DNA of 45,579 nt, taken from NCBI GenBank assembly GCA_944322885.1, contig CALUQH010000015.1:1-45579 (forward strand), written 5' to 3'. The notes under the pieces were generated by a model. It was not told where the DNA came from. It was given only the letters and a program-made list of their open reading frames with translations, and did not search any database. Shown piece by piece: positions 1 through 45,579 of the stretch. The translations under genes were made by a program, and so were the position numbers. Numbering within the stretch: position 1 is the stretch's first letter; each line of letters begins with the position of its first letter. This DNA is from Candidatus Gastranaerophilales bacterium. GTDB taxonomy: Bacteria; Cyanobacteriota; Vampirovibrionia; Gastranaerophilales; Gastranaerophilaceae.

Positions 1-8
1 AATAAGTG

Positions 9-1157
9 ATGAAAAATGTGAAAAGACTTTTTATAATATTTTTGTTAATTTTTGGAATTATTATATCAGCTTCCTGTAGCTCTTTTGCTGGCGGAGTACC
101 TAAATATAATCCAAAAGATCCTAATCCCAAACCGGGTTTATATTATGTGGGTGAAACTAAATATTTACCGGGACCTGCAACTATCTTGAAAGATGGGCGA
201 GTTCTAATCATAGAAAGAAATTCCAAGCAAAACGTTGGTTATAACTATTCTCACCTTGAAATATTCGACCCATCAACAGGAAAATTTACAACAATAAAAG
301 AATTCCCTTATTATCTAAATTTATTGACACCTTCTAACCATCCACAACACGCAATAGTATTGGATGACGGTAGGGTATTATTTAATGCTGGAGTTATTTC
401 TCAAGAAACATACCCTAAAAAGAAAAATGCTGAACTATATCAGATATATAATCCTGAAAATAATTCATTTTCAATACTTGGCAGGAGTTCAATGTGTAGA
501 AGTTATCCTAGACACGGAGATCAAATATATCCTTACTATACCAATATTATACCTTACATAATGACAAATTTGAAAGATGGTAAGATAGCTTCTTATTGTA
601 ATATGATTAAAACTGAAGAAATGGAAATAGTTGATATAAAGAACAGCACAATTTCCAAACCAATCAAAAAGGGGGACAAAGATTATATTACACCTCCTGA
701 AAAATATCCTAGAACAACATTTAAATACCAAGATCTTGTTAATAGTTATATACAGTTATATCCGGAATTTAATGATAATTTTCTGTTTTTTGGGCAACAT
801 AAATTGACTGAAAATCGATATTTGATAATTTCAAATAGAGAAGTAGATTATGGAATAAGAGTATCCGAAGTGACAAATAGTAAAGAAGATAATTCATCTT
901 GGTTTTGCCCATTGTACGAGTATAACACCGATACAAAAGAACTTATTAAAAAAAATGAATATTTACGAAGTTCTACAGGGCTAATGTACCCTTTAAAAGG
1001 TACCAATAAACTTATAATAATAGGTGGCAGAATTCCAAATGTATTCCCTCAAATAAACCAAAATGCAGTTCCTAATGCTATAACATTAAGAGATAGAGTG
1101 TTGTATTCTCCTCGTTGGGCAAAGGCAACTAAAAAAATATATATATATGTGTATTAA
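9..1157 (+). CDS. Kelch-like lipoprotein
   Basis: The product has 382 residues. An N-terminal hydrophobic stretch ends in a lipobox (SASC), so the mature protein is probably a lipid-anchored envelope protein. The body has blade-like Kelch motifs: ILKDGRVLII near residue 60, VLDDGRVLFNAG near 120 and NKLIIIGGR near 340. These suggest a beta-propeller used for binding; no catalytic residues are recognisable. A stop codon lies just upstream at 3-5, so the gene begins here; GTG at 6 is the alternative start and the ribosome site is outside the window. The C-terminus (KKIYIYVY) is encoded by an A-run followed by AT repeats and is not blade-like, so the 3' end may be altered. Substrate and partner are unknown. 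Confidence 0.7.
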   Translation: MKNVKRLFIIFLLIFGIIISASCSSFAGGVPKYNPKDPNPKPGLYYVGETKYLPGPATILKDGRVLIIERNSKQNVGYNYSHLEIFDPSTGKFTTIKEFPYYLNLLTPSNHPQHAIVLDDGRVLFNAGVISQETYPKKKNAELYQIYNPENNSFSILGRSSMCRSYPRHGDQIYPYYTNIIPYIMTNLKDGKIASYCNMIKTEEMEIVDIKNSTISKPIKKGDKDYITPPEKYPRTTFKYQDLVNSYIQLYPEFNDNFLFFGQHKLTENRYLIISNREVDYGIRVSEVTNSKEDNSSWFCPLYEYNTDTKELIKKNEYLRSSTGLMYPLKGTNKLIIIGGRIPNVFPQINQNAVPNAITLRDRVLYSPRWAKATKKIYIYVY

Positions 1158-1282
1158 AAGGGCTAAAAAAGATAGGAGTTTATTATGAGAATGTTAACCG
1201 AAGAAAAAGAAAAGAGTTAGTAGGCAAATTAAATATTTAATAAATATGATAAAGGATTAATTTTCAATTTTGACGGTATTAA

Positions 1283-1897
1283 TTAAAATTTTAAATTTAT
1301 AGATTTACCATCATTTATTTTTTCATATAAAAATATATTCTTTAACTTCCGCATCTGCTCTCTTATGCTTTTAGCATCTATTGATATTTCCGAAGCAGAT
1401 GGTCTAAATCCTAATTTTTTATAAAACATTAAGGAATTGAATCCGGGAGTAAGAGTTATACTTGAAATACCACTATGCATAGCTTCCTGGTAAACATGGT
1501 CAACTAGCATTTTCCCGTTATTTTTTATTTTCTTCGCATTCTTGGGAACCCAGGAAGCTAGATAATCTATATAAATTGAATTTTCAGATTTATCAACTTT
1601 ATATGTTACAAGTCCTGTTGGCACTCCGTCTTTTACAGACAGCACACCCTTGACACCATCTTTACTTACCGATGCGAAAGCATTCTTCATAAATTCACGC
1701 ATTGCAGATTTTAATGTATTCGGGAATCTGTCTAATATATTATCCGATAAAAATAATAACTGTAAATTTTTTATTATTGTGTTATCCGTTGTTTTATCAA
1801 GTTCTAACAATGTAATTTCAGCTTGATGGGTTTTCACTTTTGCCACCGGAATAGCTTGAAAATTCGGGGTATATTTATTATTATTACTTACCTGCAT
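1283..1897 (-). CDS. GNAT-like acetyltransferase with N-terminal NFQA motif
   Basis: The product has 204 residues. Residues about 75-170 read as a GNAT fold: strands around GVPTGLVTYKV and SIYIDYLAS, then a helix beginning NNGKMLVDHV (a weak version of the acetyl-CoA loop), then NSLMFYKKLGF, the usual GNAT C-terminal signature. The substrate cannot be named. The N-terminus has a short extension with TPNFQA ahead of the domain, a tag-like pattern I associate with Melainabacteria proteins. No clear Shine-Dalgarno precedes the ATG. It is divergent from the tolC-like gene, with 67 bp between them. The degenerate acetyl-CoA loop means it could be a catalytically weak relative. Confidence 0.65.
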   Translation of the reverse strand: MQVSNNNKYTPNFQAIPVAKVKTHQAEITLLELDKTTDNTIIKNLQLLFLSDNILDRFPNTLKSAMREFMKNAFASVSKDGVKGVLSVKDGVPTGLVTYKVDKSENSIYIDYLASWVPKNAKKIKNNGKMLVDHVYQEAMHSGISSITLTPGFNSLMFYKKLGFRPSASEISIDAKSIREQMRKLKNIFLYEKINDGKSINLKF

Positions 1898-1952
1898 ACA
1901 ATTCTAAAACTTATAAACATTAATTTTTGCTAATTTGACTTGACACATGTTG

Positions 1953-1958
1953 TATAAT
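1953..1958 (+). promoter_or_regulatory. -10 box of the tolC-like gene, leaderless-type
   Basis: A consensus TATAAT ends 6 nt before the ATG of the tolC-like gene, and no Shine-Dalgarno fits between them. TTGACT/TTGACA-like hexamers upstream are at non-standard spacing (12 and 7 bp). Transcription starting at or next to the ATG would give a leaderless mRNA. This is inference from spacing only. Confidence 0.5.
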
Positions 1959-1964
1959 TAAGAT

Positions 1965-3458
1965 ATGAGAATTAGAAAAATATTTAGCCTTCTGCTTGTA
2001 TGTTTTATATTTTTTACGGCAGTAAAGACTGAAGCCATTGAAGATGAAGAGGAGCTATTCAGACCTATAGAAATTAAAGACGGCATGACTCTTTCTATAG
2101 GGGATTGTGTTGCTGCTGCGTTTCAAAACAGCCCGAAAATAAGGCGGCAAAAATATAACCTTGATATCGCAAAAAGCAATGTAGGAATTGCTAAATCACA
2201 ATATTTTCCGGTTATCAATGCCGGGGCAAGTTTTTATAACGAAAATAACTCGGATAATACATATTACTTTTCACACTATAGAGAACTGCCATCAATTGGC
2301 GTAACTGTTAATAAACTCATATGGAATTTTGGCAAAACAACCGCCTATATAAAAATGGAAGAGTTTTATAAAATCGGGGCTGAATATGAATTTATGGACA
2401 GTCTCTGTTCTACTCTTTTTGATATAAAGCTTAAGTATTACAACCTTTTAAAATCCAAAGCAATGCTTGAGGTTGCAGAAAATAATGTTAAAATTAATGA
2501 GAATTTCGTAAAACTTGCAAAAAACAAGAACAAAACAGACCTTACAACAGCAGAATTAAATTTAAGTAATGCCAAAGTTAAACTTATAGAAGCCCAAAAC
2601 AATTATAAAAATGCTAAAGTTGATTTAAACAATTCCATGTATCTTGATAACCAGCCGGATTATGACATTAAAGATACATATACATTTGCCTATAACAATG
2701 ATTTTGCCTATGGAGAAAAACAAAACGGCTCCGTCCCTTTCATGCCTGAGACATTTACATTTCCGGTGGATAGAGCGGTACAGATTGCTTATGATAACAG
2801 TCCCGATTTGAACGTACTGATTTCAACCAAAAAGGCAATGGAGCAATCCTTGATTTACATAAAAAAAACATATTTACCTGACCTTACGGCAAATGCGGGA
2901 TACGGTCTGAACCATACAAACCAGACAAACAACAACAGTTTTCATGTCGGAGTTAATCTGAATTCAACAGTAAATTTAATGGAATTAAAACACAACATTA
3001 AAGGGGCCGATGCACAGGTTAATCTTGCGGACAATGAAATTTTACTCTTCAAAAAAGATTTATATTTTGAAGTAAAAAAAGCTTTAAACAATGTTGAAAA
3101 AGCTCAAAATCAAATACCTACGGCCCGTATGGAAACAGAACAGTCGCTTGAAAATTTAAAACTTGTAGAAACACAATACAAATCAAACCAGCTTAATTAT
3201 GTCGCTCTTCAAAATGCCAGAAAAGAATATATACAGGCACTCTCGGAATATATAAATTCTTTGTATAATTACAATATTGCACTTATACAGGTAGAAATGG
3301 CTATGCATTACCATTTAGTCGATATTCACCACAGATCCGAACATGCAATTCAGTACCATTCAGATGAACTTATTCATCATTTAAACCGAGTTCTTGGATG
3401 TGATGAAAAAGAAACTAAACACAAACAGAAAAAAATACGAAAGGATCAAGCTCTTTAG
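1965..3458 (+). CDS. TolC-family outer membrane efflux protein with His-rich tail
   Basis: The product has 497 residues. It begins with a signal peptide (KIFSLLLVCFIFFTAVKTEA) and shows the two-repeat architecture of outer membrane efflux proteins: GDCVAAAFQNSPKIRRQKYNL starts the first helical repeat (about residue 45) and DRAVQIAYDNSPDLNVL the second (about 265). Long coiled-coil helices follow each repeat. TolC-type proteins form trimeric outer membrane channels for RND or ABC pumps or type I secretion; no pump partner is adjacent. Unusually, the last 55 residues are rich in His (MHYHLVDIHHRSEHAIQYHS), suggesting metal binding. The next gene, 26 bp downstream on the same strand, is a putative metal permease, so the two may act together. 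Confidence 0.85.
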   Translation: MRIRKIFSLLLVCFIFFTAVKTEAIEDEEELFRPIEIKDGMTLSIGDCVAAAFQNSPKIRRQKYNLDIAKSNVGIAKSQYFPVINAGASFYNENNSDNTYYFSHYRELPSIGVTVNKLIWNFGKTTAYIKMEEFYKIGAEYEFMDSLCSTLFDIKLKYYNLLKSKAMLEVAENNVKINENFVKLAKNKNKTDLTTAELNLSNAKVKLIEAQNNYKNAKVDLNNSMYLDNQPDYDIKDTYTFAYNNDFAYGEKQNGSVPFMPETFTFPVDRAVQIAYDNSPDLNVLISTKKAMEQSLIYIKKTYLPDLTANAGYGLNHTNQTNNNSFHVGVNLNSTVNLMELKHNIKGADAQVNLADNEILLFKKDLYFEVKKALNNVEKAQNQIPTARMETEQSLENLKLVETQYKSNQLNYVALQNARKEYIQALSEYINSLYNYNIALIQVEMAMHYHLVDIHHRSEHAIQYHSDELIHHLNRVLGCDEKETKHKQKKIRKDQAL

Positions 3459-3484
3459 CGGCTTGTTTGTATTATTATTAAATT

Positions 3485-4441
3485 ATGCTGATAGATATTC
3501 TAAACAAAATAAACTCAATTAACGAAAATATGTTTTCGGGTTTTGACACTTTTGTAGAAAACTTCGGAATGCCCGACTGGCTTTGCGACGCAATTATAGA
3601 CAGTTTTCACGTCCTGCCTTTATTATTTATCGTCTTTTTATTTATAGAATTTATTGAATATTTTTATTCCGAAAAAATCAATAACTTTATGAAAAATACG
3701 GAAAAGGCATCACCTATAATAGGAAGTCTTGCTGCAATTATTCCACAGTGCGGATTTTCCGTTATTGCCAGTACTCTTTATATAAGGAAATTTATAACAA
3801 AAGGTACACTTATAGCAATTTATTTGGCAACATCTGATGAAGCTATTCCAATACTTCTGGCCGCGCCTGAACAGACACACTTTGTACTGCCGATAATAGG
3901 AATTAAGCTTGTTATCGGAATTTGTGCAGGATATTTAATTGACTTTATACTTAAAGATAATAAATATATTCCTATTGCGGAAGAAACAGATAATGATATT
4001 GATAAAGAAGAACATGAAGGCTGCTGTAAACACAGTGTTTCTCACAGAAGAAAACGAGAATTAATAATTCATCCTGTCAAACACACAGTGAATATTTTTG
4101 TATTTATTCTTGCTATCACTGTTTTACTTAACTATGTAATTGCGTTATATGCAGAACATTCAACACTTCATGTAATGTTTGGCAAAATAAAAATACTTGA
4201 ACCGGTAATTACTGCTTTCATAGGTTTAATTCCGAACTGTGCCGTATCTATTGCGCTGACAATGCTGTTAATAAAAGGATCAATAAGCTTCGGCGCAGTA
4301 ATGGCCGGACTTTTATCAAATGCCGGACTCGGAATTTTGATTTTATTCAGACACAACGCAAATATTAAAGATACGATGAAGATTATCGGTATTCTTGTAA
4401 GTATCAGTATTGTATCCGGCTTTATTATACAAATATTTTAA
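3485..4441 (+). CDS. Putative ten-TM heavy-metal exporter (ArsP_2 / manganese transporter-like)
   Basis: The product has 318 residues and is an integral membrane protein with two half-repeats. Each half carries a similar motif: IIPQCGFSVIASTLYIRKFITKG (about 83-105) and LIPNCAVSIALTMLLIKGSISFG (about 250-272), the pattern of the putative ten-TM metal exporter family often named manganese or arsenic efflux. The conserved QCG/NCA cysteines and the acidic TSDEA motif probably line the path. A cytosolic loop (about 165-200) is acidic and Cys/His-containing (EEHEGCCKHSVSH). Only 26 bp separate it from the tolC-like gene, whose tail is also His-rich. The transported ion is not determined by the sequence. 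It converges with the following minus-strand gene. Confidence 0.7.
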   Translation: MLIDILNKINSINENMFSGFDTFVENFGMPDWLCDAIIDSFHVLPLLFIVFLFIEFIEYFYSEKINNFMKNTEKASPIIGSLAAIIPQCGFSVIASTLYIRKFITKGTLIAIYLATSDEAIPILLAAPEQTHFVLPIIGIKLVIGICAGYLIDFILKDNKYIPIAEETDNDIDKEEHEGCCKHSVSHRRKRELIIHPVKHTVNIFVFILAITVLLNYVIALYAEHSTLHVMFGKIKILEPVITAFIGLIPNCAVSIALTMLLIKGSISFGAVMAGLLSNAGLGILILFRHNANIKDTMKIIGILVSISIVSGFIIQIF

Positions 4442-4458
4442 CTTTAACGTTTAAAGTC

Positions 4459-5409
4459 TTATGCATTTCTTTGTCCGGCGAGTTTCGGTTCAGCTACTTT
4501 ATCACGAATCTCTGAAGCGGCACGAGCAGCTATTGCGGATAAAACTGCTGCGGTAATATATGTAACAGCACACAGTCTATTCGTTTTTCTGACTTTTGCA
4601 AACATTTCTGCCGGCAATAATTTCTTAGCCATCTTATTGCCTCTATATGTAGCCATCAACTCTTCTGCAACAATCGGTACAGCTGATGCAAGAACAAGTT
4701 TGCCTACATTATCTTTAACGAATGTTGTGACTTTATCAAAAGTATTAACAGGATGTTCTCCTTCAAGTTTTTTACGTTTAAATAAAGCAGTCAAAGCAAA
4801 TACTCCGCTTGCAACCTTGGTAGGGACTCGCATTCCCTGTACTACTTTCCAAATCTTGCTCTGGTTATGATTAATAGCATGTCCCATCTCGTGAAAAGCT
4901 AAAACTCCCAATTTATCAATATTAATAGCTATTTTCTTTGTCTTAGGTAAATATGCAGCATTATTACCTGTTTTAAATATATACTCAAATAAATTTACGA
5001 TACGCTCGCTGTAATTAGTTTTTCTTAAAAATTTTGGCAATGAATTTAATAATGCTTCATGCAATTTTTTATTAACAACAGGTTCTTTTAGATAGGCAAC
5101 ATTCTTTGTTTTATTAAAAAAATCAAACGATCTTAACTTATTTTCGGCAACCTGTTTAACATCTAAAAGTTCTACTCCGTTTTCTGATAACTTAGCACTT
5201 GTAAATGCGTCATTTATAGCTGCTCGCAAGGTCTTGTTATCACAACTTTGCGATGTTTCTTTCATTGTTTTTATAAGCGGTTCTGCTATTAAAGTATTAG
5301 ATTTTTTAACCGCACTGTGAGCTGCAGAACCTGCAACCAGAGCTCCGGCTGTTGTCCAAAAACCGGGGGTATTGTACATTTGTCCATTATCTGTAATAAT
5401 AGTTGTCAT
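4459..5409 (-). CDS. Membrane protein with zinc metallopeptidase-like HExxH motif
   Basis: The product has 316 residues, family not recognised. Residues 173-177 are HEMGH within LAFHEMGHAINHN, the classic zincin motif (two His zinc ligands and catalytic Glu). A downstream EE pair at 249-250 (VAEELMATYRG) could supply a Glu ligand, as in gluzincins. Hydrophobic segments lie near residues 17-33, 236-250 and 282-302, so the protein is probably membrane-associated. The sequence just before the motif (KTKKIAINIDKLG) resembles the edge strand that precedes zincin helices. GAGG upstream of the ATG serves as ribosome site. A housekeeping or envelope protease role is inference; substrates are unknown. 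Confidence 0.6.
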   Translation of the reverse strand: MTTIITDNGQMYNTPGFWTTAGALVAGSAAHSAVKKSNTLIAEPLIKTMKETSQSCDNKTLRAAINDAFTSAKLSENGVELLDVKQVAENKLRSFDFFNKTKNVAYLKEPVVNKKLHEALLNSLPKFLRKTNYSERIVNLFEYIFKTGNNAAYLPKTKKIAINIDKLGVLAFHEMGHAINHNQSKIWKVVQGMRVPTKVASGVFALTALFKRKKLEGEHPVNTFDKVTTFVKDNVGKLVLASAVPIVAEELMATYRGNKMAKKLLPAEMFAKVRKTNRLCAVTYITAAVLSAIAARAASEIRDKVAEPKLAGQRNA

Positions 5410-5491
5410 AATTAAATTACCTCAAACTTTGTATTTTAATGTCTAATTAAAGTTTGTGAATAAAAATTTTTGCTAATTTAGAATAATAAAA

Positions 5492-5974
5492 TTAAAATTT
5501 CTTAACGCTGCATCTTTCAAGCCATCTGGCAAATCTGACAATAGGCTTTTCAATATCGGCAGTAATTGAGTCAACAAGAATAGTTTTACACCCGAGATTT
5601 TTCCCGCACATAACATCCGTCAAAGGTCTGTCACCAACAAAACAGGTTGTTTCAGGTGTCAGGGAATACTGTTTCATAAATTCACCCGCAACTTTAACAT
5701 CCGGTTTATGAGCCTCAAATACCACGGGGAAATCCGAACATGCAAGAACTTTTGCCATATAAGCAGGATTATTGTTATTTGATACAACCCCGACAAAAAA
5801 ATCTTTCTTTACATGCCTGAGCCATTCAAGAGTTTTTTCGGTATAGCACCCAGTTCTGGAGCCCATAAGAGTACTGTCTAAATCAAACAACAAAGCCTTT
5901 ATACCCTGATTTTTAAGTTCCTCAAGGTCTATATCATAAATACTTTTTAAATCGTAATCCGGTTTAATGAACAT
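5492..5974 (-). CDS. yqeG: YqeG-family HAD IIIA-type phosphatase
   Basis: The product has 160 residues, the full length of YqeG. HAD motif I is LLFDLDSTLMG with nucleophile D31 and D33; motif II is VVSNNN; the motif III/IV region is CFVGDRPLTDVMCG. The family is related to phosphatidylglycerophosphate phosphatases and is cytosolic or membrane-peripheral, with substrate unconfirmed in most bacteria. A strong AGGAG site sits 6 nt before the ATG, inside the 3' end of the U32 gene. The two coding regions overlap by 11 bp, indicating one transcript and probable translational coupling. Confidence 0.85.
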   Translation of the reverse strand: MFIKPDYDLKSIYDIDLEELKNQGIKALLFDLDSTLMGSRTGCYTEKTLEWLRHVKKDFFVGVVSNNNNPAYMAKVLACSDFPVVFEAHKPDVKVAGEFMKQYSLTPETTCFVGDRPLTDVMCGKNLGCKTILVDSITADIEKPIVRFARWLERCSVKKF

Positions 5975-7226
5975 TTTTTACTCCTATAGTTCGAACAAGG
6001 GCATATTTCGGATTTTTAGGCGATTGAGAGAATTTAATATACACATCATCATTTGTATTTCCTAACGGCAAATCCTCTCCATCCTCATTTTTAATACCTT
6101 CTACCGTCGCTGTAAATTGCTCATCAGGAGTAATAATTTCTACAACATCTCCGAGAAGCATTTTATTTTTAATTTTTACAAGATAATAATTTCCATCGGC
6201 AACAGATTGTATACTATCTTGCCGGCGCGCTTGAAATTCGCACAAGAAATCAGCACCTGCTAAACCCTTTGAAATATCATAACTGTAGCTTTCTCCGTTG
6301 TTATCCCCGAGTGCAAATCCGGTAGTATAACCGCGGTTACCGACTTTTTGAAGCTCTGTAAAATATTTTTCCATATCAGCAGAAGGATTTTTCAAAACTT
6401 CATCAATTGCCTGCCTGTAAGTTTTTGCAACAGCAGATACATAGTAAAGACTTTTTGTCCTTCCTTCAACTTTAAAAGAATCAACACCCGCATCAATCAA
6501 CTGAGGAAGCTGCTTTACAAGGCATAAATCTTTCGGGCTTAATATATGCGAACCTCTATCATCCTGATTAATTTCGAGGAATTCACCAGGTCTGGTTTCT
6601 TCAACAAGCTTGTAGCTCCATCTGCATGGCTGTGAACAGTTGCCGTGGTTTGCCTTTCTTTCCCCTTTTGAAAAATAATCGCTTAACAGACATCTCCCTG
6701 AAAAAGATACACACTGTGCTCCGTGCACAAAGCATTCAAGCTCTATATCCGGCACCTGACGTCTTATTTCAGCAATATCTGCTATCGGCAGTTCACGAGC
6801 AAGAATTACCCTACTCGCACCTAAATCTTTCCAGAATTTAACACTTTCATAATTTAAAGTATTAGTTTGTGTACTTATATGAAGATCCACATTCGGGATA
6901 TTACGTTTTATTAAGTTTAAAATACCATAATCGCTTACAATAAATGCATCCGGCTTTGCGTCTTTAAATCTATCGAGACAAGCTTCTAATTGCTTGATAT
7001 CATTATTAAAAGCAAATATGTTTATTGTCACATAAGCCTTTGCCCCCAGTGAATGAGCCAAATCAACAGCCTGCTTCAAATTTTCCATAGTTATAAGACT
7101 GCCTTTTCTCATAGCACGAAGGCTAAAATCCACAACACCGAGGTAAACTGCATCAGCGCCGTAGCTTACGGCATATTCAAGCTTTTCCAGATTGCCTGCC
7201 GGCATCAAAAGTTCTACATTCCGCAT
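5964..7226 (-). CDS. U32-family protein (tRNA hydroxylation TrhP-like)
   Basis: The product has 420 residues and matches the collagenase-like U32 family. It opens with PAGNLEKLEYAVSYGADAVY, typical of the family TIM barrel. The signature region (about 165-205) includes CFVHGAQCVSFSGRC and HGNCSQPCRW, with Cys residues that in this family bind an iron-sulphur cluster. Characterised relatives hydroxylate U34 of tRNA using prephenate-derived substrates (TrhP) or modify rRNA (RlhA); true protease activity is doubtful. A C-terminal beta-barrel-like domain (about 340-420) fits TrhP. It is the first gene of a pair with yqeG, and the same neighbourhood is common in other bacteria as far as I recall. 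ATG is chosen; AGGA lies 13 nt upstream. Confidence 0.8.
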   Translation of the reverse strand: MRNVELLMPAGNLEKLEYAVSYGADAVYLGVVDFSLRAMRKGSLITMENLKQAVDLAHSLGAKAYVTINIFAFNNDIKQLEACLDRFKDAKPDAFIVSDYGILNLIKRNIPNVDLHISTQTNTLNYESVKFWKDLGASRVILARELPIADIAEIRRQVPDIELECFVHGAQCVSFSGRCLLSDYFSKGERKANHGNCSQPCRWSYKLVEETRPGEFLEINQDDRGSHILSPKDLCLVKQLPQLIDAGVDSFKVEGRTKSLYYVSAVAKTYRQAIDEVLKNPSADMEKYFTELQKVGNRGYTTGFALGDNNGESYSYDISKGLAGADFLCEFQARRQDSIQSVADGNYYLVKIKNKMLLGDVVEIITPDEQFTATVEGIKNEDGEDLPLGNTNDDVYIKFSQSPKNPKYALVRTIGVKNVH

Positions 7227-7341
7227 AAGTGTATATTATCCTAAAGAATACAAATAATCAACCGATTAGGTGATGTCCAAAAATGATTAATGCATAAGAT
7301 ATAAATATAAAGATTTTATATGTTATTGGAGAATAAAGATT

Positions 7342-7476
7342 ATGCAAACAATTGAAAATGCTGCAACTACTTTAAAAGAAATCTGGGATTACCAGCACCC
7401 CGTAATGCATACATGGTTCGTTTTAAGTTCACTTTCCCTTTGCGTTATGTTTGCTCTGTTATATTTTGTAATATAA
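7342..7476 (+). CDS. Small single-TM membrane protein (44 aa)
   Basis: This 44-codon reading frame begins at an ATG preceded by GGAG at 10 nt spacing. It encodes an amphipathic N-terminal half (MQTIENAATTLKEIWDY) and a C-terminal transmembrane helix (FVLSSLSLCVMFALLYFVI). It ends only 7 bp before the start of the sugar ABC permease, so the two are probably co-translated. No family is recognised. The ribosome site, the TM segment and the tight spacing together argue for a real small membrane protein, possibly a permease accessory. Confidence 0.6.
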   Translation: MQTIENAATTLKEIWDYQHPVMHTWFVLSSLSLCVMFALLYFVI

Positions 7477-7483
7477 TAGATTT

Positions 7484-8308
7484 ATGAGAAAGCTAAGGAT
7501 ATTTTTAGGTTATTTAACTCTTATTTTAATTGCTATAAGCATGTTATATCCTTTTCTGGCCATGGTTAATTTATCCTTTGTTAACAACAGCGAAATTTTC
7601 TCTAACGCAGGAAAAATTTTTCACTCAAATTTAACTATAGACAATTACAAAAACGTTTTTAAAGATATACCTTTAAGTATTTATTTTTTGAACAGTCTTG
7701 TAGTAGCTTCGATTACAACAATAGGTCAGGTACTTTTTGCCTCTCTTGCGGGTTATGCCTTTGCAAGAATGAATTTCAAATACAGGGACGGACTTTTTCT
7801 TTTAATTTTGATAACCATGCTGATTCCGCCTCAGGTTAATATAATACCTCTTTTCTTTTTAATGAGAGAAATGCATTTGATAGATACGTATCAGGCACTA
7901 ATTCTTCCTGCACTGTTCGGGGGATTTGGAATATTTTTAATGCGCCAGTATTTTCTGGGGCTTCCTAAAGATTTGGAAGAGTCAGCAAAAATTGACGGCT
8001 GTAACCTCTTTCAAACATTTTTTAAAATCGCGCTGCCCCTTGCGCTTCCGACCGTTGCAACCCTTGCGATATTCACATTTGTTACGACATGGAACAGCTT
8101 TATGTGGCCGTTAATTGTTACGAATTCGGAAGGTATGCGTACACTTCCTGTCGGGCTTGCGATTTACAAAGGAAGTTTCAGAGAAATTACCTTGTGGGGA
8201 GAGCTTCTCGCCTGTTCTGTTATCTGTACAATACCTGTTATCGGTGTTTTTCTGCTCGGAAAAAAATATTTTATCTCCGACATCTTGCAGGGCGGTGTGA
8301 AGGAATAG
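7484..8308 (+). CDS. Carbohydrate ABC transporter permease (MalG/UgpE type)
   Basis: The product has 274 residues and six predicted transmembrane segments. The cytoplasmic EAA loop, which docks the ATPase, is EESAKIDGCNLFQTFFKIAL at about residues 164-183. Other family landmarks are SLAGYAFARMNF (about 87-98) and the C-terminal end LLGKKYFISDILQGGVKE, typical of MalG/UgpE/LacG proteins. These permeases import sugars or glycerol-phosphate as heterodimers with a MalF-type partner plus a binding protein. Neither is encoded next to it. A compatible MalK/UgpC-type ATPase occurs at 35918-36916. The start follows the 44-aa small membrane gene by 7 bp. Confidence 0.88.
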   Translation: MRKLRIFLGYLTLILIAISMLYPFLAMVNLSFVNNSEIFSNAGKIFHSNLTIDNYKNVFKDIPLSIYFLNSLVVASITTIGQVLFASLAGYAFARMNFKYRDGLFLLILITMLIPPQVNIIPLFFLMREMHLIDTYQALILPALFGGFGIFLMRQYFLGLPKDLEESAKIDGCNLFQTFFKIALPLALPTVATLAIFTFVTTWNSFMWPLIVTNSEGMRTLPVGLAIYKGSFREITLWGELLACSVICTIPVIGVFLLGKKYFISDILQGGVKE

Positions 8309-8318
8309 AATTAAAGAT

Positions 8319-9170
8319 TTACAGCTTATATCTCAACACCGAATTTGAACCCTGTGAAGAAACAAACAACAATTGACCGTTTATATGCATTCCGTAAGGT
8401 TTTTTAACATTTGAAACAAGAGTTGTAATTTCACCGGTCGGAGAAATTTTTACAATATTATCAGCATTATAATTTGAAACATAAATATTTCCCGCAGAAT
8501 CGCTGACCATCGCAATAGGGCCGTTTAATTTCGGAGTTTTTATAAAAATAACTTTCTTACCGTCCGGCGAAATTTTGTAAATCATATTGTCAGAAAAACA
8601 TGCCACATAAACATTTCCGTTATTATCGGTTGTAACCCCTGTAGGACTCGGGATATCATTATACATTCCGTTTGTCTGATCAATTTTAGACGGATTAACC
8701 TCTTTTGCTTTTTCAGTTTTAATAGTCTGCATATCAGTATTTAAATTTGAAGCAAGAGCCTGAGCATTTGCATAAACGCTGCTTTCTGGCGGAATTATTG
8801 ACAGATATGTTTTTGCTTTATCCGTAAAGCCCAATTTGTAGCTTAAATTTGCAGCCTTGTAAACAGATTCGTAATCATCCGGTTTCCTCACCATAATCTG
8901 TTTAAATACAGCTAGCGCAGCCTCATCCTGCCTTAAATATTCAAGAATTGAACCGAGATTGTAATATGCATCAATATAATTCGGATCAAGACTGATTGCC
9001 TGTCTGAAAGCAGCCATTGCCTGATCATACTGCCCAACTTTGTAATAATCAACTCCCTGATTGTACTGCAACTTGGCTTCAGTCGAAGGTTCGTAAGGCT
9101 TTGCTGGTTCTGCGGCAATTGCAATCCCTATATTAGCCAGTAAACATAATGTTATCAAAAACTTTTTCAT
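8319..9170 (-). CDS. Exported TPR plus NHL-repeat protein
   Basis: The product has 283 residues. It starts with a signal peptide (KKFLITLCLLANIGIAIAAE). Residues about 32-130 hold three TPR units (QYNQGVDYYKVGQYDQAMAA; IDAYYNLGSILEYLRQDEAA; ESVYKAANLSYKLGFTDKAK). Residues about 165-283 carry NHL/SMP-30-type propeller blades (GVTTDNNGNVYVACFSDNMI; AMVSDSAGNIYVSNYNADNI). The combination suggests a periplasmic or surface scaffold; the propeller looks short, with about three blades visible. AAGGGG precedes the ATG. It ends 10 bp from the convergent permease gene and lies downstream of malQ, separated by a hairpin terminator. Confidence 0.75.
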   Translation of the reverse strand: MKKFLITLCLLANIGIAIAAEPAKPYEPSTEAKLQYNQGVDYYKVGQYDQAMAAFRQAISLDPNYIDAYYNLGSILEYLRQDEAALAVFKQIMVRKPDDYESVYKAANLSYKLGFTDKAKTYLSIIPPESSVYANAQALASNLNTDMQTIKTEKAKEVNPSKIDQTNGMYNDIPSPTGVTTDNNGNVYVACFSDNMIYKISPDGKKVIFIKTPKLNGPIAMVSDSAGNIYVSNYNADNIVKISPTGEITTLVSNVKKPYGMHINGQLLFVSSQGSNSVLRYKL

Positions 9171-9191
9171 TAATACCCCTTAGAAAATTAT

Positions 9192-9227
9192 AGGGTTAAT
9201 ATCCCCGCTTTGGCGGATATTAACCCT
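9192..9227 (-). terminator. Hairpin terminator after malQ
   Basis: A perfect 13-bp inverted repeat (AGGGTTAATATCC and its complement) encloses a GC-rich apical loop, followed on the minus strand by an A/T-rich stretch with TTTT. It sits between the malQ stop and the next minus-strand gene, so it probably ends the malQ transcript. Confidence 0.75.
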
Positions 9228-9234
9228 GTTTATT

Positions 9235-11118
9235 CTATATTATTTCCTCTAATTTTTCAATTACTTTTTTATTTTTTTCCGCGAACTCATGCCCTCTTGC
9301 AAGAATAGCCAGTTTGAGAATATTTGCAAGATTTATTGCATTCAATTCTTTATAATTATCGGGAAGTCTTAAGCTCCAGTTTGCATCGCCTGATGTTCCC
9401 GGTCTGTTATAAACATCATACACATTGAAATAATCAGTAAAGAACATCTGAATATTTTCGGCAGCAGATGCAAAAAGTTCAACAAGCTTTGTTTGCGCCA
9501 AAAATTCAGCATCGTTCGTAAGTCTAACGATAATATCATCTTTATTATCAGCTTCCGCAAACAAATCATCAACAAGATTTTTTGCATGAAGATAACCGAC
9601 ATGCGTATGAATATTTTGATCAGCCCACATTTTTATCGGCTCATTATCGTGAGTTCCGACCATTGCCCAGCATTTTTTACATATATTACAGCATCTGTAA
9701 GGATCTTTCGGCTTGTCAGCTTCGACAAACTGGGTTAGTTTCATTCCCTGAAGCCCGTAAGTGTTCATAACAGAAGCAACAGGATTTGTTAAAGTTCCTA
9801 AATCTTCACAGACAATTGCGTCTTTATCAAGTCCTTCTTCTTTAGCAGCAGCAATAACAATTTTTTCAATAAGTCTGCCATAATCTTTTATCTGCTGTTT
9901 AGTAAGCTTTTTAACCCTTTTTTCCTTATCTGCGGTAAGCTCGGTATCTAAATCTTCCAATTTTGCAATCGCATATTTAGAAAGTTCAGGATGCTCCGGA
10001 GAAGAATAGAGCCTTCCTGCCCCCTCTTCAATTTTCGGTTTTTTGCCCTGTTTGTACACCCAGGGGTCAATAAGTCCCACAATATGGTCAATTCTTACAC
10101 CGCCCGGGTTTTCTTTAAACATTTTTTTATAAAGGTTTTTGAGCAGAATTCCGCCGTCATCCAGAGAACCGTCAGCATTATAAAGTCTTTCCGGATCCAT
10201 AACAGGGAAACCCCATGCTTGTCCGTCTTTTGAGAAATAATCAGGCGGACATCCCAGACACCATCCTTTCAAGAATAATGACTGATAAGCCCATGTATCG
10301 CGGTCAGAAAAAGCAACCTGTCTGTCCGCAATCATTTTTATATCATGTTTTTCAGCAAATTTTCTTGTTTCTTCATTCTGCTTACTTAATATAAACTGTA
10401 TAAATTTATATCTTTCAATTTCATCCGAATACTTGCTTTCGATTTCTTTAATACGGTTTCCGAATTCAATCTGCTGTTCAATAGACGACGGATTGAAAAG
10501 ATTTTTATCAGTTTCGGAATTCCATAAAGGCCAGTAATCATTCCCGTGTTCTATTGATAAAGCTTCGTAAAGAGCATCTTTATCAAGCCAGAAGCTGTTT
10601 TCTGACTTAAAATGATTAAACTCTTTTTCAAGTTTTTTGACAGGATTAGCCTTAAAATTATTCCATGCTTCCTGCAAAGCTTCATCCTGCTGTTTATAAA
10701 TATAAGAATAAGCCGTTTTATTTACGTCCTTGTTAGGGTTTTCAGCCACAATTCTGTTGTAAGTATCTTCGGAAAGAATTTTTCCCCATGCTTTTGTAGT
10801 AAGTTCTTTCAGATCGATAAATAACGGATTGCCTGAAAATATTGTACCTGTGTATGGAGAAGAATCACAGGACTTTGTCTTGCCAGCAGGTCCAAGTTGT
10901 ATTGCGTCAAAAAGCCCCGAAGCGTATTCAATAAACTCTTTGCCGCCATCGCTGTTAATACTGCCAAATCCCGTATTCTGGTTCCGGGCTGACGGAAAAC
11001 TTCCGCTGTGCATAATAAATGCGAGGTTCTTCTTGCCCAATACTTTTAATGCTTTACGAATAGTCTTTTTTGCTTTTTCGTCTAAAACATTAGACTTATT
11101 TTCTAATACACAAGTCAT
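9235..11118 (-). CDS. malQ: 4-alpha-glucanotransferase (amylomaltase, GH77)
   Basis: The product has 627 residues. MalQ transfers 1,4-alpha-glucan segments between maltodextrins in the cytosol. GH77 landmarks are visible: the nucleophile Asp in GGVRIDHIVGL (near 343), the acid/base Glu in VCEDLGT (near 437) and the transition-state Asp in GTHDNEP (near 489). The N-terminal HSGSFPSARNQNTGFGS region and CLGCPPDYFSKDGQAWGFP (substrate loop) also fit. It is longer than the common 500-residue form; the extra residues lie in a helical Lys/Glu-rich stretch at about 135-260. Glycogen or maltodextrin use is implied. No other glycogen gene is in the window. AGGGG lies upstream of the ATG. Confidence 0.9.
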   Translation of the reverse strand: MTCVLENKSNVLDEKAKKTIRKALKVLGKKNLAFIMHSGSFPSARNQNTGFGSINSDGGKEFIEYASGLFDAIQLGPAGKTKSCDSSPYTGTIFSGNPLFIDLKELTTKAWGKILSEDTYNRIVAENPNKDVNKTAYSYIYKQQDEALQEAWNNFKANPVKKLEKEFNHFKSENSFWLDKDALYEALSIEHGNDYWPLWNSETDKNLFNPSSIEQQIEFGNRIKEIESKYSDEIERYKFIQFILSKQNEETRKFAEKHDIKMIADRQVAFSDRDTWAYQSLFLKGWCLGCPPDYFSKDGQAWGFPVMDPERLYNADGSLDDGGILLKNLYKKMFKENPGGVRIDHIVGLIDPWVYKQGKKPKIEEGAGRLYSSPEHPELSKYAIAKLEDLDTELTADKEKRVKKLTKQQIKDYGRLIEKIVIAAAKEEGLDKDAIVCEDLGTLTNPVASVMNTYGLQGMKLTQFVEADKPKDPYRCCNICKKCWAMVGTHDNEPIKMWADQNIHTHVGYLHAKNLVDDLFAEADNKDDIIVRLTNDAEFLAQTKLVELFASAAENIQMFFTDYFNVYDVYNRPGTSGDANWSLRLPDNYKELNAINLANILKLAILARGHEFAEKNKKVIEKLEEII

Positions 11119-11199
11119 AATTACTAATTACCCCTTCTTCTTATATATCAACAAAACAGATGATACCATGAGTAAATTAAATTTTCAACCATTCATCTC

Positions 11200-11278
11200 C
11201 CCTCCCTGATTAGGGAGGGATGGGGTGGGTAGCAATTCTGATTTTCCCCCTCCCTGGTTAGGGAGGGTCGGGGTGGGT
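11200..11278. repeat. Two type-B palindromes with GGGTGGGT tails
   Basis: Two copies of CCCTCCCT-4 nt loop-AGGGAGGG lie at 11200-11219 and 11248-11267. Each is followed by a GGGGTGGGT tail on the plus strand. They occupy the upstream-facing gap between malQ and the DUF559 gene and begin the palindrome island that extends to about 16780. Confidence 0.85.
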
Positions 11279-11284
11279 GTCAGT

Positions 11285-11632
11285 TCAATCATTAACCCCG
11301 AATTCATTTTTCAATTGTAAATACACACCATCAAGATTGTTATCAATATCGTTATTCCAAAATCTTATAACTTTATATCCTTTATTTTCCAGATATTTAG
11401 TTCTGGATAAATCATAGACTATATTACTCTGCTCATTATGCTGACCGCCGTCCAGTTCAATTATAATCTTTTTTTCTCTGCAAATAAAATCTACAATATA
11501 TTCCCCAATAACATATTGACGTAAAAACCTGTAGCCGTAAAACTGCCTGTTTTTAATAATCTGCCAAAACTTTCGTTCTTGTTCTGTCATATTATTACGA
11601 AGAAATCTTGCATTTTCTTTTAAATCGTTCAT
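11285..11632 (-). CDS. DUF559 endonuclease-like protein (Vsr/PD-(D/E)xK-like)
   Basis: The product has 115 residues, the normal size for DUF559. Family signatures are ARFLRNNMTEQERKFWQIIK at the N-terminus, the QYVIGEYIVDFICREKKIII strand pair and ELDGGQHNEQ, followed by YLENKGYKVIRFWNNDI. The fold is related to Vsr-type nucleases: the D of YIVDF and the E-x-D of IELDGGQH are the probable metal-binding residues. Function is not established for the family. It sits between two groups of palindromic repeats (11200-11278 and 11673-11973), with GATAAT 8 nt before the ATG and no good ribosome site. A link between the nuclease and the repeats is inference. Confidence 0.85.
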   Translation of the reverse strand: MNDLKENARFLRNNMTEQERKFWQIIKNRQFYGYRFLRQYVIGEYIVDFICREKKIIIELDGGQHNEQSNIVYDLSRTKYLENKGYKVIRFWNNDIDNNLDGVYLQLKNEFGVND

Positions 11633-11670
11633 AGATGAATATTATCATAAAATAATTAAATACCCATCCA

Positions 11671-11973
11671 AACCTTCCCTAGTCAGGGAAGGCTTTTTTA
11701 TTCCCCTCCCTAATCAGGGAGGGCAGGGGTGGGTAACAAGCTTAATATTTTCAACCAAAACCCTTCCAAACCTTCCCTAATCAGGGAAGGCTTTATTTTC
11801 CCCCTCCCTTGTCAGGGAGGGAGCAGGGGTGGGTAACAAGCTTCAATTATTATGCGATTGCGGATCTAGTCCGCAATGACGCTATTTTATTTCAAGGATA
11901 GGGTGGTTATTTTCACCACACAATTTAGGGAAGGCTTTATTTTTCCCTCCCTTATCAGGGAGGGCTAGGGTGG
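11671..11973. repeat. Composite A/B palindrome cluster with an extra ATTGCGGA palindrome
   Basis: This 357-base gene-free stretch (11633-11989) is almost entirely repeats. Type A (CCTTCCCT-4 nt-AGGGAAGG, often followed by a T-run) occurs at 11673-11692 and 11771-11790, with a half copy ending at 11934. Type B (CCCTCCCT-4 nt-AGGGAGGG with GGGTGGGT tail) occurs at 11704-11723, 11802-11821 and 11945-11964. The A+B unit recurs with a period of about 98 bp. A different palindrome, ATTGCGGA-TCTAG-TCCGCAAT, lies at 11857-11877. Confidence 0.85.
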
Positions 11974-11989
11974 GTGACAATTATACAAT

Positions 11990-12316
11990 TCACCCTATAA
12001 CAGAAAAAGCCGCAACTAAAAACTTATATATAATCTGTTTATTTTTTTCGTCTTGTTTATCAATTATACTCAAAATTTCTTTATCTAAATCTTTGGGGAT
12101 ATTAACTGATGAAAATCTGAAAAACTCAACCAACTCCACATCAAGCACGGAAGCTATTTTGTCTAACACATGCAAAGAAGGGAAAAAACGTCCCGATTCA
12201 ATTCCCGACAATGAAGATGTTTCGATATCAATCATTTCCGATAATTGCTCCTGTGTAAACCCTCTAAATTTTCTGATTTCTTTAATTCTTTTTCCGAGTA
12301 ATTTTTTATTGTCCAT
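11990..12316 (-). CDS. XRE-family HTH transcriptional regulator
   Basis: The product has 108 residues. An N-terminal helix-turn-helix of the Cro/C1 type spans about residues 5-60 (LGKRIKEIRKFRGFTQEQLS, then ETSSLSGIESGRFFPSL as turn and recognition helix). A C-terminal helical tail follows (DEKNKQIIYKFLVAAFSVIG). I chose the ATG that begins MDNKKLLGKR; a GTG 42 bp upstream would add 14 residues with no domain value. It is divergent from the first pilin gene, whose promoter lies about 90 bp away, so pilin regulation is possible but unproven. It lies inside the palindrome island. Confidence 0.85.
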   Translation of the reverse strand: MDNKKLLGKRIKEIRKFRGFTQEQLSEMIDIETSSLSGIESGRFFPSLHVLDKIASVLDVELVEFFRFSSVNIPKDLDKEILSIIDKQDEKNKQIIYKFLVAAFSVIG

Positions 12317-12406
12317 AAAGATATATAATACCCTTTTTTGAGAATAAAAATAAGTCACCTAATCACGTTTTAAAATTTAAATTGCGTAATAAACACTTAA
12401 TACCCC

Positions 12407-12435
12407 TTGACAATCACTGAAAAATAGTTTAAAAT
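12407..12435 (+). promoter_or_regulatory. Sigma70-type promoter of first pilin gene
   Basis: A consensus -35 TTGACA (12407-12412) is 17 bp from -10 TAAAAT (12430-12435). The predicted mRNA leader is about 110 nt. The same arrangement precedes the second pilin gene at 13576-13604, which supports both. Confidence 0.85.
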
Positions 12436-12550
12436 AAGTGTACAACAATTAGTTTTATAAAAACTATTATTTAAACGCGTAAAATTGAACAATAACATAG
12501 AGTAGTTAAAGAGAGTAAGTTTTACAAAAAAAAAGAAAGGTGAAAAGATT

Positions 12551-13222
12551 ATGAAAAAAAGTTTAGGCTTTACACTCGCAGAAGTGTTGATTACTTTAGG
12601 TATTATCGGGGTAGTTGCCGCAATGACTATGCCTACATTGATGAACTCTACTCAGGGCGCTCAGTACAAAGCTGCCTACAAAAAAGCTTTGTCAGCATTA
12701 TCACAGGCTATTACTCTTAACGTTGCATTGGACGAAGTTGATTTTGGGGATGTAAGCACAGACACTCAACTTAAAGAAATTTTGAAATCAAGAATGAATG
12801 TTGTTAGAACAGTAGGGCCAGGTGAAGATTCGTTTGCGACTGGTGAATATACTATTGCAAATACAGGGAACTCAATACCAAATACTGTTACTCAACCGGG
12901 AACAACCAATGTAACATTATTTATGAATGATGGTATTATGTTCAGCTATAATCCGACTAATGCTCAAGGATGTACTAAAGACACAACTCTTGCTGGTGAT
13001 GCAGGTGTATGGACTATAACCAAACAAAAAGCTTGTTCAGGTATTGTAGATGTTAACGGTACTAAAGGTCCTAACAAAGTTGTTGTTTGTGATAACAGCC
13101 AAAGTGGTACCGGAGATAATTGTAAAGTAACTAACCCGACAGATATCTATCCGGTTATGATATTTGACTCAACTGTATTGCCATCAACTGATGCTGCAAG
13201 AGCTGTATTGTACGGTAAGTAG
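12551..13222 (+). CDS. Type IV major pilin-like prepilin (copy 1)
   Basis: The product has 223 residues. A short prepilin leader ends in Gly (MKKSLG^FTLAEVLITLGII), with the expected Glu at position 5 of the mature protein and a hydrophobic helix that anchors the subunit before assembly. PilD-type processing and a pilus or pseudopilus role follow from family knowledge. The C-terminal part has DVNGTKGPNKVVVCD and paired Cys residues. AAAGGTG gives a strong ribosome site. It is a near-duplicate of the gene at 13754: the first 73 and last 60 residues are almost the same, while the middle (about 75-160) differs. A rho-independent terminator follows. Strong promoter and site suggest high expression. 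Confidence 0.88.
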   Translation: MKKSLGFTLAEVLITLGIIGVVAAMTMPTLMNSTQGAQYKAAYKKALSALSQAITLNVALDEVDFGDVSTDTQLKEILKSRMNVVRTVGPGEDSFATGEYTIANTGNSIPNTVTQPGTTNVTLFMNDGIMFSYNPTNAQGCTKDTTLAGDAGVWTITKQKACSGIVDVNGTKGPNKVVVCDNSQSGTGDNCKVTNPTDIYPVMIFDSTVLPSTDAARAVLYGK

Positions 13223-13282
13223 CGCGGGTGAGTAGGTTGGGGATCTTCCCTAAACGCTCATATAAAGTTCGAATCTTTTTGT

Positions 13283-13312
13283 CGGCGGAGTTTTCACCCC
13301 GCCGTTTTTTTT
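13283..13312 (+). terminator. Rho-independent terminator of pilin copy 1
   Basis: A GC hairpin (CGGCGG, 10-nt loop, CCGCCG) is followed by eight T, 60 bp after the pilin stop codon. Confidence 0.9.
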
Positions 13313-13326
13313 GTGTATTTATTTAT

Positions 13327-13495
13327 CCCCTCCATGATTAGGGAACGCTTTAATTTCTCCCTCCCTAGTTAGGGAGGGATGGGGTGGGTGACAATCTTAG
13401 ATAAATTATTTCAATCGAAACCATTCCAAACCTTCCCTATTCAGGGAAGGCTTTATTTATCCCTCCCTTGGGGGAGGGATTGGGGAGAGGGTAGA
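13327..13495. repeat. Palindrome cluster between the two pilin genes
   Basis: The 531-base gap 13223-13753 holds the pilin-1 terminator, this repeat cluster and the pilin-2 promoter and leader. Repeats: a decayed type B at 13327-13347, a good type B at 13359-13378 with GGGGTGGGT tail, a perfect type A at 13431-13450, and a variant type B at 13461-13490 whose loop and right arm have changed. Confidence 0.8.
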
Positions 13496-13575
13496 AATCT
13501 CATCCATTCGTATGATTTTTCGTTTTCTAATCCTTTAGAATTAGTTAAATTTAATTAATAATTTTTGTAAACCTA

Positions 13576-13604
13576 TTGACATTTTTTGAAACATAATTTA
13601 AAAT
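13576..13604 (+). promoter_or_regulatory. Sigma70-type promoter of second pilin gene
   Basis: TTGACA (13576-13581), 17-bp spacer, TAAAAT (13599-13604), the same as at pilin copy 1. The leader is about 145 nt and ends in the same sequence element GAAAGGTGAAAAGATT before the ATG. Confidence 0.85.
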
Positions 13605-13753
13605 GAAAGTACAAAAAGATTTTTCAAAAGTTTTTTATGCATATCCACAAAGCAAAAAGATTCGATGAATAATAATTTAGGATAGAGAGATAAAAAAGCG
13701 TAAAGCATTTTGAGAAATCAGAAAGTTTTACAAAAAAGAAAGGTGAAAAGATT

Positions 13754-14419
13754 ATGACAAAAAGATTCGGCTTTACACTCGCAGAAGTGTTGATTACTTT
13801 AGGTATCATCGGTGTTGTAGCTGCAATGACTATGCCTACATTGATGAACTCTACTCAGGGCGCTCAGTACAAAGCTGCTTACAAAAAAGCTTTGTCAGCA
13901 TTGTCTCAGGCTATTACTCTTAACGTTGCTTTAGACGAAGTTGACTTCGGTGATGTAACTTCTGGTGCTCAGCTTGAAAGCATTTTAAAATCAAGAATGA
14001 ACGTTGTTAGAACAACAGGCGGAACTAGTGGTGAAACTCTTGAAGCTGCTGAATACACAATTGGTGGTACTGCTAACACAAACGGCATTACTAACGGAGC
14101 AGATAACATAACATTATTTATGAATGACGGTATTATGTTCCAGTTTCCTACGACTATTGGCACACCTGCATGTACTAAAGATACAAACCTCAGCGGTGTT
14201 ACAGCATGGGACTATACCAGACAAAAAGCTTGTTCAGGTTTCGTAGATGTTAACGGTACTAAAGGTCCTAACAAAGTTGTTGTTTGTGATAGTGACACTG
14301 ACGGAACTAACGCTGATTGTAAAGTAACTAACCCGACAGATATTTATCCGGTTATGATATTTGACTCTACAGTATTACCTTCTACTGACGCTGCAAGAGC
14401 TGTATTATACGGTAAATAA
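13754..14419 (+). CDS. Type IV major pilin-like prepilin (copy 2)
   Basis: The product has 221 residues, paralogous to the gene at 12551. The leader is MTKRFG^FTLAEVLITLG with Glu5 in the mature sequence. The N-terminal helix, the SALSQAITLNVALDEVDFGD segment and the C-terminus after DVNGTKGPNKVVVCD match copy 1, but the central surface region is different and includes repeats of Thr, Gly and Asn. Third codon positions differ from copy 1 in several places even where the protein is the same, so the duplication is not brand-new. It has its own promoter and terminator, so it can be expressed independently. Confidence 0.88.
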   Translation: MTKRFGFTLAEVLITLGIIGVVAAMTMPTLMNSTQGAQYKAAYKKALSALSQAITLNVALDEVDFGDVTSGAQLESILKSRMNVVRTTGGTSGETLEAAEYTIGGTANTNGITNGADNITLFMNDGIMFQFPTTIGTPACTKDTNLSGVTAWDYTRQKACSGFVDVNGTKGPNKVVVCDSDTDGTNADCKVTNPTDIYPVMIFDSTVLPSTDAARAVLYGK

Positions 14420-14448
14420 TCGGAATTATTACCTTTAAGATTGTATAT

Positions 14449-14490
14449 AAACCGGTCTGTGAAATTTTCACAGGCCGGTTTTGTTTTGTT
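14449..14490 (+). terminator. Rho-independent terminator of pilin copy 2
   Basis: A long hairpin (AACCGG.CTGTGAAA paired with TTTTCACAG.CCGGTT) is followed by a T-rich run. Confidence 0.9.
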
Positions 14491-14494
14491 TTAT

Positions 14495-14910
14495 TCCCCT
14501 CCCTGGTTAGGGAACGCCCGCTTTGCAAAGGGCGAAAGGCGAAGCCGTGCCCGTTTATCGCAAAGCTGGCAAGACAGGTGATAGGGGTGGGTAGCAGACT
14601 TTAACATTAATCCAATCAAAACCCTTCCAAACCTTCCCTATTTAGGGAAGGTTTTTTTACTACCCTCCCTTATTAGGGAGGGGCAGGGTGGGTAACAATA
14701 TTTTTCTCCCTCCCTTGTCAGGGAGGGGACAGGGTTGGGTAGCAATCTTATAGAGATCATTTCAATCAAAACCCTTCCATACCTTCCCTATCCAGGGAAG
14801 GCTTTATTTCTCCCTCCCTAGTCAGGGAGGGCTAGGGGTGGGTAGCAAACTTCAATGATTATGCGATTGCGGATCTAGTCCGCAATGACGTTATTTTATT
14901 TCAAGGAGAG
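14495..14910. repeat. Largest palindrome cluster, with an insertion and a shared 73-bp module
   Basis: The 502-base gap 14420-14921 holds the pilin-2 terminator and repeats. Type B copies: 14495-14590 (interrupted by about 70 bp of GC-richer DNA between stem and tail), 14663-14682, 14708-14727 and 14812-14831. Type A copies: 14632-14651 (then seven T) and 14782-14801. The ATTGCGGA palindrome recurs at 14866-14886. The stretch 14838-14910 matches 11828-11900 with about five differences. Confidence 0.85.
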
Positions 14911-14921
14911 GGTAGTTAAGT

Positions 14922-16565
14922 TCACTCCGCAAAAAACTTATTCAACAACACAGGCACAAATTTTGCGTTCAACGCGCTGAAATCAAATACAAATTCATTA
15001 ACTCCGGCCTTATAAAGCTCCTCAACTTTGTCAAACTGTTCAAGAATTTTATCTTCAAACATGTGCATTCTGCAAAAACCATCGCACGTAAACGGAAATA
15101 TTTTGTCCAAAGACGGGTCATGCAGAGCATACCCACCTCTGTGGCAGGGCGCCTTGCAGGAAAGTCTTGAAATAATTGCGCTGTCATTATTCAACGGACA
15201 GAGCCCGAGGCTTGGAACCCTTATATTACCTGCAATTGTATATTTTCGGTTCGGAATATCGTTTTTTATCTTCTTTATAGTCTTTATTGTGCTTTCAATA
15301 TCCGAAAACGATGTAAAATCAACGGTATTAATCTGAGCAAGGTTGTTCAGGCATTTTATAGAAAGGCTGTTAAGCAAATTTATGCCCTGACCGATTTCTA
15401 TCGGAATATGATTTATTTCCGGATCATTTATCGCAGTCCAAAAATATCCTATATTATTGATTATAAGACTATCAGGTGCAGGAGTTTGGAGCAATATCTG
15501 CTTTTCATACTCATAAACCCTGTCAAAATCCCGTTCAATAAGTATTCTCGGGGTAGAAAGCTGAAATTTTATTCCGTATTTTGCACAGAACTTTTTTACT
15601 TTTGTTATAATATCTTTAAAACTACTTGTGGCAAGATCGCGTGTTGCAAGGATTTCACCGTATTCAACAGAATAAACGGGATTTACACCTGTCTTTTTTA
15701 TATATTTTTCAAGTTCTTTCAATTGAGCAAGTTCTGACAAACGCAGATTAATGCGGTAAATATCTTTTTTAGAGTAACCTATATCCTTTTTAATCCGCGG
15801 ACTTTTTATATCCCAGTCAAAATTCTTTATATTACGGCTGAATTTGAAATCCTGCCCTTCAGCACTCACAACAACTCCAAGAAAATGGTTTGTGCTGTAA
15901 ATACTCTTTCTTACATGCTTAAAAGGTAACTTTTGATGTTTAAAAAGCTTTGGTTTATCCAGAATTTTCTGGATAAGTTCTATCGCCTCCAGAATTTCCT
16001 CAGAGTTGTTGAATTTCCCTTTAATAACTACACTGTCTATGGCTTTCAGTTTTTTAATATCTTCCGCACAGTAAGGAAGATTGTCACTGTCTATAGCAAG
16101 CGGAAGATTGGTGTATTTTTTAATCTTGGAAATATTTTTCATGTATATTTCTTCAGTTATGATTATTTCATCAACTTTATGGAAATTGTTTATAAAATCA
16201 ATTCCCGCAAGATTGTGAATATCAAAGTAAGAATCCGCTATTACCTTAAAGGGCAGATTGAAAACCTTTATAGCCTCTAAAATCGCAAAGCTGTTTACAA
16301 ATATTCCGTCAATCCCCGCCGTTTTTAAAAATTTAAGCATTTTTTTTATTTCCGGCAGATTTTCCTCTGTAATATCATGTTTAAAGTTTATATAAATCGC
16401 ACATTTATTGCGTCTTGCAGCTTCGACAAATTCGTTTACGTATTCAAAATTGTTATTTAAGAATTTTTTATGATAAACGTAATAATCCCTGCAAGATGTT
16501 TCTTTTGCGAAAACGTCAATATCTTCCGGTTTTTTGACAGGTGAGACAATTTTTATACTTCCCAT
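14922..16565 (-). CDS. Divergent U32-family-like protein
   Basis: The product has 547 residues. I place it near the U32 family because of two TIM-barrel-like halves and a Cys-rich motif near residues 485-515 (RLSCKAPCHRGGY, then FTCDGFCRMH), which resembles the cluster-binding Cys of U32 proteins. The first half has the alternating pattern IFVNSFAILEAIKVFNLPFK and ADSYFDIHN. Overall similarity is weak, so the reaction is not assigned; a metal-cluster-dependent RNA or cofactor modification is the likeliest guess. The start is ATG at 16565. An in-frame start 156 bp upstream would add 52 residues translated from repeat DNA and is not credible. TATAAT ends 6 nt before the ATG. Confidence 0.6.
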   Translation of the reverse strand: MGSIKIVSPVKKPEDIDVFAKETSCRDYYVYHKKFLNNNFEYVNEFVEAARRNKCAIYINFKHDITEENLPEIKKMLKFLKTAGIDGIFVNSFAILEAIKVFNLPFKVIADSYFDIHNLAGIDFINNFHKVDEIIITEEIYMKNISKIKKYTNLPLAIDSDNLPYCAEDIKKLKAIDSVVIKGKFNNSEEILEAIELIQKILDKPKLFKHQKLPFKHVRKSIYSTNHFLGVVVSAEGQDFKFSRNIKNFDWDIKSPRIKKDIGYSKKDIYRINLRLSELAQLKELEKYIKKTGVNPVYSVEYGEILATRDLATSSFKDIITKVKKFCAKYGIKFQLSTPRILIERDFDRVYEYEKQILLQTPAPDSLIINNIGYFWTAINDPEINHIPIEIGQGINLLNSLSIKCLNNLAQINTVDFTSFSDIESTIKTIKKIKNDIPNRKYTIAGNIRVPSLGLCPLNNDSAIISRLSCKAPCHRGGYALHDPSLDKIFPFTCDGFCRMHMFEDKILEQFDKVEELYKAGVNEFVFDFSALNAKFVPVLLNKFFAE

Positions 16566-16571
16566 AAATTT

Positions 16572-16577
16572 ATTATA
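16572..16577 (-). promoter_or_regulatory. -10 box of the U32-like gene, leaderless-type
   Basis: TATAAT on the minus strand lies exactly 6 nt before the ATG, with no ribosome site between. The same spacing occurs at the tolC-like gene and at recF. Confidence 0.5.
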
Positions 16578-16635
16578 GCATAATAAATATTGTTGGAAAT
16601 ATAATTGACCTTCTCCAAAGGTGAGAAGATTATTT

Positions 16636-16780
16636 CCCCTCCCCAGGAGGAGGAGTTGGGGTGGGCAGCAATCCTTATTTACTCCCTCCCTGATTAGGGA
16701 GGGGGCAGGGGTGGGTAGCAAACTTTTAACATTAATCCAATCGCAACCCTTCCAAACCTTCCCTAGTCAGGGAAGGCTTT
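16636..16780. repeat. Last palindrome cluster of the island
   Basis: The 433-base gap 16566-16998 contains this cluster and the upstream region of the 78-aa gene. A degenerate type B lies at 16637-16660, a perfect type B at 16684-16703 with GGGGTGGGT tail, and a perfect type A at 16757-16776 followed by seven T. After 16780 no more copies are seen to the window end. GTTAAC-AAAT-GTTAAC at 16851-16866 is a separate short palindrome pair. Confidence 0.8.
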
Positions 16781-16998
16781 TTTATTCCACTCTCTCGGGA
16801 ACTGGTAAACAGACAAAAGGTAAAACTATAATTTCTATAATATTTATTATGTTAACAAATGTTAACTAATTTTGTAAAAATAAGCAATTTTTTGGGAAAG
16901 AAATACTTAGTATATATATAGGAAATATATAGGATAAGTTTACACTTTCTCACCAAAACACATCAATAGGATAACAATTAAATTTAGGGAGGACACCA

Positions 16999-17235
16999 AT
17001 GGCAATAGGTGCTGAAGATTACATTGACCAGCTTCTGGTAAAAAAATATGCGGAAGAAAAAGTCGACAACCATGATAACATGGAATCAATGGTCGATCCG
17101 CAAAAAATGATGAATGCAATGAATGATTACGCAAGCATGTACAGAAATATGATGAACCTTAAACAAAGGCTGAATATCGCATGCTATGCGGTAAATGCAA
17201 GAAATGCAAGGTATAACAAAACATCCCGATATTAA
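16999..17235 (+). CDS. Small soluble protein (78 aa), unknown
   Basis: A strong ribosome site (AGGGAGG) lies 7 nt before the ATG. The 78-residue product is charged, with a Met/Asn-rich middle (QKMMNAMNDYASMYRNMMNL) and a basic C-terminus (NARNARYNKTSRY). It is probably helical, with no signal peptide, TM helix or known motif. The 130 bp upstream are very AT-rich, and a long leader is likely. The good translation signals and the size argue for a real gene, possibly a structural or regulatory small protein. It precedes maf by 57 bp but maf has its own TATAAT. Confidence 0.6.
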   Translation: MAIGAEDYIDQLLVKKYAEEKVDNHDNMESMVDPQKMMNAMNDYASMYRNMMNLKQRLNIACYAVNARNARYNKTSRY

Positions 17236-17292
17236 CAGATTTACGTTCTCACTTTTTTTAGGTTATAATAACTGAAAAGAAAGTGAGAACAA

Positions 17293-17850
17293 ATGGTGGG
17301 AAAAATTGTCCTGGCATCTTCTTCTCCCAGAAGAGCCGATATTATGACAAAGATGAAAGTTAAATTTGAAATTATACCGTCCCCGTATATCGAAGATCAT
17401 ACGACGACGGTTTTTTCTTATGAATTTATTGAAAATTTAGCTTATAACAAGGCAAAAGCCGTTATTCCTCTTTTGTCCGAGCCGGCAATAATTGTCGGGG
17501 CGGATACCGTTGTCGTTTTAGACGGAGAAATTCTCGGAAAACCACAGGGACGGCAGGGAGCCTTCGAAATGCTCAAAAGGCTTTCCGGAAAAACACATTT
17601 TGTTGTTACAAGTATTATTGTTATAGATTCTCAAACAGGTGAATATAAAAAAAATTCAACAACAAGCCATGTAACATTTGAAAATCTTACGGATGAAATG
17701 ATTTGGGATTATGTCGATAATTTTAAACCTTTCGACAAGGCAGGCTCATACGGAATACAAGAAATGCCCGCTGGATACATAAAATCTTATACGGGCGATC
17801 TTGAAAATATTATCGGTCTTAGCTCAAAGGCATTACTTGAATTGTTATAA
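17293..17850 (+). CDS. maf: Maf-type nucleotide pyrophosphatase (dTTP/UTP)
   Basis: The product has 185 residues. Maf enzymes hydrolyse non-canonical or excess nucleoside triphosphates to the monophosphate in the cytosol. The family signature [10 protein letters not shown] is at residues 7-16, [16 protein letters not shown] follows near 70, and [11 protein letters not shown] near 140, with the catalytic Asp in GADTVV. The YhdE-like arrangement suggests dTTP/UTP preference, which sequence alone cannot settle. The 3' end overlaps the convergent SEC-C gene by 6 bp. Confidence 0.9.
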
Positions 17851-19122
17851 ATTAGCCCCGCAGCATTTTTTGAATTTTTTACCGCTTCCGCACGGGCAGG
17901 GATCGTTTCTTCCGACTTTGCTTAAATCAACGCCTTCCAAATCAGGTTTTTCAATATCTTCTTCGATTATACCAAGAGTTTTTGAAAAAGCCTTGGATTT
18001 ATACAATACCGTAGTTGATGAATAAATTTTGTTTTCCAAATATCGTGATTTGTATGTTTCCAACAACTCATCAAGTGTATAATTGGTTCCTAAAAGCTTG
18101 TTGACAACATCCATAAAGTTTTCATGTCTTTCTGCAAGTCTTTTTATTATGTTTGCGGAAAATTTATCATTATTCAGGAAAAATTCAACACACTCTTTTG
18201 CGTTTTCAACACTGTCAGCATTTTCAATAATTTTGTTGAATGTTTCATAAAAAGGAACCGCATAAAGCCCGAGTTCTTTATCAAAAATAATACCCACATC
18301 ATAAGTTTCTTTATGGGAAGAAAATCCGCCCAGCGAATTTTCAAGAAAGTTTTCATAAGAATTGTTGAATTCAGAAACATTAAAGAATTTATAAGAATCA
18401 GGCAACTGAATTTTATCCTGAATATCAACTTTCTCTCCGCCTTCGGCAAAGTCATTGAATGCGCCGATTAAGTCATCCGCAAATTTATTTATTGTTACAA
18501 TTTCATCTTTACCAAAAAAGTCAATAAATTTATTATAGATATTTTTTATCTCGCTCTCAATCTCTTTCTGTTTCTGCTGGTTATCAAGATAGACAAGCTC
18601 CGGATTTTGAATAATTTTAGCAACAGAATATCTTAAAGCATCATCTCTCCTTGTCGCAGGTAAAACGCCCGAAATTTCAAGAAGATAATAAGCTTCCTCA
18701 AATTTAAATATACGTGCTACAACATACTGCCCAGCTCCCATCCCGCGAAATGTTGTCATTTTGACAAGGGAAACAACGCTGTATGTCTTTTCATTAATTA
18801 TGTTGTTAAGTTCAAAGCCGTTTTGTAAAACTCTTTTGATTTCAAATATTGAAGAAATTGACTGCATTAAAGCTTTTACAATTTTTTTAACCGGGGCAGA
18901 TAATTTCTTTGTATTTTCTAAATACAACTTTAATATACTTTTATTTTCCAAGTTTCTTTCAAATATATAAGTAAAACAAGCAGATTGAATATTCATATTG
19001 TTTTGCCCGATTGTTTTTAAATACTCTTCAAAATCAGGCTTAACAGTTTCATCTTTTTGAATAAATTCCGCAAGATCTTTTATTACATCATTAATTTCTT
19101 TTAAATCTTCTAAAATAAGCAT
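17845..19122 (-). CDS. SEC-C metal-binding motif protein
   Basis: The product has 425 residues. Only the C-terminus is recognisable: residues about 403-425 form a SEC-C zinc motif, C409-P-C411 with C420-C421 ([16 protein letters not shown]), as found at the end of SecA and in many unrelated proteins. The remaining 400 residues are helical with no catalytic motif that I can identify. The motif suggests protein or ribosome/nucleic-acid contact. GGGAG precedes the ATG. It lies downstream of the TPR membrane gene on the same strand, 70 bp apart. Confidence 0.75.
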
Positions 19123-19192
19123 TAAATTCTCCCTCTCTCAAATTTAGAATATATTAAAAGAATTAAAAACTCAATACCATAACAGATTAATA

Positions 19193-20269
19193 TTACGGTC
19201 TTTGAACAAGTGTCGTATCAGCAGTAAACGTACACTCCGGACACATTCTCCGAGCAATTGCAAAATCAATTTTTGCACCGTTTATATCTCCAAGGTTATT
19301 TAGTGCAGTACCTCTGTTATAGTATGCTCTTGCAGGAGAAAAGAAAACTTTCTTTTTCTGTTTATAAGCACCTAAAATCGTATTATACATATTTAGTGCA
19401 GAATTATAATCCTTAATTTTCAAAAGGTAAGTAGCTTTTTCATACTGCAAAAGATATTTTACAGGTTCATCTTTTTCTGCAGCAATAGCAGCATCAAAAT
19501 CTTTAATCATTTCCTGAGGAGTCAGATAATATGTCTTTACGCCCAAAATATCTTCGGAATAATTATCCGATAAACTGTATTTATTAGCTGCTTCATAATC
19601 TTTTTCAGCACTTTTATACTGTTTTAAATTAAATTTTGCGTAAGCTCTGTTAGCATAAACTTCAGCAGATATAGGCACAAAAGCTAAATATACATTTGAA
19701 ACCTTAACAGCTGTATCGAATTTTTTATTTAAATTTAAATTTTCTACCCAAACCGGAACAAAAGCGTATAAGCAAAAAATTACAATAATTGCCGATAAAA
19801 TATAGACACTCTTTCTTGGTGTTTTTTGATAATTTTCGAAAGTTTTTTCATCAATATTTTTCAGAGACGGATTAAATGTCGTTCGTCTGAAAGTTCCCAC
19901 GTATCGGGTTAAATAATTTTCATATAAATAATTAATCCCCAAATAAGTCAGATAAAGCATTAAAAGAGGAATTAACGAAAGAACAAGTACGGCCGCAATA
20001 AACGGCATTTTCATAAAACTTGTGAAAAACGGAAATACTATAAGATAAATATATAAAATGATTTCTGCAGCGACACAGGTATTAACAATCGTCGTAAATT
20101 TACGGTAAGTTTTGCTGATTTCTTTGAGTTTTTCATCAGGAAGAACCACGGAATACATGTACCCGAATTTTCTTAAAATACCTGCCAATACAGTACCGTT
20201 ATTTTCGTTATAATAATTACAGTATTGAGAATTTAAAAATATCTTTTTTCTATAATCGCTAATATTCAT
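19193..20269 (-). CDS. Membrane protein with C-terminal TPR repeats
   Basis: The product has 358 residues. Hydrophobic segments lie at about 55-75, 82-105 and 160-182 (SVYILSAIIVIFCLYAFVPV). The C-terminal half carries TPR units: VYANRAYAKFNLKQYKSAEK, LLQYEKATYLLKIKDYNSAL and AYYNRGTALNNLGDINGAKI. The TPR part is probably outside the membrane and forms a binding surface. I prefer ATG at 20269; a TTG 36 bp upstream would add 12 residues. No clear ribosome site. Function unknown. Confidence 0.7.
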   Translation of the reverse strand: MNISDYRKKIFLNSQYCNYYNENNGTVLAGILRKFGYMYSVVLPDEKLKEISKTYRKFTTIVNTCVAAEIILYIYLIVFPFFTSFMKMPFIAAVLVLSLIPLLMLYLTYLGINYLYENYLTRYVGTFRRTTFNPSLKNIDEKTFENYQKTPRKSVYILSAIIVIFCLYAFVPVWVENLNLNKKFDTAVKVSNVYLAFVPISAEVYANRAYAKFNLKQYKSAEKDYEAANKYSLSDNYSEDILGVKTYYLTPQEMIKDFDAAIAAEKDEPVKYLLQYEKATYLLKIKDYNSALNMYNTILGAYKQKKKVFFSPARAYYNRGTALNNLGDINGAKIDFAIARRMCPECTFTADTTLVQRP

Positions 20270-20329
20270 ACATAAAATTTTAACACTTTTTAGAAAAAAT
20301 TGCAATTAAACTTGCAAAAAATTTTTAGG

Positions 20330-20338
20330 TGATATAAT
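20330..20338 (+). promoter_or_regulatory. Extended -10 promoter ahead of the tRNA region
   Basis: TGATATAAT is an extended -10 (TGn plus TATAAT). TTGCAA lies 15 bp upstream as a weak -35. It points toward the tRNA-Pro pair, with the tRNA remnant included in the transcript. Confidence 0.55.
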
Positions 20339-20384
20339 AGAAAAGTAACGAATATTTTCGTACAAATGAACTTTGACAATTATA

Positions 20385-20475
20385 TCGGGACGTGGCAAGG
20401 ACTCCACTTTTTCGATTGTCAATCGAAAAAGAAGGAGGAACTTAGGTAGCGTACGCTGCCAAGCTGCCGTGTTCC
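20385..20475 (+). pseudogene. Broken tRNA-Pro-like remnant with hairpin insertion
   Basis: The 12 bases from 20385 match the 5' end of the tRNA-Pro at 20494 exactly, including the base before it. After 44 bp of unrelated DNA, 20441-20475 resembles the D-arm and anticodon stem region of the two intact tRNAs (GGTAGCG, GCCGTGTTC), and the T-arm and acceptor 3' side are missing. The insertion holds a 12-bp inverted repeat, 20407-20418 with 20420-20431, extended by CTCC/GGAG. It is probably a decayed tRNA copy; a processed leader RNA is an alternative. Confidence 0.5.
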
Positions 20476-20494
20476 AAAATTGAAAGTTGATTAT

Positions 20495-20568
20495 CGGGAC
20501 GTGGCGCAGCTTGGTAGCGTGCTACCTTGGGGTGGTAGAGGTCGCAGGTTCAAATCCTGTCGTTCCGA
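20495..20568 (+). tRNA. tRNA-Pro (GGG)
   Basis: This is a 74-nt cloverleaf. Acceptor CGGGACG pairs with CGTTCCG (one G-U), discriminator A at 20568, anticodon stem CTACC/GGTAG, loop TTGGGGT with anticodon GGG at 20529-20531, T-arm with GGTTCAAAT. C1-G72 and A73 are the bacterial proline identity elements. CCA is not encoded. Confidence 0.95.
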
Positions 20569-20591
20569 TTTTTTAACTCAATACAACTTAT

Positions 20592-20665
20592 CGGGATGTA
20601 GCGCAGTCTGGTAGCGCACCGTGTTCGGGTCGCGGGGGTCGCAAGTTCGAATCTTGTCATCCCGA
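20592..20665 (+). tRNA. tRNA-Pro (CGG)
   Basis: This is a 74-nt cloverleaf. Acceptor CGGGATG pairs with CATCCCG, anticodon stem CCGTG/CGCGG, loop TTCGGGT with anticodon CGG at 20626-20628, T-arm with AGTTCGAAT. It lies 23 bp after the other tRNA-Pro and is a probable duplicate with a changed anticodon. A seven-T run follows the discriminator. CCA is not encoded. Confidence 0.95.
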
Positions 20666-20808
20666 TTTTTTTATTATTTTTTATTAATATATTAAAAGGA
20701 TTTTATATAATTTTAAATGCCGATAACAAAATCGACCGGAAACTTTCAAACTTTTTTGATAAAAGTACATTAGAAAATATAAAACCCGGCGTAATTGACT
20801 ATTTAGGG

Positions 20809-21588
20809 ATGAACATAACTTCTGCTGCAGATAGTGATATTGCATTCAAAATTTACTATCTTAATAAATATAGCGAAGACCAATACAAACTTTACGGAGA
20901 CGTTCCGTTAATTAATTTTTTGTATAAAAAAAATATGGTTAATTTTTTAACAATGGTACATGACAAGGGCAATAAGAAATGTACCCGATTTGATATTGGT
21001 CTGAAACACCGTAATAATGAAAATATGACAGAATTATTTTCATGGTTAGAAAAACATGTCAGCTTTTTCAGCAAATATAAAGAAGAAATTTTAAAAATGT
21101 CAAGAATGAAAAATTCCTTATCTGAAGGAGAGGACTATGCTTCTTTATTTTTTATCGGATTTGTAAATGAAGGCACTGAAATTAAAACCTTGAAATGCCA
21201 TTGGTTGAACAAAAATCGCGAAAATCACCCTATTTTTAATGATGATTATTATATTAGTTTTATAAAAGAAAATGGAGCCGGTAAATTTCAGGAAATTCTT
21301 CCTATAGTCTGCAAAGCATTGTCAAATTGCGGCGGACATCTATGGATGGAAGGGAGTGATTATAATAAAAAAAATTCTGAAAAACATAAAATCTATATAG
21401 ATTACCCTGAGAACTTATATGATGGACTTCTTGCAACTTTTGCCGGCAACACTGAACTTGAAAAGAAAATATTACTTATCAAAGAATGGCATTATATACA
21501 TCCTGAATTTTATTGCGATGGTTTTGCAATTGGTAAAAATTCCAAAGATTATGTCACTCTTAATGTTTACTTCAAATTGAACACATAA
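20809..21588 (+). CDS. Unknown protein, probably missing its 5' end or frameshifted
   Basis: From the first in-frame ATG the product has 259 residues; no family is recognised. It is soluble-looking, with aromatic-rich C-terminal strands (ILLIKEWHYIHPEFYCDG). The reading frame stays open upstream of the ATG to 20602 and reads as normal protein from about 20719 (ADNKIDRKLSNFFDKSTLEN...), yet contains no ATG, GTG or TTG. An ATG at 20717, in another frame, lies 5 nt after a TATAAT. A single missing G after that ATG would give MADNKIDRK and a 290-residue protein. The gene is therefore probably longer than marked and is either frameshifted or uses a rare ATT start. Confidence 0.5.
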   Translation: MNITSAADSDIAFKIYYLNKYSEDQYKLYGDVPLINFLYKKNMVNFLTMVHDKGNKKCTRFDIGLKHRNNENMTELFSWLEKHVSFFSKYKEEILKMSRMKNSLSEGEDYASLFFIGFVNEGTEIKTLKCHWLNKNRENHPIFNDDYYISFIKENGAGKFQEILPIVCKALSNCGGHLWMEGSDYNKKNSEKHKIYIDYPENLYDGLLATFAGNTELEKKILLIKEWHYIHPEFYCDGFAIGKNSKDYVTLNVYFKLNT

Positions 21589-21639
21589 AAAATATATAGA
21601 TAATTACTCCCTCAAACCTATGATTTTTATATAAAATGT

Positions 21640-21668
21640 TTGATATTTTAAATAAAAAGTTGTATAAT
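21640..21668 (+). promoter_or_regulatory. Promoter of the dicarboxylate symporter gene
   Basis: TTGATA (21640-21645), 17-bp spacer, TATAAT (21663-21668). Leader of about 27 nt containing AGAGG, the ribosome site, before the ATG at 21702. Confidence 0.8.
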
Positions 21669-21701
21669 TGATGGGTAGCGATTATAAAAAGAGGTTATTA
21701 T

Positions 21702-23024
21702 ATGAAATTACACATGCAGATACTTATTGCATTAGGTCTTGGTATAAAAAGAAACTGGCATATTTTTTTCGGAATTATTTTAGGGATTTTAGTCGGAATA
21801 TTTTTACACAGCCATGAATATCCGCTGGTTTCAACTTTATTAACATTTATCGGGCAGGTATTCATAAGATTGATACAGATGGTTGTTATTCCGCTTGTTG
21901 TATCGGCAATAATTATTGGTATTACAAGTGTCGGTGATAACAGACAACTCGGGAAATTCGGGGCAAAAATGATTGTATACTACGGTATTATAACAACTGC
22001 CGCAGTTGTTATAGGAGCAGTATTAGCACTTATTTTCAAACCCGGAGTCGGTGCTGCACATTATATTGCCGCAAATACTGCAAGTGAGGTTCAGGCATCT
22101 GTTGCCGCAGCAGTGCAGCAGCAACAGGGAAATATCCTGAATATCTTTTTAGGTTTTGTACCTAACAATCCTATACATTCTCTGGCATCAGGTGATATGG
22201 TTCCGATTATAGTATTCATGGTAATATTTGCGGTTGCCTTAGCAAAAGTAGGTGATGTAAACAGACCTATAGTTTCATTCTTTGAATCTGTTTTTGCCGC
22301 AACAATGAAAATAACCGATTGGATAATGTTCTTTGCTGCACCAGGTGTATTTGCTCTTACTGCAAGTGCGGTATCAAGTTTTGGTATAGACATTTTCGCA
22401 AGTATTTCAAAATACCTTCTTGTATTGTTTGTAGGCTTTATGCTCCAGTTGTGTGTTGTCTATCCGCTGTTTTTGAAATTTTTCTCAAAAGTCAATATTA
22501 TAATGCTTTATTCGGCTGTAGCAGAGGCTTTAATGGTGGCATTCGGAACCGCAAGTTCATCCGCTACATTGCCTCTAACAGTTGCATGCTGTGAAAAACG
22601 CGGGATTTCACATAAAATTTCAAGTTTTGTTTTACCTCTCGGAGCTACATTGAATATGGACGGAACAGCTTTATTGCAGACTGTGGCCGTAATATTTTTG
22701 GCACAGGCATATGGTGTTGCATTAACTCCGTTTTTAATTATTGAAATCTGCCTGCTTGCAATGATAGCATCTTCAACCTGTGCGGGTATACCGGGCGCCG
22801 GTTTGATTACGATTGCCTTAATCCTTAACGGTATGGGCTTGAGTCCGGAACAGCTTGTTGCAGGATTTGCATTCCTGTTTACAATCGAAAGAGTAACAGA
22901 TATGATGAGAACCCTTGTTAATGTAGCATCTGATGCTGTTGTCGTTGCCGCAATTGCAGACAACGAAAACGAAATTAACTATGATTTGTTGAATAATCCT
23001 GCAGCTTATGAAGATATTGCATAG
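21702..23024 (+). CDS. Dicarboxylate/amino acid:cation symporter (DAACS)
   Basis: The product has 440 residues, typical for GltP/DctA-type transporters. It shows the family fold: a run of TM helices, the serine-rich hairpin HP1 (GTASSSATLPLT, near residue 285), the NMDGTALLQ motif in TM7 and the GIPGAGLITIAL HP2 region, followed by ERVTDMMRT with substrate-contact residues in TM8. Glutamate/aspartate or C4-dicarboxylate uptake coupled to Na+ or H+ is expected; the sequence does not decide between them. It has its own promoter and is followed by a hairpin terminator. Monocistronic. Confidence 0.9.
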   Translation: MKLHMQILIALGLGIKRNWHIFFGIILGILVGIFLHSHEYPLVSTLLTFIGQVFIRLIQMVVIPLVVSAIIIGITSVGDNRQLGKFGAKMIVYYGIITTAAVVIGAVLALIFKPGVGAAHYIAANTASEVQASVAAAVQQQQGNILNIFLGFVPNNPIHSLASGDMVPIIVFMVIFAVALAKVGDVNRPIVSFFESVFAATMKITDWIMFFAAPGVFALTASAVSSFGIDIFASISKYLLVLFVGFMLQLCVVYPLFLKFFSKVNIIMLYSAVAEALMVAFGTASSSATLPLTVACCEKRGISHKISSFVLPLGATLNMDGTALLQTVAVIFLAQAYGVALTPFLIIEICLLAMIASSTCAGIPGAGLITIALILNGMGLSPEQLVAGFAFLFTIERVTDMMRTLVNVASDAVVVAAIADNENEINYDLLNNPAAYEDIA

Positions 23025-23068
23025 GGACAGTAGCTACGCCATCATGCTTTTATAAAAATTTGCTAATT

Positions 23069-23108
23069 AAAAATTCCTCTTATTTCAAATGAATGAGTGG
23101 AATTTTTT
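23069..23108 (+). terminator. Terminator after the symporter gene
   Basis: An A/T-rich inverted repeat (AAAAATTCC paired with GGAATTTTT, with a second paired segment inside) ends in a T-run, 45 bp after the stop codon. Confidence 0.65.
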
Positions 23109-23155
23109 AATAAAAAACTTTTGCAAAATTATAGCTTTTTTGCTAGGGTTTTGTT

Positions 23156-24052
23156 ATGAATAAAACTGACGAGCTTGCATCAACACATTTAGGGAAAAAA
23201 TCTGAAGGGAGCAATAATTACAATCCATCGCTTCTTGTTGCAATCCCAAGATATGAAAACAGAAAACAATATAATATTAATGAAAATAACCTCCCGTTTG
23301 AAGGTTTTGATGTCTGGCACGCGTATGAATTTTCTGCACTTACCGAAAACGGTCTGCCGGTTACAAGAGTTTTGAAACTTAGATATGATTGCACAAGCAA
23401 ATTTCTTATAGAATCGAAATCATTAAAACTATATTTGAACTCCTACAATATGACAAGATTCGGTTCTAATATTTCTGAATGTATCGAAATTTGTAAAGAA
23501 AAAATCGAAAAAGATTTGAGCGAAAAACTTCAAACTCGTGTTACTGCCAATTTTATGGAAAATAACACGGAACGTGTTGAAATATTTAAAAATTTTAATA
23601 ACATAATGAATTTTGTTGATGAAAAGACCTTGAACGTAGAAAAATTCAAAGAAGCTCCTGAATTATTATCAACAGAAAATTTCCAAAATGCTAAAAATTA
23701 TTACCTTATGTTCGATTCTCTCCGTTCAAACTGCAGGGTTACACATCAGCCTGATTTCGGGGATTTATTTTTATACTACAAATCTAAAAAGCATATTTTA
23801 GAAGACAGTCTGGTAAAATATTTAAGTTCTTTCCGCTCTGAGTTTCATTTTCATGAAGAATGCTGCGAAATGATTTATAAACGGCTTTACGATTTATTGG
23901 AGGCCGGAGACGAGCTGTTTGTCTGCGCACTTTATACAAGAAGGGGCGGAATTGATATTTGTCCGGCGCGGTGGAGTAAAAATTGTGTTGTTGAAGATGT
24001 TTTCAAGCTCGCTGACATCAAAGAATTTGCAAGAGGAAGTCTAAAACAGTAA
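23156..24052 (+). CDS. queF: NADPH-dependent 7-cyano-7-deazaguanine reductase
   Basis: The product has 298 residues, the long (two-domain) QueF form. QueF reduces preQ0 to preQ1 in queuosine synthesis. The nitrile-binding Cys is C193 in SNCRVTHQPDFG; the NADPH motif appears as ESKSLKLYLNSYN near residue 85. The C-terminal FHFHEECCEMI and RRGGIDICPARW segments are also typical. Other queuosine genes are not in the window. Weak AGGG lies upstream. The stop codon overlaps the ATG of the yraN gene (TAATG), so the two are translationally coupled. Confidence 0.92.
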   Translation: MNKTDELASTHLGKKSEGSNNYNPSLLVAIPRYENRKQYNINENNLPFEGFDVWHAYEFSALTENGLPVTRVLKLRYDCTSKFLIESKSLKLYLNSYNMTRFGSNISECIEICKEKIEKDLSEKLQTRVTANFMENNTERVEIFKNFNNIMNFVDEKTLNVEKFKEAPELLSTENFQNAKNYYLMFDSLRSNCRVTHQPDFGDLFLYYKSKKHILEDSLVKYLSSFRSEFHFHEECCEMIYKRLYDLLEAGDELFVCALYTRRGGIDICPARWSKNCVVEDVFKLADIKEFARGSLKQ

Positions 24053-24399
24053 TGAATAAGAGAAAATTCGGGGATGCGGGAGAGGATCTTGCCTGCCGGT
24101 ATTTAGAAAAAAACGGGTATAAAATTTTAGAAAGAAACAAACACTATTCCAGATATTGCGAAATTGATATCATCGCAAAATATAAAAATACAATAGTATT
24201 CGTAGAAGTAAAAACAAGAAAAACAGCGGTTTTTGGGACACCATTTGAAGCGATTACAAACACAAAATACGAAAATATTAAAAAAGGTGTTCAATTTTAT
24301 TTAACAGAAAATAAAGTCAAAGATTACAGGATAGATGTAATCGGAATTACCTTGAAACCTGAAGTAAAAATTGAGCATTTAAAGAATGTGTATTTATAA
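24052..24399 (+). CDS. yraN: YraN/UPF0102 family nuclease-like protein
   Basis: The product has 115 residues and starts within the queF stop codon. Family marks: GDAGEDLACRYLEKNGYKIL (first helix), EIDIIAKYKNTIVFVEVKTRK, which matches the D-x(n)-E-x-K metal-binding pattern of PD-(D/E)xK nucleases, and the closing RIDVIGI strand. The family is thought to act on DNA structures; its role remains open. It closes the queF operon. Confidence 0.92.
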   Translation: MNKRKFGDAGEDLACRYLEKNGYKILERNKHYSRYCEIDIIAKYKNTIVFVEVKTRKTAVFGTPFEAITNTKYENIKKGVQFYLTENKVKDYRIDVIGITLKPEVKIEHLKNVYL

Positions 24400-24713
24400 A
24401 GAATATTATCGGAATCAAAATAATCTGTTAATATATATGATTGTTCACTCTACTAACAGCTGGATTATTTGTTCTATTGCGACGATAGCGTAATGAACAA
24501 TAATCTCAGGCGAAGCATATGACAAAGGTGTGTATTATTTGAGTGTAACGAGTTTACACGCCTTAAAGCTGAGCCGTTGCAATTATTAGTGAGTGAAGTG
24601 TGCCGATGGTTTTGAGGCACTTTTGCCACCAAAAGTGCCCCTGTCTGGAAGACCCGCCGGAGGCAAAGAAAGTACGATTAGTTTGTTTTTAGTTTCCGAT
24701 AATATTCTTTATG
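24400..24713. other. Gene-free stretch with GC-richer patch and a perfect hairpin
   Basis: Between yraN and recF I see no supported gene. A GC-richer patch (about 24590-24670) contains a perfect 10-bp hairpin GGCACTTTTG-CCAC-CAAAAGTGCC at 24616-24639. Upstream, GGTGTGTA and TACACGCC (about 24528-24563) can also pair. The patch looks like foreign or decayed repeat sequence. Confidence 0.55.
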
Positions 24714-25817
24714 TCACAAAATATATCCATTTTCTATTTTGTAAATCTTTACGTCTTTTAAAAACTCTTCTTCAAAAAGAACAGTATCAACAGAGGTTAT
24801 AATTGTCTGGGTGTTCTCATTTATTGATTTTAAAAGATAATTCTGCCTTATATCATCAAGTTCCGCAAGCACATCATCTAATAATAATACAGGTTCATCT
24901 CCGTTCTTTTCCGTTATTATATCAAGTTCAGACAGTTTGAGAGCCAGTACAACGGTTCTTTGCTGTCCTTGCGATGCAAATTTTGTTGCTTCATTGCCGT
25001 TTATATAAAAAATTATGTCATCTCTGTGCGGACCAACACAAGACTGCCCTCTGCGCATTTCCTCAAGCTTTCTTGCTTCAAGCGAATTTTTGAATGCAGA
25101 GGCAATTTCTTCAAGTTCATATTCATTATCAAGAAATGAACAATCGTACTTCATTTCAAGAGTTTCCGTTTCACTTATAATTCTATGCTTTTCACGTGCC
25201 ACACGCTCAATCTCTTTGAGGAATTTTTTCCGCAGATAAATTATATTACTTCCGGCAATCACCAGTTGTTCATTATACACATCAAGCAATGTTTCATTTG
25301 GGTTACCGGTTTTCAGATAATCTTTCAACAAATTATTTTTTTGTATACGAATTTTATCATACTTTGAAAGTCTGTCATCATAAGCAGGATAAATTTGAGA
25401 AATTGCCCTATCCAGCCAATCCCGCCTGTCAGAAGGGTTACCCCGGAGTAAAAGCAAATCAGCAGTTGAAAAAAGAACTGTTTTTAATACAGTTTTAAAA
25501 TTTTTCGGAGTTGTCTTTACCTTATTAACTCTTAATTCTCTTTTCTTTTCCCGCGAATAAGAATAATCAAGTTCAATATCCGTATTTGATTTAACAATAT
25601 TTGCATTAATTTCTGCGGATTCAGATTCAAAATTAATCAATTCAATATTATTTGAGGTTCTTGGGCTTTTTAAAGTCGAAAGCAGATAAATACTTTCAAG
25701 AATATTAGTTTTTCCCTGAGCATTTTTTCCGATAATAAGAATTTTGCCTGAATCAAATAATAGCTCTAAATCCTTACAGTTACGGTAATTTGTAAGCCTT
25801 AAATCCCTCAATCTCAT
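24714..25817 (-). CDS. recF: DNA replication and repair protein RecF
   Basis: The product has 367 residues, full length. RecF is an SMC-like ATPase that acts with RecO and RecR at gapped DNA. Walker A is GKNAQGKTN (30-38), the signature region holds SQGQQRTVVLALKLSEL and Walker B reads LLLDDVLAELD (near 325). The start is the ATG at 25817 (MRLRDLRL); a TTG 18 bp upstream adds six residues with no value. TATAAT ends 6 nt before the ATG. recF often sits beside dnaA/dnaN; here it is alone. Confidence 0.93.
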   Translation of the reverse strand: MRLRDLRLTNYRNCKDLELLFDSGKILIIGKNAQGKTNILESIYLLSTLKSPRTSNNIELINFESESAEINANIVKSNTDIELDYSYSREKKRELRVNKVKTTPKNFKTVLKTVLFSTADLLLLRGNPSDRRDWLDRAISQIYPAYDDRLSKYDKIRIQKNNLLKDYLKTGNPNETLLDVYNEQLVIAGSNIIYLRKKFLKEIERVAREKHRIISETETLEMKYDCSFLDNEYELEEIASAFKNSLEARKLEEMRRGQSCVGPHRDDIIFYINGNEATKFASQGQQRTVVLALKLSELDIITEKNGDEPVLLLDDVLAELDDIRQNYLLKSINENTQTIITSVDTVLFEEEFLKDVKIYKIENGYIL

Positions 25818-25823
25818 AAAAAA

Positions 25824-25829
25824 ATTATA
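25824..25829 (-). promoter_or_regulatory. -10 box of recF, leaderless-type
   Basis: TATAAT on the minus strand ends 6 nt (all T) before the recF ATG, with no ribosome site between. Confidence 0.5.
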
Positions 25830-25919
25830 CCTCAAATATATGATTTCTTAATTTTTTATAGACTATTGTAAAAATTTTTTATATAATAAATCTATTAAAT
25901 TGTAAAATAAGGAAGTACT

Positions 25920-26174
25920 ATGTTACCGATTATCTCAGAAGAGAATGCAGCAGAGGCTTTTAGTGAAATATTTAAAGATATGCCGTCCTGGCGTAAAAAA
26001 ATGATTCACTACATCAAAGACGAAAATCCGGAAATAAATACCGCTATAATAGAGGCTTCAAATAAAACGGATTTAGATCCCAAGGCTGTTGCACTGGGTG
26101 CTTATATGACATATACTTTGATAGAATTGGCTATGAGAGAAAATGACGCGTTAATGAACTTTCAGGAAGGGTAA
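25920..26174 (+). CDS. Small protein upstream of pilT (84 aa)
   Basis: The product has 84 residues, helical and acidic (SEENAAEAFSEIFKDMPSW; AVALGAYMTYTLIELAMREN), with no TM segment and no known motif. AAGGAA is the ribosome site. It ends 5 bp before the pilT start, so both are on one transcript and probably coupled; an accessory role in pilus retraction is inference. Divergent from recF. Confidence 0.7.
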   Translation: MLPIISEENAAEAFSEIFKDMPSWRKKMIHYIKDENPEINTAIIEASNKTDLDPKAVALGAYMTYTLIELAMRENDALMNFQEG

Positions 26175-26179
26175 AATAG

Positions 26180-27250
26180 ATGTTAATAGAAGAACTTTTA
26201 GAAAAACTTGTTGCTGATGGTGGTTCCGACTTACATATTTCAAGCGGTTTGCCTCCGGTTGCACGTATCGACGGTAATCTGACCAGATATGATTATCCAG
26301 CATTAAGTCCGGATGATGTAGAAACATTATTGTTCCCTATGCTTTCAAATGAACAAAGAAGAACGCTTGAACAAACATGGGAACTCGACTTTTCATACGG
26401 TATTGAAGGGCTAAGCCGTTTCAGGGTTAACTTTTACAAAGATAAAGGTAACTATGCTGCTGCGTTCAGAACAATTACATCTATTGTTCCTTCATTTGAC
26501 AAATTAGGTTTGCCGGAAGTTGTCAGAAAAATGTCTGATAAACCGCGCGGACTTATTCTTGTAACAGGGCCTACAGGTTCAGGTAAATCTACAACGCTTG
26601 CGGCAATGATAGATTATATAAATACAAACAGAGCCGAACACATTTTAACAATTGAAGACCCTATAGAATTTGTTCATACATCTAAACAAAGTATTATTCA
26701 CCAGCGTGAGTTAGGTATGGACACAAGATCATTTGCAAATGCTTTGAAATCCGCTCTCCGTGAAGACCCTGATATCATTCTGGTAGGTGAGATGCGTGAC
26801 CATGAAACAATTGCGTTAGCTCTAACAGCAGCTGAAACAGGTCACTTGGTATTCGGAACATTGCACACGTCATCAGCAGCTCAAACCATTGACCGTATCA
26901 TTGACGTATTTCCCGAAGGTCAGCAGCAACAAATCCGTGTACAGCTTGCTAACTCACTTGTTGCGGTATTTTCTCAAACCCTGCTGCAAAAAGTACAACC
27001 GGACGGAACTAAAAAAGGCCGTGTAATGGCTCAGGAAATCATGCTTGTAACTCCGGCTATTGCAAACCTTATCAGAGAATCAAAAGCTGCCCAGATTTAT
27101 TCTACAATTCAGATGAATCAGGGGATGGGCATGCAGACTCTTGAAATGGCTCTTGCAGGTCTGTATAGACAGGGGCTTATCACAATTGAAGACGCTCTTC
27201 AAAGATCTTCCCGCCCTGATGAATTAAAAAGACAGCTCGGTGCAGGTTAA
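26180..27250 (+). CDS. pilT: Type IV pilus retraction ATPase
   Basis: The product has 356 residues. PilT is the hexameric cytosolic motor that depolymerises type IV pili for twitching motility and DNA uptake. Walker A GPTGSGKST is near residue 130, the Asp box EDPIEF near 160, Walker B region DPDIILVGEMRD near 195, the His box GHLVFGTLHTSSA near 230, and the PilT-typical AIANLIRESKAAQIYS near 295. Together with four prepilins in the window it indicates a functional pilus system. Confidence 0.95.
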   Translation: MLIEELLEKLVADGGSDLHISSGLPPVARIDGNLTRYDYPALSPDDVETLLFPMLSNEQRRTLEQTWELDFSYGIEGLSRFRVNFYKDKGNYAAAFRTITSIVPSFDKLGLPEVVRKMSDKPRGLILVTGPTGSGKSTTLAAMIDYINTNRAEHILTIEDPIEFVHTSKQSIIHQRELGMDTRSFANALKSALREDPDIILVGEMRDHETIALALTAAETGHLVFGTLHTSSAAQTIDRIIDVFPEGQQQQIRVQLANSLVAVFSQTLLQKVQPDGTKKGRVMAQEIMLVTPAIANLIRESKAAQIYSTIQMNQGMGMQTLEMALAGLYRQGLITIEDALQRSSRPDELKRQLGAG

Positions 27251-27264
27251 TAATAAAATTTCAG

Positions 27265-27295
27265 AAAAAGACCGGATATTACATCCGGTCTTTTT
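27265..27295 (+). terminator. Terminator after pilT
   Basis: AAAGACCGGAT, a short loop, ATCCGGTCTTT with T-run, 14 bp after the pilT stop. Confidence 0.9.
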
Positions 27296-27359
27296 ATATT
27301 TGGTTTTGTTTGTGCTAAAATTTTAATATAAAAGTGTATAAATTAAGAGGAACTATAAA

Positions 27360-28892
27360 ATGGCACAACAAACACATGAACCAAGTTCAACTAAAGAACA
27401 AATCAGACAAACAAGAATACAAAAACTTGCAGATTTAGCTGACAAAGGTGTTAATCCTTACCCCTATTCATTTGACAAAGATGCCGATGCAGCTTACCTG
27501 CAGGATAAATATAAAGATCTTGAAGCAGGAGTTGAAACAGAAGATAAGTATTCCGTTGCAGGGCGTGTTATGGCTATCCGTAATACGGGAATGTTTATTG
27601 ATTTGATGGATTCGTCAGGAAAAATACAGATTTTTTCCCATAAAGAAAATCTGTCAGAAGATCAAATGAAAATTTTAAAACTTATAGACATCGGTGATAT
27701 CGTAGGGTTTACAGGTACTATAAGAAGAACCCCAAGAGGAGAACTTTCTATTAAATCAACATCTTTAAAACTCCTGTCAAAATCACTTCTTCCCTTGCCG
27801 AATAAACAAATCAGCAAAGAGAAAATGGAAGAATTAACACACTACCACGGATTAACCGATGTTGAGCTAAAATATCGTCAGAGATATGTTGATTTAATTG
27901 TAAATGAGGACAGCAGAGATACATTCCGCAAAAGAAGCCTTATTATCCAAAAAATCAGAGAATATCTGGCAAAGCAGGGGTATCTTGAAGTTGAAACTCC
28001 AATTTTGCAAACAATGGCATCAGGTGCAAACGCCAGACCTTTTACAACTCACCATAACGCTCTGGAAATGGATTTGACATTAAGAATCGCTCTTGAATTA
28101 TATCTGAAACGATTAATTGTCGGAGGAATCTCAGAACGTGTTTATGAAATCGGAAAATGTTTCAGAAATGAAGGTATAGACACACGCCACAACCCTGAAT
28201 TTACAATGATAGAATTATATCAGGCTTATGCCGACTATAATGATATGATGACTTTGACAGAAAATATGGTAGCTTATGTTGCTCAAGAAGTTCTGGGAAC
28301 ATTAAAAATTCAATATGGTGAAAATGAAATTGATCTGACTCCGCCCTGGGACAGAAAGACAATGCTTGGCTCCATCAAAGAAGCAACAGGTGTTGATTTT
28401 ATGGAAATTTATACGCCAAAACAGGCTATTGAAACAGCAAGAAGTCTGAATGTTCAGGTTGAAGATACAATGAACTGGGGACAGGTTGTAGAAGCTGTAT
28501 TTGAAGCAAAAATAGAGCCGACCTTAATTCAGCCCTGCCACATTATAGACTACCCGAGAGAAATCTCTCCTCTTGCTAAAGTTCACAGAGATAATGACAG
28601 ACTGACAGAACGTTTCGAAACAAGAGTTAACGGATGGGAAATTGCAAATGCTTTCTCAGAACTAACAGATCCTATTGATCAGAGAATGAGATTTGAAGCG
28701 CAGGCACAGGCAAAAGCAGCCGGAGATGAAGAAGCTATGGAAATTGATGAAGACTTTATCACAGCTCTTGAATACGGTATGCCACCGACAGGCGGAATGG
28801 GAATGGGTATAGACAGACTTGTAATGCTTCTTACAAACTCACCATCAATCAGAGATGTAATCGCATTCCCTACAATGAGAACAAAAGACTAA
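27360..28892 (+). CDS. lysS: Lysyl-tRNA synthetase, class II
   Basis: The product has 510 residues. LysS charges tRNA-Lys. The N-terminal OB-fold anticodon-binding domain spans about 55-170 (VAGRVMAIRNTGMFIDLMD). Class II motif 1 lies near YRQRYVDLIVN, motif 2 is VYEIGKCFRNEGIDTRHNPEFT, and motif 3 is GMPPTGGMGMGIDRLVMLL. AGAGGA precedes the ATG. Monocistronic between two hairpin terminators. Confidence 0.96.
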   Translation: MAQQTHEPSSTKEQIRQTRIQKLADLADKGVNPYPYSFDKDADAAYLQDKYKDLEAGVETEDKYSVAGRVMAIRNTGMFIDLMDSSGKIQIFSHKENLSEDQMKILKLIDIGDIVGFTGTIRRTPRGELSIKSTSLKLLSKSLLPLPNKQISKEKMEELTHYHGLTDVELKYRQRYVDLIVNEDSRDTFRKRSLIIQKIREYLAKQGYLEVETPILQTMASGANARPFTTHHNALEMDLTLRIALELYLKRLIVGGISERVYEIGKCFRNEGIDTRHNPEFTMIELYQAYADYNDMMTLTENMVAYVAQEVLGTLKIQYGENEIDLTPPWDRKTMLGSIKEATGVDFMEIYTPKQAIETARSLNVQVEDTMNWGQVVEAVFEAKIEPTLIQPCHIIDYPREISPLAKVHRDNDRLTERFETRVNGWEIANAFSELTDPIDQRMRFEAQAQAKAAGDEEAMEIDEDFITALEYGMPPTGGMGMGIDRLVMLLTNSPSIRDVIAFPTMRTKD

Positions 28893-28912
28893 TAAGTTTA
28901 AATATAAAAAAG

Positions 28913-28940
28913 AAAAGACCGGCCCCCACCGGTCTTTTTT
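28913..28940 (+). terminator. Terminator after lysS
   Basis: AAAAGACCGG, six-base loop, CCGGTCTTTT and a T-run, 20 bp after the lysS stop. Confidence 0.9.
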
Positions 28941-28975
28941 ATGAAAGATGAAAGGAGCTGAAATTATTATTAAAA

Positions 28976-29650
28976 TTAGTAATAAGTTATTTTCCAACCG
29001 TCATTTATAACCCTTGCAGCACAGGTTAAACCTGATGCGGCTTTATTACAGTTATAAGTGTTATCATATCCCGCCGCAACTATGTCCTTACCGTCAAGGA
29101 CAAATGCAAATATATCACGTCCAAGCTGATTAGGCATAGCATTTCCGTTAACATCAGCGATAAATACAACTGAATCCCGTTCGACATCAACACCAAACTC
29201 CGAACTTATTATGTCCCTCGGGTAAACATTTATTAAAACATTCATTCCATCAACCAGAGTAAACATGTACTGGTACATTTGAGCTCTTTGTAAATATACT
29301 TTTCCGCTTAAAAATTTTGTCGGATACTGCCAGCATCCCGTTGAATTTGAACATTCTCTTACAACTTTAAAATACGGTTTAAAATATGAAAAGGCCAACG
29401 CGGATGAATCCTGTGAATATTGATCCAAACCCCAATATTTAGGTGCAGATCTGTCCAGAATAACAAACATAGTTACCTGACTGATTGAAGTATAAAATTT
29501 CTTTAATGCTGCAATATTTTTAGTATCATTAAATTTTGCCATCAATCCGAAGATTGTTAAAGATGCTATAACTCCTATTATAGCAATTGTAAATAAGGCT
29601 TCTGACAGGGTAAGTCCCGAGTGTTTTTTGGAAATTCTTTCATAATTCAT
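28976..29650 (-). CDS. Prepilin/pseudopilin-like protein
   Basis: The product has 224 residues. The prepilin leader is MNYERISKKHSG^LTLSEALFTI, with Glu5 in the mature protein and a hydrophobic helix to about residue 35. C-terminal part: FIADVNGNAMPNQLGRDIFAF and the closing CAARVINDGWKITYY, both common to these pilin-like proteins. It differs strongly from the tandem pilins, so it is probably a minor pilin or pseudopilin. I chose ATG at 29650 because GAGG is 7 nt upstream; GTG at 29656 is less likely. Confidence 0.82.
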   Translation of the reverse strand: MNYERISKKHSGLTLSEALFTIAIIGVIASLTIFGLMAKFNDTKNIAALKKFYTSISQVTMFVILDRSAPKYWGLDQYSQDSSALAFSYFKPYFKVVRECSNSTGCWQYPTKFLSGKVYLQRAQMYQYMFTLVDGMNVLINVYPRDIISSEFGVDVERDSVVFIADVNGNAMPNQLGRDIFAFVLDGKDIVAAGYDNTYNCNKAASGLTCAARVINDGWKITYY

Positions 29651-29884
29651 AAGCACGCCTCATATCTTTTTGATAAAAGACTTTTAAACAATACATATAT
29701 ATTAGTTATATACCCGAAATGAAAAGAATTGTAACAATTGTATAAAGAAAGATTAAGAATTGAGAATTATACCGAAATTCAAGAACCTTTCAATCAGAAA
29801 CTCAAATGAAATATCATTATCTATGTATAACAACATTATAAACTATAAATAGACTTTTTAAAACTTTTATAATACATTACATCT

Positions 29885-31009
29885 ATGCTTGAATATTACT
29901 CCAGTATTTTAAAAAATTTAAAACAAAACTCACATTTCAGATATATAAAAAATTTTGGCGGAAAAGACGAAAAATATATTTACATTAACGATAAAAAACT
30001 AATTAATTTGTCATCAAACAATTATTTAGGATTTGCAGACAATAAACAAATTACTGAAGATTTTTTAGAATTTGCCGGAGATAATTATTCTTTCGGAAGT
30101 GCATCGGCAAGACTCTTAACAGGAACTTTGCCCGTTTATAAAGAGCTTGAAACAGTGATTTCAAATTTATTCAATAAAGACGGTTGTTTACTTTTTAACA
30201 GCGGTTATCATGCAAATGTCGGGATAAACAGCTGTATTGCGGGACGTGGAGACGTTATTTTTTCGGACAAACTTAATCATGCCAGTATTATTGACGGGAT
30301 GAGACTTTCCGAAAGCAAATTCTTCAGGTATCCTCATAACGATATGCAAGCACTTGAAAAACTTTTATTTCGGGAGCGGAAAAACTTCAATAATGCAGTA
30401 ATTGTGTCAGAAAGCGTCTTTTCAATGGATGGAGATATTGCAGATATAAAAAAACTTGTTGAATTGAAAGAAAAATACAACTGCATGCTTATATTAGATG
30501 AAGCACATGCTTTTGGAGTTTTTGGGCAAAACGGACTGGGTGTTTCAGAATCTTTGGGGCTTATTGACAAAATAGATTTAATAATAGGAACATTTGGCAA
30601 GGCCATAGGCTCCATGGGTGCATTTGCCACCGGCAATAATATACTGATTGACTATCTTACCAACAAAGCCCGTTCATTTATTTTTTCAACAGCTCTGCCT
30701 CCGATAAATATTGCTTTTTCAAAATGGATTATAGAAAACAAACTTCCGCATACTTTTACAAAAAGACAAAAAATGCTTGAACTAGGTCAAAAAGCGGGAA
30801 GCCAGAGTCATATTATTCCGCTGATAATAGGCGGGAACAAAGAAACCTCAGATATGTGCGAAATTCTTTATAATAACGGTTACTTTACACTCCCGATACG
30901 ACCGCCGACCGTTCCTGAAGGGACATCAAGAATAAGAATTTCTTTAACAACGGATATTAATGAAAAGGAACTTTTTGATGCAATATCACTGGTTAAACAA
31001 AAAAAATAA
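29885..31009 (+). CDS. bioF: 8-amino-7-oxononanoate synthase
   Basis: The product has 374 residues and is a fold-type I PLP enzyme that condenses pimeloyl-ACP with alanine. Typical features: LSSNNYLGFADN (about 39-50), LLFNSGYHANVG, ILDEAHAFGVFG and the PLP Lys K239 in GTFGKAIGS. Its context with bioG and bioC makes AONS the right choice over 2-amino-3-ketobutyrate CoA ligase. The bioG start lies inside its 3' end, so translation is coupled. TATAAT lies 11 nt before the ATG. Confidence 0.93.
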   Translation: MLEYYSSILKNLKQNSHFRYIKNFGGKDEKYIYINDKKLINLSSNNYLGFADNKQITEDFLEFAGDNYSFGSASARLLTGTLPVYKELETVISNLFNKDGCLLFNSGYHANVGINSCIAGRGDVIFSDKLNHASIIDGMRLSESKFFRYPHNDMQALEKLLFRERKNFNNAVIVSESVFSMDGDIADIKKLVELKEKYNCMLILDEAHAFGVFGQNGLGVSESLGLIDKIDLIIGTFGKAIGSMGAFATGNNILIDYLTNKARSFIFSTALPPINIAFSKWIIENKLPHTFTKRQKMLELGQKAGSQSHIIPLIIGGNKETSDMCEILYNNGYFTLPIRPPTVPEGTSRIRISLTTDINEKELFDAISLVKQKK

Positions 31010-31634
31010 CAAAAAACTGATAATATTCTTCGCAGGCTGGAGTTTTGACAGCTGTCCGTTTGAATTTCTTGAATACGAAGATTATGATGTATTAATGTTT
31101 TTTGATTACAACAATTCCGACCTTGCAGAAATCCCCGAATATGAAAACTACAGCCTAATAAGCTGGTCTATGGGAGTTTTTATCGCATACATGCTTAAAG
31201 ACAGTCTACCTAAATTTTCAAAAAAAACAGCAATAAACGGAACCCCTTTTCCTGTTGACGACAAAAATGGAATTCCTATAAAGCCCTTTTTACTTACACT
31301 GCGCCATGCAGAACAAGGTCTGAAAGAAAAATTTTACCGTAATATTTTTGATAAAGAAAAAGACTTTGAACGTTATATGAAAACCCCAGTAAAACGCCCG
31401 ATAAGAAACAGGGTAGAGGAATTAAACAATTTATACAGGCTTATTCAAAACACGCATATTAATTATACAAATTTTTATGATAAAGCATTGATAAGCAAAT
31501 ATGATATTATAATACCCGCTAAAAACCAAGTAAATTTCTGGGAAAATAACACTGACAATATTATTATGCTTGAAAGCGGACATTTCCCGTTTTATAATTT
31601 CAGAAGCTGGGAAGATATTTTGAAATGCCGATAA
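30978..31634 (+). CDS. bioG: Pimeloyl-ACP methyl ester esterase BioG
   Basis: The product has 218 residues and is an alpha/beta hydrolase of the BioG (DUF452) family. The nucleophile is S64 in SWSMGVF. FFAGWSFDS near the N-terminus is the typical oxyanion region, and ESGHFPFYNF near the C-terminus holds the catalytic His. BioG removes the methyl from pimeloyl-ACP methyl ester made with BioC, so the pathway is the methyl-shield type. The ATG at 30978 has AAGGA upstream; a further in-frame ATG at 30960 is less well placed. It overlaps bioF by 32 bp and bioC by 10 bp. Confidence 0.9.
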   Translation: MQYHWLNKKNNKKLIIFFAGWSFDSCPFEFLEYEDYDVLMFFDYNNSDLAEIPEYENYSLISWSMGVFIAYMLKDSLPKFSKKTAINGTPFPVDDKNGIPIKPFLLTLRHAEQGLKEKFYRNIFDKEKDFERYMKTPVKRPIRNRVEELNNLYRLIQNTHINYTNFYDKALISKYDIIIPAKNQVNFWENNTDNIIMLESGHFPFYNFRSWEDILKCR

Positions 31635-32365
31635 ACCCTAAAATTATAAAAAATCAATTTGAAAAAAGTATGGAAAAGTACAACGACAATGCTGTAGTTC
31701 AAAAAATTACCGCAGAAAAACTTGTCCAAAATCTTATTAAAATCAGAAACGATTTCGACAATGTTCTGGAACTGGGCAGCGGTACGGGGTTACTGACAAA
31801 TGAACTGACTAAACATATCAACTATAAGAAATATTATGCAAACGATTTAATTGAAAAATCAAAGACTTACTTATCCGAAATAATACCTGAATTTACATTT
31901 ATCTGCGGCAATGCTCAAAAAATTACTCCCTTGCAAAAAATGGATTTAATTGCCTCAAATGCAATGTTTCAATGGTTCTCCAACCTTGAAAAACTTCACA
32001 CACATCTTTTAAATATTCTGCAAAAAGACGGAATTCTCGCTTTTTCTACGTTTTCCCCAGACAACTACCGGGAGATTAAAGAATTATGCGGGCTTTCTCT
32101 GGAGTACCGGACACTTAAGGAGCTAAAGGATATATTTTCAACAGGTTTTGAAATTCTGTATACAGAAGAATTTGAACACACAATAGAATTTTCAAATCCG
32201 CTGAAACTTCTTGCCCACATGAAAAACACTGGTGTAAACTCTCTAACAATGAAACACTGGACTTTTAAAGAAGTTAAAGAATTTTGCGAAAAATACCAAA
32301 AAACATATCCGCATCTGCCATTGACCTATGCCCCAATTATTCTAATATGCAGAAAAGCCGGTTAA
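31625..32365 (+). CDS. bioC: Malonyl-ACP O-methyltransferase BioC
   Basis: The product has 246 residues. It is a class I SAM methyltransferase with motif I VLELGSGTGLL (E49-G55), motif II YANDLIEKS and IASNAMFQWFSN, the signature of BioC proteins. It methylates malonyl-ACP to start pimelate synthesis on the fatty acid machinery. It overlaps bioG by 10 bp and ends the bioF-bioG-bioC cluster. bioA, bioD and bioB are not in the window. Confidence 0.92.
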   Translation: MPINPKIIKNQFEKSMEKYNDNAVVQKITAEKLVQNLIKIRNDFDNVLELGSGTGLLTNELTKHINYKKYYANDLIEKSKTYLSEIIPEFTFICGNAQKITPLQKMDLIASNAMFQWFSNLEKLHTHLLNILQKDGILAFSTFSPDNYREIKELCGLSLEYRTLKELKDIFSTGFEILYTEEFEHTIEFSNPLKLLAHMKNTGVNSLTMKHWTFKEVKEFCEKYQKTYPHLPLTYAPIILICRKAG

Positions 32366-32507
32366 ATTCGATTATAATTATATTTGCATTTAAATTAAAA
32401 TAAACATAAATAAACCTTTTTATGTATTCTACTTTGTAAAAAAAAAACATATAATGTTTACATAATTCCATGTTTATTATTACATGTGGGTATAAGGAAC
32501 GGTAACA

Positions 32508-33152
32508 TTGCTAAATAATTTCGAAAGTTTTGATAATTCTGAAACATCCGCAAGAAAATCAGCCCTGATTCAGGAAAGAATCGGACTTGTTTCTACGCAC
32601 ATGTATAAACAATTTTTGGACTATCAGCATGCCAACATCAACACGAATGAAATTTTTATCAGAATGATTGATAACCTGCAAATTGTTGTTGATACACTAA
32701 AGGAAGCATTCTCATCAAGAAACGTAACAACCCAAAATATTTACGTTGATACAGATCCCCAAAAATCTGTTGTTATTGTCAATATTTTGTGGCACAAAAT
32801 GAGCTTTACAACCCGCTGCAATTACCAGCCTCAGGCTCTGTACAGAGAAGACGGACAACATCTTTTCTCTAGCCGCATTATGGCAATTAAGGGAAATTAT
32901 TATGAGATTATGAAAGGAGTTATGGATCACGATGAAGAAATGGGCAAACTCCTTGATAACGAAGTTGCTTCTCTTTTCATTCCACCTGAATCTACCCAAA
33001 ATTCAATAATGAAAATAAGGCATTTGCCAAACCGCGAATTTTACCTTAACCAGGTTGATGCCCCGAGAGAATTTGTGTTGAAAGTTGTTGAAACAATATG
33101 CGGCGGCGGTTTCTACCACGAAGAAGGCTCAAGAAAAAGCTTTAATATTTAA
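32508..33152 (+). CDS. Unknown protein with TTG start
   Basis: The product has 214 residues, family unknown. Translation starts at TTG, with AAGGA 8 nt upstream; no ATG fits better. The sequence is soluble with a probable alpha/beta core (VVDTLKEAFSSRNV, VVIVNILWHKMSF, YYEIMKGVMDHDEEMG) and a Gly-rich end (ETICGGGFYHEEGS). It is not a membrane protein. It is convergent with the 85-aa gene (4 bp gap). Confidence 0.6.
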   Translation: MLNNFESFDNSETSARKSALIQERIGLVSTHMYKQFLDYQHANINTNEIFIRMIDNLQIVVDTLKEAFSSRNVTTQNIYVDTDPQKSVVIVNILWHKMSFTTRCNYQPQALYREDGQHLFSSRIMAIKGNYYEIMKGVMDHDEEMGKLLDNEVASLFIPPESTQNSIMKIRHLPNREFYLNQVDAPREFVLKVVETICGGGFYHEEGSRKSFNI

Positions 33153-33155
33153 GAA

Positions 33156-33413
33156 TTAACCTTCATCAATTGATATTTTAGAAGAAACCTCTGCAACAAT
33201 CCTCTGGACATCAGCCCCGCCGATTGCAACCTCTAATATTAACGGGCTGTGGATTAATACTGTTTCCGCGTAATCCATTGTGTCAACATTTATTACATTA
33301 AACTCAATGAAGTCTTCGCCTGCATATATAAGTTTTCCGTATTCACCACCTGTTGCCCATTTGATGAACATATATTGATTTTCGTATTCCTTAAGCTTTT
33401 CGACTAATCTCAT
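33156..33413 (-). CDS. Small protein, possible Sm-like beta fold (85 aa)
   Basis: The product has 85 residues. The pattern after the first helix, FIKWATGGEYGKLIYAGEDF followed by alternating strands and a final LILEVAIGG, resembles a short five-stranded Sm/SH3-like barrel, but no conserved Sm motif is certain. No clear ribosome site. Function is unknown; RNA or membrane contact is possible. Confidence 0.5.
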   Translation of the reverse strand: MRLVEKLKEYENQYMFIKWATGGEYGKLIYAGEDFIEFNVINVDTMDYAETVLIHSPLILEVAIGGADVQRIVAEVSSKISIDEG

Positions 33414-33484
33414 CCTACATCCCCGTAAATGTATTTCACATATATATTTTAGTCATTTATTTTAAGAAGTCAAGATTGTCAAAA

Positions 33485-33595
33485 AAACATAAAAAAAGAA
33501 GCTGCACACTTTCGTACAGCTTTTGAACAATAATCTTGGGAGGAGATTTGGGGATAGTTGTACATGCATGATAATGCAAGCATGCTTTTTTTGTT
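33485..33595 (+). other. Hairpins ahead of aroQ, possible short RNA
   Basis: The 257-base gap 33414-33670 contains AAGCTG...CAGCTT (about 33498-33521) and GCATG...CATGC followed by seven T (about 33565-33590), a terminator-like end. No promoter of good quality is seen for a short RNA, so this may only be terminator debris. Confidence 0.3.
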
Positions 33596-33670
33596 ACACA
33601 TGTAATTAAAAAGTTAATAAAAATTTACAATTCCTTGATTTTATACTATAATAGTGTTTGGAGAAAAAGC

Positions 33671-34123
33671 ATGAAAATACTTGTTATAAACGGCGTAAAT
33701 ATGAATATGCTTGGATTACGTGAACCCGAAAAGTACGGCTCCATGACATTAAAAGATTTAGAAAAAGAATTATACGCACTATCGTTTGAACTCGGAATAG
33801 AATTAGAAACATTCCAGAGTAATTTTGAAGGCGAAATTGTTGAAAAAATTCATTCTGCCAATAATGGTATTGACGGAATTATAATAAATGCTGGAGCTTA
33901 TACTCACACAAGTGTCGCAATACGCGATGCTATAGCATCTGTAAATATTCCGACGGTTGAAGTCCATATGACCAATATTTACAAAAGAGAAGAATTCAGA
34001 CACCATTCATACCTTGCCCCCGTGTGCATAGGGCAGATATCAGGATTTGGAGAAAACAGTTATAAATTGGGGCTGAAAGCGGTTGTCGATTATTTATCAA
34101 ACGACAACAAAAATGGATTTTAA
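33671..34123 (+). CDS. aroQ: 3-dehydroquinate dehydratase, type II
   Basis: The product has 150 residues. It is the third enzyme of the shikimate pathway (trans-dehydration). Visible marks: [18 protein letters not shown] at the start (catalytic Tyr in KYG), [38 protein letters not shown] with the catalytic His, and [19 protein letters not shown] and GGAG give promoter and ribosome site for the ATG at 33671; a TTG 36 bp upstream is not used. Ends 46 bp from a convergent gene. Confidence 0.94.
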
Positions 34124-34169
34124 AATTTAAGTTTTACTGCTCTTTTTGAGCAGGCTTTGTTAAAGTCCG

Positions 34170-34523
34170 TTATTTTTGGAATTCTTCAACAAAAGCCTTA
34201 CTTACTGCGAGAGCTTTAAGTTCTGGATTTTGAATCCCAGCATCTGCGTATTTTTTTTCTGCAAGTTCAGCAACTTCAAGTGCTTTTGCAGCTAATTCAG
34301 GGTTGGACACAAAAACCTTGATATCGTTTTCAAGGTTGTCGACCTTGATTGCAGAACGATCAGCAGGATTTTCCGGAATTTCCTTAATTTCTTTTGTCTG
34401 CACCACTGCCGAAGGCGCTTGAGTAGTGTCTTGAACAGCTTCCGGTTTTACTTGATCAATTTTCTGGGTCTGCGGTTGCTGTGGAATGCTTGAACCTTGA
34501 GGGTTTTTAGGGATTTCGTTCAT
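34170..34523 (-). CDS. Small Pro/Gln-rich protein with helical C-terminus
   Basis: The product has 117 residues. The N-terminal half is Pro/Gln/Lys-rich and unstructured (PQGSSIPQQPQTQKIDQVKP); the C-terminal half is a helical segment (PELAAKALEVAELAEKKYAD). No TM segment or known family. I use ATG at 34523 (AGAGGA upstream); GTG at 34529 is possible. It is divergent from the kinase-like gene, with a GTTA-type dyad in the gap. Confidence 0.6.
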   Translation of the reverse strand: MNEIPKNPQGSSIPQQPQTQKIDQVKPEAVQDTTQAPSAVVQTKEIKEIPENPADRSAIKVDNLENDIKVFVSNPELAAKALEVAELAEKKYADAGIQNPELKALAVSKAFVEEFQK

Positions 34524-34551
34524 AGTCACATCCTCTTTTCTTTTTTCTGGG

Positions 34552-34572
34552 GTTACGACAATTTGTCATAAC
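34552..34572. promoter_or_regulatory. Possible operator dyad
   Basis: GTTAcGACAA-T-TTGTCaTAAC is a near-perfect 21-nt dyad (one mismatch), 28 bp upstream of the small minus-strand gene. A second one, TGTAC-CCT-GTACA at 34714-34726, lies upstream of the kinase-like gene. Both may be regulator binding sites; no regulator is identified. Confidence 0.35.
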
Positions 34573-34777
34573 GATTAGGTATATATCTCTTTATCTCGTT
34601 TTATGCTTTAAAACACATAAACAATTTTTTTTGCTAGTTTGTAAAAAAAAAATTACAAAAATTAATATATAATCATTCTTTACAAACTTTTTATGATATA
34701 TTAAGAAATATAGTGTACCCTGTACAAATATATAAATGTTATATAAAGTATACAACATTAAGGGAAGTAATGCAACA

Positions 34778-35899
34778 ATGAATTTTACTAATTTATTTAG
34801 TAACATAAACCCGAAAGAAGTAATTAAAAATTTACCGGATGCCGTATTCGTAGTAGATTTTGACGGCAGGGTTATATGGGTAAATAATAAAGCGGCCGTA
34901 ATTTTTGAAAGTAATGCAGGTGATTTAAAAGGACTGAGTTTTGATGAACTTGTTGCCAACGGTATGGAAATGGCTGAAAAATCTTATGCTAAAAGAACTG
35001 CCGTTGTAACGGGGGCTTTTACCGTTGAAGGTAAAGAATTTTTCATTGAGATGAATGTAAAAAAATACGTTGACCAGTATTTCATTACAATAAGAGATGT
35101 TACGGCAATGACAAATGTGCTGACTATAGCCGAAAGAACAGGCCGTTTGAATAAAGAAAAAAATCTTATGCTTGTAAGATTATCTAATGAAATCAAATCA
35201 CCTATACAATCAATAATAGGTTTTTCTCAAGCACTTTTAGACGGTCTTGGAGGTGAAATTACCGACAAACAATCCAAGTATGTAAAAATTATTAACAAAA
35301 ATTCAACAGAATTGTTATATTTTATGGAAAAATTTATAGAATTTTCACAGGCTGAATCTTCATTGTTTACCTGTGATATACAGCCGTTTGATATCACTAA
35401 TGCAATCCAATCTGTTGTAAGAAATAATGATAATGTTTTAAGTGCAAAAAATTTGATTGTAAACTACGATTTTGACGAACTGTTGAAAAAAACAATCTAT
35501 AATGATGAAAATGATATTAAAATAATATTGCAAAATATACTTGAAACATCTATCAAACTCACGGATGCCGGTACAATTAACATAAAAGTCGATTACCCTG
35601 AACCCGAAGTTATTGAAAAATCAGGAGCAAAAATAATTAAAAATGCGTCCGCCAATTCTTATATAAGAATTACAGTAACAGATACAGGGGTCGGACTTGC
35701 CGAAACTGAAATGGAAGGGCTTTTCGAACCTTATACACAGCTCGATAAAGTGCATAAAAAAACGATTGTACGTTCTTTGACTTTAGGTACAGCTTATACT
35801 ATGGTTAAAAGAATGGGAGGCGCTATGTGGGTTAATTCGGAAGTTATGAAAGGTTCTTCTTTTTATGTAATACTTCCTGTTGAAAAACCGGCAAACTAA
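34778..35899 (+). CDS. PAS-histidine-kinase-like protein lacking the phospho-acceptor His
   Basis: The product has 373 residues. An N-terminal PAS domain (about 15-110; LPDAVFVVDFDGRVIWVNN) is followed by a HisKA-like helix pair (about 125-190) and a HATPase_c-like region (about 240-370) with DTGVGLAETEMEGLFEPY. The usual S-H-E H-box reads LSNEIKSPIQ, so the phospho-acceptor His is Asn at residue 137. The N-box Asn is Thr (LETSIKLT), and the G2 box (LTLGTAYTM) lacks its normal GxGL form. It probably does not autophosphorylate and may act as a sensor scaffold. AGGGAAG lies 13 nt before the ATG. It precedes the ABC ATPase by 18 bp. Confidence 0.75.
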   Translation: MNFTNLFSNINPKEVIKNLPDAVFVVDFDGRVIWVNNKAAVIFESNAGDLKGLSFDELVANGMEMAEKSYAKRTAVVTGAFTVEGKEFFIEMNVKKYVDQYFITIRDVTAMTNVLTIAERTGRLNKEKNLMLVRLSNEIKSPIQSIIGFSQALLDGLGGEITDKQSKYVKIINKNSTELLYFMEKFIEFSQAESSLFTCDIQPFDITNAIQSVVRNNDNVLSAKNLIVNYDFDELLKKTIYNDENDIKIILQNILETSIKLTDAGTINIKVDYPEPEVIEKSGAKIIKNASANSYIRITVTDTGVGLAETEMEGLFEPYTQLDKVHKKTIVRSLTLGTAYTMVKRMGGAMWVNSEVMKGSSFYVILPVEKPAN

Positions 35900-35917
35900 T
35901 CTGCTAACGGGGCTAAA

Positions 35918-36916
35918 ATGAGTAATGTTGTTTTAAAGAACGTAACTAAAATTTACGATAAGAAAAAAGTTATAGATAATATTGATTTAACAATTAATGA
36001 TAAAGAATTTATCGTCCTTGTAGGAGCATCCGGCTGCGGGAAATCAACCCTTTTAAGAATGATTGCAGGTTTGGAAGAAATTACTGCAGGCGAGATATTT
36101 ATAGGGGACAAAAAAGTTAATGATGCTCAGCCAAAAGATCGTGATATAGCTTTTGTTTTCCAGAGTTACGCTCTATATCCGCACATGACAGTAAGAGAAA
36201 ATATAGCTTTCGGGCTAAAAATGCGCAAAGTCGATAAAGCAGAAATAGCAAAAAAGGTAGAGGAAGCCGCACAAATTCTGGATTTAGGAGAATATTTAGA
36301 TAGGAAACCCAAACAGCTTTCAGGAGGACAGCGCCAGCGTGTAGCACTCGGACGTGCTATTGTGAGAAATCCCAAAGTATTTTTAATGGATGAACCGCTA
36401 TCCAACCTTGATGCGAAATTACGTGTTCAAATGCGCTCAGAAATAAAAAAACTCCACGAAAAACTGCAAACTACATTTATTTATGTAACTCACGACCAGA
36501 CAGAGGCACTCACAATGGGTGACAGAATTGTCGTGTTGGACAAGGGTGTAATTCAGCAGGTTGCAAGCCCTGAAGAAATTTATAACAATCCTGCAAATAC
36601 TTTTGTTGCAGGTTTTATCGGCTCACCGCAAATGAATTTTATAAATTCTGAGGATTTTCCGCACAAAACACAGGATAATGTCATAGTAGGCATACGCCCC
36701 GAGAAAATGTTCAATCCGGACGGGGATATAAAATTCTCTGTAAAAGTGGATATAACAGAGCTTTTGGGCAGTGAAAAAATAGCTTATTTCAACATCGGAG
36801 AACATAAATGTTCCGCTAAACTTCCCGCAGACTTCAACACCGGAGAGAATCTTGAGTTAAGCATAGATTCTGATGATTTATACTTTTTTGACAGGAAAAC
36901 AGGTAAAAGAATTTAA
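35918..36916 (+). CDS. ugpC: Sugar ABC transporter ATP-binding protein (UgpC/MalK type)
   Basis: The product has 332 residues. Walker A is GASGCGKST (36-44), Q-loop FVFQSYALYPHM, signature LSGGQRQRVALGRA, Walker B VFLMDEPLSNLD and the switch His in FIYVTHDQTEALTMGDR. A C-terminal OB-like (TOBE/MOI) domain begins near 240 but is short, so the protein is about 30 residues shorter than typical MalK. MalK/UgpC-type ATPases serve several sugar permeases; the permease at 7484 is a candidate partner. Symbol is approximate. Confidence 0.88.
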   Translation: MSNVVLKNVTKIYDKKKVIDNIDLTINDKEFIVLVGASGCGKSTLLRMIAGLEEITAGEIFIGDKKVNDAQPKDRDIAFVFQSYALYPHMTVRENIAFGLKMRKVDKAEIAKKVEEAAQILDLGEYLDRKPKQLSGGQRQRVALGRAIVRNPKVFLMDEPLSNLDAKLRVQMRSEIKKLHEKLQTTFIYVTHDQTEALTMGDRIVVLDKGVIQQVASPEEIYNNPANTFVAGFIGSPQMNFINSEDFPHKTQDNVIVGIRPEKMFNPDGDIKFSVKVDITELLGSEKIAYFNIGEHKCSAKLPADFNTGENLELSIDSDDLYFFDRKTGKRI

Positions 36917-36917
36917 C

Positions 36918-37076
36918 TCAATTTTCTCCTGTTTCATCTTCTACCCATACAATTGTTATATTAACGGGTCTGGCAAATGGATTTGACATACTTATGGAGC
37001 AAAACGGATTTTGCGCTATAGAATCGTAAAATTTTATTTTTTCAGATAATTTTTTAGTATAATCTAAGAAATTCAT
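36918..37076 (-). CDS. Small protein (52 aa), convergent with the ABC ATPase
   Basis: A 52-codon frame starts at ATG 37076 with AGGGAA 9 nt upstream and stops 1 bp from the ATPase stop codon. The product is soluble: MNFLDYTKKLSEKIKFYDSI, then NPFARPVNITIVWVEDETGEN. No family is recognised. Good ribosome site, normal codon use and exact packing against the neighbour support it as a gene. It fills the otherwise empty 310-base gap 36917-37227; the rest shows only a plausible promoter region for rubrerythrin. Confidence 0.6.
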   Translation of the reverse strand: MNFLDYTKKLSEKIKFYDSIAQNPFCSISMSNPFARPVNITIVWVEDETGEN

Positions 37077-37227
37077 AATTCAATTCCCTATGTCTACATA
37101 ATCCATTATCAAAAATTTTTTGCCGTATATAATCCCGATAAAGTAGTATATTTAGCAAAACCTATTACCCGTGAGTCTAATACCGCATAACAATTAATAA
37201 GTTTAAAATATCTGCGGAGGTAAAATT

Positions 37228-37806
37228 ATGGCAGAAAAAAAATTACGCGGGACTAAAACAGAACAAAATCTTATAAACGCATTTGCGGGAGAATCTCAGG
37301 CAAGAAACAGGTATACATATTTTGCCAAAAAAGCTAAAGAAGAAGGCTATGAACAAATTGCAGCAATATTTCTTGAAACTGCAGAAAACGAAAAAGAACA
37401 TGCAAAATTATTTTATGAATTTCTTGGAGATATAAGAGGGCATGTAAACGCAGAATACCCTTTTGAACTAGGCACAACCGAAGAAAATCTTGAAAGTGCA
37501 GCAGCAGGAGAAAAAGAAGAATGGTCTTTTTTATACGCTGATGGAGAAAAAACAGCCCGAGAAGAAGGTTTTGAAGAAATTGCAGATACTTTTCACCACG
37601 TTATACACGCAGAAAAGCACCACGAACAAAGATATCTCAAACTTCTTGAAAATGTTAAAAACAAAACTGTTTTCAAAAAAGACACAGAAGTAAACTGGAT
37701 GTGCAGAGAGTGCGGATACATTCATCACGGCAAATCCGCGCCGCTAAAATGCCCGAATTGCCACCACTCACAGGCATATTTTCAAATTCTTTGCGAAAAT
37801 TACTAG
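37228..37806 (+). CDS. rbr: Rubrerythrin
   Basis: The product has 192 residues. Rubrerythrin reduces hydrogen peroxide in anaerobes using a di-iron centre. The ferritin-like domain (about 1-140) carries the diiron ligands in AGESQARNRY, AENEKEHAKLF and the second helix pair (EKEEWSFLY, HAEKHHEQRY). The C-terminal rubredoxin domain has CRECGYIHHG and CPNCHHSQA. GCGGAGG gives a strong ribosome site. The stop codon TAG is inside the first 64-bp tandem repeat. Its presence fits an anaerobic lifestyle. Confidence 0.95.
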   Translation: MAEKKLRGTKTEQNLINAFAGESQARNRYTYFAKKAKEEGYEQIAAIFLETAENEKEHAKLFYEFLGDIRGHVNAEYPFELGTTEENLESAAAGEKEEWSFLYADGEKTAREEGFEEIADTFHHVIHAEKHHEQRYLKLLENVKNKTVFKKDTEVNWMCRECGYIHHGKSAPLKCPNCHHSQAYFQILCENY

Positions 37807-37970
37807 GAGCGTAGCCGCTCCACCCGCCACCTGGAATTTTGTATAAAATTAACGGTCTAAACTCAAGAAGGAGCGTAGCCGCTCCACCCGCCACCTGAAG
37901 TTTTGTATAAAATTAACGGTCTAAACTTAAGAGGGAGCGTAGCCACACACATCACCAATTTTGCATAAAA
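37806..37970. repeat. 64-bp tandem repeat, about 2.6 copies
   Basis: Copies start at 37806, 37870 and 37934, an exact 64-bp period. The third is partial and decayed. Each full copy opens with GGAGCGTAGCCGCTCC, a 6-bp hairpin with TAGC loop, then CACCCGCCACCTG and an A/T-rich part. The first copy overlaps the rubrerythrin stop codon. Confidence 0.85.
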
Positions 37971-38040
37971 CTTTAACATTGTAACATTTTGCCAAAATCC
38001 TTTTATTTTAGCAATATTAAGCGTATAATTTTAACAGGAT

Positions 38041-41000
38041 ATGGGCAGGAATTTAAAATTTTTAATAACAATATTTTCTTTAACAGTTTTGTATGGAGCT
38101 TACTACTGGGGGATTCCTGCTCTTATTAATCTGCCTGAAAGAGCTGATTATATTGAACGGATTGTTCTAAAAGAAACAGGTTATAAAATATCATTAGATA
38201 ACCCTGAGTTAAAAATGGGATTTACTCCGTCTGTATGGGTTAAAGCAAATAGTTTTTGCGTATTGAATAAGGACAATTCCAGAGCTCTTGAAGTAGAAAA
38301 ACCAAATATCAATATTAAACTTTTGCCTTTAATATTTAAAGATATTGATATTAAATATTTTTCAGCAGGAAATATAACTGCAAATCTTGTTTTCACAAAA
38401 AATTCAGAACTCCGGCTCGGCGATTATAAATTATCAGAAAACATAAACTCACCGTTCAAAATCAAACATGCCTGCATAAATCTTGAAAATTACGGAATAA
38501 ATCTTGATGACCGGCTGCAATCAAAAAAACTTGCACTAACAGGGGACTACCTTGTTATAAAAAATTTTAACAGTGATAAACATATTGATTTATCAACAAG
38601 CGCCAAATTACAAACAGGGAAGAAAACATCTTACCTTAAAGCCGATATCGATTTGAAACTGCCTTTGAATAAAATTTCAGACGATCAGGCAGAACTTTCC
38701 GGACATCTTGTAAACCTTGATTTATCCGATTTCTCAGTTTATGCAAAAGCTCTTTCCAAAGGTGAAATCAGTTCAGTTTCAGGACTCGTCAACTTTACGG
38801 CAAATACAGTCGAAACAGGTGATAAGCATAAACAAATAAAAACAGCACTATACATAAATGACTTCGGGATATTTAAAAAAGATTTTTCTACTTCTGTCTA
38901 TCTTGACGGAAAAATGGAAATAAAAACGGATGTTAATACTATAAAAAACGGAATTGACATCAATGAAATGAAAATTACTGCCAAAGGTATAAAATCTTTC
39001 ACCACAGGCAAAATTACAAAGCTGAATAATAAAATCCCGGAGCTTGACTTAAAAGTAACAATTAATCAATCTAAGGCGGAAGACATTGTTTCACTGCTCC
39101 CTGCAGAACATAATCTTTGTCCTGATATAGACTTATTTATACTTAAACAGGCAGGTTTCTGGGGCAAAGCGGCTGGGAATTTAGAAATTAAAGGGAAGGC
39201 TGATTTTCCTGATGTATTCGGAAACGTACTTGTATGGGATGCTTATATGGTGCAACCTATTAAAAATGCTGAAAAAGCTGTAATCAAAATAGCATTTAAC
39301 GGGCAAAAGCTTAATCTTGATGTAAAAGTGCCGACAAGCCCTACAGAAACAGTATATGTAAAAGGGCCGATAAACCTTTATCACGACAAATATGCTGATT
39401 TAATGATTACAAGCACGGAAAATGTAGATTTGAAAACAGCACAAATAGTTCTTAATCCGCTGCACGATATACTGCATTTTGATTTAGGTCCTGTCCCGAT
39501 AATGGATATTAAAGGGAAAGGCGGGATTAATCTGCATGTTATAGGTACAAGAGAAAATCCGCACGGGTGGGGACAGTTCAGATTTAAAAATGCAACTGTA
39601 TCTTTTCTTGACATCCACAATATGATTTTGACAAACGGTTCAGGAACTCTTGATTTTGATAATCAAAATACTTTATTCCAGACAAAAACTGCAAACTTCA
39701 ACGGGAAACCGGTTTCTGTAAAAGGAACCTGCTCTCTTGCAGGAGATCTTGATTTTACCGTAAAAACGGCGGGACAGAATTTAGGTAATTTAATAAAAAT
39801 TATCAAAACATCTCCTATGCTTGCGGATATCCAAAAAATGACAGAAAGCATTGAAAACGCATCCGGTTCTTCAGACTTTTTCTTAAACCTTACAGGGAAA
39901 GTAAAAAATCCGAAAGATATTGTTTTTAATAAAAATATTTTCGCAAAAGGGAATATTAACCTTCACTCTGCAGCAATAAAATTAAAAGAGCTCCCGCTCA
40001 CACTTTCAAATACATCAGGAGTAATTAATTTTAATAATCTTGATGCCGATTTTAAACTTAATTCATTGCTTAACAAATCCAGAATTTCGGCAAAAGGTAA
40101 GATTAAAGGGACTGATGCAAGTTTAGAAATTCTATCACCTAAATTCAATCTTGGTGACGGAATTTCAGCTTTCCCGTATAAAATACCGTACAAAAATGAC
40201 CTTGCAACTGTTAATTCAAGCTTTAATGCTTCATATAAAGGTGATATAAATAAAATCGATTATAATAAATTATCTGTAAAAGGACGGATTTATCCAAACA
40301 GAGGAGCAAAATCCGCAATTATTACAAACGGCGGAGGCTTTGAACTTAATAATTCTCGCTTCAAACTCTCTGAATTGAAGGGAACATTTAATAAAAGCCC
40401 TTATGATATTTCTCTTTATATTTCCGGCTTATTCAGCCCGAAAAGAGTTGTAAACGGGAAATGCAATATAAATTCATTTGACCTGAATACTATTAATAAT
40501 AAAGAAATTCAGGCATTTTTACCGCCCGACGCTGCTAAACAGCTAAATGATATTCAAATTTTAACAGGAAAAATCAACCTGAAAGCAAGAGCCAGAAACA
40601 ACAATATTACCGTTTATGCTCCGCTCAACGATATCAACATTTTATATAAGCCTAAAAAAATTAAACTTGTTATAAACAGCGGAGATATTTTATTAAACAA
40701 CGATACATTGAATATAAATAAAGTTAATGCTCAGCTCGGGAGTATGCCTGTTTTTGTATCCGGCAAAGTCGCAAACATTCAAAAAAATCCGAACCTTAAT
40801 ATTTATCTCAATACAAAGCTTACACAGGAATTTTTTGACCAATACTTCAATAACAAGGCAGTTTATCCTATAAAACTTAAGGGTGATGTAATTTTAACAT
40901 CAAGGGTAAACGGAACATTAAATAACCTGAATACAAATTCTAACTTAAATATTGATGCTTCATCCAGCCTTTATTACATGGGAGCTTCCATTGGAGATGC

Positions 41001-42483
41001 GGAAAATCCCGTAAAAATTGTTATAAACAGTAATTATTCACCAAATAAAATAAAAATTAACAGACTGCAATATGACAAAATTATAACATCTCTTAATAAC
41101 AAACCTTACATCGCACCGCAGCTTAATGCGTCGGGAACACTTGCACTTTTAACGGACAATATTATAGGTTTTAACAACTTTAAAGTGAAAACGCAGACTC
41201 CGACAGATGCAAAAATATTCAATATAATATTTAGAAAACCGTTTATGAAACAGGGGGTATTTACATCAGACCTTGTGCTTAACGGTACATCTCTCAATCC
41301 GAAAATAAACGGCAAGTTTGAAATAACAAGTATTGATATTCCGTTCTTTGACTCAACAATCAGAGATGTAAACCTTGATTTTAAAAATGACAAAATTTAT
41401 ATAACAAGTAAAGGTACGGTTATTACAAATGATGTATTTCTTAATGCGGTTATGAAAAATAATCTTACTCCGCCTTATATTATAGACTATGCAAAATTGA
41501 GGGTCGGTGATTTAAATGTTAATAAAATAACGGAAACCTTGAGAGATGTAGAAGCCGAAGCGACAAGAAATCCTACTGTTTCACCGAATAACCTTCCGCC
41601 TTTTGATATTGACCAGCTCGTAATCAACAATGCAGATATTGAAGCAGATAAGATTAAAGTAAGAAATATAAATGCTGACAATTTTACGGCAAATCTCAGT
41701 CTTGATAAAAACGGACTTGCAGATATCAAAAACTTTAAATTTAATATTGCAGAAGGCTCTGTTAACGGCAATTTTAAACATAATATAAATACACATAGAA
41801 CTAATCTTGATATTAATCTTGATAAAGCAAATGCACTTATAATGTCAGAAGCCCTGTTTGACTTAAAAGGGCAGGTATACGGCTCGGTTAACGGGAATTT
41901 TAATTTAAGCTGTACAGGCGACAGTCAGGATTGCTTTAAAACGCTTTCCGGTGACGGAACATTTAAAATTGCGGATGGGAGAATGCCCAAACTCGGTTCT
42001 CTTGAGTATCTGCTTAAAGCCGGAAACCTTCTTAAAGGTGGCTTTACAGGGCTTTCAATAAACAGCCTTATTGATCTTGTTACACCGCTAAAAACAGGAA
42101 ACTTTGATAGTATATCAGGAGATATACATATTGCAGACGGCATAGCTGACAATATAAATATTTATTCAAACGGAAATGATTTGAATATGTATATGACAGG
42201 GAATTACAATCTGACAACATCGGTTGCCGATATGAAAATATATGGAAGTCTTACTAAAAATATTACAACCGTATTCGGAAAGATTAAAAACGCATCATTA
42301 AATACCCTGTTTAACACAATCCCCGGTATTAGCAGCCAAACGGAAAAACTGTTATTGCAAACAGACATAAGTAAAATTCCTGACATCAAAAATGCAACTG
42401 ATATCTACAGAATTTTTGCAGTAGAAATCAATGGTGATATTAACGGTTCAGATTATGTAAGAAGTTTTAAATGGGTTAAATGA
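38041..42483 (+). CDS. AsmA/TamB-like giant envelope protein
   Basis: The product has 1480 residues. An N-terminal transmembrane anchor (FLITIFSLTVLYGAYYWGIPAL) is followed by long beta-rich repeats, typical of AsmA-like (bridge-like lipid transfer) proteins, which in Gram-negative cells span from inner to outer membrane. The C-terminal region has the AsmA family pattern LSGDGTFKIADGRMPKLGSL and ISGDIHIADGIADNINIYS. A role in phospholipid transport to the outer membrane is family inference. TATAAT lies 11 nt before the ATG with AGGA between. It abuts the convergent prepilin gene with no gap. Confidence 0.82.
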   Translation: MGRNLKFLITIFSLTVLYGAYYWGIPALINLPERADYIERIVLKETGYKISLDNPELKMGFTPSVWVKANSFCVLNKDNSRALEVEKPNINIKLLPLIFKDIDIKYFSAGNITANLVFTKNSELRLGDYKLSENINSPFKIKHACINLENYGINLDDRLQSKKLALTGDYLVIKNFNSDKHIDLSTSAKLQTGKKTSYLKADIDLKLPLNKISDDQAELSGHLVNLDLSDFSVYAKALSKGEISSVSGLVNFTANTVETGDKHKQIKTALYINDFGIFKKDFSTSVYLDGKMEIKTDVNTIKNGIDINEMKITAKGIKSFTTGKITKLNNKIPELDLKVTINQSKAEDIVSLLPAEHNLCPDIDLFILKQAGFWGKAAGNLEIKGKADFPDVFGNVLVWDAYMVQPIKNAEKAVIKIAFNGQKLNLDVKVPTSPTETVYVKGPINLYHDKYADLMITSTENVDLKTAQIVLNPLHDILHFDLGPVPIMDIKGKGGINLHVIGTRENPHGWGQFRFKNATVSFLDIHNMILTNGSGTLDFDNQNTLFQTKTANFNGKPVSVKGTCSLAGDLDFTVKTAGQNLGNLIKIIKTSPMLADIQKMTESIENASGSSDFFLNLTGKVKNPKDIVFNKNIFAKGNINLHSAAIKLKELPLTLSNTSGVINFNNLDADFKLNSLLNKSRISAKGKIKGTDASLEILSPKFNLGDGISAFPYKIPYKNDLATVNSSFNASYKGDINKIDYNKLSVKGRIYPNRGAKSAIITNGGGFELNNSRFKLSELKGTFNKSPYDISLYISGLFSPKRVVNGKCNINSFDLNTINNKEIQAFLPPDAAKQLNDIQILTGKINLKARARNNNITVYAPLNDINILYKPKKIKLVINSGDILLNNDTLNINKVNAQLGSMPVFVSGKVANIQKNPNLNIYLNTKLTQEFFDQYFNNKAVYPIKLKGDVILTSRVNGTLNNLNTNSNLNIDASSSLYYMGASIGDAENPVKIVINSNYSPNKIKINRLQYDKIITSLNNKPYIAPQLNASGTLALLTDNIIGFNNFKVKTQTPTDAKIFNIIFRKPFMKQGVFTSDLVLNGTSLNPKINGKFEITSIDIPFFDSTIRDVNLDFKNDKIYITSKGTVITNDVFLNAVMKNNLTPPYIIDYAKLRVGDLNVNKITETLRDVEAEATRNPTVSPNNLPPFDIDQLVINNADIEADKIKVRNINADNFTANLSLDKNGLADIKNFKFNIAEGSVNGNFKHNINTHRTNLDINLDKANALIMSEALFDLKGQVYGSVNGNFNLSCTGDSQDCFKTLSGDGTFKIADGRMPKLGSLEYLLKAGNLLKGGFTGLSINSLIDLVTPLKTGNFDSISGDIHIADGIADNINIYSNGNDLNMYMTGNYNLTTSVADMKIYGSLTKNITTVFGKIKNASLNTLFNTIPGISSQTEKLLLQTDISKIPDIKNATDIYRIFAVEINGDINGSDYVRSFKWVK

Positions 42484-43229
42484 TTAAAATCTTATTCTTT
42501 GAGGATAATCTTTAGTTATTTTCCAGCCATTATATTGAATTAGTGCAGTACAATACATTCTTCCGATGGCATTTTGATTTTGGTCTTCACACCCGTTAAT
42601 AAGCTTTTCGTATGTACCGTCCCAAGCATACATGTATGGTTCAAAACCTTTATTATAATGATAACGCCAATCTGTATTGTCAGTTATTGGGCAAAAAATA
42701 AAAGCAAATGCACATACTCCGCTACCGCCTCTATCACCGTATTGCTCAATACAATCCTTAGCCTTTGAAGGATAAAAGAACCAATCTCTTGTTGTTGCCT
42801 GTTGATATTGTTTCAACGCGCTACCGTCAGGGAAATATACAATAAATGTCCCGTCAGACAATTCTTCAGTTTTTATAATTTCCATATAAGGTGCTAAATA
42901 TTTGTTAAACCATTTTTCAGCCTCTGATGAACCTGGAATCAGATTACCCTCATCATCTGTTTGCGCACCCTCCAAATCCTCAAACCAATATTTTTTATCT
43001 CCATAATCATTCTCTGCCATTGTTATGGCCTGATTTATGGCAGAATAGAACTTTTTAAGCCGCGTTTCAACAACTGCATTTTTATGATTTTGAATTAAAA
43101 CAGGCATAGTCATTGCCGCAACCACACCAATAATACCAAGAGTAATCAATACTTCCGCAAGTGTAAAACCGTTATAGGAGCTTAGATTTGCCCCCCCCCC
43201 GATTTAACGATTTGTAACATTTTAACCAT
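42484..43229 (-). CDS. Prepilin-like protein with poly-G frameshift in the leader
   Basis: The conserved part encodes 221 residues from LITLGIIG onward, ending GWKITKDYPQRIRF, typical of pilin-like proteins. The real start is probably ATG at 43229, which has AAAGGAG 7 nt upstream. Read from there, translation goes MVKMLQIVKS and into a run of 10 G (43191-43200), then hits TAA at 43184. One more G (11) would give a 24-residue leader, GGG-ANLSSYNG^FTLAEVLIT, and a complete prepilin with Glu5. So the gene is out of frame here, either phase-OFF or by assembly error in the homopolymer. Confidence 0.8.
43191..43200 (-). repeat. Homopolymer tract of 10 G (C on plus strand)
   Basis: It is the only homopolymer of this length of G or C in the window and sits within the first 30 coding bases of the prepilin leader, where slipped-strand changes alter the frame. 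Confidence 0.9.
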
Positions 43230-43284
43230 ACTTTGCTCCTTTCTTAAGTATCCTTAATTATTATAAAATATTTTCTATAAAAGT

Positions 43285-43491
43285 TCAAGGTACAGGGTCA
43301 TACCCGCCCTCATGATACGGATGACATTTTGCAATTCGTTTTATTCCAAGCCATCCGCCTTTTATTACACCGTATTTTTCTATTGCCTGACGTGTGTATT
43401 CTGAACATGTCGGATAAAACCTGCACACCGCAGGGGTATGCTTTGAAATTTTTTGATAAATTGAGATTAAAAATAAAATAAGCTTTTTCAT
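43285..43491 (-). CDS. yidD: Membrane protein insertion efficiency factor YidD
   Basis: The product has 68 residues. It matches YidD throughout: [20 protein letters not shown], then [21 protein letters not shown] and the closing GGYDPVP. It is a small membrane-peripheral protein helping YidC insertion. It lies 21 bp after the flhA stop on the same strand, not in its usual place beside rnpA and yidC. Confidence 0.95.
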
Positions 43492-43512
43492 AAAAAATAA
43501 TCTAAATATATA

Positions 43513-45579
43513 CTATTCTACCGCATAAGACTCGCCTATTGTATCTATGGCCTCGACCTTAATATCGGTAATCAATTCGGAATAAGAGATTACAACAATT
43601 GTCGGAATATGACGTTCAAGAAGCTGATAGAGAGGCAGTCTTATTCTCGGAGAACATAAAATTACAGGCTGTTGGCCACATGCCTGATGCGCACGCATTA
43701 AGGTTGTCGCAGTTGTTTCAATTAATTCCTGTACCTGCATAGGATTTAACAGGAACATTGTACCGAGTTCGGTTCTCTGACAGCTGTCATCAAGTGTTTT
43801 TTCCCATTCTGGAGAAAGTGTCAGGGCATACAATACTCTGTCATCACCGACATTTGCAAGGCAAATCTGACGTCCCAAAGCCGCTCTCAAACGTTCTGAC
43901 AAGATATCAGGTTCTTTTGAAAATCTTGCGTAATCGCATAATCTTTCAAATACAAATATAATATCTTTAATAGAAACTTTTTCTCTGATTAGGTTAACAA
44001 AAATCTTTCTCAAATCGCTTGTAGAAATAATTGTCGGTACAAGGTCATTAACAAGCGTCGGGTCTTGTGAACGAACAAGTTCCATAAGTTTAAGAACGTC
44101 TGTTTTTGTCATAACCTCATCAACATGTTTTCTTACACATTCCTGAAGGTGAGTTACAATAACGTCGGTTGAATCAACTGCTGTTACGGAACGGGCAGTT
44201 TTTGCTTCTTCAGGGGTAATCCAGTAAGCCTGTGTTTGATAAGTCGGGTCAATACCGATTATAGCATCCTGTGGAACATCCTTTTTCATCGCATCCCACT
44301 GGTCTGCAATTACCATTAATTTACCCGGATAAACATATCCGGTTGCTACAGTATTTCCGCGGATTGATATCATATATTCATTCGCATCGAGCGCGGATGA
44401 ATCCATAATTCTTATGTTTGGCAGAATATATCCGAGTTCATCAGTAACTCTTTGACGTAAAGCGGCTATTTTGGCGAGCAATTGGCCTTCCTGGTCAGGG
44501 TCGGCAATTACAAGAAGATTTGACCCTACCTGCAAGCTCAAAACATCAACCCCTAAACGTTCATACATTCTGTTCGGGTTAACAAGATCCTGCATATTTT
44601 GGCGGACATTTTCCAACTGACCTAACTGAGATTGAACATCAGCATTAATCAAAGTAGAGAAGCCAGCAATAAATAATCCGACAGCAAAAAGGAAGAACGG
44701 AAGGAAAGGAAGTCCTGTCCCCTGCCAGAACCAGGTATGCCCGGTAATTGCAAGGAAGAATAAGAACATTGCAGCCAAAAACAGAGCATTCGGCTTGCTT
44801 ATAATCTGTCCAGTTACATCTGTACCTAAAGAATTAGCTGCAGAAGAACGAGTCATGAATACACCTGCCGCAATTGACATTAAAAGTGAAGGCAACTGGG
44901 AAGCCAAACCGTCACCTATTGTTAAAATCGTATATTTTGATACGGCATCAGCGATAGGCATCTGGTTCATCAAACAACCTATACACAAGCCGCCTATAAT
45001 GTTAATCAACACAATTATGATACCCGCAATAGTATCACCTTTTACGAACTTCATGGCACCGTCCATGCTACCGAAAAGGTTTGATTCTCTCTGCAAATCT
45101 TCACGTTTTTTGGTTGCTTCTTCAGGAGAAATCAAACCGGCGTTAAAGTCCGCGTCAATAGTCATCTGTTTACCGGGCATAGCGTCCAATGCAAAACGGG
45201 CTGCAACTTCTGCGATACGTTCTGCACCTTTTGTGATAACCATAAACTGAACAACAGTAATAATCAGGAAGATTACACCGCCTACAATCATATTACCGCC
45301 GGTTACAAAGGTCCCGAAAGCATGAATTACTTCTCCTGCCTCACCCTTTGACAAAATTAATCTGGTAGATGCGATTGACAGAACAAGTCTGAACATTGTG
45401 CCGATAAGAATAATTGAAGGGAAAGAAGCCAGCTCCAGTGTCTTTTTAACGTATAAAGAAATCATCAAAAGAACAACACCCAGAGCAATATTCAAACTTA
45501 TACAAAAATTAACAACCCAGTTTGGAAGCTCAACAAGCAACAGAACAATAAGCAATAGTACAAATATTGCCATAAAAAC
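43513..45579 (-). CDS. flhA: Flagellar export protein FlhA (5' end at window edge)
   Basis: At least 686 residues, with the frame open to the window edge, so the true start may lie outside; ATG at 45573 begins slightly late for FlhA. Eight N-terminal TM helices and the FHIPEP-like loop (ARFALDAMPGKQMTIDADFN, the family signature) are followed by GVFMTRSSAANSLG and a C-terminal cytosolic domain (about 340-686) ending SPRIRLPLYQLLERHIPTIV. FlhA is part of the flagellar type III export gate. The alternative, a virulence SctV, is less likely because the cytosolic domain matches the flagellar form. Confidence 0.9.
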   Translation of the reverse strand, partial: VFMAIFVLLLIVLLLVELPNWVVNFCISLNIALGVVLLMISLYVKKTLELASFPSIILIGTMFRLVLSIASTRLILSKGEAGEVIHAFGTFVTGGNMIVGGVIFLIITVVQFMVITKGAERIAEVAARFALDAMPGKQMTIDADFNAGLISPEEATKKREDLQRESNLFGSMDGAMKFVKGDTIAGIIIVLINIIGGLCIGCLMNQMPIADAVSKYTILTIGDGLASQLPSLLMSIAAGVFMTRSSAANSLGTDVTGQIISKPNALFLAAMFLFFLAITGHTWFWQGTGLPFLPFFLFAVGLFIAGFSTLINADVQSQLGQLENVRQNMQDLVNPNRMYERLGVDVLSLQVGSNLLVIADPDQEGQLLAKIAALRQRVTDELGYILPNIRIMDSSALDANEYMISIRGNTVATGYVYPGKLMVIADQWDAMKKDVPQDAIIGIDPTYQTQAYWITPEEAKTARSVTAVDSTDVIVTHLQECVRKHVDEVMTKTDVLKLMELVRSQDPTLVNDLVPTIISTSDLRKIFVNLIREKVSIKDIIFVFERLCDYARFSKEPDILSERLRAALGRQICLANVGDDRVLYALTLSPEWEKTLDDSCQRTELGTMFLLNPMQVQELIETTATTLMRAHQACGQQPVILCSPRIRLPLYQLLERHIPTIVVISYSELITDIKVEAIDTIGESYAVE

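Follow-up and report, generated by a model that had tools for sequence, protein, structure and literature searches.

A pseudo-histidine-kinase gene and its neighbouring sugar ABC ATPase gene in the Gastranaerophilales

The locus and its altered kinase boxes

The window, that is, the whole stretch of DNA analysed here, comprises 45,579 nucleotides from Candidatus Gastranaerophilales bacterium (GenBank assembly GCA_944322885.1, contig CALUQH010000015.1, positions 1 to 45,579 of the forward strand). An open frame at 34736-35899 on the plus strand contains a putative pseudo-histidine-kinase gene with its likely start at the ATG at 34778, and it is followed by the gene for a sugar ABC ATPase. The features of the gene pair are listed below.

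34778..35899, plus strand: pseudo-histidine-kinase gene, 373 aa, PAS - DHp/HisKA - HATPase_c; Met1 is kept over 37 genera (score 0.84)
34811..35098, plus strand: PAS domain, about aa 12-107, from Pfam and the predicted fold
35162..35359, plus strand: HisKA/DHp helical pair
35186..35188, plus strand: Asn137, codon AAT, at the place of the phospho-acceptor His
35189..35311, plus strand: lower DHp face, aa 138-178, KSPxQSxxGFSQALLDGLGG...DKQxKYxxIINKNS, the best-conserved stretch of the protein
35522..35563, plus strand: altered N box IILQNILETSIKLT, Thr for the Mg-binding Asn
35678..35698, plus strand: G1 box TDTGVGL, kept
35720..35734, plus strand: F box LFEPY, kept
35774..35800, plus strand: altered G2 box SLTLGTAYT, with the ATP-lid hinge glycines gone
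35918..36916, plus strand: UgpC/MalK-type sugar ABC ATPase, 332 aa (UgpC model 482.2 bits against a cut-off of 432)

All three domains of the first protein scored above their Pfam cut-offs (HisKA 28.1 bits against 26.9, HATPase_c 52.6 against 26.4, PAS 31 against 22.6). The roles of the residues within the kinase boxes (H, N, G1, F and G2) are textbook knowledge. The H box was VRLSNEIKSPIQS. In the N box, QNILETSIKLT, the first Asn was present and the second, Mg-binding Asn was replaced by Thr255, and the G2 box had SLTLGTA where GxGLGLA is expected. The hallmarks of an active kinase that were absent are thus the phospho-acceptor His, the Mg-binding N-box Asn and the G2 glycines. The initial annotation had described an H box LSNEIKSPI with Asn for His, altered N and G2 boxes, a retained PAS domain and DTGVGL motif, and a distance of 18 bp to a sugar ABC ATPase (here from the stop ending at 35899 to the ATG at 35918), and each of these observations was borne out. 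Twelve HisKA domains were over the cut-off in the same genome, a count outside which three sub-threshold matches lie; His was found in 11 of them and the window protein was the sole exception, so its Asn is not a matter of chance. Judged by these residues, the protein almost certainly lacks kinase activity.

HisKA and HATPase_c were both matched in 30/30 members of alignment A1 (E<=1), in keeping with membership of the HisKA fold family. An AlphaFold2 model built with 30 sequences (pLDDT 81.6, pTM 0.62) gave VIA-align Z scores of 21.7 for the HK853-RR468 complex 6rh0_B (rmsd 5.1, 225 aligned), 20.8 for RetS (5.1, 214) and 20.3 for DivL (4.4, 224). Active YycG with ATP (4u7o) scored 20.5, a near tie with DivL; the modelled fold does not discriminate an active kinase from a pseudokinase and indicates no function. 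According to DSSP, the former G2 site of the model falls within a single helix (327-345; block pLDDT 70-92). A promoter/terminator scan gave nothing beyond what shuffled sequence yields (14 hits against 12.1, and 0 against 1.3).

Loss of catalytic residues, selection and the DHp face

A match at E<=1e-25 was found in 90 of the 116 relatives searched, and the nearest loci in the genome collection had up to 94% identity. The orthologue set comprised 150 sequences, one per genome, of which 89 came from the search of the 116 relatives and 61 from a search with an f4 query (E<=1e-48), and weakly similar orthologues are under-represented in it. G102 and the second of the matches in G072 were excluded as other kinases. 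With f1 denoting the window's own family and f2 to f7 the other families of the order, the set was made up of 129 f1, 2 f2, 10 f3, 2 f4, 4 f6 and 3 f7 members.

The His was missing in 142 of the 150 orthologues, and all five scored key residues were present in only two. The acceptor site of the 129 f1 members was N in 80, G in 20, T in 12, S in 8, H in 6, and P, D and I in one each; an alignment had been suggested as a check on whether the Asn is conserved, and it is not. Also in f1, the N-box Asn was kept in 18/129 members and both G2 glycines in 0/129; His, N-box Asn and the G2 pair were jointly missing in 105. Orthologues with His had been named as the finding that would indicate a local mutation. 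Such orthologues exist (8/150), but they do not point that way, since the two f4 proteins among them are kinases of another family with His and the other motifs intact, and the six in f1 (L072, L223, L266, L269, L271 and L272) have lost the N-box Asn and the G2 glycines. These six belong to genera g10, g13 and g35, which also contain Asn members (g10 Gly as well), and their His is perhaps a neutral change from Asn, one base apart.

The 19 members of f2, f3, f6 and f7 had lost the His and all retained the N-box Asn and the G1 Asp; both G2 glycines were found in 4/19, all of them f3. This pattern suggests that the His was lost first, then the G2 hinge and then the Mg-binding Asn, because f2, f3, f6 and f7 proteins without His keep the N-box Asn and few keep both G2 glycines, and f1 has lost more. 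On the distribution of residues among these sequences, the His loss is old and not local. As a separate observation, the ten f3 loci (L096, L101, L102, L103, L104, L108, L110, L111, L112 and L113) had lost the His and kept the N-box Asn and G1, one G2 glycine also being lost in 6/10; f3 members are possible ATP-binding pseudokinases.

Two trees were made: a quick tree of 67 of the 150 orthologues with 10 outgroup kinases, and a careful tree of 30 orthologues with eight outgroups, which omitted four f1 genera as too divergent and sampled a third of the remaining 33. Every family code formed one group in both. The two His-bearing f4 kinases were placed beside f3 with weak support (SH-aLRT 93 in the quick tree, 84/63 in the careful tree), a position with which several losses of the His would be needed. 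A single clade of all His-less orthologues was not rejected (p-AU 0.32). Neither was a clade of the ABC-linked families f1 and f7 (p-AU 0.17), the tree itself grouping f7 with f6.

Open frames of the 150 orthologues measured 314-463 aa from stop to stop, the shortest (G085) lying in a 3840-base contig, and no internal stops were found in the pseudokinase matches, among the matches listed. Within the genus, the median dN/dS of the gene, a rough ratio as dS was near saturation, was 0.106 (33 genomes, NG86; 156/528 pairs usable, dS<1.5). Calculated separately for the domains, from the pairs usable in each case, it was 0.071 for DHp, 0.092 for PAS and 0.163 for CA. A single canonical kinase (L148) was used as the control; it was found in 30/32 genomes of the genus, with His, N-box Asn and GLGL in all 30. 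Its dN/dS was 0.257 (36/435 pairs), with 0.160 for DHp and 0.288 for CA, so that DHp was lowest there too. Four of its orthologues (L288, L292, L293 and L296) showed one TAA inside the matched stretch. Identity to the copy in the window genome, a comparison independent of dS, was higher for the pseudokinase than for the control kinase in 29/29 genomes over the full length, in 27/29 for DHp and in 28/29 for CA.

By these comparisons the pseudokinase gene is under purifying selection. The initial annotation had read the intact frame as a sign of a selected pseudokinase and not of decay, and the results support this. That the gene is decaying, or carries a mutation of recent and local origin, might be argued from the drift of the catalytic motifs among genera and from the six f1 members with His. 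This explanation is extremely improbable and was rejected on account of the open frames, the dN/dS of about 0.1, the closer identity in every genome compared and the breadth of the His loss.

Over 37 f1 genera, the conservation scores were highest for the lower DHp helices (0.733 and 0.753), against 0.63-0.64 for the upper DHp, 0.442 for PAS and 0.498 for CA. As the acceptor site varies over f1, the selected feature seems to be the surface beside this site and not the Asn itself. The signature GFSQALLDGLGG..EKQ.KY.KIINKN occurred throughout f1, more loosely in f2, f3, f4, f6 and f7, and much less in the 10 outgroup kinases; the match to the f1 consensus was 0.64 and 0.62 in f4 against 0.39 (a1) and 0.26 (a2) in outgroup kinases. 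The KSP motif was eroded in genera g3, g21, g26, g36 and g37. Among the 129 f1 members, S was found at H+8 in 126, G at H+11 in 122, F at H+12 in 128 and A at H+15 in 119. H+8, +11 and +15 align with HK853 A268, A271 and T275, which are rewired in the entries titled 4jas/4jau, and we take their equivalents to be response-regulator specificity positions that face the regulator. The lower DHp of ordinary HisKA kinases is the docking site of the response regulator. The intact f4 kinases have this face, and so do f7 and the families f2, f3 and f6, in which the ABC link is absent. As it occurs both in kinases that still have their His and in families that are not linked to the ATPase, its partner probably predates the loss of the His as well as the link, as far as the sequences tell.

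Residues beside the acceptor site also bear on whether the protein might be a phosphatase-only enzyme, in which two residues of the HisKA phosphatase motif, one acidic (H+1) and one with a hydroxyl group (H+4), work without the His. H+1 was E or D in 120/129 f1 members and H+4 was S in 121/129, and H+4 was T in 6/10 f3, 3/4 f6 and 2/3 f7 members. The ATP site, which usually supports HisKA phosphatase activity, is eroded in f1, however. Moreover, the available part of the work on HK853 describes a phosphatase chemistry that uses both the His and the H+4 T, with H260 and T264 both holding the catalytic water (PMC5727384); here the His is gone and the T has become S. We regard a phosphatase-only enzyme as very unlikely.

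The linked sugar ABC ATPase

The ATPase gene was found directly downstream of the pseudokinase gene and on the same strand in 126/129 f1 and 3/3 f7 members, and in 0/18 members of f2, f3, f4 and f6. The f1 exceptions were L078, with the ATPase on another contig; L119, where no ATPase was found in a genome 63% complete; and L247, whose match ends 31 bases from the contig end, so that linkage there cannot show. At the extremes, the 129 linked pairs overlapped by 20 bases or were separated by 78, and in 126 the two genes lay within 40 bases of each other; 55/129 pairs overlapped, 46 of them by exactly 8 bases. From this spacing we infer that the two genes are co-transcribed as one operon. Linkage was kept down to a kinase identity of 27% (L124). 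In f2, f4 and f7 a cluster 9 gene, presumably rsmI, lay upstream of the kinase.

When the 116 genomes were searched, 106 had an ATPase match at 1e-50, and 105 of these had a single such ATPase. The linked ATPase was the only close one in the window genome, the next match having 35% identity. Six permease-domain matches were found there, four of them annotated: three fragments were CUT1-like (UgpA/UgpE/MalG, below curated cut-offs) and one was of the oligopeptide type; the rest were L161 and L165. The permeases and two sugar-binding proteins were scattered elsewhere in the genome. On this gene content, the linked ATPase is likely to be a shared, MsmK-like motor of several importers. It resembles MsmX/MsmK in that one UgpC/MalK-type ATPase stands against several CUT1-like permeases, its multitasking being an inference here. 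In contrast, the available part of the source on MsmX gave no pseudokinase partner for it (PMC7658222).

Linkage of this kind raises the possibility that the pseudokinase is a regulatory subunit of the importer, binding the UgpC/MalK-type ATPase and throttling or sensing transport as BceS does with BceAB. The near-constant and close pairing in f1 and f7, its persistence at 27% kinase identity and the single ATPase per genome argue for such a role. BceS offers a precedent, as it acts as a brake that lowers the ATPase activity of BceAB (PMC10314905, in the part available). As with BceS-BceAB, a kinase and an ABC ATPase would form a functional unit, here suggested by gene linkage. BceS itself, however, is a membrane kinase that is active, with His124, and belongs to a peptide-resistance transporter, unlike a pseudokinase beside a sugar-importer ATPase. 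The contact of BceS with its transporter is via membrane helices, of which Pfam annotates none in the pseudokinase. The best-conserved surface also predates the link and exists in families without it, and the two genes are on separate contigs in G042. In addition, G039 (98% complete) has the ATPase (L210, G039:C4) and no match to the pseudokinase; we take the frame upstream of the ATPase in that genome to be dnaE-like. On balance, an importer subunit appears unlikely.

Also improbable, and slightly more so, is a bolder form of this idea, in which a dead kinase was recruited as the cytosolic partner of a shared sugar-importer motor, so that sensing by its PAS domain would act on transport directly, without phosphotransfer or transcription. 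If true, a whole Gastranaerophilales family would use a repurposed two-component sensor to govern its uptake of sugar.

A possible docking switch, its relatives and its neighbours

The reading that we prefer, tentatively and at somewhat less than even chances, is that of a phosphotransfer-dead docking switch of the DivL type that binds a receiver partner. The protein would be a cytosolic dimer whose PAS domain receives a signal, and this signal would alter the hold of the DHp hairpin on a partner that was formerly its phospho-substrate. The likeliest partner would be a response regulator, or a receiver domain, that obtains its phosphate from a different kinase, and the output would be the partner bound or released, a scheme for which Caulobacter DivL is the model. 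Being transcribed together with the single UgpC/MalK-type ATPase would tie the dose of the protein to the sugar-import capacity of the cell, so the output would probably concern carbohydrate uptake.

Consistent with docking, the catalytic residues were lost together, selection was strongest in DHp and the lower DHp face was conserved, and DivL supplies a precedent. DivL carries Tyr for His and has neither kinase nor phosphatase activity, yet it has kept the ability to dimerise and to bind DivK~P (PMC4211667, in the part available). The window protein resembles it in having a PAS domain with DHp-CA, a replaced His and a conserved patch beside the lost His, together with the fold match given above (PMC4211667, as far as the available part describes DivL). 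A replaced His and a conserved docking face, the traits of the DivL type, were both found in the window protein; the other kinase motifs were not intact and no Tyr was at the site, so that the traits of a DivL orthologue were not found. By the same part of the source, DivL keeps the other histidine kinase motifs and has Tyr and multiple PAS domains (PMC4211667), unlike the present family, in which the N and G2 boxes are lost and the site is N, G, S or T. Against docking, the gene almost always paired with the pseudokinase encodes an ABC ATPase, pointing to another type of interaction, the KSP motif is eroded in the five genera named above, and the neighbourhood search described below gave no fixed regulator. 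The DHp helices are also constrained by dimer packing, the control kinase being likewise most constrained in DHp.

The constraint on DHp would also suit a protein that modulates an active histidine kinase by forming a heterodimer with it through DHp pairing, in the style of RetS-GacS or RocA-CovS. DHp is the most constrained domain, the genome encodes 11 His-bearing HisKA proteins as possible partners, and RetS was among the top fold matches. However, no fixed neighbouring kinase gene was seen when the neighbour clusters were read by eye, and the conserved residues include those positions that face the regulator. Such a modulator seems an unlikely account of the protein. Like RetS and RocA, it would use the histidine kinase fold for protein contact; we know of no link of either to a sugar ABC ATPase. 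RocA, as described in the available part of its source, is a pseudokinase that acts through a kinase and whose CA domain is also without the residues of kinase function, but it differs in having six transmembrane segments and a His, H246 (PMC7028121).

Pseudo-histidine-kinases are already known (DivL, RetS, RocA), and what is new here is a family with an unusual, fixed gene partner. To our knowledge, the known ones are mostly single well-studied proteins. Among the matches listed in open-licence papers, no pseudokinase from Gastranaerophilales or Melainabacteria was found; one search gave mostly papers on DivL, along with ChrS, and further ones dealt with other proteins. An order-wide pseudokinase family with graded loss and a sugar-ATPase partner was likewise absent. 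As intact, half-lost and fully lost members coexist across the order, the steps from a kinase to a binding switch are readable and testable. The near-fixed link to the sugar ATPase provides a concrete, testable partner.

A receiver partner for the docking switch was sought near the gene. The neighbourhoods of 89 loci contained 616 ORFs; four of these matched any of the 12 response regulators of the window genome, and no response regulator was fixed nearby. The four were two clear regulators (L084 and L086), a weak match (L121) and a hybrid-kinase match (L111). L084 and L086 are not mutually orthologous, their nearest regulators being L145 (68%) and L146 (77%), respectively. That they form one regulator family was ruled out, as they are nearest to different regulators of the genome.

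Further from the gene, L138 (G000:C20:42463-42798), a response regulator of the NarL type, lies ahead of another regulator, after which comes a repeat-rich gene. When the 12 regulators were compared with the receiver hits fetched from G039, G067 and G034, an orthologue of L138 was absent in G039 and present in G067 and G034; L139 had no orthologue in any of the three among these hits. The best matches to L138 were weak in both f1 genomes without the pseudokinase (G039, 2.3e-26; G054, 5.8e-27). Counterexamples were G013, G036, G047 (99% complete) and G062, with weak matches and the pseudokinase present, and G052 was intermediate (1.2e-30). G073 had no pseudokinase match, yet it had a strong L138 match (3.0e-45). 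L138 was chosen after G039 had been seen and is a weak lead as a partner candidate.

Three other genes of the window were noted. A small 119-aa gene (34170-34529, minus strand), with no Pfam match over the cut-off and no NCBIfam match, occupied position -1 in 44/89 loci. A 214-aa protein (32508-33152, plus strand; cluster 6), for which there was likewise no Pfam match over the cut-off or NCBIfam match, was found in the same place in six relatives. Downstream of the pair, a 1480-aa protein (38041-42483, plus strand) gave weak matches to YhdP and GspN below the cut-off, and we take it to be perhaps AsmA-like.
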